From contig NZ_CP134876.1 of assembly GCF_032108445.1 (NCBI RefSeq), positions 1,054,001 through 1,118,000 on the forward strand: a stretch of DNA of 64,000 bases, given 5' to 3'. Origin of the DNA: Micromonospora halotolerans. Its GTDB lineage: Bacteria; Actinomycetota; Actinomycetes; Mycobacteriales; Micromonosporaceae. The position numbers were made by a program, and so were the translations under genes. Below the pieces are notes generated by a model. That model was given only the letters and a program-made list of their open reading frames with translations, had not been told where the DNA came from and ran no database searches. Shown piece after piece: positions 1-64,000 of this stretch (its first letter is position 1; every line of letters starts with the position of its first letter).

Positions 1-1
1 G

Positions 2-199
2 CAGGCGTCCCCGTACGACTTCTCCTCGTACGGGGAGGCGCCCGTGGCCATCGAGACGCCGGAGGGCAAGGCGGAGTACGTCGCCCGTCAACGCGAGTTC
101 GCCCAGCGTGCCGGCCACCTGCGGGCCCGCCTGATCGGTGTCTGCGGGACCCTGCTGGACCGGGCGGAGCCACCGGAACGGGTGGGGGCGGGAGCCTAA
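2..199 (+). CDS. 3' end of an unidentified gene (truncated by window edge)
   Basis: The last 65 codons of a reading frame that enters from the left edge and stops at TAA 197-199. The visible protein is hydrophilic with a basic/helical stretch (AEYVARQREFAQRAGHLRAR) and no recognisable catalytic motif, signal peptide or membrane segment. Its TAA overlaps the TAG of the convergent sigma factor gene by two bases (196-199 reads CTAA). High third-position GC supports coding. I do not recognise the family; function unknown. Confidence 0.55.
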   Translation, partial: QASPYDFSSYGEAPVAIETPEGKAEYVARQREFAQRAGHLRARLIGVCGTLLDRAEPPERVGAGA

Positions 200-1116
200 C
201 CCTCCCGCGCCCACGGCCGTAGCTTCTCCGGGTTGCGGACCACCCAGATCCGGGTGACGCGCCCGTCCTCGGAGACGTCGAACGAGGCCACGGTCACGAC
301 GGCGCCGGCACGCCGGGCCACCAGGCCCGGCACACCGTTGACCGACCGCTCCAGGAGTTCGAGTCCCGGAGCCAGGTCGGCGATGGCGACCATGTACCGG
401 GCGATGTGCGCGCCGCCCTCGACCGGGTGCAGGGCGGTGCCGGCCATGCCGCCACCGTCGGCGGTCATCACGGCAGCCGGGTTGAGCAGACCGACGAGGG
501 CCGCGATGTCCTTGGCCTCCCAGGCCTTCCGGACGTGCCGCACCACGTCGGCCTGGCCGCTCGCCGGCACCGGAGCGCGCGCCACGCTCACCCGCCGCCG
601 GGCGGACGCCGCCAGCTGCTTGCAGGCCGCCGGGGTTCGGCCGAGCACGTCGGCGATCTCGGCGAACGGATACCGGAAGACCTCGTGCAGGACGAACGCC
701 ACCCGCTCGGCGGGCGTCGTCGACTCCAGGACGACGAGGAGGGCCATGGCCACCGACTCGTCCAGGACGATCTGGTCGGCAGGGTCGGCAGGGCGGGTGG
801 GGTCCGCGCCGCCCGGGTGGTTCCACTCGGCGCGGTCGGGCAGCGGCTCGGGCAGCCACGCGCCGACATAGCGTTCCCGGCGGGCCCGCGCCGAGCCGAG
901 CCGGTCCAGGCAGATGCGGCTGGTCACCGTCATCAGCCAGGCGCCGGGAGACCGGATCTCCTCCTGCTGGCCCGGTGGCAGCCCGTACCAGCGCGCGTAG
1001 GCGTCCTGTACGGCGTCCTCGGCCTCGGTCACCGAGCCGAGCAACCGGTAGGCGACGTTGATCAGTTGGCGCCGCTCGCCGGCTATCTCATCCGTGCGGG
1101 TTCCCACAGTTCCCAT
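196..1116 (-). CDS. ECF41-group RNA polymerase sigma factor with C-terminal SnoaL-like domain
   Basis: 306 aa. Residues about 10-80 are sigma region 2 (typical VTEAEDAVQDAYARW) and about 125-180 region 4, whose helix-turn-helix is FAEIADVLGRTPAACKQL. The remainder is a SnoaL-like extension. WLPEPL at residues 87-92, DGGG near 220 and NPEKLRPW at 295-302 match the linker and extension motifs of ECF41 sigma factors (SigJ-like). In that family the extension takes the place of an anti-sigma factor and modulates activity. No anti-sigma gene lies beside it. It is divergent from a small membrane protein gene starting 99 bp away. The usual partner of this group (a carboxymuconolactone decarboxylase, oxidoreductase or epimerase gene) is not visible within the window. 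Start ATG at 1116. Confidence 0.93.
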   Translation of the reverse strand: MGTVGTRTDEIAGERRQLINVAYRLLGSVTEAEDAVQDAYARWYGLPPGQQEEIRSPGAWLMTVTSRICLDRLGSARARRERYVGAWLPEPLPDRAEWNHPGGADPTRPADPADQIVLDESVAMALLVVLESTTPAERVAFVLHEVFRYPFAEIADVLGRTPAACKQLAASARRRVSVARAPVPASGQADVVRHVRKAWEAKDIAALVGLLNPAAVMTADGGGMAGTALHPVEGGAHIARYMVAIADLAPGLELLERSVNGVPGLVARRAGAVVTVASFDVSEDGRVTRIWVVRNPEKLRPWAREG

Positions 1117-1215
1117 GCTTCCGGCCGCCCCCGCCTTACCTTTCGCCGGCCCGCGTCGTCGGGCTGGTGAGACCTTAACGATCTACTGCCCGAGGGCGGA
1201 AAAGGGGACCGTGAC

Positions 1216-1596
1216 ATGGCCACCCAGGTGACGGCGACGACGACGACGAGCACACGGCGCAGCTCCTCGTTCCTGCAGACCGCGATCGCCCTGCAGACCC
1301 TGACCATCTTCCTCCAGGCGGTCTCCGCCGGGCTGCTGCTCACCTCGTCGTACGGAGAGACCCTGCACAGCGTCGGAGCCCGGGTGATGTACGGGGCGTC
1401 CATGCTGTACGTGCTCGCGGCGGTGCTGGCGTGGAAGCCGGGCGGCGGCTCGCCCCGGCCGGTCTGGCACGCGTCGGGATTCCTCGTCCTCGCCTCGGTG
1501 CAGGTCGTGCTCGGCATCGCCCACGTACCGTCGGTCCACCTCCCCCTGGGCGTCCTCATGTTCGGCCTGAGCGTGCTGGCGCTGGCCCGGCGCTGA
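1216..1596 (+). CDS. small four-helix membrane protein of unknown function
   Basis: 126 aa. After a Ser/Thr-rich cytoplasmic start there are four hydrophobic segments (about residues 18-41, 52-74, 84-103 and 107-124), so it is an integral membrane protein. The start ATG is preceded by the AGGGGAC-like ribosome site at 1202-1209. It is divergent from the ECF41 sigma gene and may be its target, though I could not find the published ECF41 promoter (TGTCACA then CGTC) in the 99 bp between them. No charged or cysteine motif suggests a function. It ends 18 bp before the convergent acetyltransferase gene. Confidence 0.8.
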   Translation: MATQVTATTTTSTRRSSSFLQTAIALQTLTIFLQAVSAGLLLTSSYGETLHSVGARVMYGASMLYVLAAVLAWKPGGGSPRPVWHASGFLVLASVQVVLGIAHVPSVHLPLGVLMFGLSVLALARR

Positions 1597-1614
1597 GGTC
1601 CCGCCGCCCGGCCC

Positions 1615-2187
1615 TCACGCCGGGTGGCCCCGGTGCGCGGCCCACTCCGGGGCGAGGATCGACATCACGGTGGCGTCCACCCACCCGTCGCCGTCGCGGA
1701 GGACCTGCCGCAGCGTGCCCTCGGCCACGAACCCGACCTTCTCGTAGACCCGGCGGGCGCGGGGGTTGAAGGCGAACACCTCCAGCCCGATCCGGTGCAG
1801 GCCGAGCTGCTCGAAGCCGTAGCCGACGATGAGGCGGACCGCCTCGGTGCCCAGCCCCCGGTCCCGCCCGGCGGGGCCGATCAGGGTGCGGAAGTTGCAG
1901 CTGCGGTTGTCCCGGTCCCACTCGTTCAGGACGACCTCGCCCACGCAGGCTCCGGTCGCCCGGTCCACCACGGCTAGGTCCAGCCGGTCCGGCTGGCTGT
2001 TGCGGGTGCCGTACCAGGCCCGCAGCCGGGCCGGTTCCAGCCCCTCGCCGGGCGGGCTGCCGGTGAGCCGGGCCACCTCCGGGTCGGCCAGGATCGCCTC
2101 GAAGGCCGCGAGGTCGTCGTCGACGAAGGGGCGCAGCAGGGCGCGGTCGCCGGGGAGGGTGGGCTTGACGGAGAAATCGCTCGGCAC
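1615..2187 (-). CDS. GNAT-family N-acetyltransferase (RimJ/RimL type)
   Basis: 190 aa, the normal length of a single GNAT domain. The acetyl-CoA binding motif A is GRDRGLGTEA, preceded by strand CNFRTLIGP and followed by the IGLEVFAFNPRARRVYEKVGF signature. These are typical of the RimJ/RimL branch that acetylates N-terminal amines of ribosomal proteins, amino acids or small molecules. The substrate cannot be told from sequence. It is cytoplasmic and monocistronic, convergent with the small membrane protein gene and divergent from the LtrA gene. Confidence 0.9.
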   Translation of the reverse strand: MPSDFSVKPTLPGDRALLRPFVDDDLAAFEAILADPEVARLTGSPPGEGLEPARLRAWYGTRNSQPDRLDLAVVDRATGACVGEVVLNEWDRDNRSCNFRTLIGPAGRDRGLGTEAVRLIVGYGFEQLGLHRIGLEVFAFNPRARRVYEKVGFVAEGTLRQVLRDGDGWVDATVMSILAPEWAAHRGHPA

Positions 2188-2303
2188 CCGGCGGATTCTG
2201 GGCGAGGGCGCGGCCGGTCCTCAAACCGTTTTCGGGGTCGCGGCCGGCCGGTGGGTGATTGGACGGATCCCCCGTCCGGGCCCGGCCCGGTTGGCACAGT
2301 GAG

Positions 2304-4736
2304 GTGGTGGGCGGCGCCGGGCGGGTCCAGCTGGCCGGCGACGCGGGCGGCGTCAGCCGGCTGGAACTCTTCCTCGACCTGATCTTCGTCTTCGCGTTCC
2401 TCAACGTCACCGGGGTGACCGCCGAGCAGCTCAACCCGGCCGGGCTGCCGCGCGGCCTGCTGCTGCTCGTGCTGCTGTGGTGGTGCTGGGCGCCGTTCGC
2501 CTGGCTGGGCAGCACCGTCCGGCTGGACCGCGGGGTCATGCCGGTGCTCGTGTTCGGGCTCAGCGCCACCCTGTTCGTGATGGGCCTGACGGTGCGGGAG
2601 GCGTTCCACGACCGGCCCGGCGGGCTCTCCGGTCCGGTGGTCTTCGCCCTCGGCTACCTGGTCGTGCGCGGCGCCACGCTGGCCGCCGCCGCGCTGGTCG
2701 CCGTCGGGGAGGTGGCACCCCGCCGGTTCGCGCGGCGGGCGTGGCCGCCGCCGTTGGCCGGCGCGCTGTTCCTGCTCGCCGCCGCGCTGGTCCCGGGACA
2801 CGTGCCGGGCGAGGTGGGCCGGGAGTGGCTCCGCTTCGGGCTGGTGGGCTGCGCGATCGTCGCGGAGTACGGCGGGGCGATGCTGCTCCGCGCGGACCTG
2901 TGGCGGATCGGCTCGATCTCGTACTGGGCGGAGCGGCACGCGCTGATCATCCTGATCGGGTTCGGGGAGTCGATCATCTCGGTGGGGCTGAGCCAGGGGG
3001 TGGCGGCGACCCAGCCGCTGACCCCGGAGGTGCTGGCCGGGGCGCTGCTCGGGGTGGCGCTGGCCGGCGCGCTGTGGTGGACGTACTTCGACGTGGCCCG
3101 GTTCGCGGCCGAGCAGGCGATGGAGCGGGCCGCCGGCACGCGGCGCGCGCTTCTCGGCCGGGACGCGTACAGCTTCCTGCACCTGCCGATGATGGCCGGG
3201 CTGATCCTGGTGGCGCTCGGCCTGAAGAAGGTGCTCGGCGAGCTGAGCGCGGACAGCCACGACGCGACCCCGATCCTCACGCTGCTGGTGCTCCACGGCG
3301 GGGTGGTGCTCTACCTGCTGGGGCTGGTGCTGTTCGAGGTGCGGACGCTGCGCATCCTGGGCCGGTCGCCGGTGCTCGGCATCCTGCTGGTGGCCGGGCT
3401 GGCGCCCGTCGCCCCGCACCTGCCGGCGCTGGCCGAGCTGGCGCTGCTGGCCGCGGCGGTGGGCGCGACCGCGCTGGCCGACGTGACCGTGTTCCGGCAC
3501 CGGCACCGCCGGTTGCACGCGATGATCGGCCCGACCCAGGAGCACGCCGGGGTCACCCCGAAGGAGCTCTTCTTCGACCTGGTCTTCGTCTACGCCTTCC
3601 TCCAGGTGGCCGCGCTGATGGCCGACGACCCGACGTGGTCCGGCCTGGCGCGCGGGCTGCTGGTGCTGGCCGTGCTCTGGCAGGCCTGGTGCGCGTACGC
3701 CTGGCTGTCGGCCGAGGTCCGCTCGGAGAGCCCGGTGGTCCGCCTCGTCATGGTGCTCGTGGTGGCGCTCACCGCGCTGATCACGCTGGCCAGCCCGCAG
3801 GCGATCGACGACTCGCGGGGTGGCCTGCCCGGGCCGCTGGTCTTCGTCGCCTGCTACGCGGCCATCCGGCTGCTGCACCTGGCCTCGTTCGGGCTGGTGG
3901 CGTGGCAGGACCCGGCGTGGCGGACGCCGCCGTTGCGGGCCGCCGCGCCGACCCTCGTCTCGCTCGGGCTCATGCTGGTCGCCGCGCTGCTGCCGCTGCC
4001 GGTCGGCGACGTCCGCCAGTTCTCCCCGCCGCGGGTCGGGCTGTGGCTGCTCGCCATCGCGGTCGACCTGGCCGGGAACGCCCGGGTGGGCCTGCGTCAC
4101 CTCAGCGTGCGCTCGGCGGAGCACTGGGCCGACCGGCACAGCCTGATCATCATCATCGGGCTCGGGGAGGCGGTGATCTCGATGGGCAGCGCCGTGGTGT
4201 ACACGCCGATCTCGGCCCGGATCGTGGTGGCGGTGTTCCTCGGCACCGCCCTGCTGGCCGCCCTGTGGTGGGCCTACTTCGGCTGGGACAGCACCGAGGG
4301 GGAACGGGCGCTGGCCGCCGCCGACGCGCGCACCCGGACCCGGCTGGCCCGCGACGCGTACACGTGGCTGCACCTGCCGATGGTGGCGGGGATCGTGCTG
4401 GTCTCGCTGGGCCTGCGCAAGACCATGTCGGTGCTGGGCAGCCGGGGCTTCTTCGAGCTCGGTCCGCCGCCGTATCCACTGGCGCACGCCGCGCTCTTCG
4501 GCGGGGTGCTGCTCTACCTGTCGGGAGTCCAGGCGTTCCGGTGGCGGACGACCGGGCGCTGGCGGCCGGCCCGGCTGGTGCAGGCCGTGGTGGTGGCGGC
4601 GCTGCTGCCACTGACGGTCGGGCTGTCGGCGCTGCTCGCGCTGGCCCTGCTGGCCGCGGTCTGCCTGGCCCTCACCGCGTTTGAGGTGCTCCGCGACCAC
4701 GAGCGGGCCGGCATCGGGCCGGTGCGGTCGCGCTGA
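2304..4736 (+). CDS. tandem-duplicated LtrA (low temperature requirement A) membrane protein
   Basis: About 810 aa from GTG 2304 (or the adjacent GTG 2307). The frame stays open upstream to 2259, but that stretch reads poorly and lacks a ribosome site; GTGAGG precedes the chosen start. The protein is two consecutive LtrA domains of about 400 residues. LELFLDLIFVFAF near residue 12 recurs as KELFFDLVFVYAF near 418; WAERHALIILIGFGESIIS recurs as WADRHSLIIIIGLGEAVIS; SFLHLPMMAGLILVALGLKK recurs as TWLHLPMVAGIVLVSLGLRK. Each half has many transmembrane helices, so the whole is a large polytopic membrane protein. LtrA was named from Listeria cold growth, but no activity is established for the family. 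Single-domain LtrA proteins are about half this length. Confidence 0.9.
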   Translation: MVGGAGRVQLAGDAGGVSRLELFLDLIFVFAFLNVTGVTAEQLNPAGLPRGLLLLVLLWWCWAPFAWLGSTVRLDRGVMPVLVFGLSATLFVMGLTVREAFHDRPGGLSGPVVFALGYLVVRGATLAAAALVAVGEVAPRRFARRAWPPPLAGALFLLAAALVPGHVPGEVGREWLRFGLVGCAIVAEYGGAMLLRADLWRIGSISYWAERHALIILIGFGESIISVGLSQGVAATQPLTPEVLAGALLGVALAGALWWTYFDVARFAAEQAMERAAGTRRALLGRDAYSFLHLPMMAGLILVALGLKKVLGELSADSHDATPILTLLVLHGGVVLYLLGLVLFEVRTLRILGRSPVLGILLVAGLAPVAPHLPALAELALLAAAVGATALADVTVFRHRHRRLHAMIGPTQEHAGVTPKELFFDLVFVYAFLQVAALMADDPTWSGLARGLLVLAVLWQAWCAYAWLSAEVRSESPVVRLVMVLVVALTALITLASPQAIDDSRGGLPGPLVFVACYAAIRLLHLASFGLVAWQDPAWRTPPLRAAAPTLVSLGLMLVAALLPLPVGDVRQFSPPRVGLWLLAIAVDLAGNARVGLRHLSVRSAEHWADRHSLIIIIGLGEAVISMGSAVVYTPISARIVVAVFLGTALLAALWWAYFGWDSTEGERALAAADARTRTRLARDAYTWLHLPMVAGIVLVSLGLRKTMSVLGSRGFFELGPPPYPLAHAALFGGVLLYLSGVQAFRWRTTGRWRPARLVQAVVVAALLPLTVGLSALLALALLAAVCLALTAFEVLRDHERAGIGPVRSR

Positions 4737-4748
4737 CCCGCGGGTCCG

Positions 4749-5174
4749 TCAGTCGCCGTCCACCCGGCGGTCGCGCTTGCGCTGGGACTGCCGCTTCTTG
4801 TCGGCGAGCCGGCGCTCCTTGGCGGCCCGCGAGGGGCGGGTGGGGCGGCGCGGCTTCGGCGGCGGCGCCACCGCCTCGCGTAACAGGGCGACCAGCCGTT
4901 CGCGGGCCGCCTCCCGGTTGGCCAGCTGCGCCCGGTGCTCGCTGGCCGTCACGGTGAGCACCCCGTCGACCAGCCGGCCGGCGAGCCGGTCCAGGGCGCG
5001 GGCGCGCAGCGACTCGGGCACGCTCGGCGAGCCGGCCAGGTCGAAGCTCAGCTCCACCCGCGAGTCGGTCGTGTTGACGCCCTGGCCACCCGGACCGGAC
5101 GAGCGGGAGAAGCGTTCCCGCAGCTCGGCGTCGGGCACCACGAGCCGGTCGGTCACCCGCAGTCCGTCGTCCAC
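4749..5174 (-). CDS. arfB: peptidyl-tRNA hydrolase ArfB / YaeJ-type ribosome rescue factor
   Basis: 141 aa. The N-terminal release-factor domain carries the GGQ loop within SSGPGGQGVNTTDSRVEL. The last about 35 residues are strongly basic (RAAKERRLADKKRQSQRKRDRR), matching the tail that ArfB inserts into the empty mRNA channel of stalled ribosomes. It lacks the codon-recognition domains of RF1 and RF2. Family role: hydrolysis of peptidyl-tRNA on non-stop ribosomes. Start ATG at 5174. It lies 9 bp behind a small membrane protein gene on the same strand and is probably co-transcribed with it. Confidence 0.93.
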   Translation of the reverse strand: MDDGLRVTDRLVVPDAELRERFSRSSGPGGQGVNTTDSRVELSFDLAGSPSVPESLRARALDRLAGRLVDGVLTVTASEHRAQLANREAARERLVALLREAVAPPPKPRRPTRPSRAAKERRLADKKRQSQRKRDRRVDGD

Positions 5175-5183
5175 GCCCCGAGG

Positions 5184-5492
5184 CTAGCGCCCGGCGCGGT
5201 GGCCCGGGGTGGCGGTCACGGTCGGGGTCGGGGTGGGCGCCGGGCCGGCCGGTTCGTGGTCCGAACCGGCCGCCGCGTACGCCGCCGCCCCGACCAGCAG
5301 CAGAGCGATCACCCCGATCTTGGTGACCACCCCGCGGATCGCCGTCCAGGCGGTGCGCCGGGCGCCCGGGACGCTGGTCCGGATCGTCTGATAGTCCTTC
5401 CAACCCCGCTGCGCGCGGGCGTACGACGCGCCGACACCGGCGCCGACGACCAGGCCCACCAGGAGGAGGGCCGCGATGACAGCTTGCTCCAC
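5184..5492 (-). CDS. small two-helix membrane protein, unknown function
   Basis: 102 aa from GTG 5492. Hydrophobic segments at about residues 4-24 and 58-74 flank a basic region (RGWKDYQTIRTSVPGARR), and a Pro/Thr-rich tail follows. The ribosome site is weak. A TATGGAT-like -10 sequence on this strand just upstream leaves room only for a very short leader. It precedes arfB with 9 bp spacing. No family recognised. Confidence 0.6.
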   Translation of the reverse strand: MEQAVIAALLLVGLVVGAGVGASYARAQRGWKDYQTIRTSVPGARRTAWTAIRGVVTKIGVIALLLVGAAAYAAAGSDHEPAGPAPTPTPTVTATPGHRAGR

Positions 5493-5605
5493 CCACGCCA
5501 GTATCCATACTCAGCGTAATATTTCCATGGCCCGATGGTCCCACGCCGGATATCCGACAGTTCCCGGCCCGGCACGACGGCGCAGGTCAGGGGCCGCCGG
5601 GCCGG

Positions 5606-6466
5606 TCAGCCGCCGCGGCCGATGATGGTGTCGGCGGTCTGCTGGACCTGGTCGATCGGGATGGCGAACCCGATGCCGATCGAGCCGTTGCCGTCGATGG
5701 TGGCGATCGCCGTGTTCACCCCGACCACCTCGCCGCGCGCGTTGACCAGCGGCCCACCGGAGTTGCCCGGGTTGATGGAGGCGTCGGTCTGCACGGCGGT
5801 GTGCCGGCCGTTGCCGATGCGGACCTGCCGGTTGAGCGCGCTGACGATACCGGCGGTGACGGTGCCGGCCAGGCCCAGCGGTGAGCCCACGGCGAGCACC
5901 GGCTCCCCCACCCGGGTGGAGTTCGGCTTGGCCAGCGGCAGCGCCGCCAGCCGGGCCGACGCCGGGACCCTCAGCACCGCCAGGTCGCTGCCCGGCTCCC
6001 GTCCCACCACCTCCGCGGTGAACCGGCGCCCGTCGGAGGTCTCCACCGTCACCGGGCCGGACCCGCCCCGCGACAGGATGTGGTCGTTGGTCACGATGTG
6101 CTGCTCGTTGTCGATGGCGAAGCCGGAGCCGCTGGCCGACGCGCCGGACGAACCGCCGACCATCACCGAGACCACCCCGGGCACCGTCTTCTCGGCGGCG
6201 GTGACCAGCTCCGCCGGCACCGGCGCGGCCGAGGCCGCCGACGGGCCCGGCGCGTCCCGGTCGGCGGCCCAGGTGCCGGCCGCCGCCCCGGAGACGGTGG
6301 ACAGGGCCACCACGGCCGCCGCGCTCAGCAGCCGGCGACGCCAGCCCCGCCGCGCGGCCTCCCGCTCGGAACCGGGTACGTCCCAGCGCCCGCGGCCGTC
6401 CGGGTCCAGCTCCGGCGAGACGAACCACGGGCCCCGCGGTTCGCCGAGTCCGGTCTGCACTGCCAT
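5606..6466 (-). CDS. membrane-anchored trypsin-like serine protease (HtrA/DegP family) without PDZ domain
   Basis: 286 aa from ATG 6466, preceded by TGAGGAG. The reading frame remains open far upstream but that part is the shadow of the VWA gene. A cytoplasmic N-terminus, one membrane anchor (about residues 44-66) and an S1C protease domain follow. The triad is visible: His129 in TNDHI, Asp161 in SDLAV and Ser236 in GNSGGPL. The protein ends about 50 residues after the catalytic serine, so the usual HtrA PDZ domain is missing. The active site would face the cell-wall side. It begins 44 bp after the VWA gene and is the last gene of the moxR operon. Confidence 0.92.
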   Translation of the reverse strand: MAVQTGLGEPRGPWFVSPELDPDGRGRWDVPGSEREAARRGWRRRLLSAAAVVALSTVSGAAAGTWAADRDAPGPSAASAAPVPAELVTAAEKTVPGVVSVMVGGSSGASASGSGFAIDNEQHIVTNDHILSRGGSGPVTVETSDGRRFTAEVVGREPGSDLAVLRVPASARLAALPLAKPNSTRVGEPVLAVGSPLGLAGTVTAGIVSALNRQVRIGNGRHTAVQTDASINPGNSGGPLVNARGEVVGVNTAIATIDGNGSIGIGFAIPIDQVQQTADTIIGRGG

Positions 6467-6510
6467 ACCTGGGCTCCTCACGTGTCGTGCGTCGTCCGGT
6501 CCTTGCGCGG

Positions 6511-7470
6511 TCAGGGCAGTCGGGAGAACCACCGCAGCGATCCGGCGGCGGCCCCCATGGCGAAGACCAGCCCGAGGCCGATGAAGCGGGCCGAGATGTC
6601 CTGCCGTTCGTTGCGGTAACCCACCGACGTGCCGATGTCCTCGTAGACGGCGCGCAGCTCGGCGCTGGTGGACGCCTCGTGGAAGCCGCCCCCGGTCTCC
6701 TCGGCGACCGCCTTGAGGGTCTGCCCGTCGACCGGCACCTGGATCGCCCGCCCACCCCGGTCGACCGAGCCGGTCGGCGTGCCGAACGAGATGGTGTGCA
6801 CCGGCACCTTGGCCGCCACGGCCTGGCCGGCCGCCTCCAGCGGATCCATGCCGGACGTGTTCGCCCCGTCGGAGAGGATGATGATCCGCGCCGGCGGCGG
6901 GTCCTTGGCGGCCTTGGCGTCCAGGCTCTTGACCGCGCCCAGCGAGGTGCTGATCGCCTCGCCGATGGCGGTGCCCTGCACCCCGGTGATCCCCTCGGCG
7001 AGCCGCTCGACCCCCTCGTCCAGGGCGTCGCGGTCGGTGCTCGGGGGCACCAGCACCGCCGCGCTGCCGGCGAACGCGACGAGTCCCACGTTGAACTCGT
7101 CCGGCAGCCCGTCGACGAACCGGCGGGCGGCCTCCTTGGCGGCGGTCAGCCGGTCCGGATCGACGTCGCCGGCCAGCATCGAGGTGGACACGTCCACCGC
7201 CACCATCACGGTGGCCCGTTCCCGGGGCACCCGCACCTCGGCGTTGGGCCGGGCGAAGCCGACCACCAGCAGCGCGAGCATGGCGAGGAAGAGTCCCGCC
7301 GGGACGTGCCGGCGCCAGGCCGGCCGCTGCGGGGCGACCCGGTCCAGCAGCCGCAGGTTGGTGAAGCGCACCGCGTACCGGCTCTGCCGGCGCTGCATGG
7401 CCAGGTAGCCGACGACCAGCGCGGCGACGCCCAGCAGGAGCCAGAGGCGGGCGGGCGACTGCCAGGTCAC
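6511..7470 (-). CDS. VWA-domain membrane protein (BatA-like)
   Basis: 319 aa from GTG 7470, whose GTGA overlaps the TGA of the DUF58 gene. Two N-terminal transmembrane helices (about residues 8-25 and 58-76) precede a von Willebrand A domain with the MIDAS motif VDVSTSM, the downstream threonine in GVQGTAIGEA and the aspartate in ILSDGANTSG. A third helix lies near the C-terminus. In this family the VWA domain faces the exterior and mediates metal-dependent protein contacts. It is the third gene of the MoxR/DUF58/VWA operon, a chaperone-like module whose clients are unknown in most bacteria. Confidence 0.93.
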   Translation of the reverse strand: MTWQSPARLWLLLGVAALVVGYLAMQRRQSRYAVRFTNLRLLDRVAPQRPAWRRHVPAGLFLAMLALLVVGFARPNAEVRVPRERATVMVAVDVSTSMLAGDVDPDRLTAAKEAARRFVDGLPDEFNVGLVAFAGSAAVLVPPSTDRDALDEGVERLAEGITGVQGTAIGEAISTSLGAVKSLDAKAAKDPPPARIIILSDGANTSGMDPLEAAGQAVAAKVPVHTISFGTPTGSVDRGGRAIQVPVDGQTLKAVAEETGGGFHEASTSAELRAVYEDIGTSVGYRNERQDISARFIGLGLVFAMGAAAGSLRWFSRLP

Positions 7471-8453
7471 GCCCCACCTCCCCGGGGCGCGGCGGGCGCG
7501 GCCGCGAGCCGGCGCTGGGCGTGCACGTGCCGGACGATGTCCGCGCCCCAGTCCCGGTCGGTGCGCAGCGCCAGGTGCGTCGCGCCGGACCGGCGCAGCG
7601 CGTCCCGCACCTGGTCGCGCTGGGCGGCGGCGGCCCGGGCGTACCGCTCGCGCAGGCCCGGGTCGCCGGTCCACACCTCGCGGCGGCGGCCGGTCTCCGG
7701 GTCCACCAGGGTGACCAGCCCGACGTCGGGCAGCTCCAGCTCGCGCGGGTCGGTCACCTCGACGGCCAGCACCTGGTGCCGGACGGCCAGCCGGCGCAGC
7801 ACGGGCTCCCAGGCCGGGGCGGCGTCCGGGTCGTCGGGCAGCCCGTCGAGGAAGTCGGAGACGACCACCACGAGGCCGCGCCGGGTGGCCATCCGCTGGA
7901 GCCCGTCGAGCCCGTCGTGCAGGCCCGGCGTCTCCGCGTGCCCGTCGGTGCGCGGCGCGCCCAGCAGGGCGCGGAGCAGCCCGAGCAGGTGGGTACGCCC
8001 GCCGCGGGCCGGGAACCGGCGGATGCCGTCCGGGGTGAGCACCTGGCCGCCGAGGCGGTTGCCGACGCCGGCGGTGAGGAAGCCGACCGCCGCCACGGCG
8101 GCCACCGCGAGCTCCCGCTTGTCCAGTGTGGCCGTGCCGTACTCCATGCTGGGGCTGGCGTCGACCAGCAGCCAGGTGGTCAGCTCGCGGTCGGCGTCGA
8201 CCACGCGTACGTGCGGGACGGTGGTCCGGGCGGTCACCGCCCAGTCCATCCGGCGGACCTCGTCCTCGCCGGGGCGGTACTCCCGGCTGCCGGCCGCCTC
8301 GCTGCCGGGCCCGGGCAGCAGGCCGCGGTACTGGCCGTGCAGCAGCCCGTCGAGCCGCCGGGTGACGGTCAGTTCCAGCCGGCGCAGCCGCTGGTCGGGA
8401 GCCAGGTCGGCCAGTCCGGGGTCGGGCATGGTGGGTGCGTCCCGGCGTCTCAT
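7467..8453 (-). CDS. DUF58 domain protein of the MoxR operon
   Basis: 328 aa. Contains the DUF58 signature SREYRPGEDEVRRMDWAVTART, followed by a VWA-like fold with a degenerate MIDAS (LLVDASPSM). No membrane segment is evident. Its ATG overlaps the MoxR stop as ATGA and its stop overlaps the next gene as GTGA, so translation of all three is coupled. DUF58 proteins are the standard partners of MoxR AAA+ ATPases. Confidence 0.92.
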   Translation of the reverse strand: MRRRDAPTMPDPGLADLAPDQRLRRLELTVTRRLDGLLHGQYRGLLPGPGSEAAGSREYRPGEDEVRRMDWAVTARTTVPHVRVVDADRELTTWLLVDASPSMEYGTATLDKRELAVAAVAAVGFLTAGVGNRLGGQVLTPDGIRRFPARGGRTHLLGLLRALLGAPRTDGHAETPGLHDGLDGLQRMATRRGLVVVVSDFLDGLPDDPDAAPAWEPVLRRLAVRHQVLAVEVTDPRELELPDVGLVTLVDPETGRRREVWTGDPGLRERYARAAAAQRDQVRDALRRSGATHLALRTDRDWGADIVRHVHAQRRLAAAPAAPRGGGA

Positions 8454-9499
8454 GCCGCCGCCAGGTCGGCCGCCGCCTCCGGGTGCCCGGTGACCACCCG
8501 GGGTGATGGCACCGCCTCGACCAGCCGGCGGACCAGCGACTCGGCGGAGACCCCGTCGGCCACCGCGTCGAAGGAGAGCACCAGCCGGTGGGACAGCACG
8601 TCCACCGCGAGGTCCCGGACGTCCTCCGGGAGCACGTGGTCGCGGCCGTGGATCAGCGCCTGCGCCCGCGCCGCGGCCACCAGGCCGAGGGTGGCCCGGG
8701 GGCTGGCCCCGTACGCCAGCAGCGGCGCGATCTCGGGCAGCCCGAACCGCCCCGGGTCGCGGGTGGCGAGGATGAGCCGGACCACGTACTCGGCGAGGGC
8801 GTGGTGGACGAAGATGTCGGCGGCCCGGCGCTGGAGCGCGCGCAGCCGCACGGGGTCGAGGACCGGGCGGGCGGTCGGCCGCTCGGTGCTCATCCGGTAG
8901 AGGATGGCCAGCTCGTCGGCGTCGCTCGGGTAGTCGACGACGACCTTCATGAGGAAGCGGTCGCGCTGCGCCTCGGGGAGCTGGTAGACCCCCTCCGACT
9001 CGATCGGGTTCTGGGTGGCCAGCACCAGGAACGGGTCGGGGACCGGCCAGCTCCGGCCGCCGATGGAGACCTGCCGTTCGGCCATCGCCTCGAGCAGCGC
9101 CGACTGCACCTTGGCCGGGGCCCGGTTGATCTCGTCGGCGAGCACCAGGTTCGCCATGATCGGGCCCAGCTCCACGTCGAACGACTCGGTGGAGGCGCGG
9201 TAGATGCGGGTGCCGACGATGTCGGAGGGGACCAGGTCGGGGGTGAACTGGATCCGGGAGAAGGTGCCGCCGACCACGGTGGCGAGGGTCTGCGCCGCGA
9301 GGGTCTTGGCCACCCCCGGTACGCCCTCCAGCAGGCAGTGGCCGTCGGCGATCAGGGCGGTGAGCAGGCGATCGACGAGCCGATCCTGCCCGACGATCAC
9401 GCGTTTGACCTCGAAGAGGGTCTGTTCCAGCTCGACGCCGCTCGCGTCGGCATCGACCGGGCTGGGCACGCTGGCCAGGGTGTCCGAGATGTCCGTCAC
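8450..9499 (-). CDS. MoxR-family AAA+ ATPase
   Basis: 349 aa from GTG 9499; the open frame to 9646 has no ribosome site and reads as non-coding, whereas GGGAAGCA precedes this GTG. Walker A is GVPGVAKTLAAQ, Walker B is LADEINRAP, and sensor 1 is LVLATQNPIESEG. These are diagnostic of MoxR ATPases, thought to work as chaperones that mature or assemble specific proteins with VWA partners. It is the first gene of the four-gene operon moxR / DUF58 / VWA / HtrA-like protease. A GATAAT-like -10 sequence (9539-9544 on this strand) lies 40 bp upstream. Confidence 0.94.
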   Translation of the reverse strand: MTDISDTLASVPSPVDADASGVELEQTLFEVKRVIVGQDRLVDRLLTALIADGHCLLEGVPGVAKTLAAQTLATVVGGTFSRIQFTPDLVPSDIVGTRIYRASTESFDVELGPIMANLVLADEINRAPAKVQSALLEAMAERQVSIGGRSWPVPDPFLVLATQNPIESEGVYQLPEAQRDRFLMKVVVDYPSDADELAILYRMSTERPTARPVLDPVRLRALQRRAADIFVHHALAEYVVRLILATRDPGRFGLPEIAPLLAYGASPRATLGLVAAARAQALIHGRDHVLPEDVRDLAVDVLSHRLVLSFDAVADGVSAESLVRRLVEAVPSPRVVTGHPEAAADLAAA

Positions 9500-9649
9500 G
9501 GTGCTTGCTTCCCGTGCCGGCGTGCGGACAAACGTCGGATTATCGGCCCCTGGGCGGCCCTTCCGGGGCCGGACCGGGACGACTCTCCCGGCCGGTCGGC
9601 AACGGTGCGAGCGGGGTGGGAAGGCGCAGACGGGTCGGGCGGCCACGAC

Positions 9650-9681
9650 AGCCGGCCCCCGCCCGGGGGCGGGGGCCGGCT
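9650..9681 (-). terminator. strong GC-rich hairpin downstream of the secreted-protein gene
   Basis: A perfect 15-bp stem (9650-9664 with 9667-9681) with a 2-base loop lies 13 bp beyond the stop of the leftward gene at 9695. There is no U-tract on that strand, as is common for actinobacterial terminators; four T residues follow the stem on the + strand. It would insulate the moxR operon from upstream transcription. Confidence 0.7.
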
Positions 9682-9694
9682 GCTTTTGGCGGGG

Positions 9695-10234
9695 TCAGTT
9701 GGCGATGAGCAGGTGGAACGGCCGATCCGCGTACCCGCCGCTGGAGCTGCGGGTCTGGACGAAGACCGCGTTCGGGATCAGGTAGCGGGGCGACACCGAG
9801 ACCTCGCCCGCGGGCGGGACGTTCGCCGCGTCGTTGCTGCCGATCGTGGCGTGCAGCCCCTTGAGGTTGACGGCGTAGTCGAGCGTCACCTGGTACTGCC
9901 CGGCGAACTGGCCCTGCACCGACGGGGAGAACTTCTTGGCGCTCACGACGTTCGGGGAGTGCTGGAGCAGGGTTCCGTTGCTGCTGACCACCGCCCAGGC
10001 GACCAGCCCGGGGGCCGGCGCGGCGAGGGTGGCGTTCAGCGCGGCCTTCGCGGCCCGGGTCTCGGCGGCGGTCACCGGCGGCTGCTGGTCGGCCTGGCGC
10101 ACGCCGGGCTGCCCGACCTCGGCCGGAGCCTTCGCCGCCGGGTGGGCGGCGGCCGCGAAACCGCCGCCGGCCAGGGTGAGGGACAGCGCGGCGAGGGCCA
10201 CCACCGTCGCCTTGCGCTTGAGGAATGTGGCCAT
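9695..10234 (-). CDS. secreted protein of unknown function
   Basis: 179 aa from ATG 10234 with ribosome site AGGGAGA. A Sec signal peptide is clear: KRK, then a hydrophobic stretch at about residues 9-25, then small residues before a likely AAA-H cleavage near residue 30. The mature protein is about 145 residues, has no cysteine, and is rich in beta-type sequence (VAWAVVSSNGTLLQHS, YQVTLDYAVN). I do not recognise a family or active site. It stands alone, with its own 337-bp upstream region and a strong terminator behind it. Confidence 0.82.
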   Translation of the reverse strand: MATFLKRKATVVALAALSLTLAGGGFAAAAHPAAKAPAEVGQPGVRQADQQPPVTAAETRAAKAALNATLAAPAPGLVAWAVVSSNGTLLQHSPNVVSAKKFSPSVQGQFAGQYQVTLDYAVNLKGLHATIGSNDAANVPPAGEVSVSPRYLIPNAVFVQTRSSSGGYADRPFHLLIAN

Positions 10235-10571
10235 GACAGATCTCCCTTTTGTGACCGTGGTGACACGGCCGGCCCGCGTTATGCGGGACGGATGAATGCG
10301 GCACGGGAGCCAGGCGCAGAACAATTGCGGACCATCGGGGGGTCCACGTCGGATCGCACCGTCAGTGTAGAGCTGCACCTGGCATTGAGCTGGTCTTACT
10401 ACGGAGAGTCGCGACGTCTCGACCAGGTGGAACCTAGCACCGGAAAATGCGGACGGTCAATAGCTCACATTTACTGTCCGGCGAATGGAAAACGCTTCCG
10501 ATAATTGTGAGAGGTGAGCGCCGGGCCATTCACGAAAATGCCCGGCCGCGGCGGCGGGTAGCGTGACGGCC
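10235..10571. other. divergent intergenic region, locally AT-rich
   Basis: 337 bp separate the leftward secreted-protein gene from the rightward EEP-family gene. It contains a small hairpin CCCGC-ATAAC-GCGGG (10276-10290) and a GGAAAACGCTTCC dyad (10487-10499). About 10300-10510 is noticeably less GC-rich than its surroundings, so it probably holds promoters for both genes. A 70-codon frame from ATG 10288 to 10504 exists, but its codon usage is unlike neighbouring genes. I do not call a gene. Confidence 0.5.
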
Positions 10572-11564
10572 ATGATCACGACGAAGGGGCCGGGACGGGC
10601 CGGCAGCCGGGCGGCGCGGTTCGCCACGATCGCCTGCTGGCTGGCGGTCGCGCCGGTGGTTGCCTGGGCGGCGCTCCGGCTGGCCGGCCTGGAACAGGGG
10701 CCGCTGGTGCAGGCCGTCGCCTTCACGCCGTACGTCGCCGCCGCCGCGCTCCTCCCGGTGGTGCTGGCGCTCGCCCTGCGGCGCCGCGCGCCCGCGGTGG
10801 TGGCGGCCCTCGCCGCGCTGGCGCTGGTCGCCGCGGTGGCGCCGCGGGTCGTCCGCGACGACCGGCCCACGGCGGACGGTCCGGCCCTCCGGCTGCTCAC
10901 CGCCAACCTGCTCAAGGGCGGCGCCGACCCGGCGCGGCTGGTCGAGCTGGTCCGGGCGCACCGGGTGGACGTGCTGACCGTGCAGGAGTTCACCCCGGAG
11001 ATCGCCGCCGAGGTGGACCGGCTCGGGCTGGCCACGCTGCTGCCCTACCGGATGCTGAACCCGGAGGTCGGCACCACCGGATCCGGGCTGTACGCGCGCC
11101 ACCCGCTGAGCGGCACGGGCTGGCGGCGCAACGAGGGCTTCCAGCTCACCCAGGCGTACGGGACGGTGGCCGTGCCGGGTGCGCCACCGCTGCGGGTGGA
11201 GTCGGCGCACCCGGCCGCCCCGTACGCGGTCGACGTGGTGCCGGACTGGTGGACCGACCTGCGGGCCCAACCGCCGGCCACCCCGCGCGGCGGGTTGAGC
11301 ATCCTGGCCGGCGACTTCAACGCCACCCTCGACCACGCGCCGCTACGCGACCTGATCGACACCGGCTACGTGGACGCCGCCGACGCGGCCGGCGCCGGGC
11401 TGTCCGGCACCTGGGGCCCCTACGACGGTGACCCGATCCCGCCGGTCACCATCGACCACGTGCTGGTCGACCGGCGCATCGAGGTACGCGCGGTCAGCGT
11501 GCACGGCGTGCCGGGCAGCGACCACCGGGCCGTACTGGCCGAACTGCGGCTGCCCGCCGCGTGA
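10572..11564 (+). CDS. membrane-anchored endonuclease/exonuclease/phosphatase (EEP) family protein
   Basis: About 330 aa from ATG 10572; GTG 10563 is an alternative. Three hydrophobic segments in the first about 100 residues form a membrane domain, followed by an EEP catalytic domain. Visible motifs are LLTANLLKGG (Asn), VLTVQEFTPE (catalytic Glu), AGDFNATLDH (Asp/Asn), TIDHVLVD and GSDHRAVLAE (final Asp-His pair). The family includes DNase I, sphingomyelinases and inositol phosphatases. The substrate is unknown, and the active site probably lies outside the membrane. Its stop is 3 bp from the convergent cimA stop. Confidence 0.88.
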   Translation: MITTKGPGRAGSRAARFATIACWLAVAPVVAWAALRLAGLEQGPLVQAVAFTPYVAAAALLPVVLALALRRRAPAVVAALAALALVAAVAPRVVRDDRPTADGPALRLLTANLLKGGADPARLVELVRAHRVDVLTVQEFTPEIAAEVDRLGLATLLPYRMLNPEVGTTGSGLYARHPLSGTGWRRNEGFQLTQAYGTVAVPGAPPLRVESAHPAAPYAVDVVPDWWTDLRAQPPATPRGGLSILAGDFNATLDHAPLRDLIDTGYVDAADAAGAGLSGTWGPYDGDPIPPVTIDHVLVDRRIEVRAVSVHGVPGSDHRAVLAELRLPAA

Positions 11565-11567
11565 GCG

Positions 11568-13148
11568 TCAGACCCGGGCCCGGTCCAGGCCGTAGGTGAG
11601 GGCGTCGACCAGGGCGTGCCAGCTCGCCTCGACCACGTTGGGGTGGACGCCGACCGTGGTCCAGTCGCGGCCCGCCCCGGCGGTCTCCACGAGCACCCGG
11701 GTCACCGCGCCGGTGCCGTGGCTGCCCTCCAGGATGCGGACCTTGTAGTCGGCCAGCTCGAACTCCCGCAGCTCCGGGTAGTGCCGGGCGAGCGCCACCC
11801 GCAGCGCCTCGTCCAGGGCGTTGACCGGGCCGTTGCCCTCGGCGGTGGCGATGACGCGCTCGCCGCGTACCCGGATCTTCACGGTGGCCTCGGAGACCAC
11901 CGCGCCGTCCTCGCGGTGCTCGACCAGCACCCGGTAGGACTCCAGGGCGAAGGGCCGGGCCGGCGCGGCGTCCGGCAGCTCGGAGCGGACCAGCAGTTCG
12001 AAGGAGGCGTCGGCGGCCTCGAACGACCACCCGCCGGCCTCCAGTTCCTTGACCCGGCTGGTGACCCGGGACAGGGTCTCCGGATGGCCGGCCAGGTCCA
12101 GGCCCAGCTCGCGACTCTTGAGCTCGACGCTGGCCCGGCCGGCCATCTCGGTCACCAGGATCCGCATGTCGTTGCCCACCACCGAGGGATCCACGTGGTT
12201 GTAGAGCAACGGGTCCACCTTGATCGCGCTCGCGTGCAGCCCCGCCTTGTGGGCGAAGGCCGCGGCCCCGACGTAGGCCTGGTGGGTGTCGGGGGCGATG
12301 TTGGCGATCTCGGCGATGGCGTGCGAGACCCGCACCATCTGTTCCAGGCAGCCCTCCGGTAGGACGGGCATGCCGAGCTTGAGCTGGAGGTTGGCCACGA
12401 TCGCGAAGAGATCGGCGTTGCCCGGGCGCTCGCCGTACCCGTTCGCGGTGCCCTGCACATGCCGGATGCCGGCCTCGACCGCCGCGATCGTGTTGGCCAC
12501 GGCGCAGGCGGTGTCGTTCTGGGCGTGCATGCCGAGCAGTTCCGGGGCGATCCCGGTCCGCGCGGTCAGGTCGGTGATCGCGGCGGTGACCTGGGAGGGC
12601 AGCATCCCGCCGTTGGTGTCGCAGAGGACGAACCGCTCGGCACCGGCGGCGAGCGCGGTCTCCGCCACCGCGGCCGTGTACGCGGGGTCCTGCCGGTAGC
12701 CGTCGTAGAAGTGCTCCCCGTCGACGAAGACCCGCCGGCCCTGCGCCACCAGGTACGCGACCGTGTCCCGGACCATCGCGAGGTTCTCCTCGGCGGTGGT
12801 GCGCAGGGCCCGCTCGACGTGCCGCAGGTCCGCCTTGGCCACCAGGGCCACGGCCGGGGTCGCCGCGTCGAGCAGCCCGCGCACCTGCGGGTCGTCCTCG
12901 ACCGCGACGCCCGCCTTCCGGGTGGCCCCGAACGCGACCAGGATCGCGTGCCGCAACTCCAGCTCGGTGCGGGCGCGGCGGAAGAACTCGGTGTCCTTCG
13001 GCACGGCGCCCGGCCAGCCGCCCTCGATGAAGCCGACCCCGAGGTCGTCGAGCAGGCGGGCCACCGCCAGCTTGTCGACCACCGAGTAGGTGAGCCCCTC
13101 GCGCTGGGCGCCGTCGCGCAGCGTCGTGTCGTACACCTGGAAGGTCAT
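11568..13148 (-). CDS. cimA: (R)-citramalate synthase
   Basis: 526 aa from ATG 13148. The N-terminal TIM barrel begins with DTTLRDGAQREG and carries the HxN-type metal motif GMHAQNDTACAVAN and the NGYGERPGNAD segment. A C-terminal regulatory domain (last about 130 residues) resembles that of LeuA/CimA. It condenses acetyl-CoA and pyruvate to citramalate, giving 2-oxobutyrate for isoleucine without threonine deaminase. The length and the sequence around HKAGLHASAIKVDPLLYNHVD fit the CimA branch rather than LeuA, whose usual length is 550-600. The gene is preceded by a leader peptide and terminator and so is probably controlled by attenuation. Confidence 0.93.
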   Translation of the reverse strand: MTFQVYDTTLRDGAQREGLTYSVVDKLAVARLLDDLGVGFIEGGWPGAVPKDTEFFRRARTELELRHAILVAFGATRKAGVAVEDDPQVRGLLDAATPAVALVAKADLRHVERALRTTAEENLAMVRDTVAYLVAQGRRVFVDGEHFYDGYRQDPAYTAAVAETALAAGAERFVLCDTNGGMLPSQVTAAITDLTARTGIAPELLGMHAQNDTACAVANTIAAVEAGIRHVQGTANGYGERPGNADLFAIVANLQLKLGMPVLPEGCLEQMVRVSHAIAEIANIAPDTHQAYVGAAAFAHKAGLHASAIKVDPLLYNHVDPSVVGNDMRILVTEMAGRASVELKSRELGLDLAGHPETLSRVTSRVKELEAGGWSFEAADASFELLVRSELPDAAPARPFALESYRVLVEHREDGAVVSEATVKIRVRGERVIATAEGNGPVNALDEALRVALARHYPELREFELADYKVRILEGSHGTGAVTRVLVETAGAGRDWTTVGVHPNVVEASWHALVDALTYGLDRARV

Positions 13149-13185
13149 GGGAGTCCTCTTCTCGAACCTGCGGGGAGCAACAAAA

Positions 13186-13211
13186 AGACCCCCCGCGGAT
13201 GCGGGAGGTCT
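13186..13211 (-). terminator. cimA attenuator: intrinsic terminator in the leader
   Basis: On the minus strand the stem AGACC-(1 mismatch)-CCCGC pairs across a 4-base loop and is followed at once by TTTTTGTTG, a classic Rho-independent terminator. It lies 37 bp upstream of the cimA ATG, between the leader peptide and the gene, so it can only act as an attenuator for cimA. Confidence 0.88.
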
Positions 13212-13242
13212 GCGCGCTCGGCGAGGGGGAAGGCCGGCGCGC
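13212..13242 (-). promoter_or_regulatory. cimA leader hairpin abutting the leader-peptide stop
   Basis: GCGCGCCGGC (minus strand, starting at the G of the leader TAG) pairs with GCCG-A-GCGCGC, a 10-bp stem with one bulged base. It sits directly between the leader stop and the attenuator terminator. Its position suggests the pause or protector stem of a leader-peptide attenuator, but the alternative antiterminator pairing was not worked out. Confidence 0.7.
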
Positions 13243-13274
13243 TAGCTGCCAATAATCAGGACGGAGCTGGTCAC
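13242..13274 (-). CDS. cimA leader peptide VTSSVLIIGS
   Basis: A 10-codon frame GTG...TAG ending 94 bp upstream of cimA. It contains V-L-I-I, with both isoleucines written ATT, a codon rarely used in this very GC-rich genome. This is the pattern expected of a branched-chain amino acid attenuation leader, in which ribosome stalling on scarce Val, Leu or Ile tRNA releases the downstream terminator. An in-frame GTG at 13322 would extend it to 26 residues; the C-terminal sensing part is unchanged. The ribosome site is weak. Confidence 0.8.
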   Translation of the reverse strand: MTSSVLIIGS

Positions 13275-13418
13275 GGTCCGTACTCTGCCACTCCGATCCG
13301 GCTTGTGGGAGGAGAAACCCACATCGCGGGACGGGTCCGTGATCGACTTAACAAGCCGCCCTGCCCAGGGTCCGGCGGTGACCGGGCTGCGGAAGTATCT
13401 GGAACAGATCCAGTTACC

Positions 13419-13440
13419 GGCCTGGCGTCGTCGCCAGGCC
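13419..13440 (+). promoter_or_regulatory. hairpin in the ahpC 5' leader
   Basis: A perfect 9-bp stem GGCCTGGCG/CGCCAGGCC with TCGT loop ends 6 bp before the AAGGAGGAC ribosome site of ahpC. Its location favours an effect on ahpC mRNA stability or translation. No OxyR-type box could be identified with confidence upstream. Confidence 0.55.
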
Positions 13441-13457
13441 GCCGTCAAGGAGGACCC

Positions 13458-14018
13458 GTGCTCACTGTCGGTGACCACTTCCCCGAGTACGAACTCACCG
13501 CGTGCGTCTCGCTCGACGCCGACAAGGCGTTCGAGACGATCAACCACAAGACCTACGAGGGCAAGTGGCGCGTCGTCTTCTTCTGGCCGAAGGACTTCAC
13601 CTTCATCTGCCCGACGGAGATCGCCGAGTTCGGCCGCCTCAACGGCGAGTTCGCCGACCGGGACGCCCAGGTTCTCGGCGTCTCCGTGGACAACGAGTTC
13701 GTGCACTACGCCTGGCGCAAGGACCACCCGGACCTGCGCGACCTGCCCTTCCCGATGCTCAGCGACATCAAGCGTGAGCTGACCGCCGACTGCGGCGTGC
13801 TCGGCGAGGACGGCGTCGCCCAGCGGGCCACCTTCATCGTCGACCCGGACAACGAGATCCAGTTCGCCATGGTGACCGCCGGCTCGGTCGGCCGGAACGT
13901 CTCCGAGGTGCTGCGGGTGCTCGACGCCCTGCAGACCGACGAGCTCTGCCCGTGCAACTGGAACAAGGGCGGCGCCACCCTGGACGCCAACGCGCTGCTC
14001 GCCGGTGCCGGGGCCTGA
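13458..14018 (+). CDS. ahpC: alkyl hydroperoxide reductase subunit C (peroxiredoxin)
   Basis: 186 aa from GTG 13458, chosen for the near-ideal AAGGAGGAC 4-5 bp upstream. Typical 2-Cys peroxiredoxin: the peroxidatic cysteine is Cys51 in FTFICPTE, and the resolving cysteine lies in LCPCNW near residue 164. It reduces hydrogen peroxide, organic hydroperoxides and peroxynitrite in the cytoplasm. AhpD, encoded 2 bp downstream, is its reductant partner in actinobacteria instead of AhpF. It is divergent from the cimA leader. Confidence 0.96.
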   Translation: MLTVGDHFPEYELTACVSLDADKAFETINHKTYEGKWRVVFFWPKDFTFICPTEIAEFGRLNGEFADRDAQVLGVSVDNEFVHYAWRKDHPDLRDLPFPMLSDIKRELTADCGVLGEDGVAQRATFIVDPDNEIQFAMVTAGSVGRNVSEVLRVLDALQTDELCPCNWNKGGATLDANALLAGAGA

Positions 14019-14020
14019 GC

Positions 14021-14551
14021 ATGGGTCTGGACGCGGTCAAGGCGGCCCTGCCCGAGTACGCCAAGGACATCAAGCTCAACCTCGGCTCCACCATCGCCAC
14101 CTCGACGCTGAAGCCGGAGCAGGCCTGGGGCACCGCCCTGGCCTGCGCGGTGGCGGCCCGTAACCCGGTGGTGCTGCGGGAGATCGCCGCCGAGGCGGCC
14201 GGGCACCTCACGCCCGAGGCGGTCGAGGCGGCCAAGGGCGCGGCCACCATCATGGCGATGAACAACGTCTACTACCGGGCCAAGCACCTCATCGGCGACG
14301 AGCAGTACGCCTCGCTGCCGGCCCGGCTGCGGATGCAGATCATCGCCCGGCCCGGGGTGGAGAAGACCGACTTCGAGCTCTGGTGCCTCGCCGTCTCGGC
14401 GATCACCGGCTGCGGCGTCTGCCTGGAGTCGCACGAGAAGACCCTGCGGGCCGCCGGGTTCAGCCGCGACCAGGTGCACGAGGGGCTGCGCATCGCCTCC
14501 GTGGTGCACGCCGCCGCGGTGGCCCTGGACGCGGAGGCCGCGCTGGCCTGA
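14021..14551 (+). CDS. ahpD: alkyl hydroperoxidase AhpD
   Basis: 176 aa. The CxxC active site is Cys131-Gly-Val-Cys134 followed by His138 in CGVCLESHEK, the AhpD signature, and the length matches mycobacterial AhpD. In that system AhpD passes electrons from lipoylated dihydrolipoamide succinyltransferase (with Lpd) to AhpC. Its ATG is 2 bp after the ahpC stop, so the two are coupled. Confidence 0.96.
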   Translation: MGLDAVKAALPEYAKDIKLNLGSTIATSTLKPEQAWGTALACAVAARNPVVLREIAAEAAGHLTPEAVEAAKGAATIMAMNNVYYRAKHLIGDEQYASLPARLRMQIIARPGVEKTDFELWCLAVSAITGCGVCLESHEKTLRAAGFSRDQVHEGLRIASVVHAAAVALDAEAALA

Positions 14552-14559
14552 GCCGGCCG

Positions 14560-14585
14560 GTGTATCGATCTCCGCAACCGGGTAG
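14560..14585 (+). promoter_or_regulatory. sigma-B-like promoter for the PRC-barrel gene
   Basis: GTGT at 14560-14563 and GGGTAG at 14580-14585 with a 16-bp spacer resemble the actinobacterial sigma-B/sigma-H general-stress consensus (GTTT, 14-16 bp, GGGTAT). They lie about 57 bp upstream of the PRC-barrel ATG. The match is by eye only. Confidence 0.5.
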
Positions 14586-14641
14586 GCAGGGATTCGACAG
14601 GCAAATCCCCCGAGAAAGTCGAGAAAGGGAGTGTTGACGCC

Positions 14642-15100
14642 ATGGAGCGGCTCGACCCTCGAACGACCCACGGGACGCCGGATCCGCTGACCCAGGGTGG
14701 TCAGGGCGCCTTCGCGGGCGGCGCGCCCGCCGGGCGCTTCGATCCGTGGAGCTACCGGGACGACGCCGGGGTGACCGGAGTCGACCTGGTCGGCTACAAG
14801 GTGGAGGCGAGTGACGGCGGTATCGGCAAGGTGGACCGGGCCAGCCACGAGGTGAACTCCAGTTTCCTCGTGGTGGACACCGGCCCGTGGATCTTCGGCA
14901 AGAAGGTCATGCTGCCGGCCGGCACCGTCAACCACGTCGACCACGACGAGCGGAAGGTCTACGTCGACCGGAGCAAGGACCAGATCAAGGCCGCGCCCGA
15001 GTACGACGAGGCCACCGACACGGACCCGGCCTACCGGGACAAGCTCGGCGGTTACTACGACGACACCTACTCGTCGATCCCGCCGGGCACCGCCCGGTAA
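14642..15100 (+). CDS. PRC-barrel domain protein
   Basis: 152 aa with ribosome site GGGAG. After a 45-residue Gly/Pro-rich start, residues about 48-115 form a PRC-barrel (VDLVGYKVEASDGGIGKVDR, then SFLVVDTGPWIFGKKVMLPAGTV). The acidic, tyrosine-rich tail ends in YYDDTYSSIPPGTAR. There is no signal peptide or membrane segment. Such small PRC-barrel proteins are often general-stress proteins in actinomycetes; the exact role is unknown. The sigma-B-like promoter upstream supports stress control. Confidence 0.87.
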   Translation: MERLDPRTTHGTPDPLTQGGQGAFAGGAPAGRFDPWSYRDDAGVTGVDLVGYKVEASDGGIGKVDRASHEVNSSFLVVDTGPWIFGKKVMLPAGTVNHVDHDERKVYVDRSKDQIKAAPEYDEATDTDPAYRDKLGGYYDDTYSSIPPGTAR

Positions 15101-15119
15101 CGGAGAGACCTGCAACCAG

Positions 15120-15153
15120 CGGCCGGCGGGGCACATCGTGGCCCCGCCGGCCG
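15120..15153 (+). terminator. terminator hairpin after the PRC-barrel gene
   Basis: Perfect 13-bp GC-rich stem (15120-15132 with 15141-15153), 8-base loop, 19 bp beyond the PRC-barrel stop. A possible GTG start at 15138 falls inside this hairpin, which argues for the later start of the phosphatase gene. Confidence 0.75.
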
Positions 15154-15167
15154 TTACCGTGTCAGGG

Positions 15168-15896
15168 GTGGACGCTCCGGAGACCCCCTTTCCCGCGCTC
15201 TTCAACTTCCGCGACGTCGGCGGCTACCGCACCCGCGACGGGCGCACCGTCCGGCGCCGCCGGCTCTACCGCTCCGACTCCCTGCACCGCATCGACGAGA
15301 CCGACCGGGCGGCGTTCACCGCGCTCGGCATCCGCACCGTCATCGACCTGCGCCGCCCCACCGAGGTGGCCCGCGACGGCCGGGTGCCCGCCTACGACGG
15401 GCTGGCCTACCGGCACATCCATCCCGAGCACCAGGACTGGGCCGAGCGGACGTACGAGCCCGGCAGTGACCTGGCCCGCTACCTCGCCGACCGGTACGCC
15501 GACCTGGCCCGCACCGGCACCGCCGGGCTGGCCGAGGCGGTCGGCCTGATCGCCGACAGCGCCAACGCGCCGGTGGTGGTGCACTGCGTCGCCGGCAAGG
15601 ACCGCACCGGCATCGTCTGCGGGCTCACCCTGGCCGTGCTCGGCGTCCCCGACGACGACGTCGCCGCCGACTACGCGCTCAGCACCGCCGCGTCCGAGCG
15701 GTTCAGCGCCTGGGTCCGGGCCACCCTGCCGGACGCCGTGGAGCCTCCGCCGCCGTTCCTGGCCTCCCCCGCCGAGGCGATGATGCTCTTCCTCACCGAG
15801 CTACGCGAGGGCCACGGCTCCGTCGAGGGCTACCTCCGCCACGCCGGCGTGACCGACGAGCAGGTCAAGGCCCTCCGCGCCCACCTCCTGGACTGA
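15168..15896 (+). CDS. tyrosine/serine protein phosphatase (MptpB-like DSP fold)
   Basis: 242 aa from GTG 15168; an in-frame GTG at 15138 lies within a terminator hairpin and is less likely. The phosphatase P-loop is HCVAGKDRTG, with the catalytic cysteine and the KDR variant typical of the MptpB/Y_phosphatase3 group. The N-terminal NFRDVGGYRTRDG and RLYRSDSLH motifs also belong to that family. These enzymes dephosphorylate phosphotyrosine and sometimes phosphoinositides. No signal peptide is seen. Monocistronic. Confidence 0.9.
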   Translation: MDAPETPFPALFNFRDVGGYRTRDGRTVRRRRLYRSDSLHRIDETDRAAFTALGIRTVIDLRRPTEVARDGRVPAYDGLAYRHIHPEHQDWAERTYEPGSDLARYLADRYADLARTGTAGLAEAVGLIADSANAPVVVHCVAGKDRTGIVCGLTLAVLGVPDDDVAADYALSTAASERFSAWVRATLPDAVEPPPPFLASPAEAMMLFLTELREGHGSVEGYLRHAGVTDEQVKALRAHLLD

Positions 15897-15908
15897 CCCG
15901 GGAAGCGC

Positions 15909-15944
15909 GCACGGCCGGCGCCGTCGAGGACGGGCCGGCCGTGC
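15909..15944. terminator. bidirectional terminator between phosphatase and ilvE
   Basis: Perfect 10-bp inverted repeat GCACGGCCGG/CCGGCCGTGC with a 16-base loop, centred between two convergent genes and able to serve both. Confidence 0.65.
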
Positions 15945-15963
15945 GGGACGCGCTGGTGGAGGG

Positions 15964-17061
15964 TCAGAGGACGCGGGAGACCCAGCCGTGCCGGTCCTCG
16001 ACGCGGCCGCGCTGGATGTCCACCAGCTTCTGGCGCAGCGCCATGGTGGAGCGGCCCGGCTCGCCGCCGCCGATCAGGAACTCCCCGTCCGGGAAGCGCA
16101 CCCCGCCGATCGGGGTGATCACGGCGGCGGTGCCGCAGGCGAACACCTCGCGCAGCCGCCCGCTGGCCGCGTCGGCCTGCCAGTCGGCGAAGCTGACCGG
16201 CCGCTCCTGCACCCGGTGCCCCGACTCCGCGGCCAGGGTGAGGATCGCGTCGCGGGTGATGCCCGGCAGGATGGTGCCGGTCAGCGGCGGGGTGACCAGG
16301 GTGTCGTCGTCGTAGACGAAGAAGACGTTCATGCCGCCCAGCTCGTCGACGAAGCGCCGCTCCACCGCGTCCAGGAAGACCACCTGGTCACAGCCGGCCT
16401 CGATGGCCTCGGCCTGCGCGGCGAGCGAGGCGGCGTAGTTGCCGCCGCACTTGGCCGCGCCGGTGCCGCCGGGCGCGGCCCGGGTGTAGTCCGGCGAGAC
16501 CCAGACCGTCACCGGCTTGACCCCACCGGCGAAGTACGCCCCGGCGGGCGAGGCGATCACGCAGTAGAGGTACTCGTTGGCCGGGCGGACGCCGAGGAAG
16601 ACCTCGCTGGCGAACATGAACGGGCGCAGGTAGAGGCTGGCGTCCTCGTGCTCCGGGATCCAGTCCTGGTCGATCTCGACGAGGCGGCGCAGCGACTCGA
16701 CGAACGTCTCCGCCGACAGCTCGGGCATGGCCAGCCGGTGCGCGGAGGCGGCGAAGCGGGCCGCGTTGGCCTCCGGGCGGAACATGGTCACCGACCCGTC
16801 CCCGGTCCGGTACGCCTTCAGCCCCTCGAAGATCTCCTGCGCGTAGTGCAGGACCGCGGCGGCCGGGTCCATGGGGATCGGCGCGCGCGCCTCCACCCGG
16901 GCGTCGTACCAGCCCTTGCCCTCGGCGTACCGGATGGTCACCATGTGGTCGGTGAACACCCGGCCGAAGCCCGGGTTCGCCAGCAGGGCGGCCCGGTCGG
17001 CGGCGGATACCGGCGCGGGATTCGGACGGATCTCGAAATCGAGCTTGTCACCACCGCTCAT
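15964..17061 (-). CDS. ilvE: branched-chain amino acid aminotransferase
   Basis: 365 aa from ATG 17061, preceded by GGGAGGT; the frame upstream lacks a ribosome site. Fold-type IV PLP enzyme: the catalytic Lys204 is in GAAKCGGNYAAS, and FEGLKAYR and LYLRPFMF are family motifs. It catalyses the last step for Val, Leu and Ile and the first step of their breakdown. leuB lies 211 bp upstream on the same strand, with a palindrome between the two genes. Confidence 0.96.
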   Translation of the reverse strand: MSGGDKLDFEIRPNPAPVSAADRAALLANPGFGRVFTDHMVTIRYAEGKGWYDARVEARAPIPMDPAAAVLHYAQEIFEGLKAYRTGDGSVTMFRPEANAARFAASAHRLAMPELSAETFVESLRRLVEIDQDWIPEHEDASLYLRPFMFASEVFLGVRPANEYLYCVIASPAGAYFAGGVKPVTVWVSPDYTRAAPGGTGAAKCGGNYAASLAAQAEAIEAGCDQVVFLDAVERRFVDELGGMNVFFVYDDDTLVTPPLTGTILPGITRDAILTLAAESGHRVQERPVSFADWQADAASGRLREVFACGTAAVITPIGGVRFPDGEFLIGGGEPGRSTMALRQKLVDIQRGRVEDRHGWVSRVL

Positions 17062-17240
17062 CGCGCTGACCTCCCTGCGGGTCCACGGCATGCGGGATCG
17101 CACGCCGACGTCACTGGTGCCAGAAACTTACCCCGAACGGTCGTTCAGCGGATAGCTCCGCCCCGGCACATCCGGCACCGCCGGACGGGCGGCCCACCGG
17201 GCCGGGACGGGAGCGGGCCCGGGTACGGGTACGGGTCTGG

Positions 17241-17258
17241 CGGCCCGGATCCGGGCCG
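17241..17258 (-). terminator. 18-bp perfect palindrome downstream of leuB
   Basis: CGGCCCGGATCCGGGCCG lies 14 bp after the leuB stop and would form a stem with almost no loop, or act as a protein site. Either a leuB terminator or part of the ilvE control region. No U-tract. Confidence 0.4.
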
Positions 17259-17272
17259 AGGTGACGGCCCGG

Positions 17273-18304
17273 TCAGGCTACGGCGTAGCCGGCGAGACGG
17301 TCGCCGACCTCCTCGGTGCGCAGCGGCGCGCCGGGCGTACGGCCGGCCAGCTCGGTGGCGACGGCGGCGGTGACCCGCGCGGCGGCGTCGGCGTGGCCGA
17401 GCTGGTCGAGCAGGAGTGCGGCGGAGAGCACGGCGGCCACCGGGTCGGCGATCCCCCGGCCGGCGATGTCCGGCGCGGAGCCGTGCACCGGCTCGAACAT
17501 CGACGGGTACCGCCCCTCGGGGTTGATGCAGCCGCTGGCCGCCAGCCCGATGCCGCCGGTCACGGCGGCGGCGATGTCGGTGAGGATGTCGCCGAAGAGG
17601 TTGTCGGTGACCACCACGTCGTAGCGCGACGGGTTGGTCACCAGGAACATCGCGGCGGCGTCGACGTGCTGGTACTCGGTGGTCACGTCGGGGTGCTCGG
17701 CGGCGACGGCCGCGAAGGCGCGGGCCCACAGCGAGCCGGCGTGGGTGAGCACGTTGGTCTTGTGCACCAGGGTGACCTTGCGCCGTTCCCGGCGGCCGGC
17801 CCGGGCGAAGGCGTCGCGGATCACCCGCTCGACGCCGTGCCGCGTGTTCAGGCTCTCCTCGGTGGCCACCTCGGCCGGGGTGTCCCGGTGCAGCGAGCCG
17901 CCGGCCCCCGCGTAGAGGCCCTCGGTGCCCTCGCGGACCACCACCAGGTCGACCTCGCCCGGCTTGACGGCGGCCAGCGGGCCGGCGACGCCGGACCAGA
18001 GCCGGGAGGGGCGGAGGTTGACGTACTGGTCGAAGGCGAAGCGGAGCTTGAGCAGCAGCCCCCGCTCCAGCACGCCCGGCGGCACGGTCGGGTCGCCGAC
18101 CGCGCCGAGCAGGATGGCGTCGTGCCCGGCCAGCTCGTCGAGGACCGAGTCGGGCAGCACCTCGCCGGTGCGGTGGTAGCGGGCCGCGCCGAGGTCGTAC
18201 TCGGTCGCCTCGACCCCGGGGAGCACCGCGTCGATGACCTTGCGGGCCTGCGCGACCACCTCGGGTCCGATGCCGTCCCCGGCCACCACCGCGATGCGTG
18301 CCAC
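17273..18304 (-). CDS. leuB: 3-isopropylmalate dehydrogenase
   Basis: 343 aa from GTG 18304, chosen for GAGGAG 7 bp upstream. Isocitrate/isopropylmalate dehydrogenase fold: AGDGIGPEV at the N-terminus, [10 protein letters not shown], and the NAD/metal-binding [15 protein letters not shown] and [13 protein letters not shown]. It oxidises 3-isopropylmalate in leucine synthesis, and may also act on the methylmalate made by the citramalate route. The leuACD genes are not in this window. No leader peptide could be found in front. Confidence 0.94.
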
Positions 18305-18528
18305 CTGGCGCTCCTCACCTCGTCGCTCTGGCGCAACCGTACGTCGCCGTCCCGGCTCCCGGTACGAGCCTTCCAGCATTCGGGATACCCCGATGCACAG
18401 GAGTCTCCCAGGTGGCATTCATGGTCCGGTCATCTCCACTGCCTAGGGTCGGTGGGGACAGGGTCGACGGGGGCCCGGGACCGGCTTGCGCCGCGGCGCT
18501 GCGGCGTGGTCAGCGAGGGAGCAGTGTC

Positions 18529-19404
18529 ATGCGGATCGAGGAGCAGCGGCGGGGCCGCTGGACGGACGAGCAGCCCCGCACCCGGTGGATCGACCAGAAG
18601 GCCTTCCGCCACCGCCGCCCCGACCTGCGCCTCGGCAGCCGCAGCCACCGGCTGGAGCGGGCCGGCGGCACGGCCGGCGACCGGATCAGCGTCCGGCACA
18701 CCGTCCGCACCTCCACCGCCGAATACTCGCTGCTGCTCAACGCGCCCGAGTGGCTGGGCCGCCGGGGCATCGGCGAGGCGCTCCGGGACGCCGTCGCCGA
18801 GCTGCGCGCCATCGATTTCACCTACGGGCCGAACCAGCCGGACAGCCTGGTGTCGAAGCTGCGCCGGGGCGAGATCGGCCCCGAGTCGTACCCGCCGTTG
18901 GCCGACCTGGTGGACCGCTGCGCCGCGATGCGGGCGGCGACCGACGGGTGGTTCGACGCCTGGGCGGTGCCGGGCGGCTTCGACCCGGGCGGCCTGCTCG
19001 GCGGCTGGGCGGTGGAGCGCGCCGCGGCCCGCCTGCGCGCCGCGGGCGTCCACGACTACGCCGTGCTCGCCGGCGCCGACCTGACCGTCCGGGGCCACGC
19101 CGCGCACGGCGGTCCGTGGCGGGTCGCCGTGCACCACCCGACCGACGGGCACCGGGCGCCGCTGGTGCTGGAGATGACCGCCGGAGCGGTGGGCACCTCG
19201 GGCGTGACCGGGCGGCGGGGGCACGTGGTGGACCCGCACACCGGCGAGCCGGCCGACCAGCTGGTCGCCGCCACAGTGGTGGGTCCGGACCTCGCGGTGG
19301 CCGACGCCTACGCCACAGCCCTGTACGCCGCCGGCCCGGCCGGGCTGGCCTGGTTCCGCAACGGCTCGGACTACCGGGCGCTCTTCGCCCACCGCCGGCG
19401 CTGA
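18529..19404 (+). CDS. apbE: ApbE-like FAD:protein FMN transferase
   Basis: 291 aa from ATG 18529, ribosome site GGGAG. ApbE motifs appear in order: YGPNQPDSLVSKLRRGE, FDPGGLLGGWAVERAAARL, AGADLTVRG, AGAVGTSG and HVVDPHTGEPA. The family attaches FMN to Thr residues of flavoproteins such as RnfG or NqrC subunits, using Mg2+ and FAD. No lipobox or signal peptide is present, so this copy appears cytoplasmic. No flavinylation target gene is adjacent. Divergent from leuB. Confidence 0.85.
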   Translation: MRIEEQRRGRWTDEQPRTRWIDQKAFRHRRPDLRLGSRSHRLERAGGTAGDRISVRHTVRTSTAEYSLLLNAPEWLGRRGIGEALRDAVAELRAIDFTYGPNQPDSLVSKLRRGEIGPESYPPLADLVDRCAAMRAATDGWFDAWAVPGGFDPGGLLGGWAVERAAARLRAAGVHDYAVLAGADLTVRGHAAHGGPWRVAVHHPTDGHRAPLVLEMTAGAVGTSGVTGRRGHVVDPHTGEPADQLVAATVVGPDLAVADAYATALYAAGPAGLAWFRNGSDYRALFAHRRR

Positions 19405-19452
19405 CCGCGCGGCGCGCCGCCCCGCCTTCGCATCCGGGGCGCGAACCGCGAT

Positions 19453-19488
19453 CGGCCCCCACTGTCTCGGCAACGACTGTGGGGGCCG
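19453..19488 (+). terminator. terminator after apbE
   Basis: Perfect 10-bp stem CGGCCCCCAC/GTGGGGGCCG with a 16-base loop, 48 bp beyond the apbE stop. Confidence 0.65.
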
Positions 19489-19738
19489 GTCAGCGACGAG
19501 TGCGCGTGGCTCGCGCAATCGAGGGGTGCGGGCCGGTGGGTCGGACGGCCGACCGCGCCACCCGAAGACGGGCCGGATATCGACTCAGCCAGTGACCGCA
19601 CGGGTACGCTAGCGAATCGACGCAACTCGACGCAAGAGTCTCCACAGCGGACCGTCGGGTGTCCTGTCGGTAATCAGCGAGCCAACCTGCGGCGGGGCAG
19701 GGGTGACGGCGCGCACCCGGGATGGCACGCTGTCCGCC
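19489..19738. other. intergenic region with no identified gene
   Basis: About 250 bp between the apbE terminator and the next gene. A short direct repeat (CGACGCAA twice, near 19617-19633) is present. No tRNA, convincing small gene or clear promoter was seen on either strand. Confidence 0.4.
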
Positions 19739-20095
19739 GTGAGTTTCGACTTGAGCGTGTGGGCCCTGCCGGCCGGGGCCACGCCCGACGAGGTGCGGGC
19801 GGCGGTGCAGCGGTGCCGCGAGGGACGGCACGGCGAGCAGTACCCCGATCCGCGGGTGGTCGCCTTCTACCGCGCCATCACGGCCAGCTACCCCGACCGG
19901 CCGGCCGGCCCGGGCACGCCGTGGGAGGTCGCCCCGCTGCACGCGGCCGGCGACCACGTGGAGATGAACCTCTTCCCCACCTGCGCGGACGAGGTGCTGC
20001 TGGACATCGAGCGGCTGGCCGGCGAGCACGATCTGATGCTCTTCGACGCCCAGGACGGCTCGGTCTACCCGCCGCCGGCCCGCGTCCAGACCTGA
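19739..20095 (+). CDS. small conserved-type cytoplasmic protein, unknown function
   Basis: 118 aa from GTG 19739 (GTG 19703 is an alternative with an unlikely N-terminus). Mixed alpha/beta sequence starting SFDLSVWALPAGATPDEVRA, with acidic DAQDGSVYPP near the end; no signal peptide, membrane helix or cysteine pair. I recall similar-looking unannotated actinobacterial proteins but no function. Followed by a strong terminator. Confidence 0.7.
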   Translation: MSFDLSVWALPAGATPDEVRAAVQRCREGRHGEQYPDPRVVAFYRAITASYPDRPAGPGTPWEVAPLHAAGDHVEMNLFPTCADEVLLDIERLAGEHDLMLFDAQDGSVYPPPARVQT

Positions 20096-20111
20096 CCTCC
20101 GGCAACGACGA

Positions 20112-20137
20112 GGGGCCCGGCCGTCCGGCCGGGCCCC
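20112..20137. terminator. bidirectional terminator between the small gene and serA
   Basis: Perfect 11-bp stem GGGGCCCGGCC/GGCCGGGCCCC with GTCC loop, lying between two convergent stop codons (20095 and 20156). Confidence 0.8.
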
Positions 20138-20155
20138 CGATCCGTCGTGGCCGGA

Positions 20156-21754
20156 CTACTCGTCGCGCAGGTCGGCCGCGCTGGCCGCGACCGCGCCGAT
20201 CGAGTCGGCCGCCGAGGTGAGCAGGTCCGCGCCGAGCGCCTGGTCGACGGTGAGCGTCATGAGCGTCTCGCCGCCGGCCTCCCGGCGGGCCACCTGCATG
20301 GCGGCGATGTTCACGCCGGCCTCGCCGAGCAGCGTGCCGACGGTGCCGACCACGCCGGGCCGGTCGGCGTAGCGCAGGAAGACCAGGATGCCCTCCGCGC
20401 CGATCTCCACGTCGAAACCGTCCACCTCGGTCAGCTTGAGGACGTCCCGCGCGCCGGTGTGGGTGACCGTGCCGGAGACGCTGACCGTCCGGCCGTCCGG
20501 CAGCGCGCCGCGGACGGTGACCAGGTTGGGGTGGTCGACGGTCTCGGCCTGCGTGGCGAGGGTGACCTCGACGCCCCGCTCGGCGGCCAGGTGCGGCGCG
20601 TTGACGTAGGTGACCTGCTCCTCCACCACCGAGCTGAACAGCCCCTTGGTGGCGGCGAGCTTGAGCACCGACACGTCGTTGGCGACGACCTCACCGCGCA
20701 CGTCGACGGTGACGCTGGCGGCCACCCCGCCGGCCAGGGCGGTGAAGGCCCGGCCCAGCTTCTCGGCCAGCGGCAGCAGCGGCCGGACGTCCTCGGCGAC
20801 CACGCCGCCGGCCTGCACGTTCACGGCGTCCGGCACGAACTCGCCCTGCAGGGCCAGCTTGACGCTCTTCGCCACGGCCAGGCCGGCCTTGTCCTGCGCC
20901 TCGTGGGTGGACGCGCCCAGGTGCGGGGTGGCCACCACGTTGTCGAAGGCGAACAGCGGCGAGGAGGTGCACGGCTCCTTGGCGTAGACGTCGACGCCGG
21001 CGCCGGCGACCCGGCCCTCGGCGATCGCGTTCGCGAGCGCCTGCTCGTCGACCAGGCCACCGCGGGCGGCGTTGACGATCCGGACGCCCGGCTTGACGAT
21101 CGCCAGTTCCTTCTCGCCGATGAGGCCCACCGTCTCGGGGGTCTTGGGCAGGTGGATCGAGATGAAGTCGCTCTCCCGGAGCAGCTCCTCCAGGCCGACC
21201 AGCCGGACGCCGAGCTGCGCGGCACGGGCCGGCTGGATGTACGGGTCGTACGCGATCAGGCGGGTGCCGAAGGCGGCGATGCGAGACGCGAACAGCACGC
21301 CGATGCGACCGAGGCCCACCACACCGACCGTCTTGCCCTGCAGCTCCACGCCCGTGTACTTGGACCGCTTCCACTCCCCGGCCTTCAGCGCGGCGCTGGC
21401 GCTCGCGGTGTTGCGGGCCACGGCGAGCAGCAGCGCCACCGCCTGCTCGGCGGCGGAGACGATGTTGGAGGTGGGCGCGTTGACGACCATGACGCCCCGC
21501 GCGGTGGCGGCCGGGACCTCGACGTTGTCCAGCCCGACGCCGGCCCGGGCGACCACCTTGAGCCGCGGGGCCGCCGCGATCGCCTCGGCGTCGATCTGGG
21601 TGGCGCTGCGTACGATCACCGCGTCGGCCTCGGAGAGCGCGGAGAGCAGGGCCGGGCGGTCGGTGCCGTCCACGTGACGCACGTCGAAGTCGTGCGCGAG
21701 CACCTCGATGGCGGCGGGAGCGAGTTCTTCGGCGATCAGTACGACAGGATTCAT
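20156..21754 (-). CDS. serA: D-3-phosphoglycerate dehydrogenase
   Basis: 532 aa from ATG 21754 with GAGGA upstream. The substrate and NAD domains carry RSATQIDAEAI, the GLGRIG nucleotide loop, NAARGGLVDE and TPHLGASTHEAQ (catalytic His). An allosteric substrate-binding domain (about residues 320-450) follows, then a C-terminal ACT domain (LRYADRPGVVGTVGTLLGEAGVNIAAM). This is the long, actinobacterial type regulated by serine. It commits 3-phosphoglycerate to serine, glycine and cysteine synthesis. Confidence 0.96.
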   Translation of the reverse strand: MNPVVLIAEELAPAAIEVLAHDFDVRHVDGTDRPALLSALSEADAVIVRSATQIDAEAIAAAPRLKVVARAGVGLDNVEVPAATARGVMVVNAPTSNIVSAAEQAVALLLAVARNTASASAALKAGEWKRSKYTGVELQGKTVGVVGLGRIGVLFASRIAAFGTRLIAYDPYIQPARAAQLGVRLVGLEELLRESDFISIHLPKTPETVGLIGEKELAIVKPGVRIVNAARGGLVDEQALANAIAEGRVAGAGVDVYAKEPCTSSPLFAFDNVVATPHLGASTHEAQDKAGLAVAKSVKLALQGEFVPDAVNVQAGGVVAEDVRPLLPLAEKLGRAFTALAGGVAASVTVDVRGEVVANDVSVLKLAATKGLFSSVVEEQVTYVNAPHLAAERGVEVTLATQAETVDHPNLVTVRGALPDGRTVSVSGTVTHTGARDVLKLTEVDGFDVEIGAEGILVFLRYADRPGVVGTVGTLLGEAGVNIAAMQVARREAGGETLMTLTVDQALGADLLTSAADSIGAVAASAADLRDE

Positions 21755-22024
21755 CGGTCCTCGTAGACGCTCGGTTTTGTGGTCGGCCTGGGGCGTCGGG
21801 ACGCCGCGCTGCGCCCTGCGCCGATCCGTGCCATGGCCGTCGGGTGCCGGCTGGAGCACCTCACCAAGGATGGTAGGGGGCGGCCCGCCCTCCGGGTCCC
21901 GGACCGCGGGGTGAGCGCCCTCACACAGGTTCGTTGCACGCCGGTCACCCACCGTTCACCCGAGGGCCGGCTGGCGTGGCCCCGCTACAACAGGAGCCAG
22001 CCGTCGCGCCGGGAGGAGCCGCCC

Positions 22025-23443
22025 ATGTCGCTCGTGGTCCGAATCGCGCTGCTCCGCCCGCTGGCCCGTCGCCGCCCGCTCCGCTGGGGTCCCCGGCTGG
22101 CCGAGGCGTTGGTCACCCGGTCCCAGGTGGTGAGCGGACTGCCCGGCGGGGCGGCCCGGCGCCTGGCGGCCGCCGAGGAGGCGGTGGCGCTGTGCCGCCG
22201 GCTTGCCGCGGACCGGCCGGACCGACACCGCGCGGACCTGGCCCGCGCGCTCGTGGCCCGGGTCGGCATGCCCGACCTTCAGCTCGCGACGGAGGCGGTC
22301 GACCAGCTCCGGGAGGCGATCGGGTACGTCGAGGATCCGCCCGACCGCGCCGGGCTGGTGGTGCTCGCCGCCGCCCGGGGGCTGCTGGCCAGCAACCTGT
22401 CCGTCCTCGGTGAGACTCGCGAGGCACTCACGACGGCGCTGCGCGCCCGCGCCACCTGGAACGCCGCCGCCCCGCTGGACGGGAGGGAGCGGGTGCGGCG
22501 GGCCAGCACGCTGCTGGTGATCGGCGACTGCCAGGCGGCGCTGGGCCGGCCCGAGCAGGCGCTCGCCGTACGGCAGGAGGCGTGGGACGCCTTCCGCGCG
22601 CTGTCCTGGTACCAGCAGCTGCGCCGGGCCTACCTGGGCGCGATCGCGGCGACCGACCTCGCGCGGAGCCTGGCCACGGCCGGCCGCCTCCGGGAGGCGC
22701 TCGATCTGATCGACACGTCCCGCCCGGACCGGGAGATGGTGCGGATCGTCCAGTCGGCGCGCGGGTGGTCGCTCACGGCGGGGGCCCTGCTGGTCGAGGC
22801 GGAATGCCGGGCAGAACTGGGCGAGCCGGACGCGGCGTTGCGAGCCGCCGAGGAGGCGGTCAGCCGGCTGCGGGAGCCGCCCCCGCTCCGGCGTGGCGAA
22901 CTGGCCGCGGCACTGCGCGTCCACGGGGCGCTGCTGCTGCGGTTCGCGTCGCGCCCGGACGGCGTCGACCGGCTCACCGAGGCGGTCGAGGCGGCCCGGG
23001 ACGCCGACGACGTCGAGCTGGCCCGCGCCCTGACCCAGCTCGCCGCCGCACGGATCGCGGACCGGCGGTGGGACGCGGTCGAGCCGCTGCTGGACGAGTT
23101 GCTCGCCGTCTGCCGTCGGCGGGCCGACGACCTGCCGGAGGTGTTCCGCCCGCTGCTCGTCGGGGCGCTGAACCTCCAGCTCATGGCCGCGTTCGACGCG
23201 CCCGCCGGGGAGGCGCACCCGGACGCCCCGCCGCGCGGGCGGATCGCCGGGCTGGACGGCGTGACCGCCGGGCGCGAGGCGGTGGAGCTGGCCCGAACGC
23301 TCGCCACGGCCGACCCCCGGCACCGCGCCCTGCTGGAGCGGTCACTGCGTCGCCAGGCCCGCGTCCTCGCGGCACAGGGCCGCACCGACGAGGCGGAGCG
23401 CGCCACTGCCGAGGCGGAGAACCTGTCGTCGGCGCCGAAATGA
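22025..23443 (+). CDS. tetratricopeptide-like helical repeat protein
   Basis: 472 aa from ATG 22025 with GGGAGGAG upstream. Almost entirely alpha-helical, with recurring 34-40 residue units of TPR type (for example ALGRPEQALAVRQEAWDAF, LGEPDAALRAAEEAVSRL and QGRTDEAERATAEAE). There is no signal peptide, helix-turn-helix or catalytic domain. Probably a cytoplasmic scaffold; similar TPR-only proteins are common in actinomycetes. It is antisense to and between serA and ilvC, breaking the biosynthetic run. Confidence 0.75.
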   Translation: MSLVVRIALLRPLARRRPLRWGPRLAEALVTRSQVVSGLPGGAARRLAAAEEAVALCRRLAADRPDRHRADLARALVARVGMPDLQLATEAVDQLREAIGYVEDPPDRAGLVVLAAARGLLASNLSVLGETREALTTALRARATWNAAAPLDGRERVRRASTLLVIGDCQAALGRPEQALAVRQEAWDAFRALSWYQQLRRAYLGAIAATDLARSLATAGRLREALDLIDTSRPDREMVRIVQSARGWSLTAGALLVEAECRAELGEPDAALRAAEEAVSRLREPPPLRRGELAAALRVHGALLLRFASRPDGVDRLTEAVEAARDADDVELARALTQLAAARIADRRWDAVEPLLDELLAVCRRRADDLPEVFRPLLVGALNLQLMAAFDAPAGEAHPDAPPRGRIAGLDGVTAGREAVELARTLATADPRHRALLERSLRRQARVLAAQGRTDEAERATAEAENLSSAPK

Positions 23444-23445
23444 CG

Positions 23446-23491
23446 GCGGCCCGCCGCCCGACGCCGGGGAGAGCGTCGGGCCGCGGGCCGC
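23446..23491. terminator. bidirectional terminator between the TPR gene and ilvC
   Basis: 19-bp stem with one mismatch (23446-23464 with 23473-23491), 8-base loop, starting 2 bp after the TPR gene stop and ending 21 bp before the ilvC stop. Confidence 0.75.
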
Positions 23492-23512
23492 GTCGGAGCT
23501 GCCTGAGACGGG

Positions 23513-25099
<1,587 letters not shown>

Positions 25100-25100
<1 letters not shown>

Positions 25101-27028
25101 TACAGCTCGTCCTCGTCGAAGGCGGGGCGGACGCCCCGGGCGAACATGATCTCGTCGTTGCTGGTGCCGGCGGCCACCATCGGCCACACCATGGCGTCCT
25201 TGCCGACCACGAAGTCGATGACCACCGGTGCGTCGGTGATCGCCATGGCCGCCTCGATGGTCTTGTCCACGTCGGCGGCGTTCTCGCAGCGCAGGCCGAC
25301 GCACCCGAGCGCCTCGGCGAGCTTCACGAAGTCCGGGATGCGGTGCTTGTGGGTGCCCAGCTCGGTGTTGGAGTAGCGCTCCCCGTAGAACAGGGTCTGC
25401 CACTGCCGGACCATGCCCAGGTTGCCGTTGTTGATGACGGCGACCTTGATCGGGATGCCCTCCAAGGCGCAGGTGGCGAGCTCCTGGTTGGTCATCTGGA
25501 AGCAGCCGTCGCCGTCGACCGCCCACACCGTGGTGTCCGGCTTGCCGACCTTGGCGCCCATCGCCGCCGGGACGGCGTAGCCCATGGTGCCGAGGCCGCC
25601 GGAGTTGAGCCAGGTGTACGGCTTCTCGTACGAGATGAACTGGCTGGCCCACATCTGGTGCTGGCCGACGCCCGCCACGTAGACGGCGTCCGGACCGGCG
25701 ATCTCGCCCAGCCGCTTGATCACGTACTGCGGGGAGAGCGTGCCGTCGGCCGGCTCCTCGTAGCCCAGCGGGTAGCGCCCGCGCAGGTCGTCCAGCTGGT
25801 TCCACCAGTCGGCGAGGTCGGCGGCCGGCCGGGCCGCCTGCTCGGCGGTGACGGCCGCGATCAGCTCGTCGATGACGTGCCGGGCGTCGCCGACGATCGG
25901 GACGTCGGCGTGCCGGTTCTTGCCGATCTCGGCCGGGTCGATGTCGGCGTGCACCACGGTGGCGTCCGGCGCGAACGAGTCCAGCCTGCCGGTGACCCGA
26001 TCGTCGAAGCGGGCGCCCAGCGCCACGATCAGGTCGGACTTCTGCAGGCCGTAGACGGCGGCGACGGTGCCGTGCATGCCGGGCATGCCCAGGTGCTGCC
26101 GGTGCGAGTCGGGGAACGCGCCGAGCGCCATGAGGGTGGTGACCACCGGGATGCCGGTCAGCTCGGCCAGCCGGCGCAGCCCCTCGGTCGCGCCGGCCTT
26201 GAGCACGCCGCCGCCGACGTAGAGCACCGGGCGGCGGGCGCTGGTCATCAGCCGGGCCGCCTCCCGGATCTGCTTGCCGTGCGGGTGCAGCGTGGGCCGG
26301 TAGCCGGGCAGGTCCAGCGTGGGCGGCCAGGTGAAGGTGGTCGGCGCCTGGAGGACGTCCTTGGGGATGTCGACCAGGACCGGGCCGGGCCGGCCGGTCG
26401 AGGCCAGGTGGAACGCCTCGGCGAGCACCTGCGGGATCTCGTCGGCCGTCTGCACCAGGAAGTTGTGCTTGGTGATCGGCAGGGTGATGCCCTGGATGTC
26501 CGCCTCCTGGAAGGCGTCCGTGCCGATCGACGGGCGGGCGACCTGGCCGGTGATCGCCACCATCGCCACCGAGTCCATGTACGCGTCGGCGATCGGCGTG
26601 ACCAGGTTGGTCGCGCCCGGGCCGGAGGTGGCGATGCAGACGCCGACCTTGCCGGTGGCCTGGGCGTAGCCGGTGGCGGCGTGCCCGGCGCCCTGCTCGT
26701 GCCGGACCAGGATGTGCCGGACGGTCGAGTCGTAGAGCGGGTCGTACGCGGGCAGGATCGCGCCGCCCGGGATGCCGAAGACGACGTCGACGCCGAGCGC
26801 CTCGAGCGACCGCACCAGCGAGCCGGCGCCGGAGAGCTGCGCGGGCTGCCGTTCGGCCACGGTGCGTCCGTCCGCGCCGGCCGTGGCGCCCCGTCCCGCT
26901 ACGGCCGGGGTGGCCGGGGTGGCACCGGGGCGGGGGGCCGGGGCGTGGTCGGCGTCGGCGGCCGGCTCGGTGGCCGGGCGGGCGCGCCGGACGGAGTGGG
27001 CGAGGGTCTCTGGCGTGGGTCTCGTCAT
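25100..27028 (-). CDS. ilvB: acetolactate synthase large (catalytic) subunit
   Basis: 642 aa from ATG 27028. An Ala/Pro/Thr-rich N-terminal extension of about 65 residues precedes the enzyme. Motifs: catalytic Glu in [19 protein letters not shown]-domain [11 protein letters not shown], and thiamine diphosphate site [12 protein letters not shown]...NNGNLGMV. It condenses two pyruvates, or pyruvate with 2-oxobutyrate, so it draws directly on the citramalate route. First gene of ilvBNC. The 140-nt leader contains a leader peptide, a hairpin and an intrinsic terminator. Confidence 0.97.
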
Positions 27029-27110
27029 GGCGGTTCAGGCCTTCGGCTGGAGTGGGTGATGCGCTTCTCAGGGTGGGACGCGGGCGTCCCGGCGATGCTC
27101 CGACGGCAAC

Positions 27111-27141
27111 AAAAACGGCCCACGTGCAGATGCACGGGGCC
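27111..27141 (-). terminator. ilvBNC attenuator: intrinsic terminator in the leader
   Basis: On the minus strand GGCCCCGTGCA pairs with TGCACGTGGGCC (one bulge, 2-base loop) and is followed by GTTTTTGTTG. It lies 83 bp upstream of the ilvB ATG, downstream of the leader peptide. Confidence 0.88.
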
Positions 27142-27168
27142 AGCGCACTCTCAACGGGAGAGTGCGCT
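27142..27168 (-). promoter_or_regulatory. ilvB leader hairpin abutting the leader-peptide stop
   Basis: Perfect 11-bp stem AGCGCACTCTC/GAGAGTGCGCT with a 5-base loop. Its 5' arm begins at the last base of the leader TGA and its 3' arm touches the terminator stem. A ribosome at the leader stop would cover it; one stalled on the upstream L-R-V-L codons would not. Confidence 0.78.
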
Positions 27169-27203
27169 CAGGTAAGTACTCGCAGCGACCGGTTCGACGA
27201 CAT
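27168..27203 (-). CDS. ilvB leader peptide MSSNRSLRVLT
   Basis: An 11-residue frame ATG...TGA, 140 bp upstream of ilvB. It carries L-R-V-L with V as GTA and the second L as CTT, both rare codons here. With the adjoining hairpin and terminator it forms a branched-chain amino acid attenuator. A TTGACT/CAGGCT promoter would start transcription at or next to its ATG, so it may be translated leaderless. Confidence 0.78.
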   Translation of the reverse strand: MSSNRSLRVLT

Positions 27204-27207
27204 GCGG

Positions 27208-29658
27208 TCAAGCCTGACGCATCTCACGCGATGAGTCAACTGATCCCACATTTTGGTTCACGGACGTGGGCGTGTCGGCTCCCGGAGCGCCCTCCACGGC
27301 CGGCGCGACCTGCGAAGATCCCTCATTCGAGGTACGCGGCGCGGGCACCTGGGCCGGCGGGTTCGACCGGAGCCGGGGCAGCAGCGGCGACGGCCCGATC
27401 CGGGGCGGCGGGGCCGGCGCGGCGGGCGGTGCCGAGGCGGGGCGGTTGCCGGGCGAGGTGGCCGCCTCCAGCATCGCCTCCAGGTGCTCGGCGGGCACGC
27501 CCCAGCCGAAGGCCGCGCCCTGCCCGAAGCGGCAGCCGGCGGCGACCACGGCAGCCAGCTCGGCAGGGGTGGTGACGCCCTCGGCGATCACCTCCAGGCC
27601 GAGCTGGTGGCCGAGGCGCATGACGATGTCGACCATCGGGGCGAACGCCGGACCGTCCCGGCCCACCGGCCGGACCGGCTCGTGCTCGGCGACCAGGCTG
27701 TGATCGATCTTGAGGATGTCGATCGGGAGCCGGCGCAGCTGCCCCAGCGAGGAGTAGCCCGCGCCGAAGTCGTCCAGCGCGATCCGCACCCCGGTCAGGC
27801 GCAACGCGGTGAGCCGCCGGATCAGCTCGTCCAGGTCGGTGGCGACGGCGTGCTCGGTGACCTCCAGCACCAGCCGCTGCGGCGGCACGTGGTGGGCGCG
27901 CAGCGCGTCGGCGACCTGGACCACGTACTCCGGAGCGTGCAGCTCCCGGGGCGAGACGTTCACCGACACCCAGACGTCGTGCCCGTCGGCCAGCCAGCGG
28001 GAGAGCTGGTAGCAGGCCTGGTGCAGCACCCACGCGCCGAGCTTCGAGATCATCCCGCACTCCTCGGCGAGCGGGATGAACTCGTCGGGCCGGACGTTGC
28101 CCAGCTCCGGGTGGTGCCAGCGGAGCAGCGCCTCGGCGCCGACCGGGCGGACCGAGGGCAGCGAGGCCACCGGCTGGAAGGCCAGCCTCAGCTCGTCGCG
28201 CTCGATGGCGCCGCGCAGCTCGTGCTCCAGCATGGTGCGCCGGCGCAGCAGCTGGTCGTAGGTGGCGTCGTAGCGCTCGATCCGGTTCTTGCCGCGCTGC
28301 TTGGCGTAGCGCAGCGCCAGGTCGGCGTTGCGCAGCAGCAGCTCGACGTCGGTCTCCCCGCAGGCGCCGGCCACCCCGATGCTGACCGAGAGGAAGACCG
28401 GCCCGTCCGCCTCCTCGTAGGGGCGGCCGAGCACCCCGAGCAGCCGCTCGGCGACCGGCCCGGGATCGGTCGCGCCGTGCATGAGCACCGCGAACTCGTC
28501 ACCGCCGAGCCGGGCCGCCAGGTCGCCCGGGCGCAGGTTGCCGCGCAGCCGCCGGCCCACCTCGGCCAGCACCGCGTCGCCGACGTCGTGGCCGCGCATG
28601 TCGTTGACGTTCTTGAAGCCGTCCAGATCGAGCCCGAGCAGCACGCACGGGACGCCGGCCTCGGCGCAGCGGTGCAGCGCCCGCAGCAGGCCGCGCCGGT
28701 TGGCCAGGCCGGTGAGCGGGTCGGTGTGCGCCAGCTCGCGGAAGTGCGCCTCCCGCTCGGCCAGCCGGCCGGCGTAGCCGCGGACGTCGTTGAGGGCCAG
28801 GTACTGCCGGGCCACCAGGGCGAAGCCCTCGACGCTGCCCGCCGCGATGCCGAACACGTCGAACCGGCCGCCCTGCACCAGGTGGTACATGGCGGAGGCG
28901 GCCATCGCGAACATCGGCACGAAGGCGTACTCGCCGTCGCGGCGGATCAGGTCGACGTCGACCTGCGGCAGGTCGACCCGGTGCGCGGCGAGGGCGGCGG
29001 CCAGCAGGCCGGCGGCGATCACCGCGGCCCCGGCGAACGCCAGGGCGGGGCCGGCCTGGCAGAGCCCGGCCGACAGGCCCAGGCCGCCGCAGGTCACCCC
29101 GGTCGCGCCGGCGCCGAGCAGGACCAGCCGGCCGCGCGGCGGGGCCGCCCGCAAGACCATGATCATGGTCAGCCCGGCGGTGAGCGCCGCGCTGACCGTG
29201 GCCAGCAGGATGGGCAGGCAGGCGACGGGGGTCGCGTCCCCGAGCAGCCGGGTCGGCGGGCTGAACAGCGCCCAGCCGACGAACCAGAGCGCGCCCGCCA
29301 TGATCACGCCGTCGAGCAGCAGCCGGGCGGTGGCCGCCCGGGCCGCGGCCGTGCCGGGCAGCCGGAGCAGGGCGACACCGAGGCCGAGGCCGGCGAGCGT
29401 GGTGCCGAGCGAGACGACCGTGGCCCAGCCGGTGCGCTGCCCCTGCCGGTGCGCCCAGTGGTCGCCGGCGGCCAGCGTGCCGGCGAGCCCGAGGAGCAGG
29501 CTGAGCAGGGCGACCCCGGCAGCGGCCGCGAGCAGCACGTGGGCCCCCCGGTGCGGGCCGCCCCGGCGGCGCGCCGACACGGCGAGCAGGGCGGCGGCGC
29601 CGGCCGCGGCGAGGCCGCTCAGCACCGCGACGATGACCATGCCCGGGGACGACTGCAC
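27208..29658 (-). CDS. membrane GGDEF-EAL protein (c-di-GMP cyclase/phosphodiesterase), intact motifs
   Basis: About 816 aa from GTG 29658 (ATG 29640 is equally possible; neither has a clear ribosome site). Seven or eight transmembrane helices fill the first about 290 residues. A GGDEF domain with the intact active loop [13 protein letters not shown] follows, then an EAL domain with [33 protein letters not shown] and VIAEGV, all needed residues present. The C-terminal 70 residues are Pro/Ser-rich and disordered. Either activity is possible, and the membrane sensor has no named ligand. Its last codons contain the putative ilvB promoter. Confidence 0.93.
27211..27239 (-). promoter_or_regulatory. 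putative ilvBNC promoter inside the end of the GGDEF-EAL gene
   Basis: On the minus strand TTGACT (27239-27234) and CAGGCT (27216-27211) are separated by 17 bp, resembling the actinomycete housekeeping consensus TTGAC-17-TAGGRT. The whole element lies in the last ten codons of the upstream GGDEF-EAL gene. Predicted start is 6-8 bp beyond, at the leader ATG (27203). Confidence 0.6.
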
Positions 29659-29769
29659 GAGCTCAACTGTGCCGGATCCGCGCCCCCCGTGGGGAACCGG
29701 GTGTGCAACTGTTGGGACACGGCGCGTGTGCCCGGGGGCCGCCGCGGCGACGGTGTCAGACTGGTAGGC

Positions 29770-31617
29770 ATGCCTGAGCTGCGGTCGAGGACCTCCACCC
29801 ACGGTCGGACGATGGCCGGCGCCCGGGCCCTCTGGCGGGCCACCGGGATGACCGACGACGACTTCGGCAAGCCGATCGTCGCCATCGCCAACAGTTTCAC
29901 CCAGTTCGTCCCCGGCCACGTACACCTCAAGGACCTCGGCGGCCTGGTCGCCGACGCGGTGGCCGAGGCCGGCGGCGTGGGCCGGGAGTTCAACACCATC
30001 GCGGTCGACGACGGCATCGCCATGGGCCACGGCGGCATGCTCTACTCGCTGCCCAGCCGGGAGCTGATCGCCGACGCGGTGGAATACATGGTCAACGCGC
30101 ACTGCGCGGACGCCCTGGTCTGCATCTCCAACTGCGACAAGATCACCCCGGGCATGCTGCTGGCCGCGCTGCGGCTCAACATCCCGACCGTCTTCGTGTC
30201 CGGCGGCCCGATGGAGGCCGGCAAGACGGTGGCCATCGAGGGCGTCGTCCACTCCAAGATCGACCTGATCGACGCCATGATCGCCTCCTCGAACGAGGCG
30301 GTCACCGACGACCAGCTCGGCGAGATCGAGCGCTCCGCCTGCCCGACCTGCGGCTCCTGCTCCGGCATGTTCACCGCCAACTCGATGAACTGCCTCACCG
30401 AGGCCATCGGCCTGGCGCTGCCCGGCAACGGCTCGACGCTGGCCACCCACGCGGCCCGCCGGTCGCTCTTCGTCGAGGCCGGCCGCACCGCCGTGGAGAT
30501 CGCCAAGCGCTGGTACGACGCCGACGACGCCTCCGTGCTGCCCCGGTCGATCGCCAACCGGGCCGCCTTCGAGAACGCGGTCGCGCTCGACGTCGCCATG
30601 GGCGGCTCGACCAACACCGTGCTGCACCTGCTGGCCGCCGCCCGCGAGGCGGAGCTGGACTTCCGGGTGGCCGACATCGACGCCATCTCGCGGCGGGTGC
30701 CCTGCCTGGCCAAGGTCGCCCCGAACTCGCCGCAGTACCACATGGAGGACGTGCACCGGGCCGGCGGAATCCCGGCCATCCTCGGCGAACTGGACCGCGC
30801 CGGCCTGCTCCACCGCGACGTGCACGCCGTGCACTCCCCCACGCTGGAGAAGTGGCTCGCCGACTGGGACGTCCGGGGCGGCTCGGCCACCCCGGAGGCG
30901 GTGGAGCTGTTCCACGCCGCGCCGGGCGGGGTGCGCACCACCGAGCCGTTCTCCACGACCAACCGCTGGTCCTCGCTGGACACCGACGCGGCCGGCGGCT
31001 GCGTGCGGGACCGGGAGCACGCGTACAGCGCCGACGGCGGGCTGGCCATCCTGCACGGCAACCTGGCGCCGGACGGCTGCGTCGTGAAGACCGCCGGCGT
31101 GCCCGAGGAGTGCCTGACCTTCCGCGGGCCGGCCAAGGTCTACGAGTCGCAGGACGACGCGGTCACGGCGATCCTGGCCAAGGAGGTCGTCGCCGGGGAC
31201 GTGGTGGTGATCCGCTACGAGGGCCCGAAGGGCGGCCCCGGCATGCAGGAGATGCTCTACCCCACCTCGTTCCTCAAGGGTCGGGGCCTGGGCCGTTCCT
31301 GCGCGCTGCTCACCGACGGCCGGTTCTCCGGCGGCACCTCCGGCCTGTCCATCGGGCACGTCTCCCCGGAGGCGGCCTCGGGCGGGCTCATCGCGCTGGT
31401 CCGGGAGGGCGACGAGATCGTCATCGACATCCCGGCCCGGTCGATCCGGCTCGACGTGCCCGACGACGTGCTCCAGGCCCGCCGGGTGGCCGAGGAGAAG
31501 CGGGACCGCCCGTACACGCCCGCCGACCGGGTGCGGCCGGTGTCCGCGGCCCTGCGCGCGTACGCCTCGATGGCCACCTCGGCCAGCGACGGCGCGTACC
31601 GCCGGGTCCCCGAGTGA
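29770..31617 (+). CDS. ilvD: dihydroxy-acid dehydratase
   Basis: 615 aa from ATG 29770. Iron-sulphur dehydratase motifs: [14 protein letters not shown] and [18 protein letters not shown] supply cluster cysteines, with [14 protein letters not shown] near residue 80 and [10 protein letters not shown] near the end. It makes 2-oxoisovalerate and 2-oxo-3-methylvalerate for Val and Ile (and Leu). It is transcribed divergently from the GGDEF-EAL gene, apart from ilvBNC, and I found no leader peptide before it; the ATG may be close to the transcription start. Confidence 0.97.
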
Positions 31618-31620
31618 AAG

Positions 31621-31664
31621 GAGGGGTCCCCTGTTAACGCCTCCGGTATGGCAGGGGCCCCCTC
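31621..31664 (+). terminator. ilvD terminator formed by a near-duplicate element
   Basis: GAGGGGTCCCCTG (31621-31633) pairs with CAGGGGCCCCCTC (31652-31664), a 13-bp stem with one mismatch, followed by TTAACA and starting 3 bp after the ilvD stop. Each arm is itself palindromic and each is followed by TTAAC, so the element also reads as two direct copies of AGGGGYCCCC-TNTTAAC. Confidence 0.7.
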
Positions 31665-31695
31665 TTAACACCGCCCGACGGTAGGGTGCCGCGGC

Positions 31696-32418
31696 GTGGA
31701 GACGACCCTGAGCTACCCGCGACTGATCCGACCGGCCATCGACCGGGTGTACGTGGGTGCCCGTTGGGCGGCCCGACCCCGGATGGAGGAGTTCTACGCC
31801 GCGCGCGGCGTGGACCTCGGCTACGAGAACTCCTTCTTCTCCGGCGTGCTGGCCCGGCCGATGCCCGCCGAGGCGCTCGCCGACGGGCTGGCCTACACCG
31901 ACGGCGACATGGGTCGGGAACTGGCCCAGGGCGTGACCACGGTGGACGCCGAGGGCACCTGGCACCTCACCGACCTGGGCCGCGAGCTGGCGCTGTTCGC
32001 GCAGCGGGCCACCGCCCAGGCCGCCGAGGAGCTGTGGTCGGCCATGCCGGGAATGCTGCCCGGCCTGCGCATCGTGCCCCGGCTGGCCGACCTCGTGGGC
32101 CGCGTGCTCGCACACGGGCAGGCCACCGGCGGTCCGGCCTTCCGGGCCATGTCCCCGCCGTACGAGCCGGACGACGCCTCGCCGGCACTGCTGCTGGTCA
32201 CCCGGCTCGGGTCGCTGCGTCACCACCGCGCCGACGCGCACCGGGCGGCGTGGCGGGCCGCCGGGCTGACCGCCGCGGAGATCCGGGCGCTGCCCGAGGG
32301 GCCGGAGCGCGCCGCCATCGAGGCGGAGACCGACCGCCGCGACGAGCCCGCGTACGTGGTGCTCAGCGACGCCGAGCGCTGGGAACTGCTGGCCGGCCTG
32401 GCGGCCCTCCCGGGCTAG
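31696..32418 (+). CDS. unrecognised cytoplasmic protein (possible winged-helix)
   Basis: 240 aa from GTG 31696. Largely helical, with WHLTDLGRELALFAQRA resembling the wing/recognition end of a winged helix and AAWRAAGLTAAEIRAL a second helical pair. The first 50 residues (YVGARWAARPRMEEFYAARG) show no known motif. It loosely recalls SCO6745-type actinobacterial proteins, but I am not sure. Its TAG overlaps the TAG of sulP on the other strand within CTAG at 32415-32418. Confidence 0.65.
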   Translation: METTLSYPRLIRPAIDRVYVGARWAARPRMEEFYAARGVDLGYENSFFSGVLARPMPAEALADGLAYTDGDMGRELAQGVTTVDAEGTWHLTDLGRELALFAQRATAQAAEELWSAMPGMLPGLRIVPRLADLVGRVLAHGQATGGPAFRAMSPPYEPDDASPALLLVTRLGSLRHHRADAHRAAWRAAGLTAAEIRALPEGPERAAIEAETDRRDEPAYVVLSDAERWELLAGLAALPG

Positions 32419-34145
32419 GCGCCCAGCGCGACGGTGCGGGCGTGGCGGATGGCGGCCGGGGTGTCCGGGAAGATCAACCCCTCCCGGCGCAGCTCCTCCG
32501 CCACGCCCAGAGCGCTGAGCACCTGGTCGTGACCGGGCGTGATGCCGGAGAGCAGCACGGCGATCCCCCGCGCGCGCAGCCGGTCGACGGCGTCGCCGAG
32601 CACCTGCGCGCCGGTGGCGTCGACGGTGGACACCCGGGACATCCGGAGGATGACCACCCGCACGTCGGCCACCTCGGCCAGCTCCAGCAGGAAGGTGTGC
32701 GCGGCCGCGAAGAAGAGCGGCCCGTCCAGCCGGTACGCAACGATGTGCTCGGCCAGCAGCGCGCGCTCCTCGGCGCTGTGCTCGCCGGGGTCGAGGGGCA
32801 CCTGTTCCAGCCGGGCGCTGCGGGCCACCGCGCGCAGCGCGAGCACGACGGCCACGGCCAGCCCGACCGCCACCGCGGTGACCAGGTCCCACAGCACGGT
32901 GACCGCGAAGGTGAGCACGAGCACCACGGCGTCGGCCCGGGTGGCCCGGAGCAGCGCCCGCAGCGACCCGGCCTCCACCATCCGTACGGTGGTGGCGAGC
33001 AGCACCCCGGCCAGCGCGGCGAGCGGGATGCGGCCGACGAGCGGCGCGGCGGCCAGCACGATGGCGGCGAGGGCGACGGCGTGGGTGAGCGCGGCGAGCT
33101 TCGAGGAGGCGCCGGCCCGCACGTTCACGGCGGTGCGGGCGATGGCGGCGGTCGCCGGGATGCCGCCGAAGACGGGGGCGGCCAGGTTGGCCAGGCCCTG
33201 ACCGAACAGTTCCCGGTCCGGGTCGTGCCGTTCACCGACGGTCATCCCGTCCGCCACGGTCGCCGAGAGCAGGCTCTCCAGGGCGGCGAGCGCGGCCACC
33301 GCGAGCGCGCTGGGTAGCAGCACGCCGAGCGCGCCGGGGTCGAGGAACTCCAGCGAGGGGGCGGGCAGCCCCTGCGGCAGGGCCCCGATGCGGACCAGGT
33401 CGACCGGGGCCAGTTCGGCGAGGAGCGTGGCGGCGGCCACCCCGAGCAGCGAGAACGGGACGCCGGGTCGCCATCGGGCGCCGAGCAGCATCAGCGCGGC
33501 GACCCCGAGCGCCACGGCGACGGCCGCCGGGCGCGGGTGGGCGACGAATCGGGCGACCGCGTCGGCGGCCACGGCCCAGACCTTCTCGCCGTGGGCGTCG
33601 GTGACGCCGAGCGCCGCCGGCACCTGTTGCAGGGCGATGACCACGGCGATGCCGGCGGTGAAGCCCTCGATCACCGGGGTCGGCAGGTAGCGGGCGTAGC
33701 GGCCGAGGCGGGCCAGGGCGAGGGCGAGCAGGATGAGTCCGGCCAGCGCGCCGACCATCAGCACGCCCCGGGCGCCGAAGCGCTGCACCACCGGCACGAG
33801 CACCACGGTCATCGCGCCGGTGGGGCCGGAGACCTGCAGGTTGGAGCCGCCGAAGATCGCGGCGACGGCCCCGGCGACCACGGCCGTGACCAGCCCGGCC
33901 TGCGCGCCGAGCCCGGACGTGACGCCGAAGGCGAGTGCCAGGGGCAGCGCCACCACGGCCACGGTGAGCCCCGCGAGCAGGTCGCGGCGGGGCGATCGGC
34001 GGACCGCCGCCAGGTCGGACCGGCCCGGCAGCAGCCCGGACAGCCGGGTCCGGAGCAGCCGACCGACCCGCCGCGGCCCACCGCCGGGGGCGTTCGGCCG
34101 GGGCGGGCCGCCGGCGGCGGTGGAGGTCGGGGCCGCCGCGTTCAC
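32415..34145 (-). CDS. SulP-family anion transporter with STAS domain
   Basis: 576 aa from GTG 34145, overlapping the arsR stop as GTGA. Ten or more transmembrane helices, starting with RRDLLAGLTVAVVALPLALAF; the SulP motif SGPTGAMTVV and NLAAPVFGGIPATAAIARTAVN are clear. A cytoplasmic STAS domain occupies the last about 130 residues (VVILRMSRVSTVDATGAQVL). Substrates in this family are sulphate, bicarbonate or dicarboxylates and cannot be told here. No carbonic anhydrase or rhodanese is fused or adjacent. Confidence 0.93.
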   Translation of the reverse strand: MNAAAPTSTAAGGPPRPNAPGGGPRRVGRLLRTRLSGLLPGRSDLAAVRRSPRRDLLAGLTVAVVALPLALAFGVTSGLGAQAGLVTAVVAGAVAAIFGGSNLQVSGPTGAMTVVLVPVVQRFGARGVLMVGALAGLILLALALARLGRYARYLPTPVIEGFTAGIAVVIALQQVPAALGVTDAHGEKVWAVAADAVARFVAHPRPAAVAVALGVAALMLLGARWRPGVPFSLLGVAAATLLAELAPVDLVRIGALPQGLPAPSLEFLDPGALGVLLPSALAVAALAALESLLSATVADGMTVGERHDPDRELFGQGLANLAAPVFGGIPATAAIARTAVNVRAGASSKLAALTHAVALAAIVLAAAPLVGRIPLAALAGVLLATTVRMVEAGSLRALLRATRADAVVLVLTFAVTVLWDLVTAVAVGLAVAVVLALRAVARSARLEQVPLDPGEHSAEERALLAEHIVAYRLDGPLFFAAAHTFLLELAEVADVRVVILRMSRVSTVDATGAQVLGDAVDRLRARGIAVLLSGITPGHDQVLSALGVAEELRREGLIFPDTPAAIRHARTVALGA

Positions 34146-34480
34146 CGCTCCCCGTCCCCGGCGCGCAGCTCGTCGAGGAGGGCGTCCCGGTCGGTGAGGA
34201 CCGCGCCGAGGATCCGCCGGCCGGCGGCGAGCAGGTCGGCCACGTCGGGGGTGCTGAGCGAGTACACGACCAGCGGACCGTCCCGGTGCGAGGTGACCAT
34301 GCCGGCCCGCCGCAGCACGGCGAGCTGCTGGGAGAGGTTGGACGGCTCGACGTCGATGGCGGCGAGCAGGTCGCGGACCGGCTTCGACCCGTCCTGGAGC
34401 AGTTCGAGCACCCGGATCCGGACCGGATGCCCGAGGGTGCGGAACAACTCGGCCTTGGCCTGGTACAGCGGCACGGACAT
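34142..34480 (-). CDS. ArsR-family transcriptional repressor
   Basis: 112 aa. Winged helix: FRTLGHPVRIRVLELL, recognition helix PSNLSQQLAVLRRAGMV, wing SHRDGPLVVYSL. It contains no cysteine at all, so it cannot be a thiolate metal sensor or a BigR/SqrR-type persulphide sensor. It is coupled to sulP by a GTGA overlap and preceded by a perfect inverted repeat, most simply its own operator. Confidence 0.92.
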   Translation of the reverse strand: MSVPLYQAKAELFRTLGHPVRIRVLELLQDGSKPVRDLLAAIDVEPSNLSQQLAVLRRAGMVTSHRDGPLVVYSLSTPDVADLLAAGRRILGAVLTDRDALLDELRAGDGER

Positions 34481-34502
34481 GACGACCCCTCCCCGGTGAC
34501 TC

Positions 34503-34532
34503 TGAAGACTTTACCACTTGCAAAAGTCTTCA
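34503..34532 (-). promoter_or_regulatory. inverted-repeat operator of arsR-sulP
   Basis: TGAAGACTTT (34503-34512) and AAAGTCTTCA (34523-34532) form a perfect 10-bp inverted repeat with a 10-bp spacer, 23-52 bp upstream of the arsR ATG. It is locally AT-rich and probably overlaps the promoter. Spacing and symmetry suit an ArsR dimer. Confidence 0.8.
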
Positions 34533-34549
34533 ATTCGGGGCCGGATCCG

Positions 34550-36997
34550 CTACCCGACCAGGTCGTTGACGCAGCGCAGGACCGGACGGGCGGTGAGGGC
34601 CGCCGGGTCGAGCCGCTCCGCCGCGGTGACCGTGAAGGTGGTCGACTCCCCCGGCAGCAGGGTGACCAGGGCCTGGTCGACCTGCCCCGACGGGTGCAGC
34701 CGGTCCGGGTAGAGGATCAGGTCGCGCAGCACCGTCCGCGCGGTCACCCGGACGCGCTGGGCGTCGCCTGCCGGCTCGACCGTCGCGTCCAGCTCGGCGG
34801 CGGGCCACTCGACCTCCCGGTCGGTGGCGAAGAACCACAGCGCCCGCTCGGCGGTCTCCCCCGCCTCCGCGACCAGCAGCTCCCGCCGGGCCTCGTCCGG
34901 CCGTGCCAGCTCCGCGGGCAGCGCCAGCACCACCGAGGAGTACGCGGGGACGTCGAGGTCCACCGCGGTCTTCGCCCTCGGCTCCCCGGTGAGGGTGAGC
35001 CGGGTGACCGTGGCCGGCGCGTGCCACGCCTCGCCGGTCTCGTTCACCGCCACCAGCGCGAGCCCGCCGTCGCGCGGCTGCACGGTGAGCAGCCGGGCGG
35101 CGTAGGCGCGGCGGAGCGCGTACCAGAGGGGTTTGCGCCGGCCGTCGCCGTCGACGGCCGACCAGGAGGTGACCGGCCAGCAGTCGTTGAGCTGCCACAC
35201 GATGGCGCCCATGCAGACGGGCCGGTGCGAGCGGAAGTGCTCGACGCCGAGCTGGATGGCCCGGGCCTGGTTGAGCTGGGTGAGGTAGTGCCAGTCGTCG
35301 AAGTCGGCGGGCGTCGGCAGGTGGGCGTCGAGGCCGCGCCGGAGTTTCCGGTCCCCGTCGGCGGCCTTCTGGTGGTGCGCCATCCCGGGCGAGTCGGGGG
35401 CGAGCGGCTCGTCGGAGAGGGCCCGGCGCAGCGTCGCGTACGCCGGGGGCGCCTGGTAGCCGAACTCGGCGACGAAGCGGGGCACGTACTCCCGGTACTT
35501 CGTGTAGTCGTCGGTGTTCCACACGTCCCAGATGTGCGTGGTGCCGTGCGCCGGGTCGTTGGGGTGCACGTCCTCGCTGCCCGACCAGGGGCTGCCCGGC
35601 CAGTAGGGCCGGGTCGGGTCCAGCTCGGCGACGACGGTGGGCAGCAGGTCCAGGTAGTAGCCGCGCCCCCAGGTGCGACCGGCCAGGGGCTCCTGCCAGT
35701 CCCAGTCGTACCAGCCCCAGATGTTCTCGTTGTTGCCGGTCCAGAGCACCAGCGACGGATGGCTCGCCAGCCGGGTGACCTGCTCCCGCGCCTCCGCCTC
35801 GACCTCGGTGCGGAACGGCTCCTCCTCCGGGTAGGCAGCGCACGCGAAGAGGAAGTCCTGCTGCACCAGCAGGCCCCGCTCGTCGGCCAGCTCGTAGAAG
35901 TCCTCCGACTCGTAGCGGCCGCCGCCCCAGACCCGCAGCAGGTTGACGTTCGCGCCGACCGCCTGCCCGAAGCGCTCGGCGAGGCGGGCCCGGGTGACCC
36001 GGTTGGGGAAGGCGTCGTCGGGGATCCAGTTGACCCCCTTCACGAAGACCGGCACCCCGTTGACGTGCAGGGTGAACGCGGAGCCGTGCGCGTCGGGGGC
36101 GGTGTCCAGGCGTACCGAGCGGAAGCCGATCCGGCGGGACCAGGCGTCCAGCGGCCGGCCGTCGGCGGCGCGGAGGGTCACGTCGAGGTCGTGGAGGGGC
36201 TGGTCGCCGTACCCGACGGGCCACCAGAGCGCCGGGTCGCGGACGGTGAGGGTCGCGACGGCGCGGTGCTCCCCCGGCGGGACGGTGACCTCGACGGCGG
36301 CGCCCGCCACGGTGGCGTGGACGGTGAGCGGGTCGTCCTGCGTCCGCTCGACCTCGACGTGCAGCTCCACCCGGCCGGTGTTCCCATCGACCGTGACCAG
36401 CGGCCGGACGGTCGCCAGCCGGGCGACCGACCAGGCGTGCAACCCGATCTCCTGCCAGATGCCGGCGGTGACCAGGGTCGGCCCCCAGTCCCAGCCGAAG
36501 TTGCAGGCGGTCTTGCGGATGAAGTGGAACGGCTCCGGGTACGCGTTGGGCCGGTCGCCGAGCCGGTCCCGGTGCGCCTCGGCGTAGCGGTACGGCGAGT
36601 CGAAGCGCACGGTGAGGGTGTTGGCGCCCGGCCGGAGCAGTGGGCCGACCGGGAACCGGTGGCCCCGGTGCTGGTTCTCGGTGCGGCCGACCTCGGTGCC
36701 GTTGACGGTGATCGTGGCGACCGTGTCCAGGCCGGCGCAGACCAGGTCGACCCGCTCGTCGTCGCCGGGCCGCCAGTCGACGGTGGTCTCGTAGACCCAG
36801 TCGGTGCGGCCGATCCAGCCGAGGCGGTTCTCGTTGTCGTCGAGGTACGGGTCGGGGATGAGGCCGGCCGCCAGCAGGTCGGTGTGCACCTCTCCGGGGA
36901 CGGTCGCCGGCACCACCTGCCCGGCGACCTCCGGCGGCACCTGCGGGCCGGGCACCGCCCGCAGCAGCCAACCCTCGTGCAGCGTCTGACGGCTCAC
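34550..36997 (-). CDS. GH2 beta-mannosidase
   Basis: 815 aa from GTG 36997, overlapping the permease stop as GTGA. The GH2 layout is jelly-roll, Ig-like domain, TIM barrel and C-terminal beta domains. Acid/base Glu424 lies in WTGNNENIWG and the nucleophile is Glu511 in VAEFGYQ; both motifs are beta-mannosidase-like rather than beta-galactosidase-like. No signal peptide, so it works in the cytoplasm on imported oligosaccharides, releasing mannose from non-reducing ends. Last gene of the sugar ABC operon. Confidence 0.92.
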   Translation of the reverse strand: MSRQTLHEGWLLRAVPGPQVPPEVAGQVVPATVPGEVHTDLLAAGLIPDPYLDDNENRLGWIGRTDWVYETTVDWRPGDDERVDLVCAGLDTVATITVNGTEVGRTENQHRGHRFPVGPLLRPGANTLTVRFDSPYRYAEAHRDRLGDRPNAYPEPFHFIRKTACNFGWDWGPTLVTAGIWQEIGLHAWSVARLATVRPLVTVDGNTGRVELHVEVERTQDDPLTVHATVAGAAVEVTVPPGEHRAVATLTVRDPALWWPVGYGDQPLHDLDVTLRAADGRPLDAWSRRIGFRSVRLDTAPDAHGSAFTLHVNGVPVFVKGVNWIPDDAFPNRVTRARLAERFGQAVGANVNLLRVWGGGRYESEDFYELADERGLLVQQDFLFACAAYPEEEPFRTEVEAEAREQVTRLASHPSLVLWTGNNENIWGWYDWDWQEPLAGRTWGRGYYLDLLPTVVAELDPTRPYWPGSPWSGSEDVHPNDPAHGTTHIWDVWNTDDYTKYREYVPRFVAEFGYQAPPAYATLRRALSDEPLAPDSPGMAHHQKAADGDRKLRRGLDAHLPTPADFDDWHYLTQLNQARAIQLGVEHFRSHRPVCMGAIVWQLNDCWPVTSWSAVDGDGRRKPLWYALRRAYAARLLTVQPRDGGLALVAVNETGEAWHAPATVTRLTLTGEPRAKTAVDLDVPAYSSVVLALPAELARPDEARRELLVAEAGETAERALWFFATDREVEWPAAELDATVEPAGDAQRVRVTARTVLRDLILYPDRLHPSGQVDQALVTLLPGESTTFTVTAAERLDPAALTARPVLRCVNDLVG

Positions 36998-37878
36998 GAC
37001 TTCACCGCGCCTTCCATGATTCCGCGGACGATCTGTCGTCCACCGATGAACAGCATGACCAGCAGGGGCCCGGTGGCGATGAACGCCCCGGCCAGCACCC
37101 GCCGGTAGATCACGTAGTTGCCGCTGGCCAGGTCGGAGACCGCGACCATCGAGGTCGGGAAGTCGGTGCCGCTCAGCGTGATGAGCGGCCACTGGAAGTC
37201 GTTCCAGGTGGCCACGAAGGTGAGCAGCCCGAGCACGGCCAGGGCCGGGCGGATCGCCGGCAGCACGATGCTGGCGTACACCCGCATGGTCGTGGCGCCG
37301 TCCATGCGGGCCGACTCGACCAGCTCGTCGGGAACCGTGTTGACGATGAACTGCCGCATGTAGAACACGCCGAACGCGGTGACCAGCCCGGGGGCGATGA
37401 CCGCGAGCAGGGTGCCGTTCCAGCCGAGCTTGCCCATCACGATGTAGAGCGCCACGATGCCGAGCTGGTTGGGCACGGTCAGGGTGAGCACCACGAAGAG
37501 CATCAGAGCATTGCTGCCCTTGAAGCGCAGCTTGGCGAAGGCGAACCCGGCCAGCGAGCAGAAGAACAGCACCGAGGCGGTCACCACGGTGGCGACGATG
37601 ACGCTGTTGACCAGCGAGGCGGCGAAGTAGACGTCCTGGAGCGAGAAGACCTCGTCGACGTTGGTCAGGAACCGGTCGCCGGGGACGATCGCCGGCGGCA
37701 GCTTCGCGAGCGCCTCGTCGTCGCTGGTCGCGATGACGAACATCCAGTAGAGGGGGAACGCGGCGAAGAGCATGGTCAGCGCGAGGAACAGGTAGGTCCA
37801 GAGCCCCGCCTGGGTCTCCTGGGGGGCCCGGCCCATCAGCCGCGGCTTCCGGCGCGCCGGGCGTGCGATGGCAGTCAT
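36994..37878 (-). CDS. sugar ABC transporter permease (MalG type)
   Basis: 294 aa, six transmembrane helices, with the ATPase-docking EAA loop ELVESARMDGATTMRVYASIVLPAIRPAL. It forms the channel with the upstream MalF-type permease and takes up an oligosaccharide, most likely manno-oligosaccharide given the adjoining beta-mannosidase. Overlaps both neighbours by 4 bp. Confidence 0.94.
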   Translation of the reverse strand: MTAIARPARRKPRLMGRAPQETQAGLWTYLFLALTMLFAAFPLYWMFVIATSDDEALAKLPPAIVPGDRFLTNVDEVFSLQDVYFAASLVNSVIVATVVTASVLFFCSLAGFAFAKLRFKGSNALMLFVVLTLTVPNQLGIVALYIVMGKLGWNGTLLAVIAPGLVTAFGVFYMRQFIVNTVPDELVESARMDGATTMRVYASIVLPAIRPALAVLGLLTFVATWNDFQWPLITLSGTDFPTSMVAVSDLASGNYVIYRRVLAGAFIATGPLLVMLFIGGRQIVRGIMEGAVKS

Positions 37879-38888
37879 TTACGCCCTCCGGACAGTCGGT
37901 TCGTCACCACGTAGTTGACGCCGGCGACGATCAGGATGATCAGGAAGAGCGCCCAGGACATGGCCGCGGCGTAACCGAGGTTGAGGTCCTTCCAGCCGAC
38001 CTTGTAGATGAGCTGGGCGATGGTCTGCCACTCGCCGTTCGGCCCGCCGGTGGCGGCCTGGGCGTTCGGGTCGAAGAGCATGGGCTCGGTGAAGAGCTGG
38101 AGGCCACCGATGGTGGAGAGGATGACGGTGAAGAGCACCACGGGCTGGATCATCGGCACGGTGATCCGCCAGAGCTGCTTCCACGGCCCGGCGCCGTCGA
38201 TCGCCGCCGCCTCGTAGACGTCACGCGGGATGGACTGCATGGCGGCCAGGTAGAGCAGCGCGTTGTAGCCGATCCACTTCCAGTTGACCATCGTGGCGAT
38301 GGCGATCCAGGCGTGCAGCTTGTCGGCCCGCCAGTCGATCGGGTCATCGGGGCCGCCGAGGCCGAACAGGCCGAGCACCCAGTTGGCCATGCCGAAGTCG
38401 CGGGAGAAGAAGACGCTGAACACCATGGTCGAGGCGACGATCGGGGTCACGTACGGCAGCAGCACCCCCACCCGCCACCAGGTCTGCGCCCGCAGCTTGC
38501 GGTTGAGCAGCGAGGCGACCACGAGCGCGAGCAGCAGCTGGGGCACCGAGGAGAGCAGGAAGATGCCGAAGGTGTTGTAGAGGGCGTTCCAGAAGTCCTC
38601 GTCGCCGAGGAGCCGGCTGAAGTTCTCGACACCCGCCCAGTAGGGCAGCGTCGGGTCGTCGAGCCGGTAGTTGCGCAGCGAGACCACCGCGTTGAACAGC
38701 AGCGGGAAGAGCCCGAACACGATGAAGAGCAGGAAGAAGGGCGCGATCAGCAGGTACGGCATGTAGCGCATGTCGAAGCGGTACAGCCGGTTGCGCCAGG
38801 TCAGCCGCCGGTCGTCGCCCCCGGAGCGGCCGCGCTCCGGCGCGGCTCGGCGGCTCGACGGCGCGGGCGCGGCACGGGTGGTGGACAT
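37875..38888 (-). CDS. sugar ABC transporter permease (MalF type)
   Basis: 337 aa from ATG 38888 with TGGAGTGA upstream; the longer open frame has no support. The basic N-terminus is followed by six transmembrane helices, and the EAA loop is VYEAAAIDGAGPWKQLWRITVPMIQPV. Follows the binding-protein gene after an 81-bp gap that contains a strong hairpin. Confidence 0.94.
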   Translation of the reverse strand: MSTTRAAPAPSSRRAAPERGRSGGDDRRLTWRNRLYRFDMRYMPYLLIAPFFLLFIVFGLFPLLFNAVVSLRNYRLDDPTLPYWAGVENFSRLLGDEDFWNALYNTFGIFLLSSVPQLLLALVVASLLNRKLRAQTWWRVGVLLPYVTPIVASTMVFSVFFSRDFGMANWVLGLFGLGGPDDPIDWRADKLHAWIAIATMVNWKWIGYNALLYLAAMQSIPRDVYEAAAIDGAGPWKQLWRITVPMIQPVVLFTVILSTIGGLQLFTEPMLFDPNAQAATGGPNGEWQTIAQLIYKVGWKDLNLGYAAAMSWALFLIILIVAGVNYVVTNRLSGGRK

Positions 38889-38930
38889 CGGATCACTCCA
38901 GGGCCGAGGTGGGTGAGGCGGTGTGGCGGT

Positions 38931-38958
38931 GACGGGGCGGGCCGTGGCCCACCCCGTC
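38931..38958 (-). promoter_or_regulatory. hairpin between binding-protein and permease genes
   Basis: GACGGGGTGGGCC pairs with GGCCCGCCCCGTC, a 13-bp stem (one G-T) with a 2-base loop, 11 bp after the binding-protein stop. There is no U-tract. Such hairpins usually protect the 5' transcript or partly stop transcription, giving more binding protein than permease. Confidence 0.7.
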
Positions 38959-38969
38959 ACCGGGGTCCG

Positions 38970-40253
38970 TCAGGACTTGGCGGCCTTGTCGGCCTCCTTG
39001 ACCGCCTCGGCCCAGGCGGCGTCCGGCTTCAGGCTCTTGTTCTCGACCCGCCGGATCACGTTCTCCACGGCGACCCGGGTGGGGCCGTTCTTCCTGCCCA
39101 GGTACTGCGGGGTGAGGCCCTGCGCCATCTTGGGGAAGATCTGGCCGACCGGGGCGTTGTTGAAGAACGGGTTCTTGAAGTCGGCGATGGCCGGGTCGGC
39201 GTAGAGCGCCGGCTGCGAGGGCAGGTTGCCGACCTTCTTGAAGATCTCGATCTGCTGCTCGGGCGCGACCAGCCACTCCAGCAGCTTGTACGCCTCGTCG
39301 ACGTGCTTGCCCTGCTTGGGAATGGTCAGGAACGAGCCGCCCCAGTTGCCGCCGCCACCGGGCACCGCGGCGATGTCCCACTTGCCCTGGGTGCCCGGGG
39401 CGGTGTCCTTGATGTGGCCGAGCATCCACGCCGGGCAGGCGAGCACGGCGAAGGCGCCGCTCGTGAAGCCCTTGTCCCAGTCGGCCTGGAAGCTGACCAG
39501 GTTGGCCGACAGCCCGGCCTGGACGGCCTTGACGGTGTAGTCGAAGGCGACCTTCGGGCCGCCGTCCATCTGGAGCTGCTCCTGGTCGCTGTAGAAGCCG
39601 ACCTGCTGCTGACCGAGGATCGGGTTGAACAGGTTGGTGCCGGCGTCGATGAACTTCTTGTGGGTCTTGGCGGTGTACTGCTGGCCGACCTCGATGAACT
39701 TGTCCCAGTCGGGCCAGAGCGCGGAGACCTGGTCCCGCTCGGTGGGCAGGCCGGCGGCCTTGAACAGGTCGGTGCGGTAGCACATGGCCAGGCCGCCGAC
39801 GTCGGTGCCGAGGCCGATCTGGGTCTTGCCGTCGGCGGAGAGCGACTGCTTCCACTTCCAGGGCAGGTACTTGCTCTCGTACGACCCGGCGCCCTTGTCC
39901 AGCAGGTTGACGAACTTGTCGGACTGGCTGCGGAACTGGACCATGAAGCCCTCGTCGATCGCCGCGATGTCCGGCGCGCCGTTGCCCGCGACGAGCTTCT
40001 TCTGCAGGTCCTCGTGCTGCGCGTTGTACTCGCCGGAGTTCAGCTGGATCTTGACGTTCGGGTGGTCGGCCTCGTACTTCGCCTTGAGGTCCTGGAGGCC
40101 GAAGTCGCCCCAGAAGTTGATCTTCAACGTGACCTGACCGTCGGCGGCGTCGGAGCCGCCGGTGGTGCTCTTGCCGCTACAGGCCGCGACCATGACCAGG
40201 CTGACGGCACCCACGGTGGCCGCCCGGGCCCAGTGCGTCCAGGACCGTTTCAT
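38970..40253 (-). CDS. extracellular sugar-binding lipoprotein of the ABC transporter
   Basis: 427 aa from ATG 40253 with GGAGGA upstream. Type II signal peptide: KRSWTHWARAA, a hydrophobic core and lipobox VAAC-S. Family 1 solute-binding protein: ITINFWG-like LKINFWGDF, many aromatic residues (WPDW, PWKWKQ) and the C-terminal helical repeats. First gene of the operon; a CebR-like operator sits 21 bp upstream of its start. Ligand inferred as a mannoside from the operon, not from sequence. Confidence 0.93.
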   Translation of the reverse strand: MKRSWTHWARAATVGAVSLVMVAACSGKSTTGGSDAADGQVTLKINFWGDFGLQDLKAKYEADHPNVKIQLNSGEYNAQHEDLQKKLVAGNGAPDIAAIDEGFMVQFRSQSDKFVNLLDKGAGSYESKYLPWKWKQSLSADGKTQIGLGTDVGGLAMCYRTDLFKAAGLPTERDQVSALWPDWDKFIEVGQQYTAKTHKKFIDAGTNLFNPILGQQQVGFYSDQEQLQMDGGPKVAFDYTVKAVQAGLSANLVSFQADWDKGFTSGAFAVLACPAWMLGHIKDTAPGTQGKWDIAAVPGGGGNWGGSFLTIPKQGKHVDEAYKLLEWLVAPEQQIEIFKKVGNLPSQPALYADPAIADFKNPFFNNAPVGQIFPKMAQGLTPQYLGRKNGPTRVAVENVIRRVENKSLKPDAAWAEAVKEADKAAKS

Positions 40254-40273
40254 GTCATCCTCCGCGCCGAATA

Positions 40274-40287
40274 TGGGAACGCTCCCG
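40274..40287. promoter_or_regulatory. LacI-type operator resembling the CebR box
   Basis: TGGGAACGCTCCCG matches the Streptomyces CebR consensus TGGGAGCGCTCCCA at 12 of 14 positions and lies 21-34 bp upstream of the binding-protein ATG, over its likely promoter. It is the obvious site for the divergent LacI regulator. No second copy was found in the 343-bp intergenic region. Confidence 0.72.
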
Positions 40288-40596
40288 AGATCGAGAGACG
40301 TTGACTGAACCGGATAAGTGAGGACACCGTACGGGGCACCCCCTGGGCTGTCAACGGCCGGTTACGAGCGGGGCCGCCCGGTAACCTGATCGACGCCTCC
40401 TGCGGCGGTTTCCGCGTTCTCCGGCACTCGGAACGGGGCCAGGAGAGCCGTCCGCGCCGTGCGCTTAACCGCGCAAGCGACACGCGGCGCACCGCGCCGA
40501 CCTCGCCGCGACCCGGTGCAGTAGCGTGACAAGCCGCCGGTCCCCCCGGCGGCGGAAACGGGCCCGCGAGGGCCGGACCAGTGGAGGAGCGCGCCG
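40288..40596. other. remainder of the divergent regulatory region of the sugar operon
   Basis: About 310 bp between operator and LacI start. It contains a perfect 8-bp hairpin GCCGCCGG/CCGGCGGC (40533-40553) in the presumed LacI leader and the GGAGG ribosome site of the regulator at 40583-40587. No gene seen. Confidence 0.5.
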
Positions 40597-41616
40597 GTGA
40601 AGCGGCCGACCATCGCCGATGTCGCCCGGCGGGCCGGGGTCTCCAAGGGCGCGGTGTCGTACGCGCTGAACGGCCAGCCCGGCGTGTCCGAGGCGACCCG
40701 GCAGCGGATCCTAGCGATCGCCGCCGAGATCGGGTTCAGCCCGAGCAGCGCGGCCCGGGCGCTCTCCGGCGCCACCGCCAAGGCGGTCGGCCTGGCCCTG
40801 TGCCGCCCCGCCCGGATACTGGGCATCGAGCCCTTCTTCATGGAGCTGATCAGCGGCGTGGAGGCCGAACTGTCGGCCCGCTCCTACGCGCTGACCCTCC
40901 AGGTGGTCGCCGACCAGGACGCCGAGATCGCCGTCTACCGCCGCTGGTGGGCCGAGCGCCGGGTGGACGGCGTGTTCCTGTGCGACCTGCGCACCGACGA
41001 CCGGCGGGTGCCGGCGCTGGAGGAGCTGCAACTGCCGGCCGTCGTGATCGGCGGCCCCGGCCACACCGGCAGCCTGGCCAGCGTCTGGTCCGACGACGCG
41101 GCGGCCCTGGTCGAGACGGTGGAGTACCTGGTCGCGCTCGGGCACCGGCGGATCGCCCGGGTGGGCGGGCTCCCCTCGCTGCTGCACACCGAGATCCGCA
41201 CCGAGGCGTTCACCGAGGTGTGCCGGCGGCTCGGGCTGGACGAGGCCACCACGGTCTGGTCCGACTACACCGGCGAGGAGGGCGCGCGGGCCACCCGGCG
41301 CCTGCTCAGCTCCGCCACCCGGCCCACCGCGGTGATCTACGACAACGACGTGATGGCGATCGCCGGGCTCTCCGTGGCGCAGGAGATGGGGCTGGCCGTC
41401 CCCGGCGACCTGTCCATCGTGGCCTGGGACGACTCCCCGCTCTGCCGGCTCGTGCACCCGCCGCTGACCGCGCTGGGCCGGGACATCCCCGCGTACGGGG
41501 CGCACGCCGCGCGGCAGCTCCTGGCCGTGATCGCCGGCGAGCCGGTGACCGGGCTCCAGGACGAGACCGCCCACCTCACCCCGCGCGGCAGCACCGCGCC
41601 GCCGCGCCTGCGGTGA
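40597..41616 (+). CDS. LacI-family repressor of the sugar ABC operon
   Basis: 339 aa from GTG 40597 with GTGGAGGAG upstream. N-terminal LacI helix-turn-helix and hinge (TIADVARRAGVSKGAVSYALNG, then SSAARALSGATAKAVGL), followed by a periplasmic-binding-protein-like effector domain with VIYDNDVMAIAGL and LSIVAWDDSPL. Divergent from the operon it presumably represses; effector probably a manno- or gluco-oligosaccharide. Confidence 0.93.
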   Translation: MKRPTIADVARRAGVSKGAVSYALNGQPGVSEATRQRILAIAAEIGFSPSSAARALSGATAKAVGLALCRPARILGIEPFFMELISGVEAELSARSYALTLQVVADQDAEIAVYRRWWAERRVDGVFLCDLRTDDRRVPALEELQLPAVVIGGPGHTGSLASVWSDDAAALVETVEYLVALGHRRIARVGGLPSLLHTEIRTEAFTEVCRRLGLDEATTVWSDYTGEEGARATRRLLSSATRPTAVIYDNDVMAIAGLSVAQEMGLAVPGDLSIVAWDDSPLCRLVHPPLTALGRDIPAYGAHAARQLLAVIAGEPVTGLQDETAHLTPRGSTAPPRLR

Positions 41617-41647
41617 ACCGGTTCAGCGATCCGGCTGGACGGCCAGG

Positions 41648-43969
41648 TCAGCGGGACGTCGAGGGGAATTCCTCGAACCACGCCTCCACCCGCTCGGCGG
41701 GGGCCGGGCGGGCCAGCGCGAAGCCCTGCCCGTAGCGGCAGCCGGCGCGGCGCGCCCCGGCCACCTGTGCGTCGGACTCCAGGCCCTCCACCACCACCTC
41801 CAGGCCGAGCCGGTCGCCCAGGTTGGCCACCACGTCGATGAGCGGGCGCTGCCCGTCGGCGCCCGGCCCGACCAGGTGCGGGCCCACCTTCAGCAGGTCG
41901 ATCGGCAGCCGGCGGAGCTGGGCGAGTGAGGCGTGCTCGGCGCGGAAGTCGTCCAGCGCGGTGCGGACGCCGAGCGAGCGGAGACCGGCGAGCCGGGCCA
42001 CCACGGTGGACAGCTCGCGGGCCACGGCCGGCTCGGCCACCTCCACCACCAGGCGTTCCGGCGGCACGTCGTACGCGGCCAGGGCCGTCGCCGTGCGGGC
42101 CACGAAGTCGGGGGCGGCCAGCTCGCGGGGCGTGACGTTGACCGCCATCCACAGCTCCCGGCCCCCCTCCGACCAGGCGGCGAGCTGCCGGCAGGCCCGG
42201 TCCAGCACCCACCGCCCGACCTCCCCGAGCAGGTCGAGGTCGGCCGCGACGGGCAGCAGCTCCGCCGGCAGCACCGTGCCCAGCGCGGGACTGCGCCAGC
42301 GCAGCAACGCCTCGGTGCCCACCGGTTGCCGGTCGGCCAGGGCCAGCACCGGCTGGTAGACCAGGTCCAGCTCGCCCCGGGCGACCGCGCCCGGCAGCTC
42401 CCGTTCCAGGTCCAGCCTGCGGACCAGCTGCTCCTCCAGGTAGGCGTCGTACCACTCGACCCGGTCGCGACCGAGCTGCACGGCGCGCCGCCGGGCCAGG
42501 TCGGCCTGGCGCAGCACGTCCCCCGGGTCGCCGCCGGTGGTCTCGGCCAGCCCGATGCTGGCCCGGATCCGGCTCGCCCCGCCCGGCCGCGGGCACGGCT
42601 CGGCGAGCGCGGCCAGCAGGCGGATGCCCAGCGCGTACGCGGGCACCGGCCCGAGGTCGGTGAGCACGGCGAACTCGGTGTCGGTGAGCCGGGCCACCAG
42701 GTCGCCGGGGCCGGAGCCGGACCGGAGCCGGTGGACGACCTCGGCCAGCACCGGTCCGTCGAGCACCGAGGTTCCGTCGACGCCGTGCAGGTCGACCACG
42801 AGCAGCGCGCCGCCGGTGCGCCGGGCGAGGACGCGGACCAGCTCGCCCCGGTCGGCCGGCGGGGCGTCGGCGGGCCACTCCCCGCCGCCCGCGAGGAGCC
42901 GCAGCCGCGCCTCGCTCGCGGCCAGCCGCTCGGCCCGGCGCCGGTGGTCGGCGGCGGCGAGCACCTCCCGCACCACCATCGGCGGGATGACGGACAGACC
43001 CAGGGCGATCTCCGGGGCGGTGAACTGTCCCACCGTCCACAGGTGGTGGCCGGCGGCCAGCGCCGCGATGCCGGCCGGCGCGGTTAGCCCGGGCCAGGCG
43101 GCCGGCGCGACGCCGGTGCGGGGCCGCTCCCCCACTGCGGTACGCCGGGCGCCGGCCGCGGTCAGCAGTGCGCCGGCCAGCAGCGGCGGCGCGACGGCCA
43201 GCAGGGCCCGGTCCGGGGCGGTGCAGGCGAGCAGGACCACGAGCAGGGCCAGCCCGCCCAGCGTGGCGGCCGTGCCGGCGTGGCAGAGGGCCGCACCCGG
43301 TCGCCGGCGGCGCTCGGCGACCGCAGCCACCAGCAGCACGGCCAGCGCCAGGGCGCCACCGACGCTGGCCGCCCGCGCGGCCGGCGGCACCGGGCCGGCC
43401 GGCAGCAGCACCCAGCCGGCGAAGACCAGGCTGAGACCGAGGGCCATCACGTCCACGGCACGGCTCAGCCGTTCCGCGCCGGAGAGCCGGGAGCGGCCGG
43501 GCAGCCGGAGCAGGGCGACGGCGTACAGCGGGGTGGTGAACGCCAGACCGGTCACGGCGACCGGCAGCCGGTGCACGGGATCGCTCAGCGGCAGCACCGC
43601 CACGGTGAGCCCGGCGGCCAGCACGGCGACGTCGAGGATCCCGGCGACCCGGCGGGACAGCGCCACCCGGCGGGCCCGCCGGCCGGTCGGCCGGGCGACG
43701 GCCGGCTCGGGCGGGTCCGGCGCCGCGGTGGCGCCGGGCCGTTCGGCGGGCGGCGCGGCGGCCGGCGGCCCGGGCGGAGCGCCGGCCAGCCAGGCGAGCC
43801 GGACGCAGGCCAGGGCGGAGCCACCGGCCACGGCCAGCGCCACGGCGGCGGGGCCGGGGACCAGGCCGGCGGCGCCGGCGAGGACGAACAGCGCGCCGGC
43901 GAGCGACACGACGAGATCGGACAGCGGTGGCCGCCGGCGGGGACCGGCGGCGGTACGGGTGACGGGCAC
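41648..43969 (-). CDS. membrane GGDEF-EAL protein with degenerate active sites
   Basis: 773 aa from GTG 43969. Eight or so transmembrane helices are followed by a GGDEF domain in which the active loop reads RLTDTEFAVL instead of GGDEF, so cyclase activity is not expected. The EAL domain keeps TEALLRW, VNVTP and VEVAEP, but loop 6 reads DDFRAEHASL where active enzymes have DDFGTGYSSL, and KID has become KVG. It is likely a c-di-GMP or GTP-responsive receptor rather than an enzyme. Monocistronic, convergent with the LacI gene. Confidence 0.9.
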   Translation of the reverse strand: MPVTRTAAGPRRRPPLSDLVVSLAGALFVLAGAAGLVPGPAAVALAVAGGSALACVRLAWLAGAPPGPPAAAPPAERPGATAAPDPPEPAVARPTGRRARRVALSRRVAGILDVAVLAAGLTVAVLPLSDPVHRLPVAVTGLAFTTPLYAVALLRLPGRSRLSGAERLSRAVDVMALGLSLVFAGWVLLPAGPVPPAARAASVGGALALAVLLVAAVAERRRRPGAALCHAGTAATLGGLALLVVLLACTAPDRALLAVAPPLLAGALLTAAGARRTAVGERPRTGVAPAAWPGLTAPAGIAALAAGHHLWTVGQFTAPEIALGLSVIPPMVVREVLAAADHRRRAERLAASEARLRLLAGGGEWPADAPPADRGELVRVLARRTGGALLVVDLHGVDGTSVLDGPVLAEVVHRLRSGSGPGDLVARLTDTEFAVLTDLGPVPAYALGIRLLAALAEPCPRPGGASRIRASIGLAETTGGDPGDVLRQADLARRRAVQLGRDRVEWYDAYLEEQLVRRLDLERELPGAVARGELDLVYQPVLALADRQPVGTEALLRWRSPALGTVLPAELLPVAADLDLLGEVGRWVLDRACRQLAAWSEGGRELWMAVNVTPRELAAPDFVARTATALAAYDVPPERLVVEVAEPAVARELSTVVARLAGLRSLGVRTALDDFRAEHASLAQLRRLPIDLLKVGPHLVGPGADGQRPLIDVVANLGDRLGLEVVVEGLESDAQVAGARRAGCRYGQGFALARPAPAERVEAWFEEFPSTSR

Positions 43970-44205
43970 GGCGGTCGCCTTCGTGAGGGGGCACGGGGCG
44001 GTGCGGTTGCGGTACGACGTGCGGGGTCAACGGGTCGGATGCGGGTGCGGCCGGCGCCGGACGGGGACCGGTGCGGCCACGCGCATAAACGATCCCGGAC
44101 GTCCGCCGTTATGCGACACAACACGTGACGCCCGTCACATCCGGGCTCCGGCCGCTGCCGCCGCCCGCCGGGATGGCCGGCGGGCCGAGGTGGGATCATC
44201 GGGAG

Positions 44206-44583
44206 GTGAGCCGCGCCGACACCGTCCGTTTCCGCTACAACCAGGCGATCCTGGTCGCCGCGCTCGTCGCGTTCATCGGCGCGCTGCCGCTGGCCACCGC
44301 GCGCTGGTGGCTGCTCTGGGTGCTGCTGATCCCGCTCGCCGTCGGCGTCTGGGCGTGGCGGGCCGGCACCGACGCGGACGCCCGCGAGCTGCGGCTGCGA
44401 GCCCTCGTCGGCCAGCGGCGGGTGCCCTGGACGCGGGTCGCCGAGCTGGCCACCGACCCGCGCGGCCGGGCGGTCGCCCGGCTCGACGACGGCGAGACGC
44501 TGGTGCTCCCCGCGGTCCGCGCCGCCGACCTGCCCCGGCTCATCTCCGCCACCGGGCAGGAACTGCCCGAGTCCGCCGCCTGA
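44206..44583 (+). CDS. small membrane protein with PH-like domain
   Basis: 125 aa from GTG 44206 (GGGAG directly adjoins the start, so the mRNA may be leaderless). Two transmembrane helices (about residues 12-30 and 33-52) precede a PH-like beta domain with the LVGQRRVPWTRVAEL segment seen in bacterial PH (bPH) proteins. Function unknown. Ends 4 bp before the convergent dehydrogenase gene. Confidence 0.78.
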   Translation: MSRADTVRFRYNQAILVAALVAFIGALPLATARWWLLWVLLIPLAVGVWAWRAGTDADARELRLRALVGQRRVPWTRVAELATDPRGRAVARLDDGETLVLPAVRAADLPRLISATGQELPESAA

Positions 44584-44587
44584 CCCG

Positions 44588-45514
44588 TCAGTAGCCGTCG
44601 ACCACCCGGTTGGCCAGCGGCTCCCCGGCCGCGAACCGGCGCACCTGCTCCCCCACCAGCCGGTACGCCCGCGGCAGCAGGCCGCGGACCGAGCCGGCGA
44701 CGTGCGGGGTGAGCAGCACGTTCGGTAGCTCCCACAGGGGATGCTCGGCCGGCAGCGGCTCCGGGTCGGTCACGTCCAGCGCGGCCCGCAGCCGCCCCGA
44801 CGCCAGCTCGGCGACCAGCGCGGAGGTGCGGGCCACCGGGCCACGGGCGGCGTTGACCAGCAGCGCCCCGTCGGGCATCGCGGCCAGGAACTTCTCGTCG
44901 ACCAGCCCCCGGGTCTGCTCGGTCAAGGGCACCAGCAGCACCACCACGTCCGCCTCGGGCAGCAGGGCGGGCAGCTCGTCGACGCCGTGCACCCCCTCGG
45001 ACGGGCGGGGCGTCCGGGCGACCAGGGTGAAGCTCACCTCGAACGGGGCCAACCGGGCGCGGACCGCCGAGCCGATCGAGCCCGCACCGACGATCAGCAC
45101 CCGCTTGCCGGCCAGCTCGTCGGTCGGGGCCACCTCGTCGTACGCCCACTCGCGGCGGGCCTGGGCGCGGGCCAGCGGCCCGAAGCCGCGCAGCGCGGAC
45201 AGGATCGCGGCGACCACCCACTCGGCGGTGGCCGAGTCGTGCACGCCGCGGGCGTCGCAGAGCGTCACACCCTCGGGAACCCGCCCCACCCAGGCGTCCG
45301 CCCCGGCGGAGAGGAGCTGCACCACCTTCAGGTCGGGCAGCTCGGCCAGGAGCGCGCCGGCGTCCGGGCCGGCGAGGAAGGGCGGCACCCAGAACCGCAC
45401 ACCGCTCGGGGACGACGGCGGCCGGGCCGGGTCCTCCAGCACCTCCAGGGTGACGCCCTCGGGCAGCTCGCCGAGGAGGCGCCGGCCGGCCGGGTGCGGA
45501 ATCCATACCTTCAC
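44588..45514 (-). CDS. D-isomer-specific 2-hydroxyacid dehydrogenase
   Basis: 308 aa from GTG 45514. The NAD-binding loop is GAGSIGSAV; NAARGPVARTSALV provides the catalytic Arg, DPEPLP the Glu, and TPHVAGS the His. Shorter than SerA and without an ACT domain, so a stand-alone reductase such as a glyoxylate/hydroxypyruvate reductase is plausible. Substrate unassigned. Confidence 0.9.
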   Translation of the reverse strand: MKVWIPHPAGRRLLGELPEGVTLEVLEDPARPPSSPSGVRFWVPPFLAGPDAGALLAELPDLKVVQLLSAGADAWVGRVPEGVTLCDARGVHDSATAEWVVAAILSALRGFGPLARAQARREWAYDEVAPTDELAGKRVLIVGAGSIGSAVRARLAPFEVSFTLVARTPRPSEGVHGVDELPALLPEADVVVLLVPLTEQTRGLVDEKFLAAMPDGALLVNAARGPVARTSALVAELASGRLRAALDVTDPEPLPAEHPLWELPNVLLTPHVAGSVRGLLPRAYRLVGEQVRRFAAGEPLANRVVDGY

Positions 45515-45582
45515 GACCGCCGACGATAGTCGCCCCGGACGGCGCGGGCGGCTCGGCCCGTGATGACCGCCGCTTGCCGGGA

Positions 45583-45609
45583 TTGGCGGTGGGCCCCGGG
45601 AGGTATAAC
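45583..45609 (+). promoter_or_regulatory. putative promoter of the SpoIIE phosphatase gene
   Basis: TTGGCG (45583-45588) and TATAAC (45604-45609) with a 15-bp spacer, 47 bp upstream of the ATG. The spacer is short, so the call is tentative. Confidence 0.4.
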
Positions 45610-45655
45610 CGAGCGGAGCGCCGGCCGGCGTTCCCGACTCCGGAGACAGGTGGCG

Positions 45656-47461
45656 ATGAGCGAGGACACTCCGGGGTGCCGGGCCGTGCCGCTTCCGACG
45701 CTGGCCGAACCCGAGCGGCTCCGGTCCCTCGCGGAGACCCGGCTCGGCGCGACGCCCGACGAGGCGTTCGACCGGTTCGCCCGGCTGGCCGCCGATCTGC
45801 TCGACGTGCCGGTGGCGCTGGTCTCGCTGGTCACCGCCGACCGCCAGTTCCTGCCCGGCGCGACCGGGCTGCCCGAGCCGTGGGCCGCCCGGCGGGAGAC
45901 CCCGCTGAGCCATTCGTTCTGCCAGCACGTGGTCGAGATCGAGGCGCCGATGGTGCTGCCCGACGCCCGGCTCCACCCCCGGGTGCGCGGGAACCTGGCC
46001 ATCGAGGACCTCGGCGTCGTCGCGTACGCCGGGATGCCGCTGACCGACCTCGACGGCCGGGTCCTCGGCTCGCTCTGCGCCGTCGACAGCAAGCCCCGGG
46101 CCTGGACCGCCGAGCAGTTGCGCACCCTCGCCGACCTGGCCGCCGCCTGCTCCTCGGAGCTGCGCCTGCGGATCGCCCTGCGCAGCGCCGAGCAGGCCCG
46201 GCGCCGCGCCGAGGAGGCGCACGACCGGCTCGCCATGCTGGCCGGGATGAGCGAGACGCTGGGCGGCACGCTCGACGTGGCCACGGCGGTCGACCGGCTC
46301 GGGCGCGCCATGGTCCCGCTGTTCGCCGACTGGTGCCTGATCACCCTCACCGATCCGGCGGGCCGGCCGCGCAGCGTCTCCGGCGCACACCGGGACCCGG
46401 ACCGGGCCGCCGACCTGGCCCGGTTCGCCGAGCTGCTGGCCACCGGCCTCGGCCCGGACTCGGTCATCCGGTCGGTGCTGCGGACCGGGCGCCCGGTCAT
46501 CCGCGGCACGGCCACCCCGGCGGATGTCGAGCGGGGCACCACCGAACCGGACCTGGCGCCGCTCGCCGAGCGGCTCGGCTTCGGCTCCCACCTCAGCGTG
46601 CCGATCACCGCCGCCGGTGACCGGGTCATCGGCGCCGTCACGCTGGTCAACGGGCCGTCCCGGCGCGGGTTCGACGGGAGCGACCTGCGGACCGCGCTGG
46701 ACATCGGCCGCCGGGCCAGCCAGGCCGTGGGCAACAGCCGGCTCTACGGCGAGCAGCGGCACGTCGCCGAGGTGTTGCAGCAGAGCATGCTGCCCACCCT
46801 GCCCGTGGTGCCCGGCGTGGAGCTGGCCGCCCGCTATCAGCCGGCGGCGGACCGGGTGGAGGTGGGCGGCGACTGGTACGACGCCTTCGTGCAGCCCGAC
46901 GGCGACCTGATCGCCGGGATCGGCGACGTCGCGGGGCACGACATCGAGGCCGCGGCGACCATGGGGCAGCTGCGCAACCTGGTGCGCGGCGACGCGTACG
47001 GGCGGGACGACCCGGTCGACGAGCTGATGACCCACCTCGACCGGGCGATCCAGGGGCTGCCCGTCCCGACCGTGGCCTCCGCGGTGCTGGCCCGCGTCCG
47101 CCCGGCCGCGTCCGGGCTCCTGGTCTCCTGGTGCAACGCGGGCCACCCGCCGCCGCTGCTGGTGCCCGCCGACGGCCCGGTGCAGGTGCTGGACGGGATC
47201 CGGGGACCGCTGCTCGGCCTGGCCCACCCGCCCCGGCGCGCGCGCCGCGAGCTGACCCTCGCTCCCGGTGACACCCTGCTGCTGCACACCGACGGGCTGA
47301 TCGAACGCCGGGACCGGCCGATCGACGAGGGGCAGGCCGAGCTGGTCACGCAGCTCGCCGGTGCCGCCGGGTTGCCCCTCGTGGCCCTCTGCGACCAGCT
47401 GCTCGCCGCCGCCCAGCGCCGGGAGGACGACGTCGCCCTGCTCGCCCTGCGCGCCCGTTGA
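45656..47461 (+). CDS. GAF-GAF-SpoIIE PP2C-type serine phosphatase
   Basis: 601 aa from ATG 45656 (in-frame GTG 6 bp earlier). Residues about 25-175 are a GAF domain (PLSHSFCQHVV, IEDLGVVAYAGMPL) and about 195-375 a second GAF domain. About 395-600 is a PP2C/SpoIIE domain with VGGDWYDAF, GIGDVAGHD, NAGHPPPLLV, LLHTDGLIE and REDDVALLAL, all metal ligands present. Soluble. Such proteins usually dephosphorylate anti-sigma-factor antagonists; no antagonist or anti-sigma gene is adjacent. Confidence 0.93.
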   Translation: MSEDTPGCRAVPLPTLAEPERLRSLAETRLGATPDEAFDRFARLAADLLDVPVALVSLVTADRQFLPGATGLPEPWAARRETPLSHSFCQHVVEIEAPMVLPDARLHPRVRGNLAIEDLGVVAYAGMPLTDLDGRVLGSLCAVDSKPRAWTAEQLRTLADLAAACSSELRLRIALRSAEQARRRAEEAHDRLAMLAGMSETLGGTLDVATAVDRLGRAMVPLFADWCLITLTDPAGRPRSVSGAHRDPDRAADLARFAELLATGLGPDSVIRSVLRTGRPVIRGTATPADVERGTTEPDLAPLAERLGFGSHLSVPITAAGDRVIGAVTLVNGPSRRGFDGSDLRTALDIGRRASQAVGNSRLYGEQRHVAEVLQQSMLPTLPVVPGVELAARYQPAADRVEVGGDWYDAFVQPDGDLIAGIGDVAGHDIEAAATMGQLRNLVRGDAYGRDDPVDELMTHLDRAIQGLPVPTVASAVLARVRPAASGLLVSWCNAGHPPPLLVPADGPVQVLDGIRGPLLGLAHPPRRARRELTLAPGDTLLLHTDGLIERRDRPIDEGQAELVTQLAGAAGLPLVALCDQLLAAAQRREDDVALLALRAR

Positions 47462-47518
47462 GCCGCGGCTCGGTTCGTCGGGCCCGGTTCGCCACCCGGC
47501 CCGGCTAGGCTGGGCCAG

Positions 47519-48694
47519 GTGAGGCCGCGTCCCCCGTTCCCCCGCGCCGGCCGCCTCCGGGCGGCGCTGGCGGCGTCCTGCGCGACTCTGCTGCTGGGCA
47601 CCGCCGGTTGTGCCTTCGGCGACCCCGATCCCGACCCGGCCGGCGAGCCGCCCAACCTCCCGTCGCCGTCCACCACGGCCAGCCCCGGCGGCGCCGGCCA
47701 GCAGGTGGTGGCCACGGTGCTGGCGAAGGGGCTGGCGGTGCCGTGGGGCATCGCCTTCCTGCCGGACGGCGCCGCGCTGGTCACCGAACGGGACAGCGGG
47801 CGGATCCTCCAGGTCGGCCCGGATTCGGGGCCGGAGGGGATGACCGTCCGGGTGGTGCAGACCGTGCCGGACGTGGCGGCCGCCGGCGAGGGCGGGCTGC
47901 TCGGCATCGCGGTCTCCCCCGCGTACGCCCGGGACCGCACGGTCTTCGTCTACTACACCAGCGCCGAGGACAACCGGATCGCGAAGCTGGAGCTGGGCCG
48001 GCCGCCCACCCCGATCGTCACCGGCATCCCGAAGGCCGGCAACCACAACGGCGGTGGGCTGGGCTTCGGCCCCGACGGCTTCCTCTACGCCAGCACCGGC
48101 GACGCCGGGCAGACCGCGCACGCGCAGGACCCGAAGAACCTCGGCGGCAAGATCCTGCGGCTCACCCGGGACGGCAAGGCCGCCCCCGGCAACCCCACCG
48201 CAGGCTCCCCGGTCTGGTCGACCGGGCACCGCAACGTGCAGGGGTTCGCCTGGACGCCGGACAAGCGGATGTACGCCGTGGAGTTCGGCCAGAACACCTG
48301 GGACGAGATCAACCAGATCAACAAGGGCGGCAACTACGGCTGGCCGCAGGTCGAGGGGCGCGGCGACGACCGGCGCTACGTCAACCCGATCGTGCAGTGG
48401 CGCACCGGCGAAGCCTCCTGCTCCGGCCTGGCGGCCGTGCAACGGCTGCTGCTCACCGCCTGTCTGCGCGGGCAGCGACTCTGGCTGGTCGAGCTGGCCG
48501 GCACCGGCACGGTCCTCGGCCAGCCGCGCGAGCTGCTCACCGGCCGGTACGGCCGGCTGCGCGCCGCCGCCGTGGCGCCGGACGGCTCGGTCTGGGTGAG
48601 CACCTCCAACCGGGACGGGCGGGGCAAGCCGGCCGGCGACGACGACCGGATCCTGCGGCTGGTCTTCGCCGACGGCGGCGCCGGGCGCAGCTGA
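47519..48694 (+). CDS. PQQ-dependent sugar dehydrogenase-like lipoprotein (GDH/Hip-interacting beta-propeller)
   Basis: 391 aa from GTG 47519. Type II signal peptide with lipobox GTAGC, then a Pro/Ser/Thr-rich linker and a six-bladed beta-propeller of the soluble aldose sugar dehydrogenase family: VPWGIAFLPDG, EGGLLGIAVSP, NHNGGGLGFGPDGFLYASTGD and STGHRNVQGFAW. Extracellular. Whether it binds PQQ is not certain; no PQQ synthesis genes are seen nearby. Confidence 0.9.
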   Translation: MRPRPPFPRAGRLRAALAASCATLLLGTAGCAFGDPDPDPAGEPPNLPSPSTTASPGGAGQQVVATVLAKGLAVPWGIAFLPDGAALVTERDSGRILQVGPDSGPEGMTVRVVQTVPDVAAAGEGGLLGIAVSPAYARDRTVFVYYTSAEDNRIAKLELGRPPTPIVTGIPKAGNHNGGGLGFGPDGFLYASTGDAGQTAHAQDPKNLGGKILRLTRDGKAAPGNPTAGSPVWSTGHRNVQGFAWTPDKRMYAVEFGQNTWDEINQINKGGNYGWPQVEGRGDDRRYVNPIVQWRTGEASCSGLAAVQRLLLTACLRGQRLWLVELAGTGTVLGQPRELLTGRYGRLRAAAVAPDGSVWVSTSNRDGRGKPAGDDDRILRLVFADGGAGRS

Positions 48695-48748
48695 TCCCGC
48701 TTCCCGGGGTTTGCCAAGATCCTTCGACGGGCAGGTCAGAATCTCAGC

Positions 48749-50359
48749 ATGGACGGCCAGGAGAACGAGCAGCACAGCGGCGGGGACGGGACGACGCCGG
48801 AGGACGGGCGCGCCCGTCGTCGGTGGCGTCCCGGCACCGGTCTGCGCCGGCTCGGCGTCGTGCTGGCCGTGCTCGTGGTCACCTTCACGGGGGTGGTGGC
48901 CGGCACGTACGCGGGCGGGCACGTGGGCACCGACATCGGGCCGTTCCGCGCCCAGCTCGACCTCAGCCCGTCGCTGACCGGCGGCACCACCGTCGACATC
49001 CCGCCGCTGGGCGCGCTGCTGCTGGACAGCCACGACGGGCCGGCCTACCTGACCGTCGAGCTGGGCGCGCTCGACCAGCGGCGGACCGAGGCGCTGATCG
49101 ACGATCCGGCGAGCATCAGCCGGGCCAGCCAGTCGGCGGTCGAGGACGTGCGGGCCGGCGTCATGCGACTCGGCCTGAAGACCCTGGCCTCGGCGGTGCT
49201 GGCCACCCTGCTGCTGGCCGGTCTGGTCTTCCGCGACGTGCGGCGCACCGCGTGGGCCGGCGGGTTGGCGCTGGTGGTCACCGCCGGCAGCCTCGGCCTC
49301 GCCGCCGCCACCATCCGGCCCCAGGCCATCGAGGAGCCGCGCTACGAGGGGCTGCTGGTCAACGCGCCGGCGATCGTCGGTGACGCGCGGCGGATCGCCA
49401 ACGACTACACCAAGTACGCCGAGCAGCTGCAACGGCTGGTCGGCAACGTCAGCAAGCTCTACACGACGGTCTCCGCGCTGCCGGTGGTCCAACCGTCGCC
49501 CGGCACCACGCGGGTGCTGCACGTCTCCGACATGCACCTCAACCCCACCGGCTGGCAGCTCATCCGCACGGTCGTGGAGCAGTTCGGCATCGACGTGGTG
49601 ATCGACACCGGCGACATCACCGACTGGGGCAGCGAGCCCGAGGCGTCCTTCGTCGGCTCGATCGGCCTGCTCAAGAAGCCGTACGTCTACATCCGCGGCA
49701 ACCACGACTCGGCGCGCACCGCCGCCGCCGTGGCCGCCCAGCCGAACGCCGTCGTACTGAACAACTCCACGACCACGGTCGCCGGGCTGACCATCGCCGG
49801 CATCGGCGACCCCCGGTTCACCCCGGACAAGGAGACCTCGCCGGCCGGCAGCGGGCTCACCAAGGTGGTCGCCGACCAGGTGATCGGGACCGGCGAGCAG
49901 CTCGCCACCACGGTGCGGAACTCGCCGAAGCCGGTGAACATCGCGCTGGTGCACGACCCGGCCTCGGCCGGCCCGCTCTCCGGCACCTGCCCGCTGGTGC
50001 TGGCCGGGCACACCCACGCCCGGCAGGTGTCGAAGCTGCCGCAGGTACCGGACAAGCAGCCGACCCAGCTCTTCGTCGAGGGCTCCACGGGCGGCGCCGG
50101 GCTGCGTGGCCTGGAGGGCGAGAAGCCCACCCCGCTGTCGATGACGGTGCTCTACTTCGACCAGCAGAAGCTGCTCCAGGCCTACGACGACATCACCGTG
50201 GGCGGCACCGGGCAGTCGCAGGTCAACCTGGAACGGCACATCATCCAGGACCCGACGAAGGGCGACCAGGTGCCGGTCACCCCGACCCCGACCCGGGGCG
50301 GGCCCGTCTCGCCCGCCCCGACCGGCAGCCCGACCGCGACACCCAGCCCCACAGGCTGA
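48749..50359 (+). CDS. membrane-anchored metallophosphoesterase
   Basis: 536 aa from ATG 48749. A disordered start, one transmembrane helix (about residues 36-56), an extracytoplasmic stretch, two further helices (about 140-190), then a calcineurin-like phosphoesterase domain with SDMHLN, DTGDITDWG, RGNHDSA and AGHTHARQ, the full set of metal ligands. The C-terminus is Pro/Thr-rich. Substrate unknown. Its stop is 3 bp from that of the convergent AceE-like gene. Confidence 0.9.
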   Translation: MDGQENEQHSGGDGTTPEDGRARRRWRPGTGLRRLGVVLAVLVVTFTGVVAGTYAGGHVGTDIGPFRAQLDLSPSLTGGTTVDIPPLGALLLDSHDGPAYLTVELGALDQRRTEALIDDPASISRASQSAVEDVRAGVMRLGLKTLASAVLATLLLAGLVFRDVRRTAWAGGLALVVTAGSLGLAAATIRPQAIEEPRYEGLLVNAPAIVGDARRIANDYTKYAEQLQRLVGNVSKLYTTVSALPVVQPSPGTTRVLHVSDMHLNPTGWQLIRTVVEQFGIDVVIDTGDITDWGSEPEASFVGSIGLLKKPYVYIRGNHDSARTAAAVAAQPNAVVLNNSTTTVAGLTIAGIGDPRFTPDKETSPAGSGLTKVVADQVIGTGEQLATTVRNSPKPVNIALVHDPASAGPLSGTCPLVLAGHTHARQVSKLPQVPDKQPTQLFVEGSTGGAGLRGLEGEKPTPLSMTVLYFDQQKLLQAYDDITVGGTGQSQVNLERHIIQDPTKGDQVPVTPTPTRGGPVSPAPTGSPTATPSPTG

Positions 50360-50362
50360 GGC

Positions 50363-52720
50363 TCAGCGCAGCGACAGGGCCGCCAGCGCCGCGTTGACGA
50401 TGCTGCCGGGCAGCAGGTCGTGCAGCTCGTACAGTTCGCCGACGCTGCCGGACTGGCCGAACTCGTCGACCCCGAGCGGCACGGCCGGGGCGCCGAGCGC
50501 CGAGCCGAGCCAGGCCATCGCGTGCGAGGCGGCGTCGTGCACGGTGACCACCGGCACCCGGTCGGCGAAGGCCGACCGCAGCGCGCCGGGCACGCTCGGC
50601 ACGGTCGCCGTCCGCACGCCCTGGCGCAGGGTCCGCTGCCAGGCCCGGTAGAGCCGGTCCAGGCTGGTCACGTCGACCACGTGCGCCGCGACGCCCTCCT
50701 CGGCCAGCTCCGCGGCGGCCGCGAGGACCTCCGGCAGCACCGCGCCGGAGGCGGCGAGCTGCACGACCGGGGCGTCCGCCAGCTGGGGGTACGCCTCGTG
50801 CGCGTCGACGAGCCGGTACGCGCCCGCCACCACCTGCCGGCGCAGCACCGCGTCGCCGATCCGCGCCCGGGCCGCCTCGAAGGGCGCCTGGTCGATGGGC
50901 CGGGTGCTGAGGCGGAAGTAGTACGCGCCGTCCTCGGCCGGCGCGGCCGTGGCGGCCGGGGCCGCTCCCCCGGCGATCTGGCCGAGCGCGTCGCAGAGCA
51001 GCCAGTCGAGGCTGCCGGCGTACGCGGGTTCGCAGAAGGTGACCCCGGGCAGCTCCAGGCCCACCGAGGCGGTGATGGTCGACTGGTGGGCGCCGCCCTC
51101 GGGGGCCAGGGTGATGCCGGACGGGGTGCCGGCCACCACGAACCGGGAGCCGGAGTAGGTGCCGTAGAGGAACGCGTCCAGGCCGCGCAGCACGAACGGG
51201 TCGTAGACCGTGCCGACCGGCAGCAGCGGCTGCCCGGACAGGTCCCACGACAGGCCGAGCTGGCCGAGCAGCAGGAACAGGTTCATCTCGGAGATGCCCA
51301 GCTCGATGTGCTGACCGGCCGGGGTCTCCGTCCAGCGCAGCATCCGGTCCTCGGTCCAGGAACGCTGCTCGGTGGGGGCGAACACCCCGGTCTTGTTGAT
51401 GAACCCGGCCAGGTTGGTGGAGGTGGCCACGTCCGGCGCGGTGGTGACCAGGTAGGGCGCGACCTTCGGGTCGCGGGCCAGGTCGACCAGCACCCGGCCG
51501 AAGACCTCCTGGGTGGAGACGGGCTTGTTCACCCGTACCTTCGTGGTTTCCGGGACGGTGACCCCGAGCGCCCGCTCGCGCGGCGCGCGGGCCAGCGCCT
51601 CCCGGCGCTCGCCGGCCCGGATGCCGGCCGGGGACGCCGGGTCGAGGCGGTCCCACTCGGTGTCGCGGGTCAGGCCGTGCGCGGCGCGCAGCGCGTCGAC
51701 CTGCTCGCTGGTGAGCAGCGCCGAGTGGTTGCGCGGGTTGCCGGCGATCGGCAGGCCCCACCCCTTGACCGTGTAGGCGAAGACCACGCTGGGCCGGTCG
51801 GTGACCGCGTCGCACTGGGCGTACGCGTCGAGCATCGCTTGGAGGTCGTGCCCGCCCAGGTCCGTGACGAGCGGACCCAGCTCGTCGTCGGGGATGTCGG
51901 CCACGAAGGCGGCCACCTCGGCCGGGGCGCCGTCCAGGAACTGCTTGCGCAGGGCCGGCCCGGCCAGCCCGAACAGCGACTGGTACTGCTCGTTGGGCAT
52001 CAGGTCGATCCAGTCGCGCAGCGCCGCCCCGCCCGGCCGCTCGTACGCCTCGGCGAGTTTGCGGCCGTACTTGACCTCGACCACGTGCCAGCCGGCGGCC
52101 TCGAACTGGCCGCGCCACTGGTTGATCCGCACGCCGGGGACGACCCGGTCCAGCGACTGGCGGTTGAAGTCGACCAGCCACATCACGTTGCCCAGCCCGG
52201 TGGTGGCCGGGTCGGCGACGGCCTCCCAGATGTTGCCCTCGTCCAGCTCGGCGTCGCCGATGAGGGCGATGAACCGGGAGTGCGTCCGCTCGCCGAAGTG
52301 CGCGTCGACGTAGCGGCGGGTGACCGCCGCGAACAGCGGCGCGGCCGCGCCCAGGCCGACCGAGCCGGTCGAGAAGTCCACCCCGTCCGGGTCCTTGGTC
52401 CGCGACGGGTACGACTGCAGCCCGCCGCGCGCCCGCAGCTTCGGCAGGTAGGACCGGTCCAGGTTGCCGAGCAGGTACTGGACGGCGTGGAAGACCGGCG
52501 AGGCGTGCGGCTTGACCGCGACCCGGTCCTCGGCGTCCAGGTGGGCGAACCAGAGCGCGGTCATCGCGGTGACCAGCGAGGCGCTGGACGCCTGGTGGCC
52601 GCCGACCTTCACCCCGTCGCCGGTGTCCCGGTCGTGGTTCGCCGCGTCCACGATGCGGGTGGCGAGCCAGAGCACCCGCCGCTGGATCTCGTCGAGGACG
52701 TCGAGGTCGTGCTGGTTCAC
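50363..52720 (-). CDS. AceE-like homodimeric 2-oxoacid dehydrogenase E1 / transketolase-family enzyme
   Basis: 785 aa from ATG 52720. The thiamine diphosphate motif is GDAELDEGNIWEAV...WLVDFNRQSLD, of the AceE kind, and other AceE-like segments are VKPHASPVFHAVQYLLGN, FAYTVKGWGLPIAGNPRNHSALL and GAHQSTITASVGLELPGV. It is about 100 residues shorter than typical AceE. No E2 or E3 gene is adjacent, so the reaction (pyruvate dehydrogenase component or stand-alone decarboxylase/transketolase) is unresolved. Upstream of it on the complementary side is gatB, separated by a terminator. Confidence 0.85.
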   Translation of the reverse strand: MNQHDLDVLDEIQRRVLWLATRIVDAANHDRDTGDGVKVGGHQASSASLVTAMTALWFAHLDAEDRVAVKPHASPVFHAVQYLLGNLDRSYLPKLRARGGLQSYPSRTKDPDGVDFSTGSVGLGAAAPLFAAVTRRYVDAHFGERTHSRFIALIGDAELDEGNIWEAVADPATTGLGNVMWLVDFNRQSLDRVVPGVRINQWRGQFEAAGWHVVEVKYGRKLAEAYERPGGAALRDWIDLMPNEQYQSLFGLAGPALRKQFLDGAPAEVAAFVADIPDDELGPLVTDLGGHDLQAMLDAYAQCDAVTDRPSVVFAYTVKGWGLPIAGNPRNHSALLTSEQVDALRAAHGLTRDTEWDRLDPASPAGIRAGERREALARAPRERALGVTVPETTKVRVNKPVSTQEVFGRVLVDLARDPKVAPYLVTTAPDVATSTNLAGFINKTGVFAPTEQRSWTEDRMLRWTETPAGQHIELGISEMNLFLLLGQLGLSWDLSGQPLLPVGTVYDPFVLRGLDAFLYGTYSGSRFVVAGTPSGITLAPEGGAHQSTITASVGLELPGVTFCEPAYAGSLDWLLCDALGQIAGGAAPAATAAPAEDGAYYFRLSTRPIDQAPFEAARARIGDAVLRRQVVAGAYRLVDAHEAYPQLADAPVVQLAASGAVLPEVLAAAAELAEEGVAAHVVDVTSLDRLYRAWQRTLRQGVRTATVPSVPGALRSAFADRVPVVTVHDAASHAMAWLGSALGAPAVPLGVDEFGQSGSVGELYELHDLLPGSIVNAALAALSLR

Positions 52721-52797
52721 GGTGACTCCATCCGGGCGTCGCCGTTGACGCCCACGCGCGAGGGGTGCGGGGTGGCCGCGTGTGCGGAACAGACCGG

Positions 52798-52826
52798 GGG
52801 CCGCCGCCGGGTCACGACGGCGGCCC
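52798..52826 (-). terminator. gatCAB terminator
   Basis: Perfect 9-bp stem GGGCCGCCG/CGGCGGCCC with an 11-base loop, 12 bp beyond the gatB stop and 77 bp before the AceE-like start. Confidence 0.7.
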
Positions 52827-52838
52827 TCGGGACGGGAC

Positions 52839-54338
52839 TCAGCCCTGGACGCCGAGGCGCGCCAGGATCAGCTCGCGGACGGTCTTGGCGTCGGCCTGGC
52901 CGCGGGTGGTCTTCATGACAGCGCCGACCAGCGCGCCGGCCGCCGCCACCTTGCCGCTGCGGATCTTGTCGGCGATGCCCGGGTTCGCGGCGATCGCCTC
53001 GTCCACGGCGGCGGTGAGCGCGCCGGTGTCGGAGACCACCTCGAGGTTGCGGTTGGTCATGATCTCGGTCGGCGAGCCCTCGCCGGCCACCACGCCCTCC
53101 AGCACGGTACGGGCCAGCTTGTCGTTGAGCTTGCCGGCGTCGACCAGGCCCTGCAGCTCGGCGACCTGCGCCGGGGTGGCCCCGACGTCGGCCAGCTCCA
53201 CGCCGCTCTCGTTGGCCCGGCGGGACAGCTCGCCCAGCCACCACTTGCGGGCGCCGGCCGGGGTCGCCCCGGCGGCCACGGTCGCCTCGATCAGCTCGAC
53301 CGCGCCGGCGTTGACCACCGACTGCATGTCCAGGTCGGACAGGCCCCAGTCCTGCTGAATCCGCTTGCGGCGCAGCCTCGGCAGCTCCGGCAGGGCCGCC
53401 TTCAGCTCGGCCACCCAGGCGGTGTCCGGCGCGAGCGGGACCAGGTCCGGCTCCGGGAAGTACCGGTAGTCGGTGGCGGTCTCCTTGGACCGGCCGGGGG
53501 TGGTGTCACCGGTGTCCTCGTGGAAGTGCCGGGTCTCCTGGGTGATGCTGCCACCGGCGTCGAGCACCGACGCCTGGCGCAGCATCTCCGAGCGGACCGC
53601 CCGCTCGACCGAACGCAGCGAGTTGACGTTCTTGGTCTCGGTGCGGGTGCCCCACTCCTCGCCCGGCCGGTTCAGCGACGTGTTCACGTCGCAGCGCAGC
53701 GAGCCCTCCTCCATCCGGACGTCGGAGACACCCAGCGAGCGGATCACGTCGCGCAGCTCGGTGACGTACGCCCGGGCCACCTCGGGAGCGAGCGCCCCCG
53801 TGCCGGGGATCGGCTTGGTGACGATCTCGACGAGCGGGATGCCGGCCCGGTTGTAGTCGACCAGCGACTCGGTGGCGCCGTGGATCCGGCCGGTGGCGCC
53901 GCCGACGTGCAGCGTCTTGCCGGTGTCCTCCTCCAGGTGCACCCGCTCGATGCCGATCCGCACGGTCTCGCCGTTGACGTCGACGTCCAGGTAGCCGTCG
54001 ACGCAGAGCGGCTCGTCGTACTGGCTGATCTGGAAGTTCTTCGGCATGTCCGGGTAGAAGTAGTTCTTCCGGGCGAACCGGCACCACTCGGCGATCGAGC
54101 AGTTCAGTGCCAGGCCGATCCGGATGGTCGCCTCGATGGCCGCCTTGTTGGCCACCGGCAGCGAGCCGGGCAGGCCCAGGCAGACCGGGCAGACCCGGGT
54201 GTTCGGCTCGCCGCCGAAGTCGGTCGGGCAGCCGCACCACATCTTGGTGTTCGTGCCCAGCTCGACGTGGGTCTCCAGGCCGATCACCGGTTCCCAGCGC
54301 GCCACGACCTCGTCGTACGCGGGCAGTGTCGTCGTCAT
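52839..54338 (-). CDS. gatB: Asp-tRNA(Asn)/Glu-tRNA(Gln) amidotransferase subunit B
   Basis: 499 aa from ATG 54338. Cradle domain with [10 protein letters not shown] and the zinc site MWCGCPTDF...[21 protein letters not shown], and the C-terminal YqeY-like tRNA-binding domain ([20 protein letters not shown]). Phosphorylates and positions the misacylated tRNA. 13 bp behind gatA. Confidence 0.97.
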
Positions 54339-54351
54339 CGGTGCTCCTGCC

Positions 54352-55827
54352 TCACAGTGCCGGTGGGGTGAACGTGCCGACCGTGGACTCCAGCGCGGCG
54401 GCGACCCGGTACATCCGGTCGTCGGCCATCGTCGGAGCCATGATCTGGAAACCGACCGGGAGGCCCTCGGACAGGCCGCACGGCACCGAGATGGCCGGTC
54501 CGCCGTACAGGTTGGTCGGGATGGTGAACAGGTCGGCCAGGTACATCTGGTAGGGGTCGGCGGTGCGCGCCCCGATCGGGAAGGCCACGAACGGGGTGGT
54601 CGGCGAGATGAGCGCGTCCACCCCCTCGAAGGCGGCCGTGAAGTCCCGGGTGATCAGCGTCCGGACCTTCTGCGCCTGCCCGTAGTAGGCGTCGTAGTAG
54701 CCCGACGAGAGCGCGTAGGTGCCGAGCATGATGCGCCGCTTGACCTCGGGGCCGAAGCCCGCCTCCCGGGTCAGCGACATGACCTCTTCGAGGGACCGGT
54801 TGCCGTCGTCGCCGACCCGCAGGCCGAACCGGACGCCGTCGAACCGGGCCAGGTTGGAGGAGCACTCGCTCGGCGCGATCAGGTAGTAGGCCGGCAGCGC
54901 GTACTTGAAGTGCGGGCACGAGACGTCGACGATCTCGGCGCCCAGCTTCGCCAGGGCCTCCACCGCCTCGCGGAACGCGGCCATCACGCCCGGCTCGGCG
55001 CCCTCGCCGGTGAACTCGGTGACCACACCGAGCTTCACCCCGGTCAGGTCGCCGGACGCGCCGAGCTTCGCCGCGCCGACCACGTCCGGCACCGGGGCCG
55101 GGATCGACGTGGAGTCGCGCGGGTCGTGACCGCCGATCACCTGGTGCAGCAGCGCGGCGTCCAGCACGTTGCGCGCGCACGGGCCGGGGGTGTCCAGCGA
55201 GGAGGAGAACGCCACCAGGCCGTAGCGGGAGGTGCCGCCGTAGGTGGGCTTCGCCCCGACGGTGCCGGTGACCGCGCCGGGCTGGCGGATCGAGCCGCCG
55301 GTGTCCGAGCCGATCGACAGCGGCGCCTCGTACGCGGCCAGCGCCGCGGCGCTGCCACCACCGGAGCCGCCCGGGATCCGCGCCAGGTCCCACGGGTTGC
55401 GGGTCGGGCCGTACGCCGAGTATTCGGTGGAGGAGCCCATGGCGAACTCGTCCATGTTGGTCTTGCCGAGCATCACCGTGCCGGCGGCGCGCAGCCGCTC
55501 GACGATCGTCGAGTCGTACGGCGGGCGCCAGCCCTCCAGGATCTTCGAGCCGACCGTGGTCGGCACGCCCTTCGTGGTGAGCACGTCCTTCACGGCGACC
55601 GGCACGCCGGCCAGCGGCCCCAGTTCCTCGCCGGCGGCCCGGCGCTCGTCCACGCTGCGGGCGGCGGCCAGCGCGCCCTCGGTGTCGACGTGCAGGAAGG
55701 CGTGGACCTGCTCGTCGACGGCGGTGATCCGGTCCAGGTGGGCCTGCGTGACCTCCACGGCGGAGGTCTCGCCCGTCGCCACCAGACCGGCGATCTCGGC
55801 GGCGGTGAGCCGGGTCAGGTCAGTCAT
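54352..55827 (-). CDS. gatA: Asp-tRNA(Asn)/Glu-tRNA(Gln) amidotransferase subunit A
   Basis: 491 aa from ATG 55827, overlapping the gatC stop as ATGA. Amidase-signature catalytic residues Lys80 (VAVKDV), Ser155 ([10 protein letters not shown]) and nucleophile Ser179 (DTGGSIRQP) are all present. Releases ammonia from glutamine for GatB. Confidence 0.97.
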
Positions 55828-56129
55828 GAAGCCACATCCTCGTCCAGGATCCGCGGGACGCGGAACCGCTGCTCCTCGGCGTCGGGCGCACCCGACAGCG
55901 CCTCCTGCGGGGTCAGGCACGGCGTCACCACGTCCTCGCGGAGGACGTTGGTCAGCGGCACCGAGTGGGACGTCGGCGGGATGTCCGCCGCGGCGACCTC
56001 GCCGACCTGGGCGACCGACTGGAGGATCACGTCCAGCTGGCCGGCGAAGGTGTCCAACTCCTCCTCGGTGACGGCGAGCCGCGACAGTCGCGCGAGATGC
56101 GCGACCTCCTCGCGGGAGATGGCGGCCAT
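55824..56129 (-). CDS. gatC: Asp-tRNA(Asn)/Glu-tRNA(Gln) amidotransferase subunit C
   Basis: 101 aa, the usual length. Starts [22 protein letters not shown] and ends with the [20 protein letters not shown]...FRVPRILDE belt that wraps GatA and GatB. First gene of gatCAB. Confidence 0.97.
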
Positions 56130-56278
56130 CGGGTGCCCCCTTCGTGGCTGTCCTGCTGCGTCTGCGGTGTGCCGGCCGCGCGCTCGCCGGGGACGATGAC
56201 ACGCGGTGACCGGAGCGAGTCTATTGCCCTCCGGTCGGGTCGACGCCTCCGACTCCCGGTGCCCGCCCCGCCGGCACG

Positions 56279-56344
56279 CCGGCCGGTGTGCCGTTCAGCG
56301 GGCCGGGCCCGCCGGCCGGTGTGCCGGTCAGCCGCCCGGGCCCG
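56279..56344. repeat. two 33-bp direct repeats after the third GGDEF-EAL gene
   Basis: Copies at 56279-56311 and 56312-56344, each starting CCGGCCGGTGTGCCG and ending GGGCCCG, differing at a few positions; a partial third unit runs into the gene end. It is noncoding in the annotated frame, but on the minus strand a +1 frame reads a Gly/Pro/Thr-rich tail ([17 protein letters not shown]) continuing beyond the GGDEF-EAL stop. Confidence 0.7.
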
Positions 56345-56348
56345 CCGG

Positions 56349-59117
56349 TCAGCCGGCCGGGCGACGTGGTCCCTCGCCCTCCGCCGCCACGGCCGGGTGG
56401 ACCGGCCGGTACCGGGACAGCCAGGTGACCAGCTCCCCGGCCGGCATGGGCCGGGCGTAGAACCAGCCCTGCGCCACGTCGCAGCCGGCCGCGTGCAGCA
56501 GCCGCCAGGTGCGCTCGTCCTCGACGCCCTCGGCCACCACCCGCAGCCCGAGCGCCCCGGCCAGCTCGATCATCGATCGGACGATCGCCGCGTCGTCGGC
56601 GTCGTCGGCCATCCCGAGCACGAACGACCGGTCGACCTTCACCTCGGACAGCGGGAGCCGGCGCAGGTGCTGCAGCGACGAGTAGCCGGTGCCGAAGTCG
56701 TCCAGCGCGATGCCGACCCCGATCCGGTGCAGCTGGGTGATGCTGGCCAGCACCCGCCGCGGGTCGGCCATCAGCGCGCCCTCGGTGATCTCGACCTGCA
56801 ACCGGTCCGGCGGCACGCCGTACCGGGCCAGCCGGTCGGCGATCTGGTCGGCGATCTCGCCGGTGTGCAGGTCCCGGACGCTGACGTTGAGCGCGGCGCG
56901 CAGCGTGACGCCGGCGGCGGACCACTTGGCGACCTGCTCCACCACGTCGTCCACCACCCGGCGGGTGAGCAGCCGCATCACCGCGCTCTGCTCCGCGACC
57001 TGGATCAGCTCCCCGGGGTCGACCATGCCCCGGCGCGGGTGCCGCCAGCGCAGCAGCGCCTCGACGCCGACCACCTCGCCGGTCGCGATGGCGATCTGCG
57101 GCTGGTAGTACATGGTGATCTCGCCCGGGTCCCCGGCCGGGTCGTCGAGCCCGGCCGAACCGGCGCCGACGCGCTGCTCGGCCCCCCGGATCGCGGCTAC
57201 GCCGGCCGGAAGATCGGAAGCGCCGCGCTCCGGACGCCCGGCGGACACCGTTCCGGTCCGGCTACCGAGCACCGCGCCGGGCTGCCCGTCGGGCACCGCC
57301 CCGGACTGGTCGTCGGCCACCGCGCCGGGCCGGGCGTCCGCCACCGCAGCGGGCAGGTCGTCGGTTACCGCCCCGGGCAGGTCGTCGGCCACCGTCCCGG
57401 GCCGGGCGTCGGGCACCGCCCCGGCGGCGCCGCCGTGGGCCGGGCTCAGCCGGTCGCCGTCGTCGGGCGACGGGATCTCCGGCGGCGTCTCCGGCGTGGT
57501 CGCGCGGGTGGCCCGGCGGCGGATCGGGTCGGCGCCCGTGACGATCCGGTTGATCAGCTCGTCGTCGTGCCGCACCTCCACCCGCTCGCGGCGCCGCAGC
57601 CGCCACCGCGCCGGCGGCTCCAGGTCCCGGCGCGGCGTCAGGCGCGCCCCGCCGGAGGAGCCGGCTCGCGCCCCTCCGGCCCGGCCACCGTTGCGTGGCA
57701 GGCCGTCGCCACGGGCCGACCGAGCCGCCGGGGTGGACAGGCCGGGCGCGGGGGCGAGCGCCGCGCCGTCGCCGCCGCGGACGCCGGTCGGCTCCTCGGC
57801 CCGGGCCGGCGGCCCGGACTCCAGCACCCGGCGCAGGTCGGCGAGGAGGCTCAACCGCTCGGCGGAGTTGTGGTCGGACTCGGGCGCGTAGACGGCCACG
57901 GTGTCGTTGCGGTGCTTCGCGTCGTACATGGCCACGTCGGCGTGGCGCATCAGGGTGGCGAAGTCCTCGCCGTGCTCGGGGAACAGGGCGATGCCGATGG
58001 ACCCGCCCACGTCCAGCGGCAGGCCGTCCAGCGGCACCGGCTCGGCGAGCGCGGCCACCACCCGGTCGGCTCGCTCGCGGGCCTGGTCGGTGCCGGTGAG
58101 CCCGGGTACGACGATGGCGAACTCGTCGCCGCCGAGCCGCGCCACCAGCTCCTCCCCGTCGACCACCTCGATGAGGCGGGCGCTCACCTCGACCAGCAGC
58201 CGGTCACCCACCGCGTGCCCGAGCGCGTCGTTGACGTGCTTGAACCGGTCGAGATCCAGCAGCAGCAGGGCCAGGTGGGCGTCCGGCTCGCCGCGGGCGG
58301 CCCGCTCGGCGTGCAGGTGCACCTGCTCGGCCACCTCGGTGAGCAGGGCCTTGCGGTTGGGCAGCCCGGTGAGCGGGTCGAGGTCGGCGAGCTGCTCCCG
58401 CTCGGCGGAGAGCCGGGCCATCCGGTAGACCGCGAACAGCGGCACCAGCACCAACGGGATCAGCGCGGCGCTGGCCCGGGCGGCGGCCACCAGCACCGGG
58501 GCGAGCAGCAGCAGCGAGCCGGTGGAGAGCAGCTCGTAGGCGAGGCCCTGCCGGACGCTGGGCCACCAGCGGTCGCCGAACCGCAGCCGGATCGCGCAGC
58601 TGACCAGGCCGTAGTTGACGACGAACCAGGTCGCCGTGGCGCCACCCACCGCCGCCACGTCGGTCCAGTGCAGCCGGCCGTCGCCGAAGAGCTCGCCCGG
58701 GCCGAGCCGGCTGACCGCGTACGCGGCGGCCAGCGCGCAGGCGTACTGGGCCCCGTTGAAGGCGGTGCGCCAGCCGGCGTAGCCGAGCCGCCAGCCGGAG
58801 ACGGCCACCGCCACGGCCTGCACGGCGACGGCCGGGCCGAGCCCCCAGCCGAGGAGGATGGCGAACGTGAAGCAGGTCGACGGGAAGACCGCCGAGGTCT
58901 GCCGTCGACCGGGCGGCACGAACGGGCGGGCGTCGCAGGCGACGGCCAGCGCCGCCATGGTCCAGAAGGCGGCCGGCAGGTGGGGCAGGTCGTCGGGGAG
59001 CGCGGCCAGCGGCACGGCCGAGACGAGCAGGGCCAGGACACCGACCACGGTGACGAAGCCGAAGAACGGCCCGGTCCGCCCGGGCGGGACGGAGTTTCGC
59101 GGGTCGCCGGTCTCCAT
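56349..59117 (-). CDS. membrane GGDEF-EAL protein with a long insertion in the EAL domain
   Basis: 922 aa from ATG 59117. About six transmembrane helices (first about 240 residues), then GGDEF with intact [13 protein letters not shown]. The first EAL helix (LSLLADLRRVLESG) is followed by about 230 residues of Ala/Gly/Arg/Pro-rich sequence with an octapeptide repeat before the EAL domain resumes at EITMYYQPQ. EAL motifs VEALLRW, LNVSVRD, VEITEG, DDFGTGYSSL, KVDRS and VVAEGVE are intact, so both activities remain possible. Divergence from neighbours: between gatC and ligA on the same strand but with its own upstream region. Confidence 0.92.
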   Translation of the reverse strand: METGDPRNSVPPGRTGPFFGFVTVVGVLALLVSAVPLAALPDDLPHLPAAFWTMAALAVACDARPFVPPGRRQTSAVFPSTCFTFAILLGWGLGPAVAVQAVAVAVSGWRLGYAGWRTAFNGAQYACALAAAYAVSRLGPGELFGDGRLHWTDVAAVGGATATWFVVNYGLVSCAIRLRFGDRWWPSVRQGLAYELLSTGSLLLLAPVLVAAARASAALIPLVLVPLFAVYRMARLSAEREQLADLDPLTGLPNRKALLTEVAEQVHLHAERAARGEPDAHLALLLLDLDRFKHVNDALGHAVGDRLLVEVSARLIEVVDGEELVARLGGDEFAIVVPGLTGTDQARERADRVVAALAEPVPLDGLPLDVGGSIGIALFPEHGEDFATLMRHADVAMYDAKHRNDTVAVYAPESDHNSAERLSLLADLRRVLESGPPARAEEPTGVRGGDGAALAPAPGLSTPAARSARGDGLPRNGGRAGGARAGSSGGARLTPRRDLEPPARWRLRRRERVEVRHDDELINRIVTGADPIRRRATRATTPETPPEIPSPDDGDRLSPAHGGAAGAVPDARPGTVADDLPGAVTDDLPAAVADARPGAVADDQSGAVPDGQPGAVLGSRTGTVSAGRPERGASDLPAGVAAIRGAEQRVGAGSAGLDDPAGDPGEITMYYQPQIAIATGEVVGVEALLRWRHPRRGMVDPGELIQVAEQSAVMRLLTRRVVDDVVEQVAKWSAAGVTLRAALNVSVRDLHTGEIADQIADRLARYGVPPDRLQVEITEGALMADPRRVLASITQLHRIGVGIALDDFGTGYSSLQHLRRLPLSEVKVDRSFVLGMADDADDAAIVRSMIELAGALGLRVVAEGVEDERTWRLLHAAGCDVAQGWFYARPMPAGELVTWLSRYRPVHPAVAAEGEGPRRPAG
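57246..57437 (-). repeat. 24-bp in-frame tandem repeat (octapeptide repeat)
   Basis: About eight consecutive 24-bp units start at 57246, 57270, 57294, 57318, 57342, 57366, 57390 and 57414, each beginning CACCG (TACCG once). On the minus strand they encode degenerate copies of P-G-A-V-A-D-D-x inside the inter-domain insertion of the GGDEF-EAL protein. Copy-number variation between strains would be expected. Confidence 0.85.
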
Positions 59118-59266
59118 CGCACCTCCCGGGGTCGGCCCCGGCGCGCACGGTCACGCGCCGTACGCCAATGAAACGCCCTCGGTGCCGATTTCCCCGACAC
59201 GACAGTCACGAATCGGTCGTAGTCGTAATTAAGTTGGAATGCGCGGCAGGGCCGCCGGTAGGCGGA

Positions 59267-61444
<2,178 letters not shown>

Positions 61445-61503
61445 CTACCTCCGCACGGTATCGGGCGGGGCTGACAACCGCCGCCGGCAGACCGGTGCGT
61501 TCT

Positions 61504-61568
61504 CCGCCGATCATGAGGTTGCCGGCACCGAACCGGACATCCCACCCCGCCAACCTCATGATCGCCGG
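61504..61568. repeat. long inverted repeat between ligA and the PemK-like gene
   Basis: CCGCCGATCATGAGGTTG (61504-61521) and CAACCTCATGATCGCCGG (61551-61568) pair over 18 bp with one mismatch around a 29-base loop. It lies between divergent genes, so it is not an obvious terminator. The core GATCATGAGGTTG resembles a motif I recall as recurrent in Micromonosporaceae; that recollection is unverified. Confidence 0.75.
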
Positions 61569-61670
61569 ACGCGGCCGGGCGCGGGGCGACTGGGGGGTGG
61601 TGGGTGGTCGGCGTGCGACGATCGCCGGGCGGCGGTGGTGGGCCGGCACGGGCGAGAGGCGGGGGTACGC

Positions 61671-62195
61671 ATGCGCGACGGGTTGCTCTGGGCCGCGGCG
61701 ATCGTGGCGTGTGTCGCGGCCGGCTGGCTGTGGGGCGAGTGGCGTGGCCGGGTCGCGAGGCGGTCCGGTGGCGAGCGGGCGCGCAAGCGTGCGGGCGTGC
61801 CGCCCCGGGACACCGGGCCGCGTGGGCGTACCGGTGCGCCGCCCCGACCCCGGAACGCCGGGCGGGGACCGGCGAGTGCGCCCCGGCCCGGGGAGATCTG
61901 GTGGGCCGACGTGCCCTACGCCGACGGGACCGGCTCGAAGGTGCGCCCCTGCCTGGTGCTGCGGCTCGACGGCCGGGACGCCGACGTCCTGAAGATCACC
62001 AGCCAGGACAAGTCGGGCCGGGACGACCACCTGCCGATCCCCACCCGGAGCTGGGACCCGAACGCCGACCACGACAGCTTCCTGGACATCAGCGAGCCGA
62101 TCCCGGTGCCCCTCACCGCCTTCGCGGACCGGGCCGGCGCCTGCGACCCCGACCTCTGGCAGGGCATCCGCCGCCTCCCCCACCTGACGGCCTGA
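61671..62195 (+). CDS. membrane-tethered PemK/MazF-like protein
   Basis: 174 aa from ATG 61671. An N-terminal transmembrane helix (about residues 5-22) and a basic Pro/Arg/Gly-rich linker lead to a PemK/MazF fold from about residue 72: PRPGEIWWADVPYADGTGSKVRPCLVLR, DVLKITSQDK and a C-terminal helix. Soluble MazF toxins are 110-120 aa endoribonucleases. Here the domain is anchored and no antitoxin gene precedes it, so a housekeeping or non-toxic role is possible. Confidence 0.82.
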   Translation: MRDGLLWAAAIVACVAAGWLWGEWRGRVARRSGGERARKRAGVPPRDTGPRGRTGAPPRPRNAGRGPASAPRPGEIWWADVPYADGTGSKVRPCLVLRLDGRDADVLKITSQDKSGRDDHLPIPTRSWDPNADHDSFLDISEPIPVPLTAFADRAGACDPDLWQGIRRLPHLTA

Positions 62196-62264
62196 CCACC
62201 GCCCGCACCGCGCGACCTGGGCGGTCAAGGCACGCCAGTGTGATCAACAGGAATGGGGCGGTGG
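62196..62264. terminator. bidirectional hairpin between the PemK-like and ADP-ribosylglycohydrolase genes
   Basis: CCACCGCCC (62196-62204) pairs with GGGCGGTGG (62256-62264), 9 bp, 51-base loop, directly between two convergent stops. The long loop makes it a weak candidate. Confidence 0.45.
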
Positions 62265-62274
62265 GGCGCCCGGC

Positions 62275-63288
62275 TCAGTCGAGCGGCGCGGCGAGCGCGC
62301 TCAGCTGGTCGGCGTACTCGATTCGCATGGACCAGTCGGCGGGCCAGGCCGACATGCCGTGCGCGGCGCCCACGAAGGCGCCGGCCAGGGCCGCGATGGA
62401 GTCCGAGTCACCGGCCGTGGTGGCGCCGCGGGCCAGCGCGCCGACCGGGTCGTCGGGGTGGCGCAGCGCGCAGAGCAGCGCGGTGGCCAGCGCCTCCTCG
62501 GCGATCCAGCCCTCGCCGGTGAGCCGGCACGGGTCGCCGCCGTCGTCGGGGCGGGCCAGCGCCGCGTCGAGCCGGCCGAGCACCCGCAGGCAGTCGTCCC
62601 AGCCCCGGGCCATGAACTCCGCCGGCGTCGGGTCGCCCGAGCGCTGCCACAGGTCGCCGAGCCAGTCGCCCCGGTAGACCGTGCGCTGGGCGTGCGCCCG
62701 GTCGGTGAGCAACCCGGGCAGCTCGGGCAGCGCGGCGCCGTCGCGCAGCAGCCGGACCGCGTACGCGGTCAGCTCGCTGGCCGCCAGGCCGGTCGGGTGG
62801 CCGTGGGTCAGGCCGGCCTGGAGCTGGGCCAGCCCGGCCAGGGTGTCGAGGTCGGCGTCGAGCAGCCCGACGGGGGTGACCCGCATGTTCGCTCCGCAGC
62901 CCTTCGAATCGGCGACCGTCGCGTCCTGCCAGCGGGTCCCCCGGTCCAGCTCGGCGCAGGCGCGCAGGCAGGTCATGCCGGGCGCGCGGTTGTTGTCGGG
63001 GCTGACCGCCCAGTCGAGGAACCGCCGGCGCAGCAACGGCTCCACCGCCTCGGGCGTGAAGGCCGGTGCGTCGTGCAGTGCCCACGCCACCGCGAGCGCC
63101 ATCTGGGTGTCGTCGGTGACCAGCGCCGGGTCACCGGTCAGCTCCCGCGGGCCGGTCGGGCCGTAGCGGCGGACGATCTCGGTGACGGTGAGGAACTCGG
63201 TGGGCTTGCCCAGGGCGTCGCCGTAGGCGAGGCCGAAGAGCGAGCCGGACGCGCGGCGCGGGGCGGATTCGATCACGGTGGCGATCAT
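62275..63288 (-). CDS. ADP-ribosylglycohydrolase (DraG/ARH fold)
   Basis: 337 aa from ATG 63288. Typical metal and substrate motifs: GLAYGDALGKPTEF, LVTDDTQMALAVA, SKGCGANMRVTPVGL and TTAGDSDSIAALAGAFVGAAHG supply the two-Mg2+ site. Removes ADP-ribose from protein or small-molecule targets; the target here is unknown. No ADP-ribosyltransferase gene is adjacent. Confidence 0.9.
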   Translation of the reverse strand: MIATVIESAPRRASGSLFGLAYGDALGKPTEFLTVTEIVRRYGPTGPRELTGDPALVTDDTQMALAVAWALHDAPAFTPEAVEPLLRRRFLDWAVSPDNNRAPGMTCLRACAELDRGTRWQDATVADSKGCGANMRVTPVGLLDADLDTLAGLAQLQAGLTHGHPTGLAASELTAYAVRLLRDGAALPELPGLLTDRAHAQRTVYRGDWLGDLWQRSGDPTPAEFMARGWDDCLRVLGRLDAALARPDDGGDPCRLTGEGWIAEEALATALLCALRHPDDPVGALARGATTAGDSDSIAALAGAFVGAAHGMSAWPADWSMRIEYADQLSALAAPLD

Positions 63289-63362
63289 GCCCCGCCCGCG
63301 CAAGCCGGGCGCGGCACGCCCATGCGCGCCGGGTGCGGCCCGGCCGCGCAGGCCCGGCGTGG

Positions 63363-63740
63363 TCAGTCCCAGCAGAGGCAGAACGGGTGGCCGGCCGGGT
63401 CGGCGTAGACCCGGAAGCCCTCCCCCTCGCCGGGCAGCCGGCGGGCGCCGAGGGCCAGCGCCGCCTTCTCGGCCATCTCGATGTCGTCGACGGTGACGTC
63501 GAGGTGGAACTGCTGCGGCCGCTCGGGGTCGGGCCAGGCCGGGGCACGCAGGTTGAGCGCCTTCTGGAAGGCGACGCGCGGCTGGTGACCCGGTGGGCCG
63601 CCGAGCACCACCCACTCGTCGCCGTCGGAGTTGTCCTCGATCAGCGGAAGGCCGAGCAGCTCCGCGTAGAAGCCGGCCAGCGCGCGCGGATCAGGGCAGT
63701 CGATCACCACGGAACGCAGCTGTCCAATCATGCCGGTCAT
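63363..63740 (-). CDS. VOC-family (glyoxalase/bleomycin-resistance fold) protein
   Basis: 125 aa from ATG 63740 (ATG 63731 also possible). Two beta-alpha-beta-beta-beta modules: LRSVVIDCPDPRALAGFYAELLGL, QFHLDVTVDDIEMAEKAALALGA, and YADPAGHPFCLCWD at the end. Metal ligands His in HLDV and the last-strand residue are arranged as in small-molecule VOC proteins; substrate unknown. Confidence 0.9.
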   Translation of the reverse strand: MTGMIGQLRSVVIDCPDPRALAGFYAELLGLPLIEDNSDGDEWVVLGGPPGHQPRVAFQKALNLRAPAWPDPERPQQFHLDVTVDDIEMAEKAALALGARRLPGEGEGFRVYADPAGHPFCLCWD

Positions 63741-63767
63741 CCTGCCCCCGCCGTACGACAGGAAACC

Positions 63768-64000
63768 TCACTCCTCGGCGAGCCGGCGGCCGGCGTCCCG
63801 GCAGGCGGCGAGGACCTCCCGCGCGTACGCCGGGGTGGCCCCGGCCAGGCCGCACGCGGGGGTGACCACCACCTGCTCGGCGAGCCGGCGACGGGGGAAG
63901 CCGAGCTGGTCCCAGACCCGGCGTACCCGGTCGGCGACCTGGGCGGACGTCGGCGCGCGACCGGCCGGCGGCGGCAGCGCGGGCGCGGCGCCGGCCAGCA
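63768..64000 (-). CDS. C-terminal end of a methionine synthase II (MetE-like)/UROD-fold protein, truncated
   Basis: 77 codons ending at TGA 63768; the 5' part lies beyond the window. VVVTPACGLAGATPAYAREVL resembles the final zinc-ligand strand and helix of the cobalamin-independent methionine synthase-like proteins that sit near ligA in actinomycetes. The assignment rests on this motif and on gene order, both from memory. Confidence 0.65.
   Translation of the reverse strand, partial: LAGAAPALPPPAGRAPTSAQVADRVRRVWDQLGFPRRRLAEQVVVTPACGLAGATPAYAREVLAACRDAGRRLAEE

Follow-up and report, generated by a model that had tools for sequence, protein, structure and literature searches.

The window analyzed here is a stretch of 64,000 nucleotides from the genome of Micromonospora halotolerans (contig NZ_CP134876.1), and the features described below are read from its minus strand (Table 1). 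A preliminary description of this DNA had placed a leader peptide with its stop codon, a 10-bp hairpin starting at that codon and a directly following terminator 37 bp ahead of a cimA gene. Each of these elements was recovered by direct reading, and the identity of the downstream gene as cimA was confirmed by its family score. The leader codons GTG ACC AGC TCC GTC CTG ATT ATT GGC AGC TAG run from the start codon at 13274-13272 to the stop codon at 13244-13242, with the isoleucine codons at 13256-13254 and 13253-13251. The hairpin, here called P1, begins on the G of TAG (13242) and contains 6 + 4 bp around one bulged A. A single base separates it from the terminator; this A13211 is paired with the first U of the U-run in the terminator prediction, so that the predicted stem-loop, outer A-U pair included, extends from 13211 to 13186 and carries TTTTTGTTG. 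The U-run starts at 13186, 38 positions upstream of the cimA ATG (13148). Leader, P1 and terminator together span 13274-13178 ahead of cimA. The next gene upstream of the leader lies on the plus strand and encodes, to judge from its translation, a peroxiredoxin-like protein. Since this neighbor is divergent, the terminator serves no visible gene upstream on the minus strand.

Table 1. Features of the cimA leader region and of related leaders; positions refer to the window.
Feature	Position	Strand	Evidence
Operator-like inverted repeat TGTGGG-N8-CCCACA, over the expected -35 region	13304..13323	-	Sequence; motif recurrence
Extended -10-like motif TGGCAGAGT, 7 nt before the leader start codon	13282..13290	-	Positional conservation in 154 loci
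Leader peptide ORF GTG...TAG, VTSSVLIIGS (10 codons)	13242..13274	-	Sequence, conservation, shuffles
Tandem Ile codons ATT ATT, proposed sensor	13251..13256	-	Ile in 154/154 leaders; ATT enriched
Hairpin P1 (GCGCGCCGGC ... GCCG-A-GCGCGC), proposed antiterminator	13212..13242	-	RNAalifold, covariation, computed foldability
One-base linker A, joint of P1 and terminator	13211..13211	-	Gap of 1 nt in 142/154
Intrinsic terminator GACCTCCCGC-ATCC-GCGGGGGGTC + U-run	13182..13210	-	Terminator prediction; covariation
cimA, citramalate synthase	11568..13148	-	TIGR00977, 606 bits (cut-off 450)
ilvB leader MSSNRSLRVLT* (Val-Leu codons), P1 on TGA, one-base gap, terminator	27203-27117	-	Sequence, R1
Leaders ending A/V-I-T, both hairpins, before threonine ammonia-lyase-like genes (loci L265, L274, L275, L276)			Sole R1 match

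Taken by itself, the window sequence is weak evidence for a regulatory element. The single-sequence fold has a z-score of -1.89, with 11 of 200 shuffles equally stable, and the two terminator-like sites observed compare with 0.8 (sd 0.8) in 5-kb shuffles. A cmscan of window positions 12900-13700 against Rfam 15 returned nothing at gathering score and two sub-threshold matches, neither of them a T-box. It is the comparison across species that settles the reality of the element.

The same comparison points to a promoter in front of the leader. Across 154 loci an extended -10-like consensus, TGgCAnAnT, stands at the distance given in Table 1, with conservation of 0.61 at T-16, 0.70 at G-15, 0.81 at G-14, 0.63 at A-12 and 0.65 at T-8; the values for A-12 and T-8 are partly selected because, among several possible start codons, the one following an A...T hexamer was preferred. 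As the start codon follows this motif so closely, the leader RNA probably begins at the start codon itself, as a leaderless transcript. Other leaders in S. lividans have been mapped as leaderless transcripts, according to the part of PMC8079986 consulted. The inverted repeat further upstream is perfect in the window and holds a fixed place before the leader. A related repeat occurs in 63 of the 154 loci (46 of 50 in the genus, none in class-level rows), and in 56 of these 63 it lies at -49/-48 of the leader start; the expectation from shuffles is 3.5. Compared by eye, it has no likeness to the NdgR ChIP-seq motif as displayed in the excerpt of PMC4340878. The distance from the end of the terminator to the beginning of the CimA match is no more than 40 nt in 23 of the 154 loci, so that a promoter of its own for cimA would hardly fit between the two.

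Conservation and covariation of the element

To collect the corresponding loci, the cimA protein was searched in 61 genomes, all of which matched (a few weakly), in 250 genomes of the family (247 matched) and in 118 of the class (92 matched); upstream stretches were read for part of the 250 family genomes. This gave 176 stretches, the window's own included as L001. The gene start could not be located in L106 and L113, leaving 174, and by eye both of these loci contain a leader with isoleucine, P1 and terminator. At L113, the CimA match behind these elements is a fragment only (residues 348-522). A parser allowing gaps of 0-3 nt between P1 and terminator identified both hairpins in 157 stretches, and leader ORFs had to terminate at or within P1; L086, L149 and L150 were removed by eye, and the P1 partner was set by hand in L136, L140 and L141. 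The element is accordingly present before cimA in 154 of 174 relatives, namely in 50 of 50 loci from the genus, 41 of 44 from the family, 15 of 20 from other families of the order and 48 of 60 from elsewhere in the class, with related rows counted many times. The 20 loci missing it are L077, L081, L085-L087, L114-L116, L144, L149, L150, L152, L166, L173, L178, L185, L189, L190, L192 and L195. The three misses within the family (L114-L116) are second CimA-like copies, 53-58% identical, in three genomes.

A covariance model applied to 80 named loci gave a full match before cimA in 48, among them Micromonospora matsumotoense, 15 of 16 Streptomyces rows, Nonomuraea, Amycolatopsis, Kutzneria, Kribbella and Cellulomonas. 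No match with this model was obtained for the other 32 named loci, which include the Acidimicrobi-, Ilumatobacter- and Coriobacteriia rows, the non-actinobacterial rows and several actinomycetes. A phylum-wide search with an exact pattern matched in 17 of 296 genomes, and beyond the window, G012 and G376 the matched stretches that were read look like chance.

RNAalifold on 72 sequences returned P1 and the terminator only, and recovered the outer 6 bp of P1 without being supplied with them; pairings of the 5' part of the leader could not appear because the alignment starts 9 nt before P1. Eight of the 16 pairs changed on both sides, and in the terminator six of ten consensus pairs did so. In sequence, the outer pairs of either hairpin hardly vary. 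Pairing was preserved in 98.3% of cells, compared to 94.6% in shuffles and 42-58% when the structure was slid by 1-3 columns. Changes on both sides affected 50 cells against 10.8 in shuffles (0 of 500 as high), and none of the 500 shuffles reached any of five covariation measures, with the reservation that the structure was derived from the same alignment of related rows, which favors it somewhat in these controls. In folding without pseudoknots, the conserved part of the cimA element is accounted for by two plain hairpins plus a terminator.

The joint between the two hairpins is constant compared with the size of P1. With gaps of 0-3 nt searched, P1 and terminator lie 1 nt apart in 142 loci, 0 nt in seven and 2 nt in five, and the length of P1 varies between 22 and 76 nt (median 30). 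A constant joint combined with a variable hairpin size suggests that foot-to-foot contact is what matters. Two further pairings were considered and dropped. One, in which the bases ahead of the stop codon pair with GTTG past the U-run to form a closing helix, appears in the minimum-energy fold; judged by eye it fits many rows of the same genus, but not distant ones, and it would form only after the decision to terminate. Extension of P1 into the terminator is interrupted, in the window as in most rows inspected, by an A-A mismatch at the position that follows. Within one family of large genomes, probably Streptomyces (f18; L157, L160, L165, L182, L285-L286, L288-L291, L295), the loop of P1 is long and may be structured in its own right, and the stop codon of the leader falls within P1.

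Isoleucine codons and ribosome spacing

An ORF ending at or in P1 is present in all 154 elements, compared to 25.5 when the upstream 80 nt were shuffled. Every one of these leaders contains isoleucine (shuffles: 9.2), and 139 contain at least two (shuffles: 2.3; 138 under the A...T-guided choice of start). The frame is the only open one in 148 loci; for positional counts in the six loci with two open frames we took the one containing isoleucine. Leaders are 6 to 22 codons long, isoleucine accounts for 21-23% of their residues at each level (genus, family, order and class), and the residues preceding the isoleucine run vary (V-L, A-R, V-V, S-T, C). Codon choice is equally distinctive. In 80 loci, ATT accounts for 127 of 160 isoleucine codons in leaders but for 33 of 1245 in the cimA genes (Fisher odds ratio 141, p 2.6e-116, a value not to be taken literally since the genomes are related).

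The leader therefore reads as a sensor of isoleucine rather than of valine, leucine and isoleucine jointly, since isoleucine occurs in all 154 leaders and valine and leucine codons are not conserved. The preliminary description had proposed a branched-chain attenuator that ties cimA to the supply of all three amino acids, and had suggested aligning the upstream regions of relatives. The attenuator part of this proposal is supported: much of the class retains the leader, the hairpin and the terminator ahead of cimA, and the alignment contains conserved isoleucine codons, covarying stems and the terminator. Its remark that both leader isoleucines use a codon rare in this genome is borne out by the ATT counts. 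The valine and leucine part does not hold, because isoleucine alone is conserved.

The position of these codons is consistent with control by a ribosome, which covers about 12 nt counted from where its A-site codon begins. From the first isoleucine codon of the run to the first paired base of P1 there are 11-14 nt in 147 of 154 loci and 14 nt in 96, so that a ribosome awaiting isoleucine tRNA would halt just short of P1. The leader stop codon coincides with the P1 base or stands no more than 4 nt from it in 128 loci, and lies in the 5' half of P1 in 25; a ribosome that has finished the leader would therefore cover the 5' arm. Loci such as L088, L092, L104 and L147 have no stop codon at the P1 base, and their ORF continues through the 5' arm.

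We then computed how these ribosome positions bear on the RNA fold. With the ribosome at the first isoleucine codon, the basal helix of P1 pairs with a mean probability of 0.89 (146 of 154 loci exceed 0.5). For a ribosome at the stop codon the value is 0, as follows from occlusion of the 5' arm, and in the naked leader it is 0.95 (148 of 154). Pairing of the terminator 5' arm with upstream RNA has a mean of 0.023 and a median of 0.001 when the ribosome stands at the first isoleucine codon, and exceeds 0.5 in none of the 154 loci. Hence, in folding without pseudoknots, the RNA left free under a stalled ribosome contains no antiterminator pairing with the terminator 5' arm. In the naked leader this arm does pair upstream (mean 0.27, above 0.5 in 12 of 154), and a role for the 5' part of the leader is for that reason still conceivable. 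Because P1 and terminator share no bases and can coexist, secondary-structure energies alone give no switch.

The same scaffold before other genes

A covariance model, R1, was built from 72 cimA elements. Since the window sequence is among them, the R1 score on the window's cimA element is not independent; the R1 matches on leaders of ilvB, leuS, leuA and threonine ammonia-lyase genes are independent of model building. One of these lies in the window, at the ilvB leader (27177-27110, 28.2 bits, E 1.1e-7). Overall, R1 matched 74 of 98 class genomes (E up to 0.01) and 57 of 198 phylum genomes (E up to 1e-4). Nineteen extra matches, read from 20 fetched regions (L284 was not used), stand before leuS (10), ilvB (4), leuA (1) and threonine ammonia-lyase-like genes (4). 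Gene names were assigned from translations, and six proteins, four of them from these 19 loci, were checked against NCBIfam; two threonine ammonia-lyase-like proteins scored 283 and 278 bits, below the curated cut-off of 379.

The codons in these leaders suit the gene that follows. Leaders such as MRTRILVVMQRAG (ilvB), MRTGLLLTGPR (leuS), MSQNLLLT (leuA) and MTVHEMAIT (threonine ammonia-lyase-like) contain, respectively, runs of leucine and valine, mostly L-L-L, L-L-L, and A/V-I-T. The leuS leaders are very similar to MRAVRLLLSEPR, the leader published for leuS of S. lividans (PMC8079986). The geometry is largely retained: of 52 non-cimA elements parsed with gaps of -2 to 4 nt, 44 have a gap of 0-2 nt, six overlap by 1-2 nt, and one each has a gap of 3 and 4 nt. 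In one of the 52 (L218), a locus in which no leader could be identified, pairing of the terminator arm with upstream RNA exceeds 0.5. Two ilvB loci could not be parsed, L220 and the window's own (L196), the latter being recognizable by sequence and R1. In four genomes of one family (G617, G632, G646, G659) the sole R1 match precedes a threonine ammonia-lyase-like gene, and on reading the cimA upstream stretches of G617 and G632 (L173, L195) the element was found to be absent. R1 also matched before an isocitrate-lyase-like and an isochorismatase-like gene (L297, L292; named from translation only), possible further users of the scaffold. A weak second match occurs in the window's own genome (G000:C1:4404444-4404516, plus strand, 20.9 bits, E 0.005).

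Proposed mechanism, alternatives and related systems

As a whole, the element is best explained as an isoleucine-responsive, ribosome-mediated attenuator of cimA, and we regard this assignment as likely. Codons that fit the pathway lie in a translatable leader ORF, an intrinsic terminator stands between leader and gene, and the computed state of the upstream hairpin follows the position of the ribosome. The antiterminator and terminator of textbook attenuators exclude each other by pairing, which, with a stalled ribosome and folding without pseudoknots, was seen in none of the 154 elements, compared to six of six E. coli leaders. This mutually exclusive subtype is not strictly needed for the broader mechanism of attenuation. 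Ribosome-mediated attenuation by isoleucine as such is very likely, and P1 is probably the antiterminator.

In the mechanism we propose, cimA would respond to charged isoleucine tRNA through a ribosome that begins to translate the leader as the leader RNA emerges. With enough isoleucine, this ribosome would reach the stop codon at the base, in the 5' arm or in the loop of P1 and mask the P1 5' arm; with P1 blocked, the terminator would fold and transcription would end before cimA. When isoleucine is short, the ribosome would wait at the ATT codons with its front edge just short of P1, P1 would fold, and RNA polymerase would continue into cimA. For the last step we offer, tentatively and with some doubt, a steric explanation. 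A folded P1 one base from the terminator foot would be kept out of the RNA exit channel, and the last base pairs of the terminator could not close deep in this channel because P1 could not follow. If so, folding of P1 in the absence of a ribosome would make read-through the default, the reverse of the E. coli type. Two points count against the proposal: the hairpins can coexist energetically, and in S. coelicolor ilvB a change of possible regulatory codons was without effect, in an experiment cited in the portion of PMC1262725 that we consulted.

The main competitor to steric blocking is an antiterminator that does use terminator bases, either in the manner of a pseudoknot, with the P1 loop pairing to the terminator 3' arm, or through a short exchange at the boundary. 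Genus members have a P1 loop rich in C that offers a complementary run of at least 6 in 46 of 50 loci (mean 7.7, against 6.8 for shuffled loops), and in the family 24 of 41 loci do so (6.1 against 5.3). Precedents exist in Corynebacterium, where ilvB-II has been modeled with a P1-loop antiterminator (PMC10272879) and the adjacent ilvBNC hairpins of C. glutamicum have three bases in common (PMC11857589), both according to partial texts. The complementarity fades with distance: order rows reach 5.1 against 5.0 in shuffles, hardly above, and class rows 4.55 against 4.53, with a run of at least 6 in 10 of 47, and the element is kept nevertheless. The 1-nt gap in 142 of 154 loci means that P1 and terminator share no base, and the folding without pseudoknots cited above found none of the upstream pairing by the terminator 5' arm that all six E. 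coli leaders have. We therefore did not adopt loop pairing as the general switch and judge this explanation rather unlikely, although its feasibility in the genus and part of the family made us slightly less confident of the steric model than before.

It is improbable that P1 acts as a pause or roadblock hairpin, keeping ribosome and polymerase in step while the choice is made otherwise. Such hairpins belong to classical attenuators, and P1 forms in the naked leader as well, but RNAalifold found no structure besides P1 and the terminator in its alignment from 9 nt before P1, and the distance to the terminator stays fixed whatever the size of P1, which argues that P1 acts on the terminator. A protein- or ligand-binding RNA with an incidental short ORF, comparable to the proposed LEU element of leuA, would account for the almost invariant outer pairs of both hairpins. 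It would not account for a reading frame, isoleucine codons and ATT bias that persist while the rest of the peptide varies, nor for the same scaffold bearing other codons before other genes, and no Rfam family reached gathering score at the cimA locus; we consider this reading very improbable. The modest single-sequence statistics would even agree with an ordinary terminator and a chance ORF, but given the divergent upstream neighbor, which leaves the terminator no gene to serve on the minus strand, together with conservation, covariation and shuffle controls, we can practically eliminate this explanation.

Within the attenuator reading, the E. coli trpL, leuL, hisL, thrL, pheL and ilvL leaders are related to the cimA elements by the principle that ribosome position decides the RNA fold. 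They differ in that their antiterminators use the terminator 5' arm, which pairs upstream before the 3' arm is made (best value per leader 0.71-1.00, late ilvL codons being lower). Other related systems come from actinobacteria. The C. glutamicum ilvBNC attenuator and the Corynebacterium ilvB-II motif also combine a leader peptide, branched-chain codons and foot-to-foot hairpins (PMC11857589, PMC10272879), and the ilvBNC leader peptide starts one nucleotide from the transcript start (PMC11857589). In this "fast" attenuator the exchange of a three-base overlap is held by its authors to be the switch, a third, anti-antiterminator hairpin is present, and a 1-nt spacer is held to block the exchange partly (PMC11857589). 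The hairpins of the cimA elements share no bases; with gaps of 0-3 nt searched, the spacers run from 0 to 2 nt, and the 1-nt spacer is their rule. Leader peptides with fitting codons are further known in the same phylum from predicted leuS attenuators, ilvB leaders and the LEU element (PMC1262725). The consulted part of that paper notes only leader and terminator for actinobacterial ilvB, does not report cimA, and describes the LEU element of leuA as a pseudoknot with its base stem at the Shine-Dalgarno sequence.

Among the matches listed in our search of the open-licence literature, we found no attenuator reported either for cimA or for a threonine dehydratase from actinobacteria. Compared with these papers, the new points are a probable attenuator of cimA, the proposed sensing of isoleucine alone and a putative antiterminator that abuts the terminator instead of overlapping it. 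Leaders of ilvB and leuS were known already; their shared non-overlapping geometry we did not find described in the texts consulted, C. glutamicum being the nearest case. It is conceivable, if somewhat doubtful, that actinobacteria employ a modular attenuator chassis whose sensor codons are exchanged from gene to gene (Ile-Ile for cimA, Ile-Thr for threonine ammonia-lyase, Leu/Val for ilvB, Leu-Leu-Leu for leuA and leuS) and whose antiterminator, one base away and sharing no base with the terminator, blocks its closure in RNA polymerase. The non-overlapping geometry in any case raises a sharp mechanistic question. For cimA, such an attenuator would give the citramalate (pyruvate) route to isoleucine a feedback switch matched to its end product, in genera that include producers of antibiotics and amino acids, and a covariance model for this widespread element is now at hand.

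The mycobacterial ilvB1NC leader provides an experimental precedent for the ribosome logic proposed here, which is also that of known attenuators. It is likewise a short leader with branched-chain codons (LVVI) in which a ribosome at the stop codon blocks the antiterminator ahead of an intrinsic terminator. Unlike the cimA element, it controls ilvB and senses leucine, valine and isoleucine. It was examined by codon replacement and with a reporter, and replacement of LVVI by AAAA in the ilvB1 leader removed induction (PMC13236596). The same text calls the ilvB1NC structures mutually exclusive. Among our own loci, an ilvB leader of family f8 that begins MLVVIGQRVG (L217) has the layout of P1, 1-nt gap and terminator.
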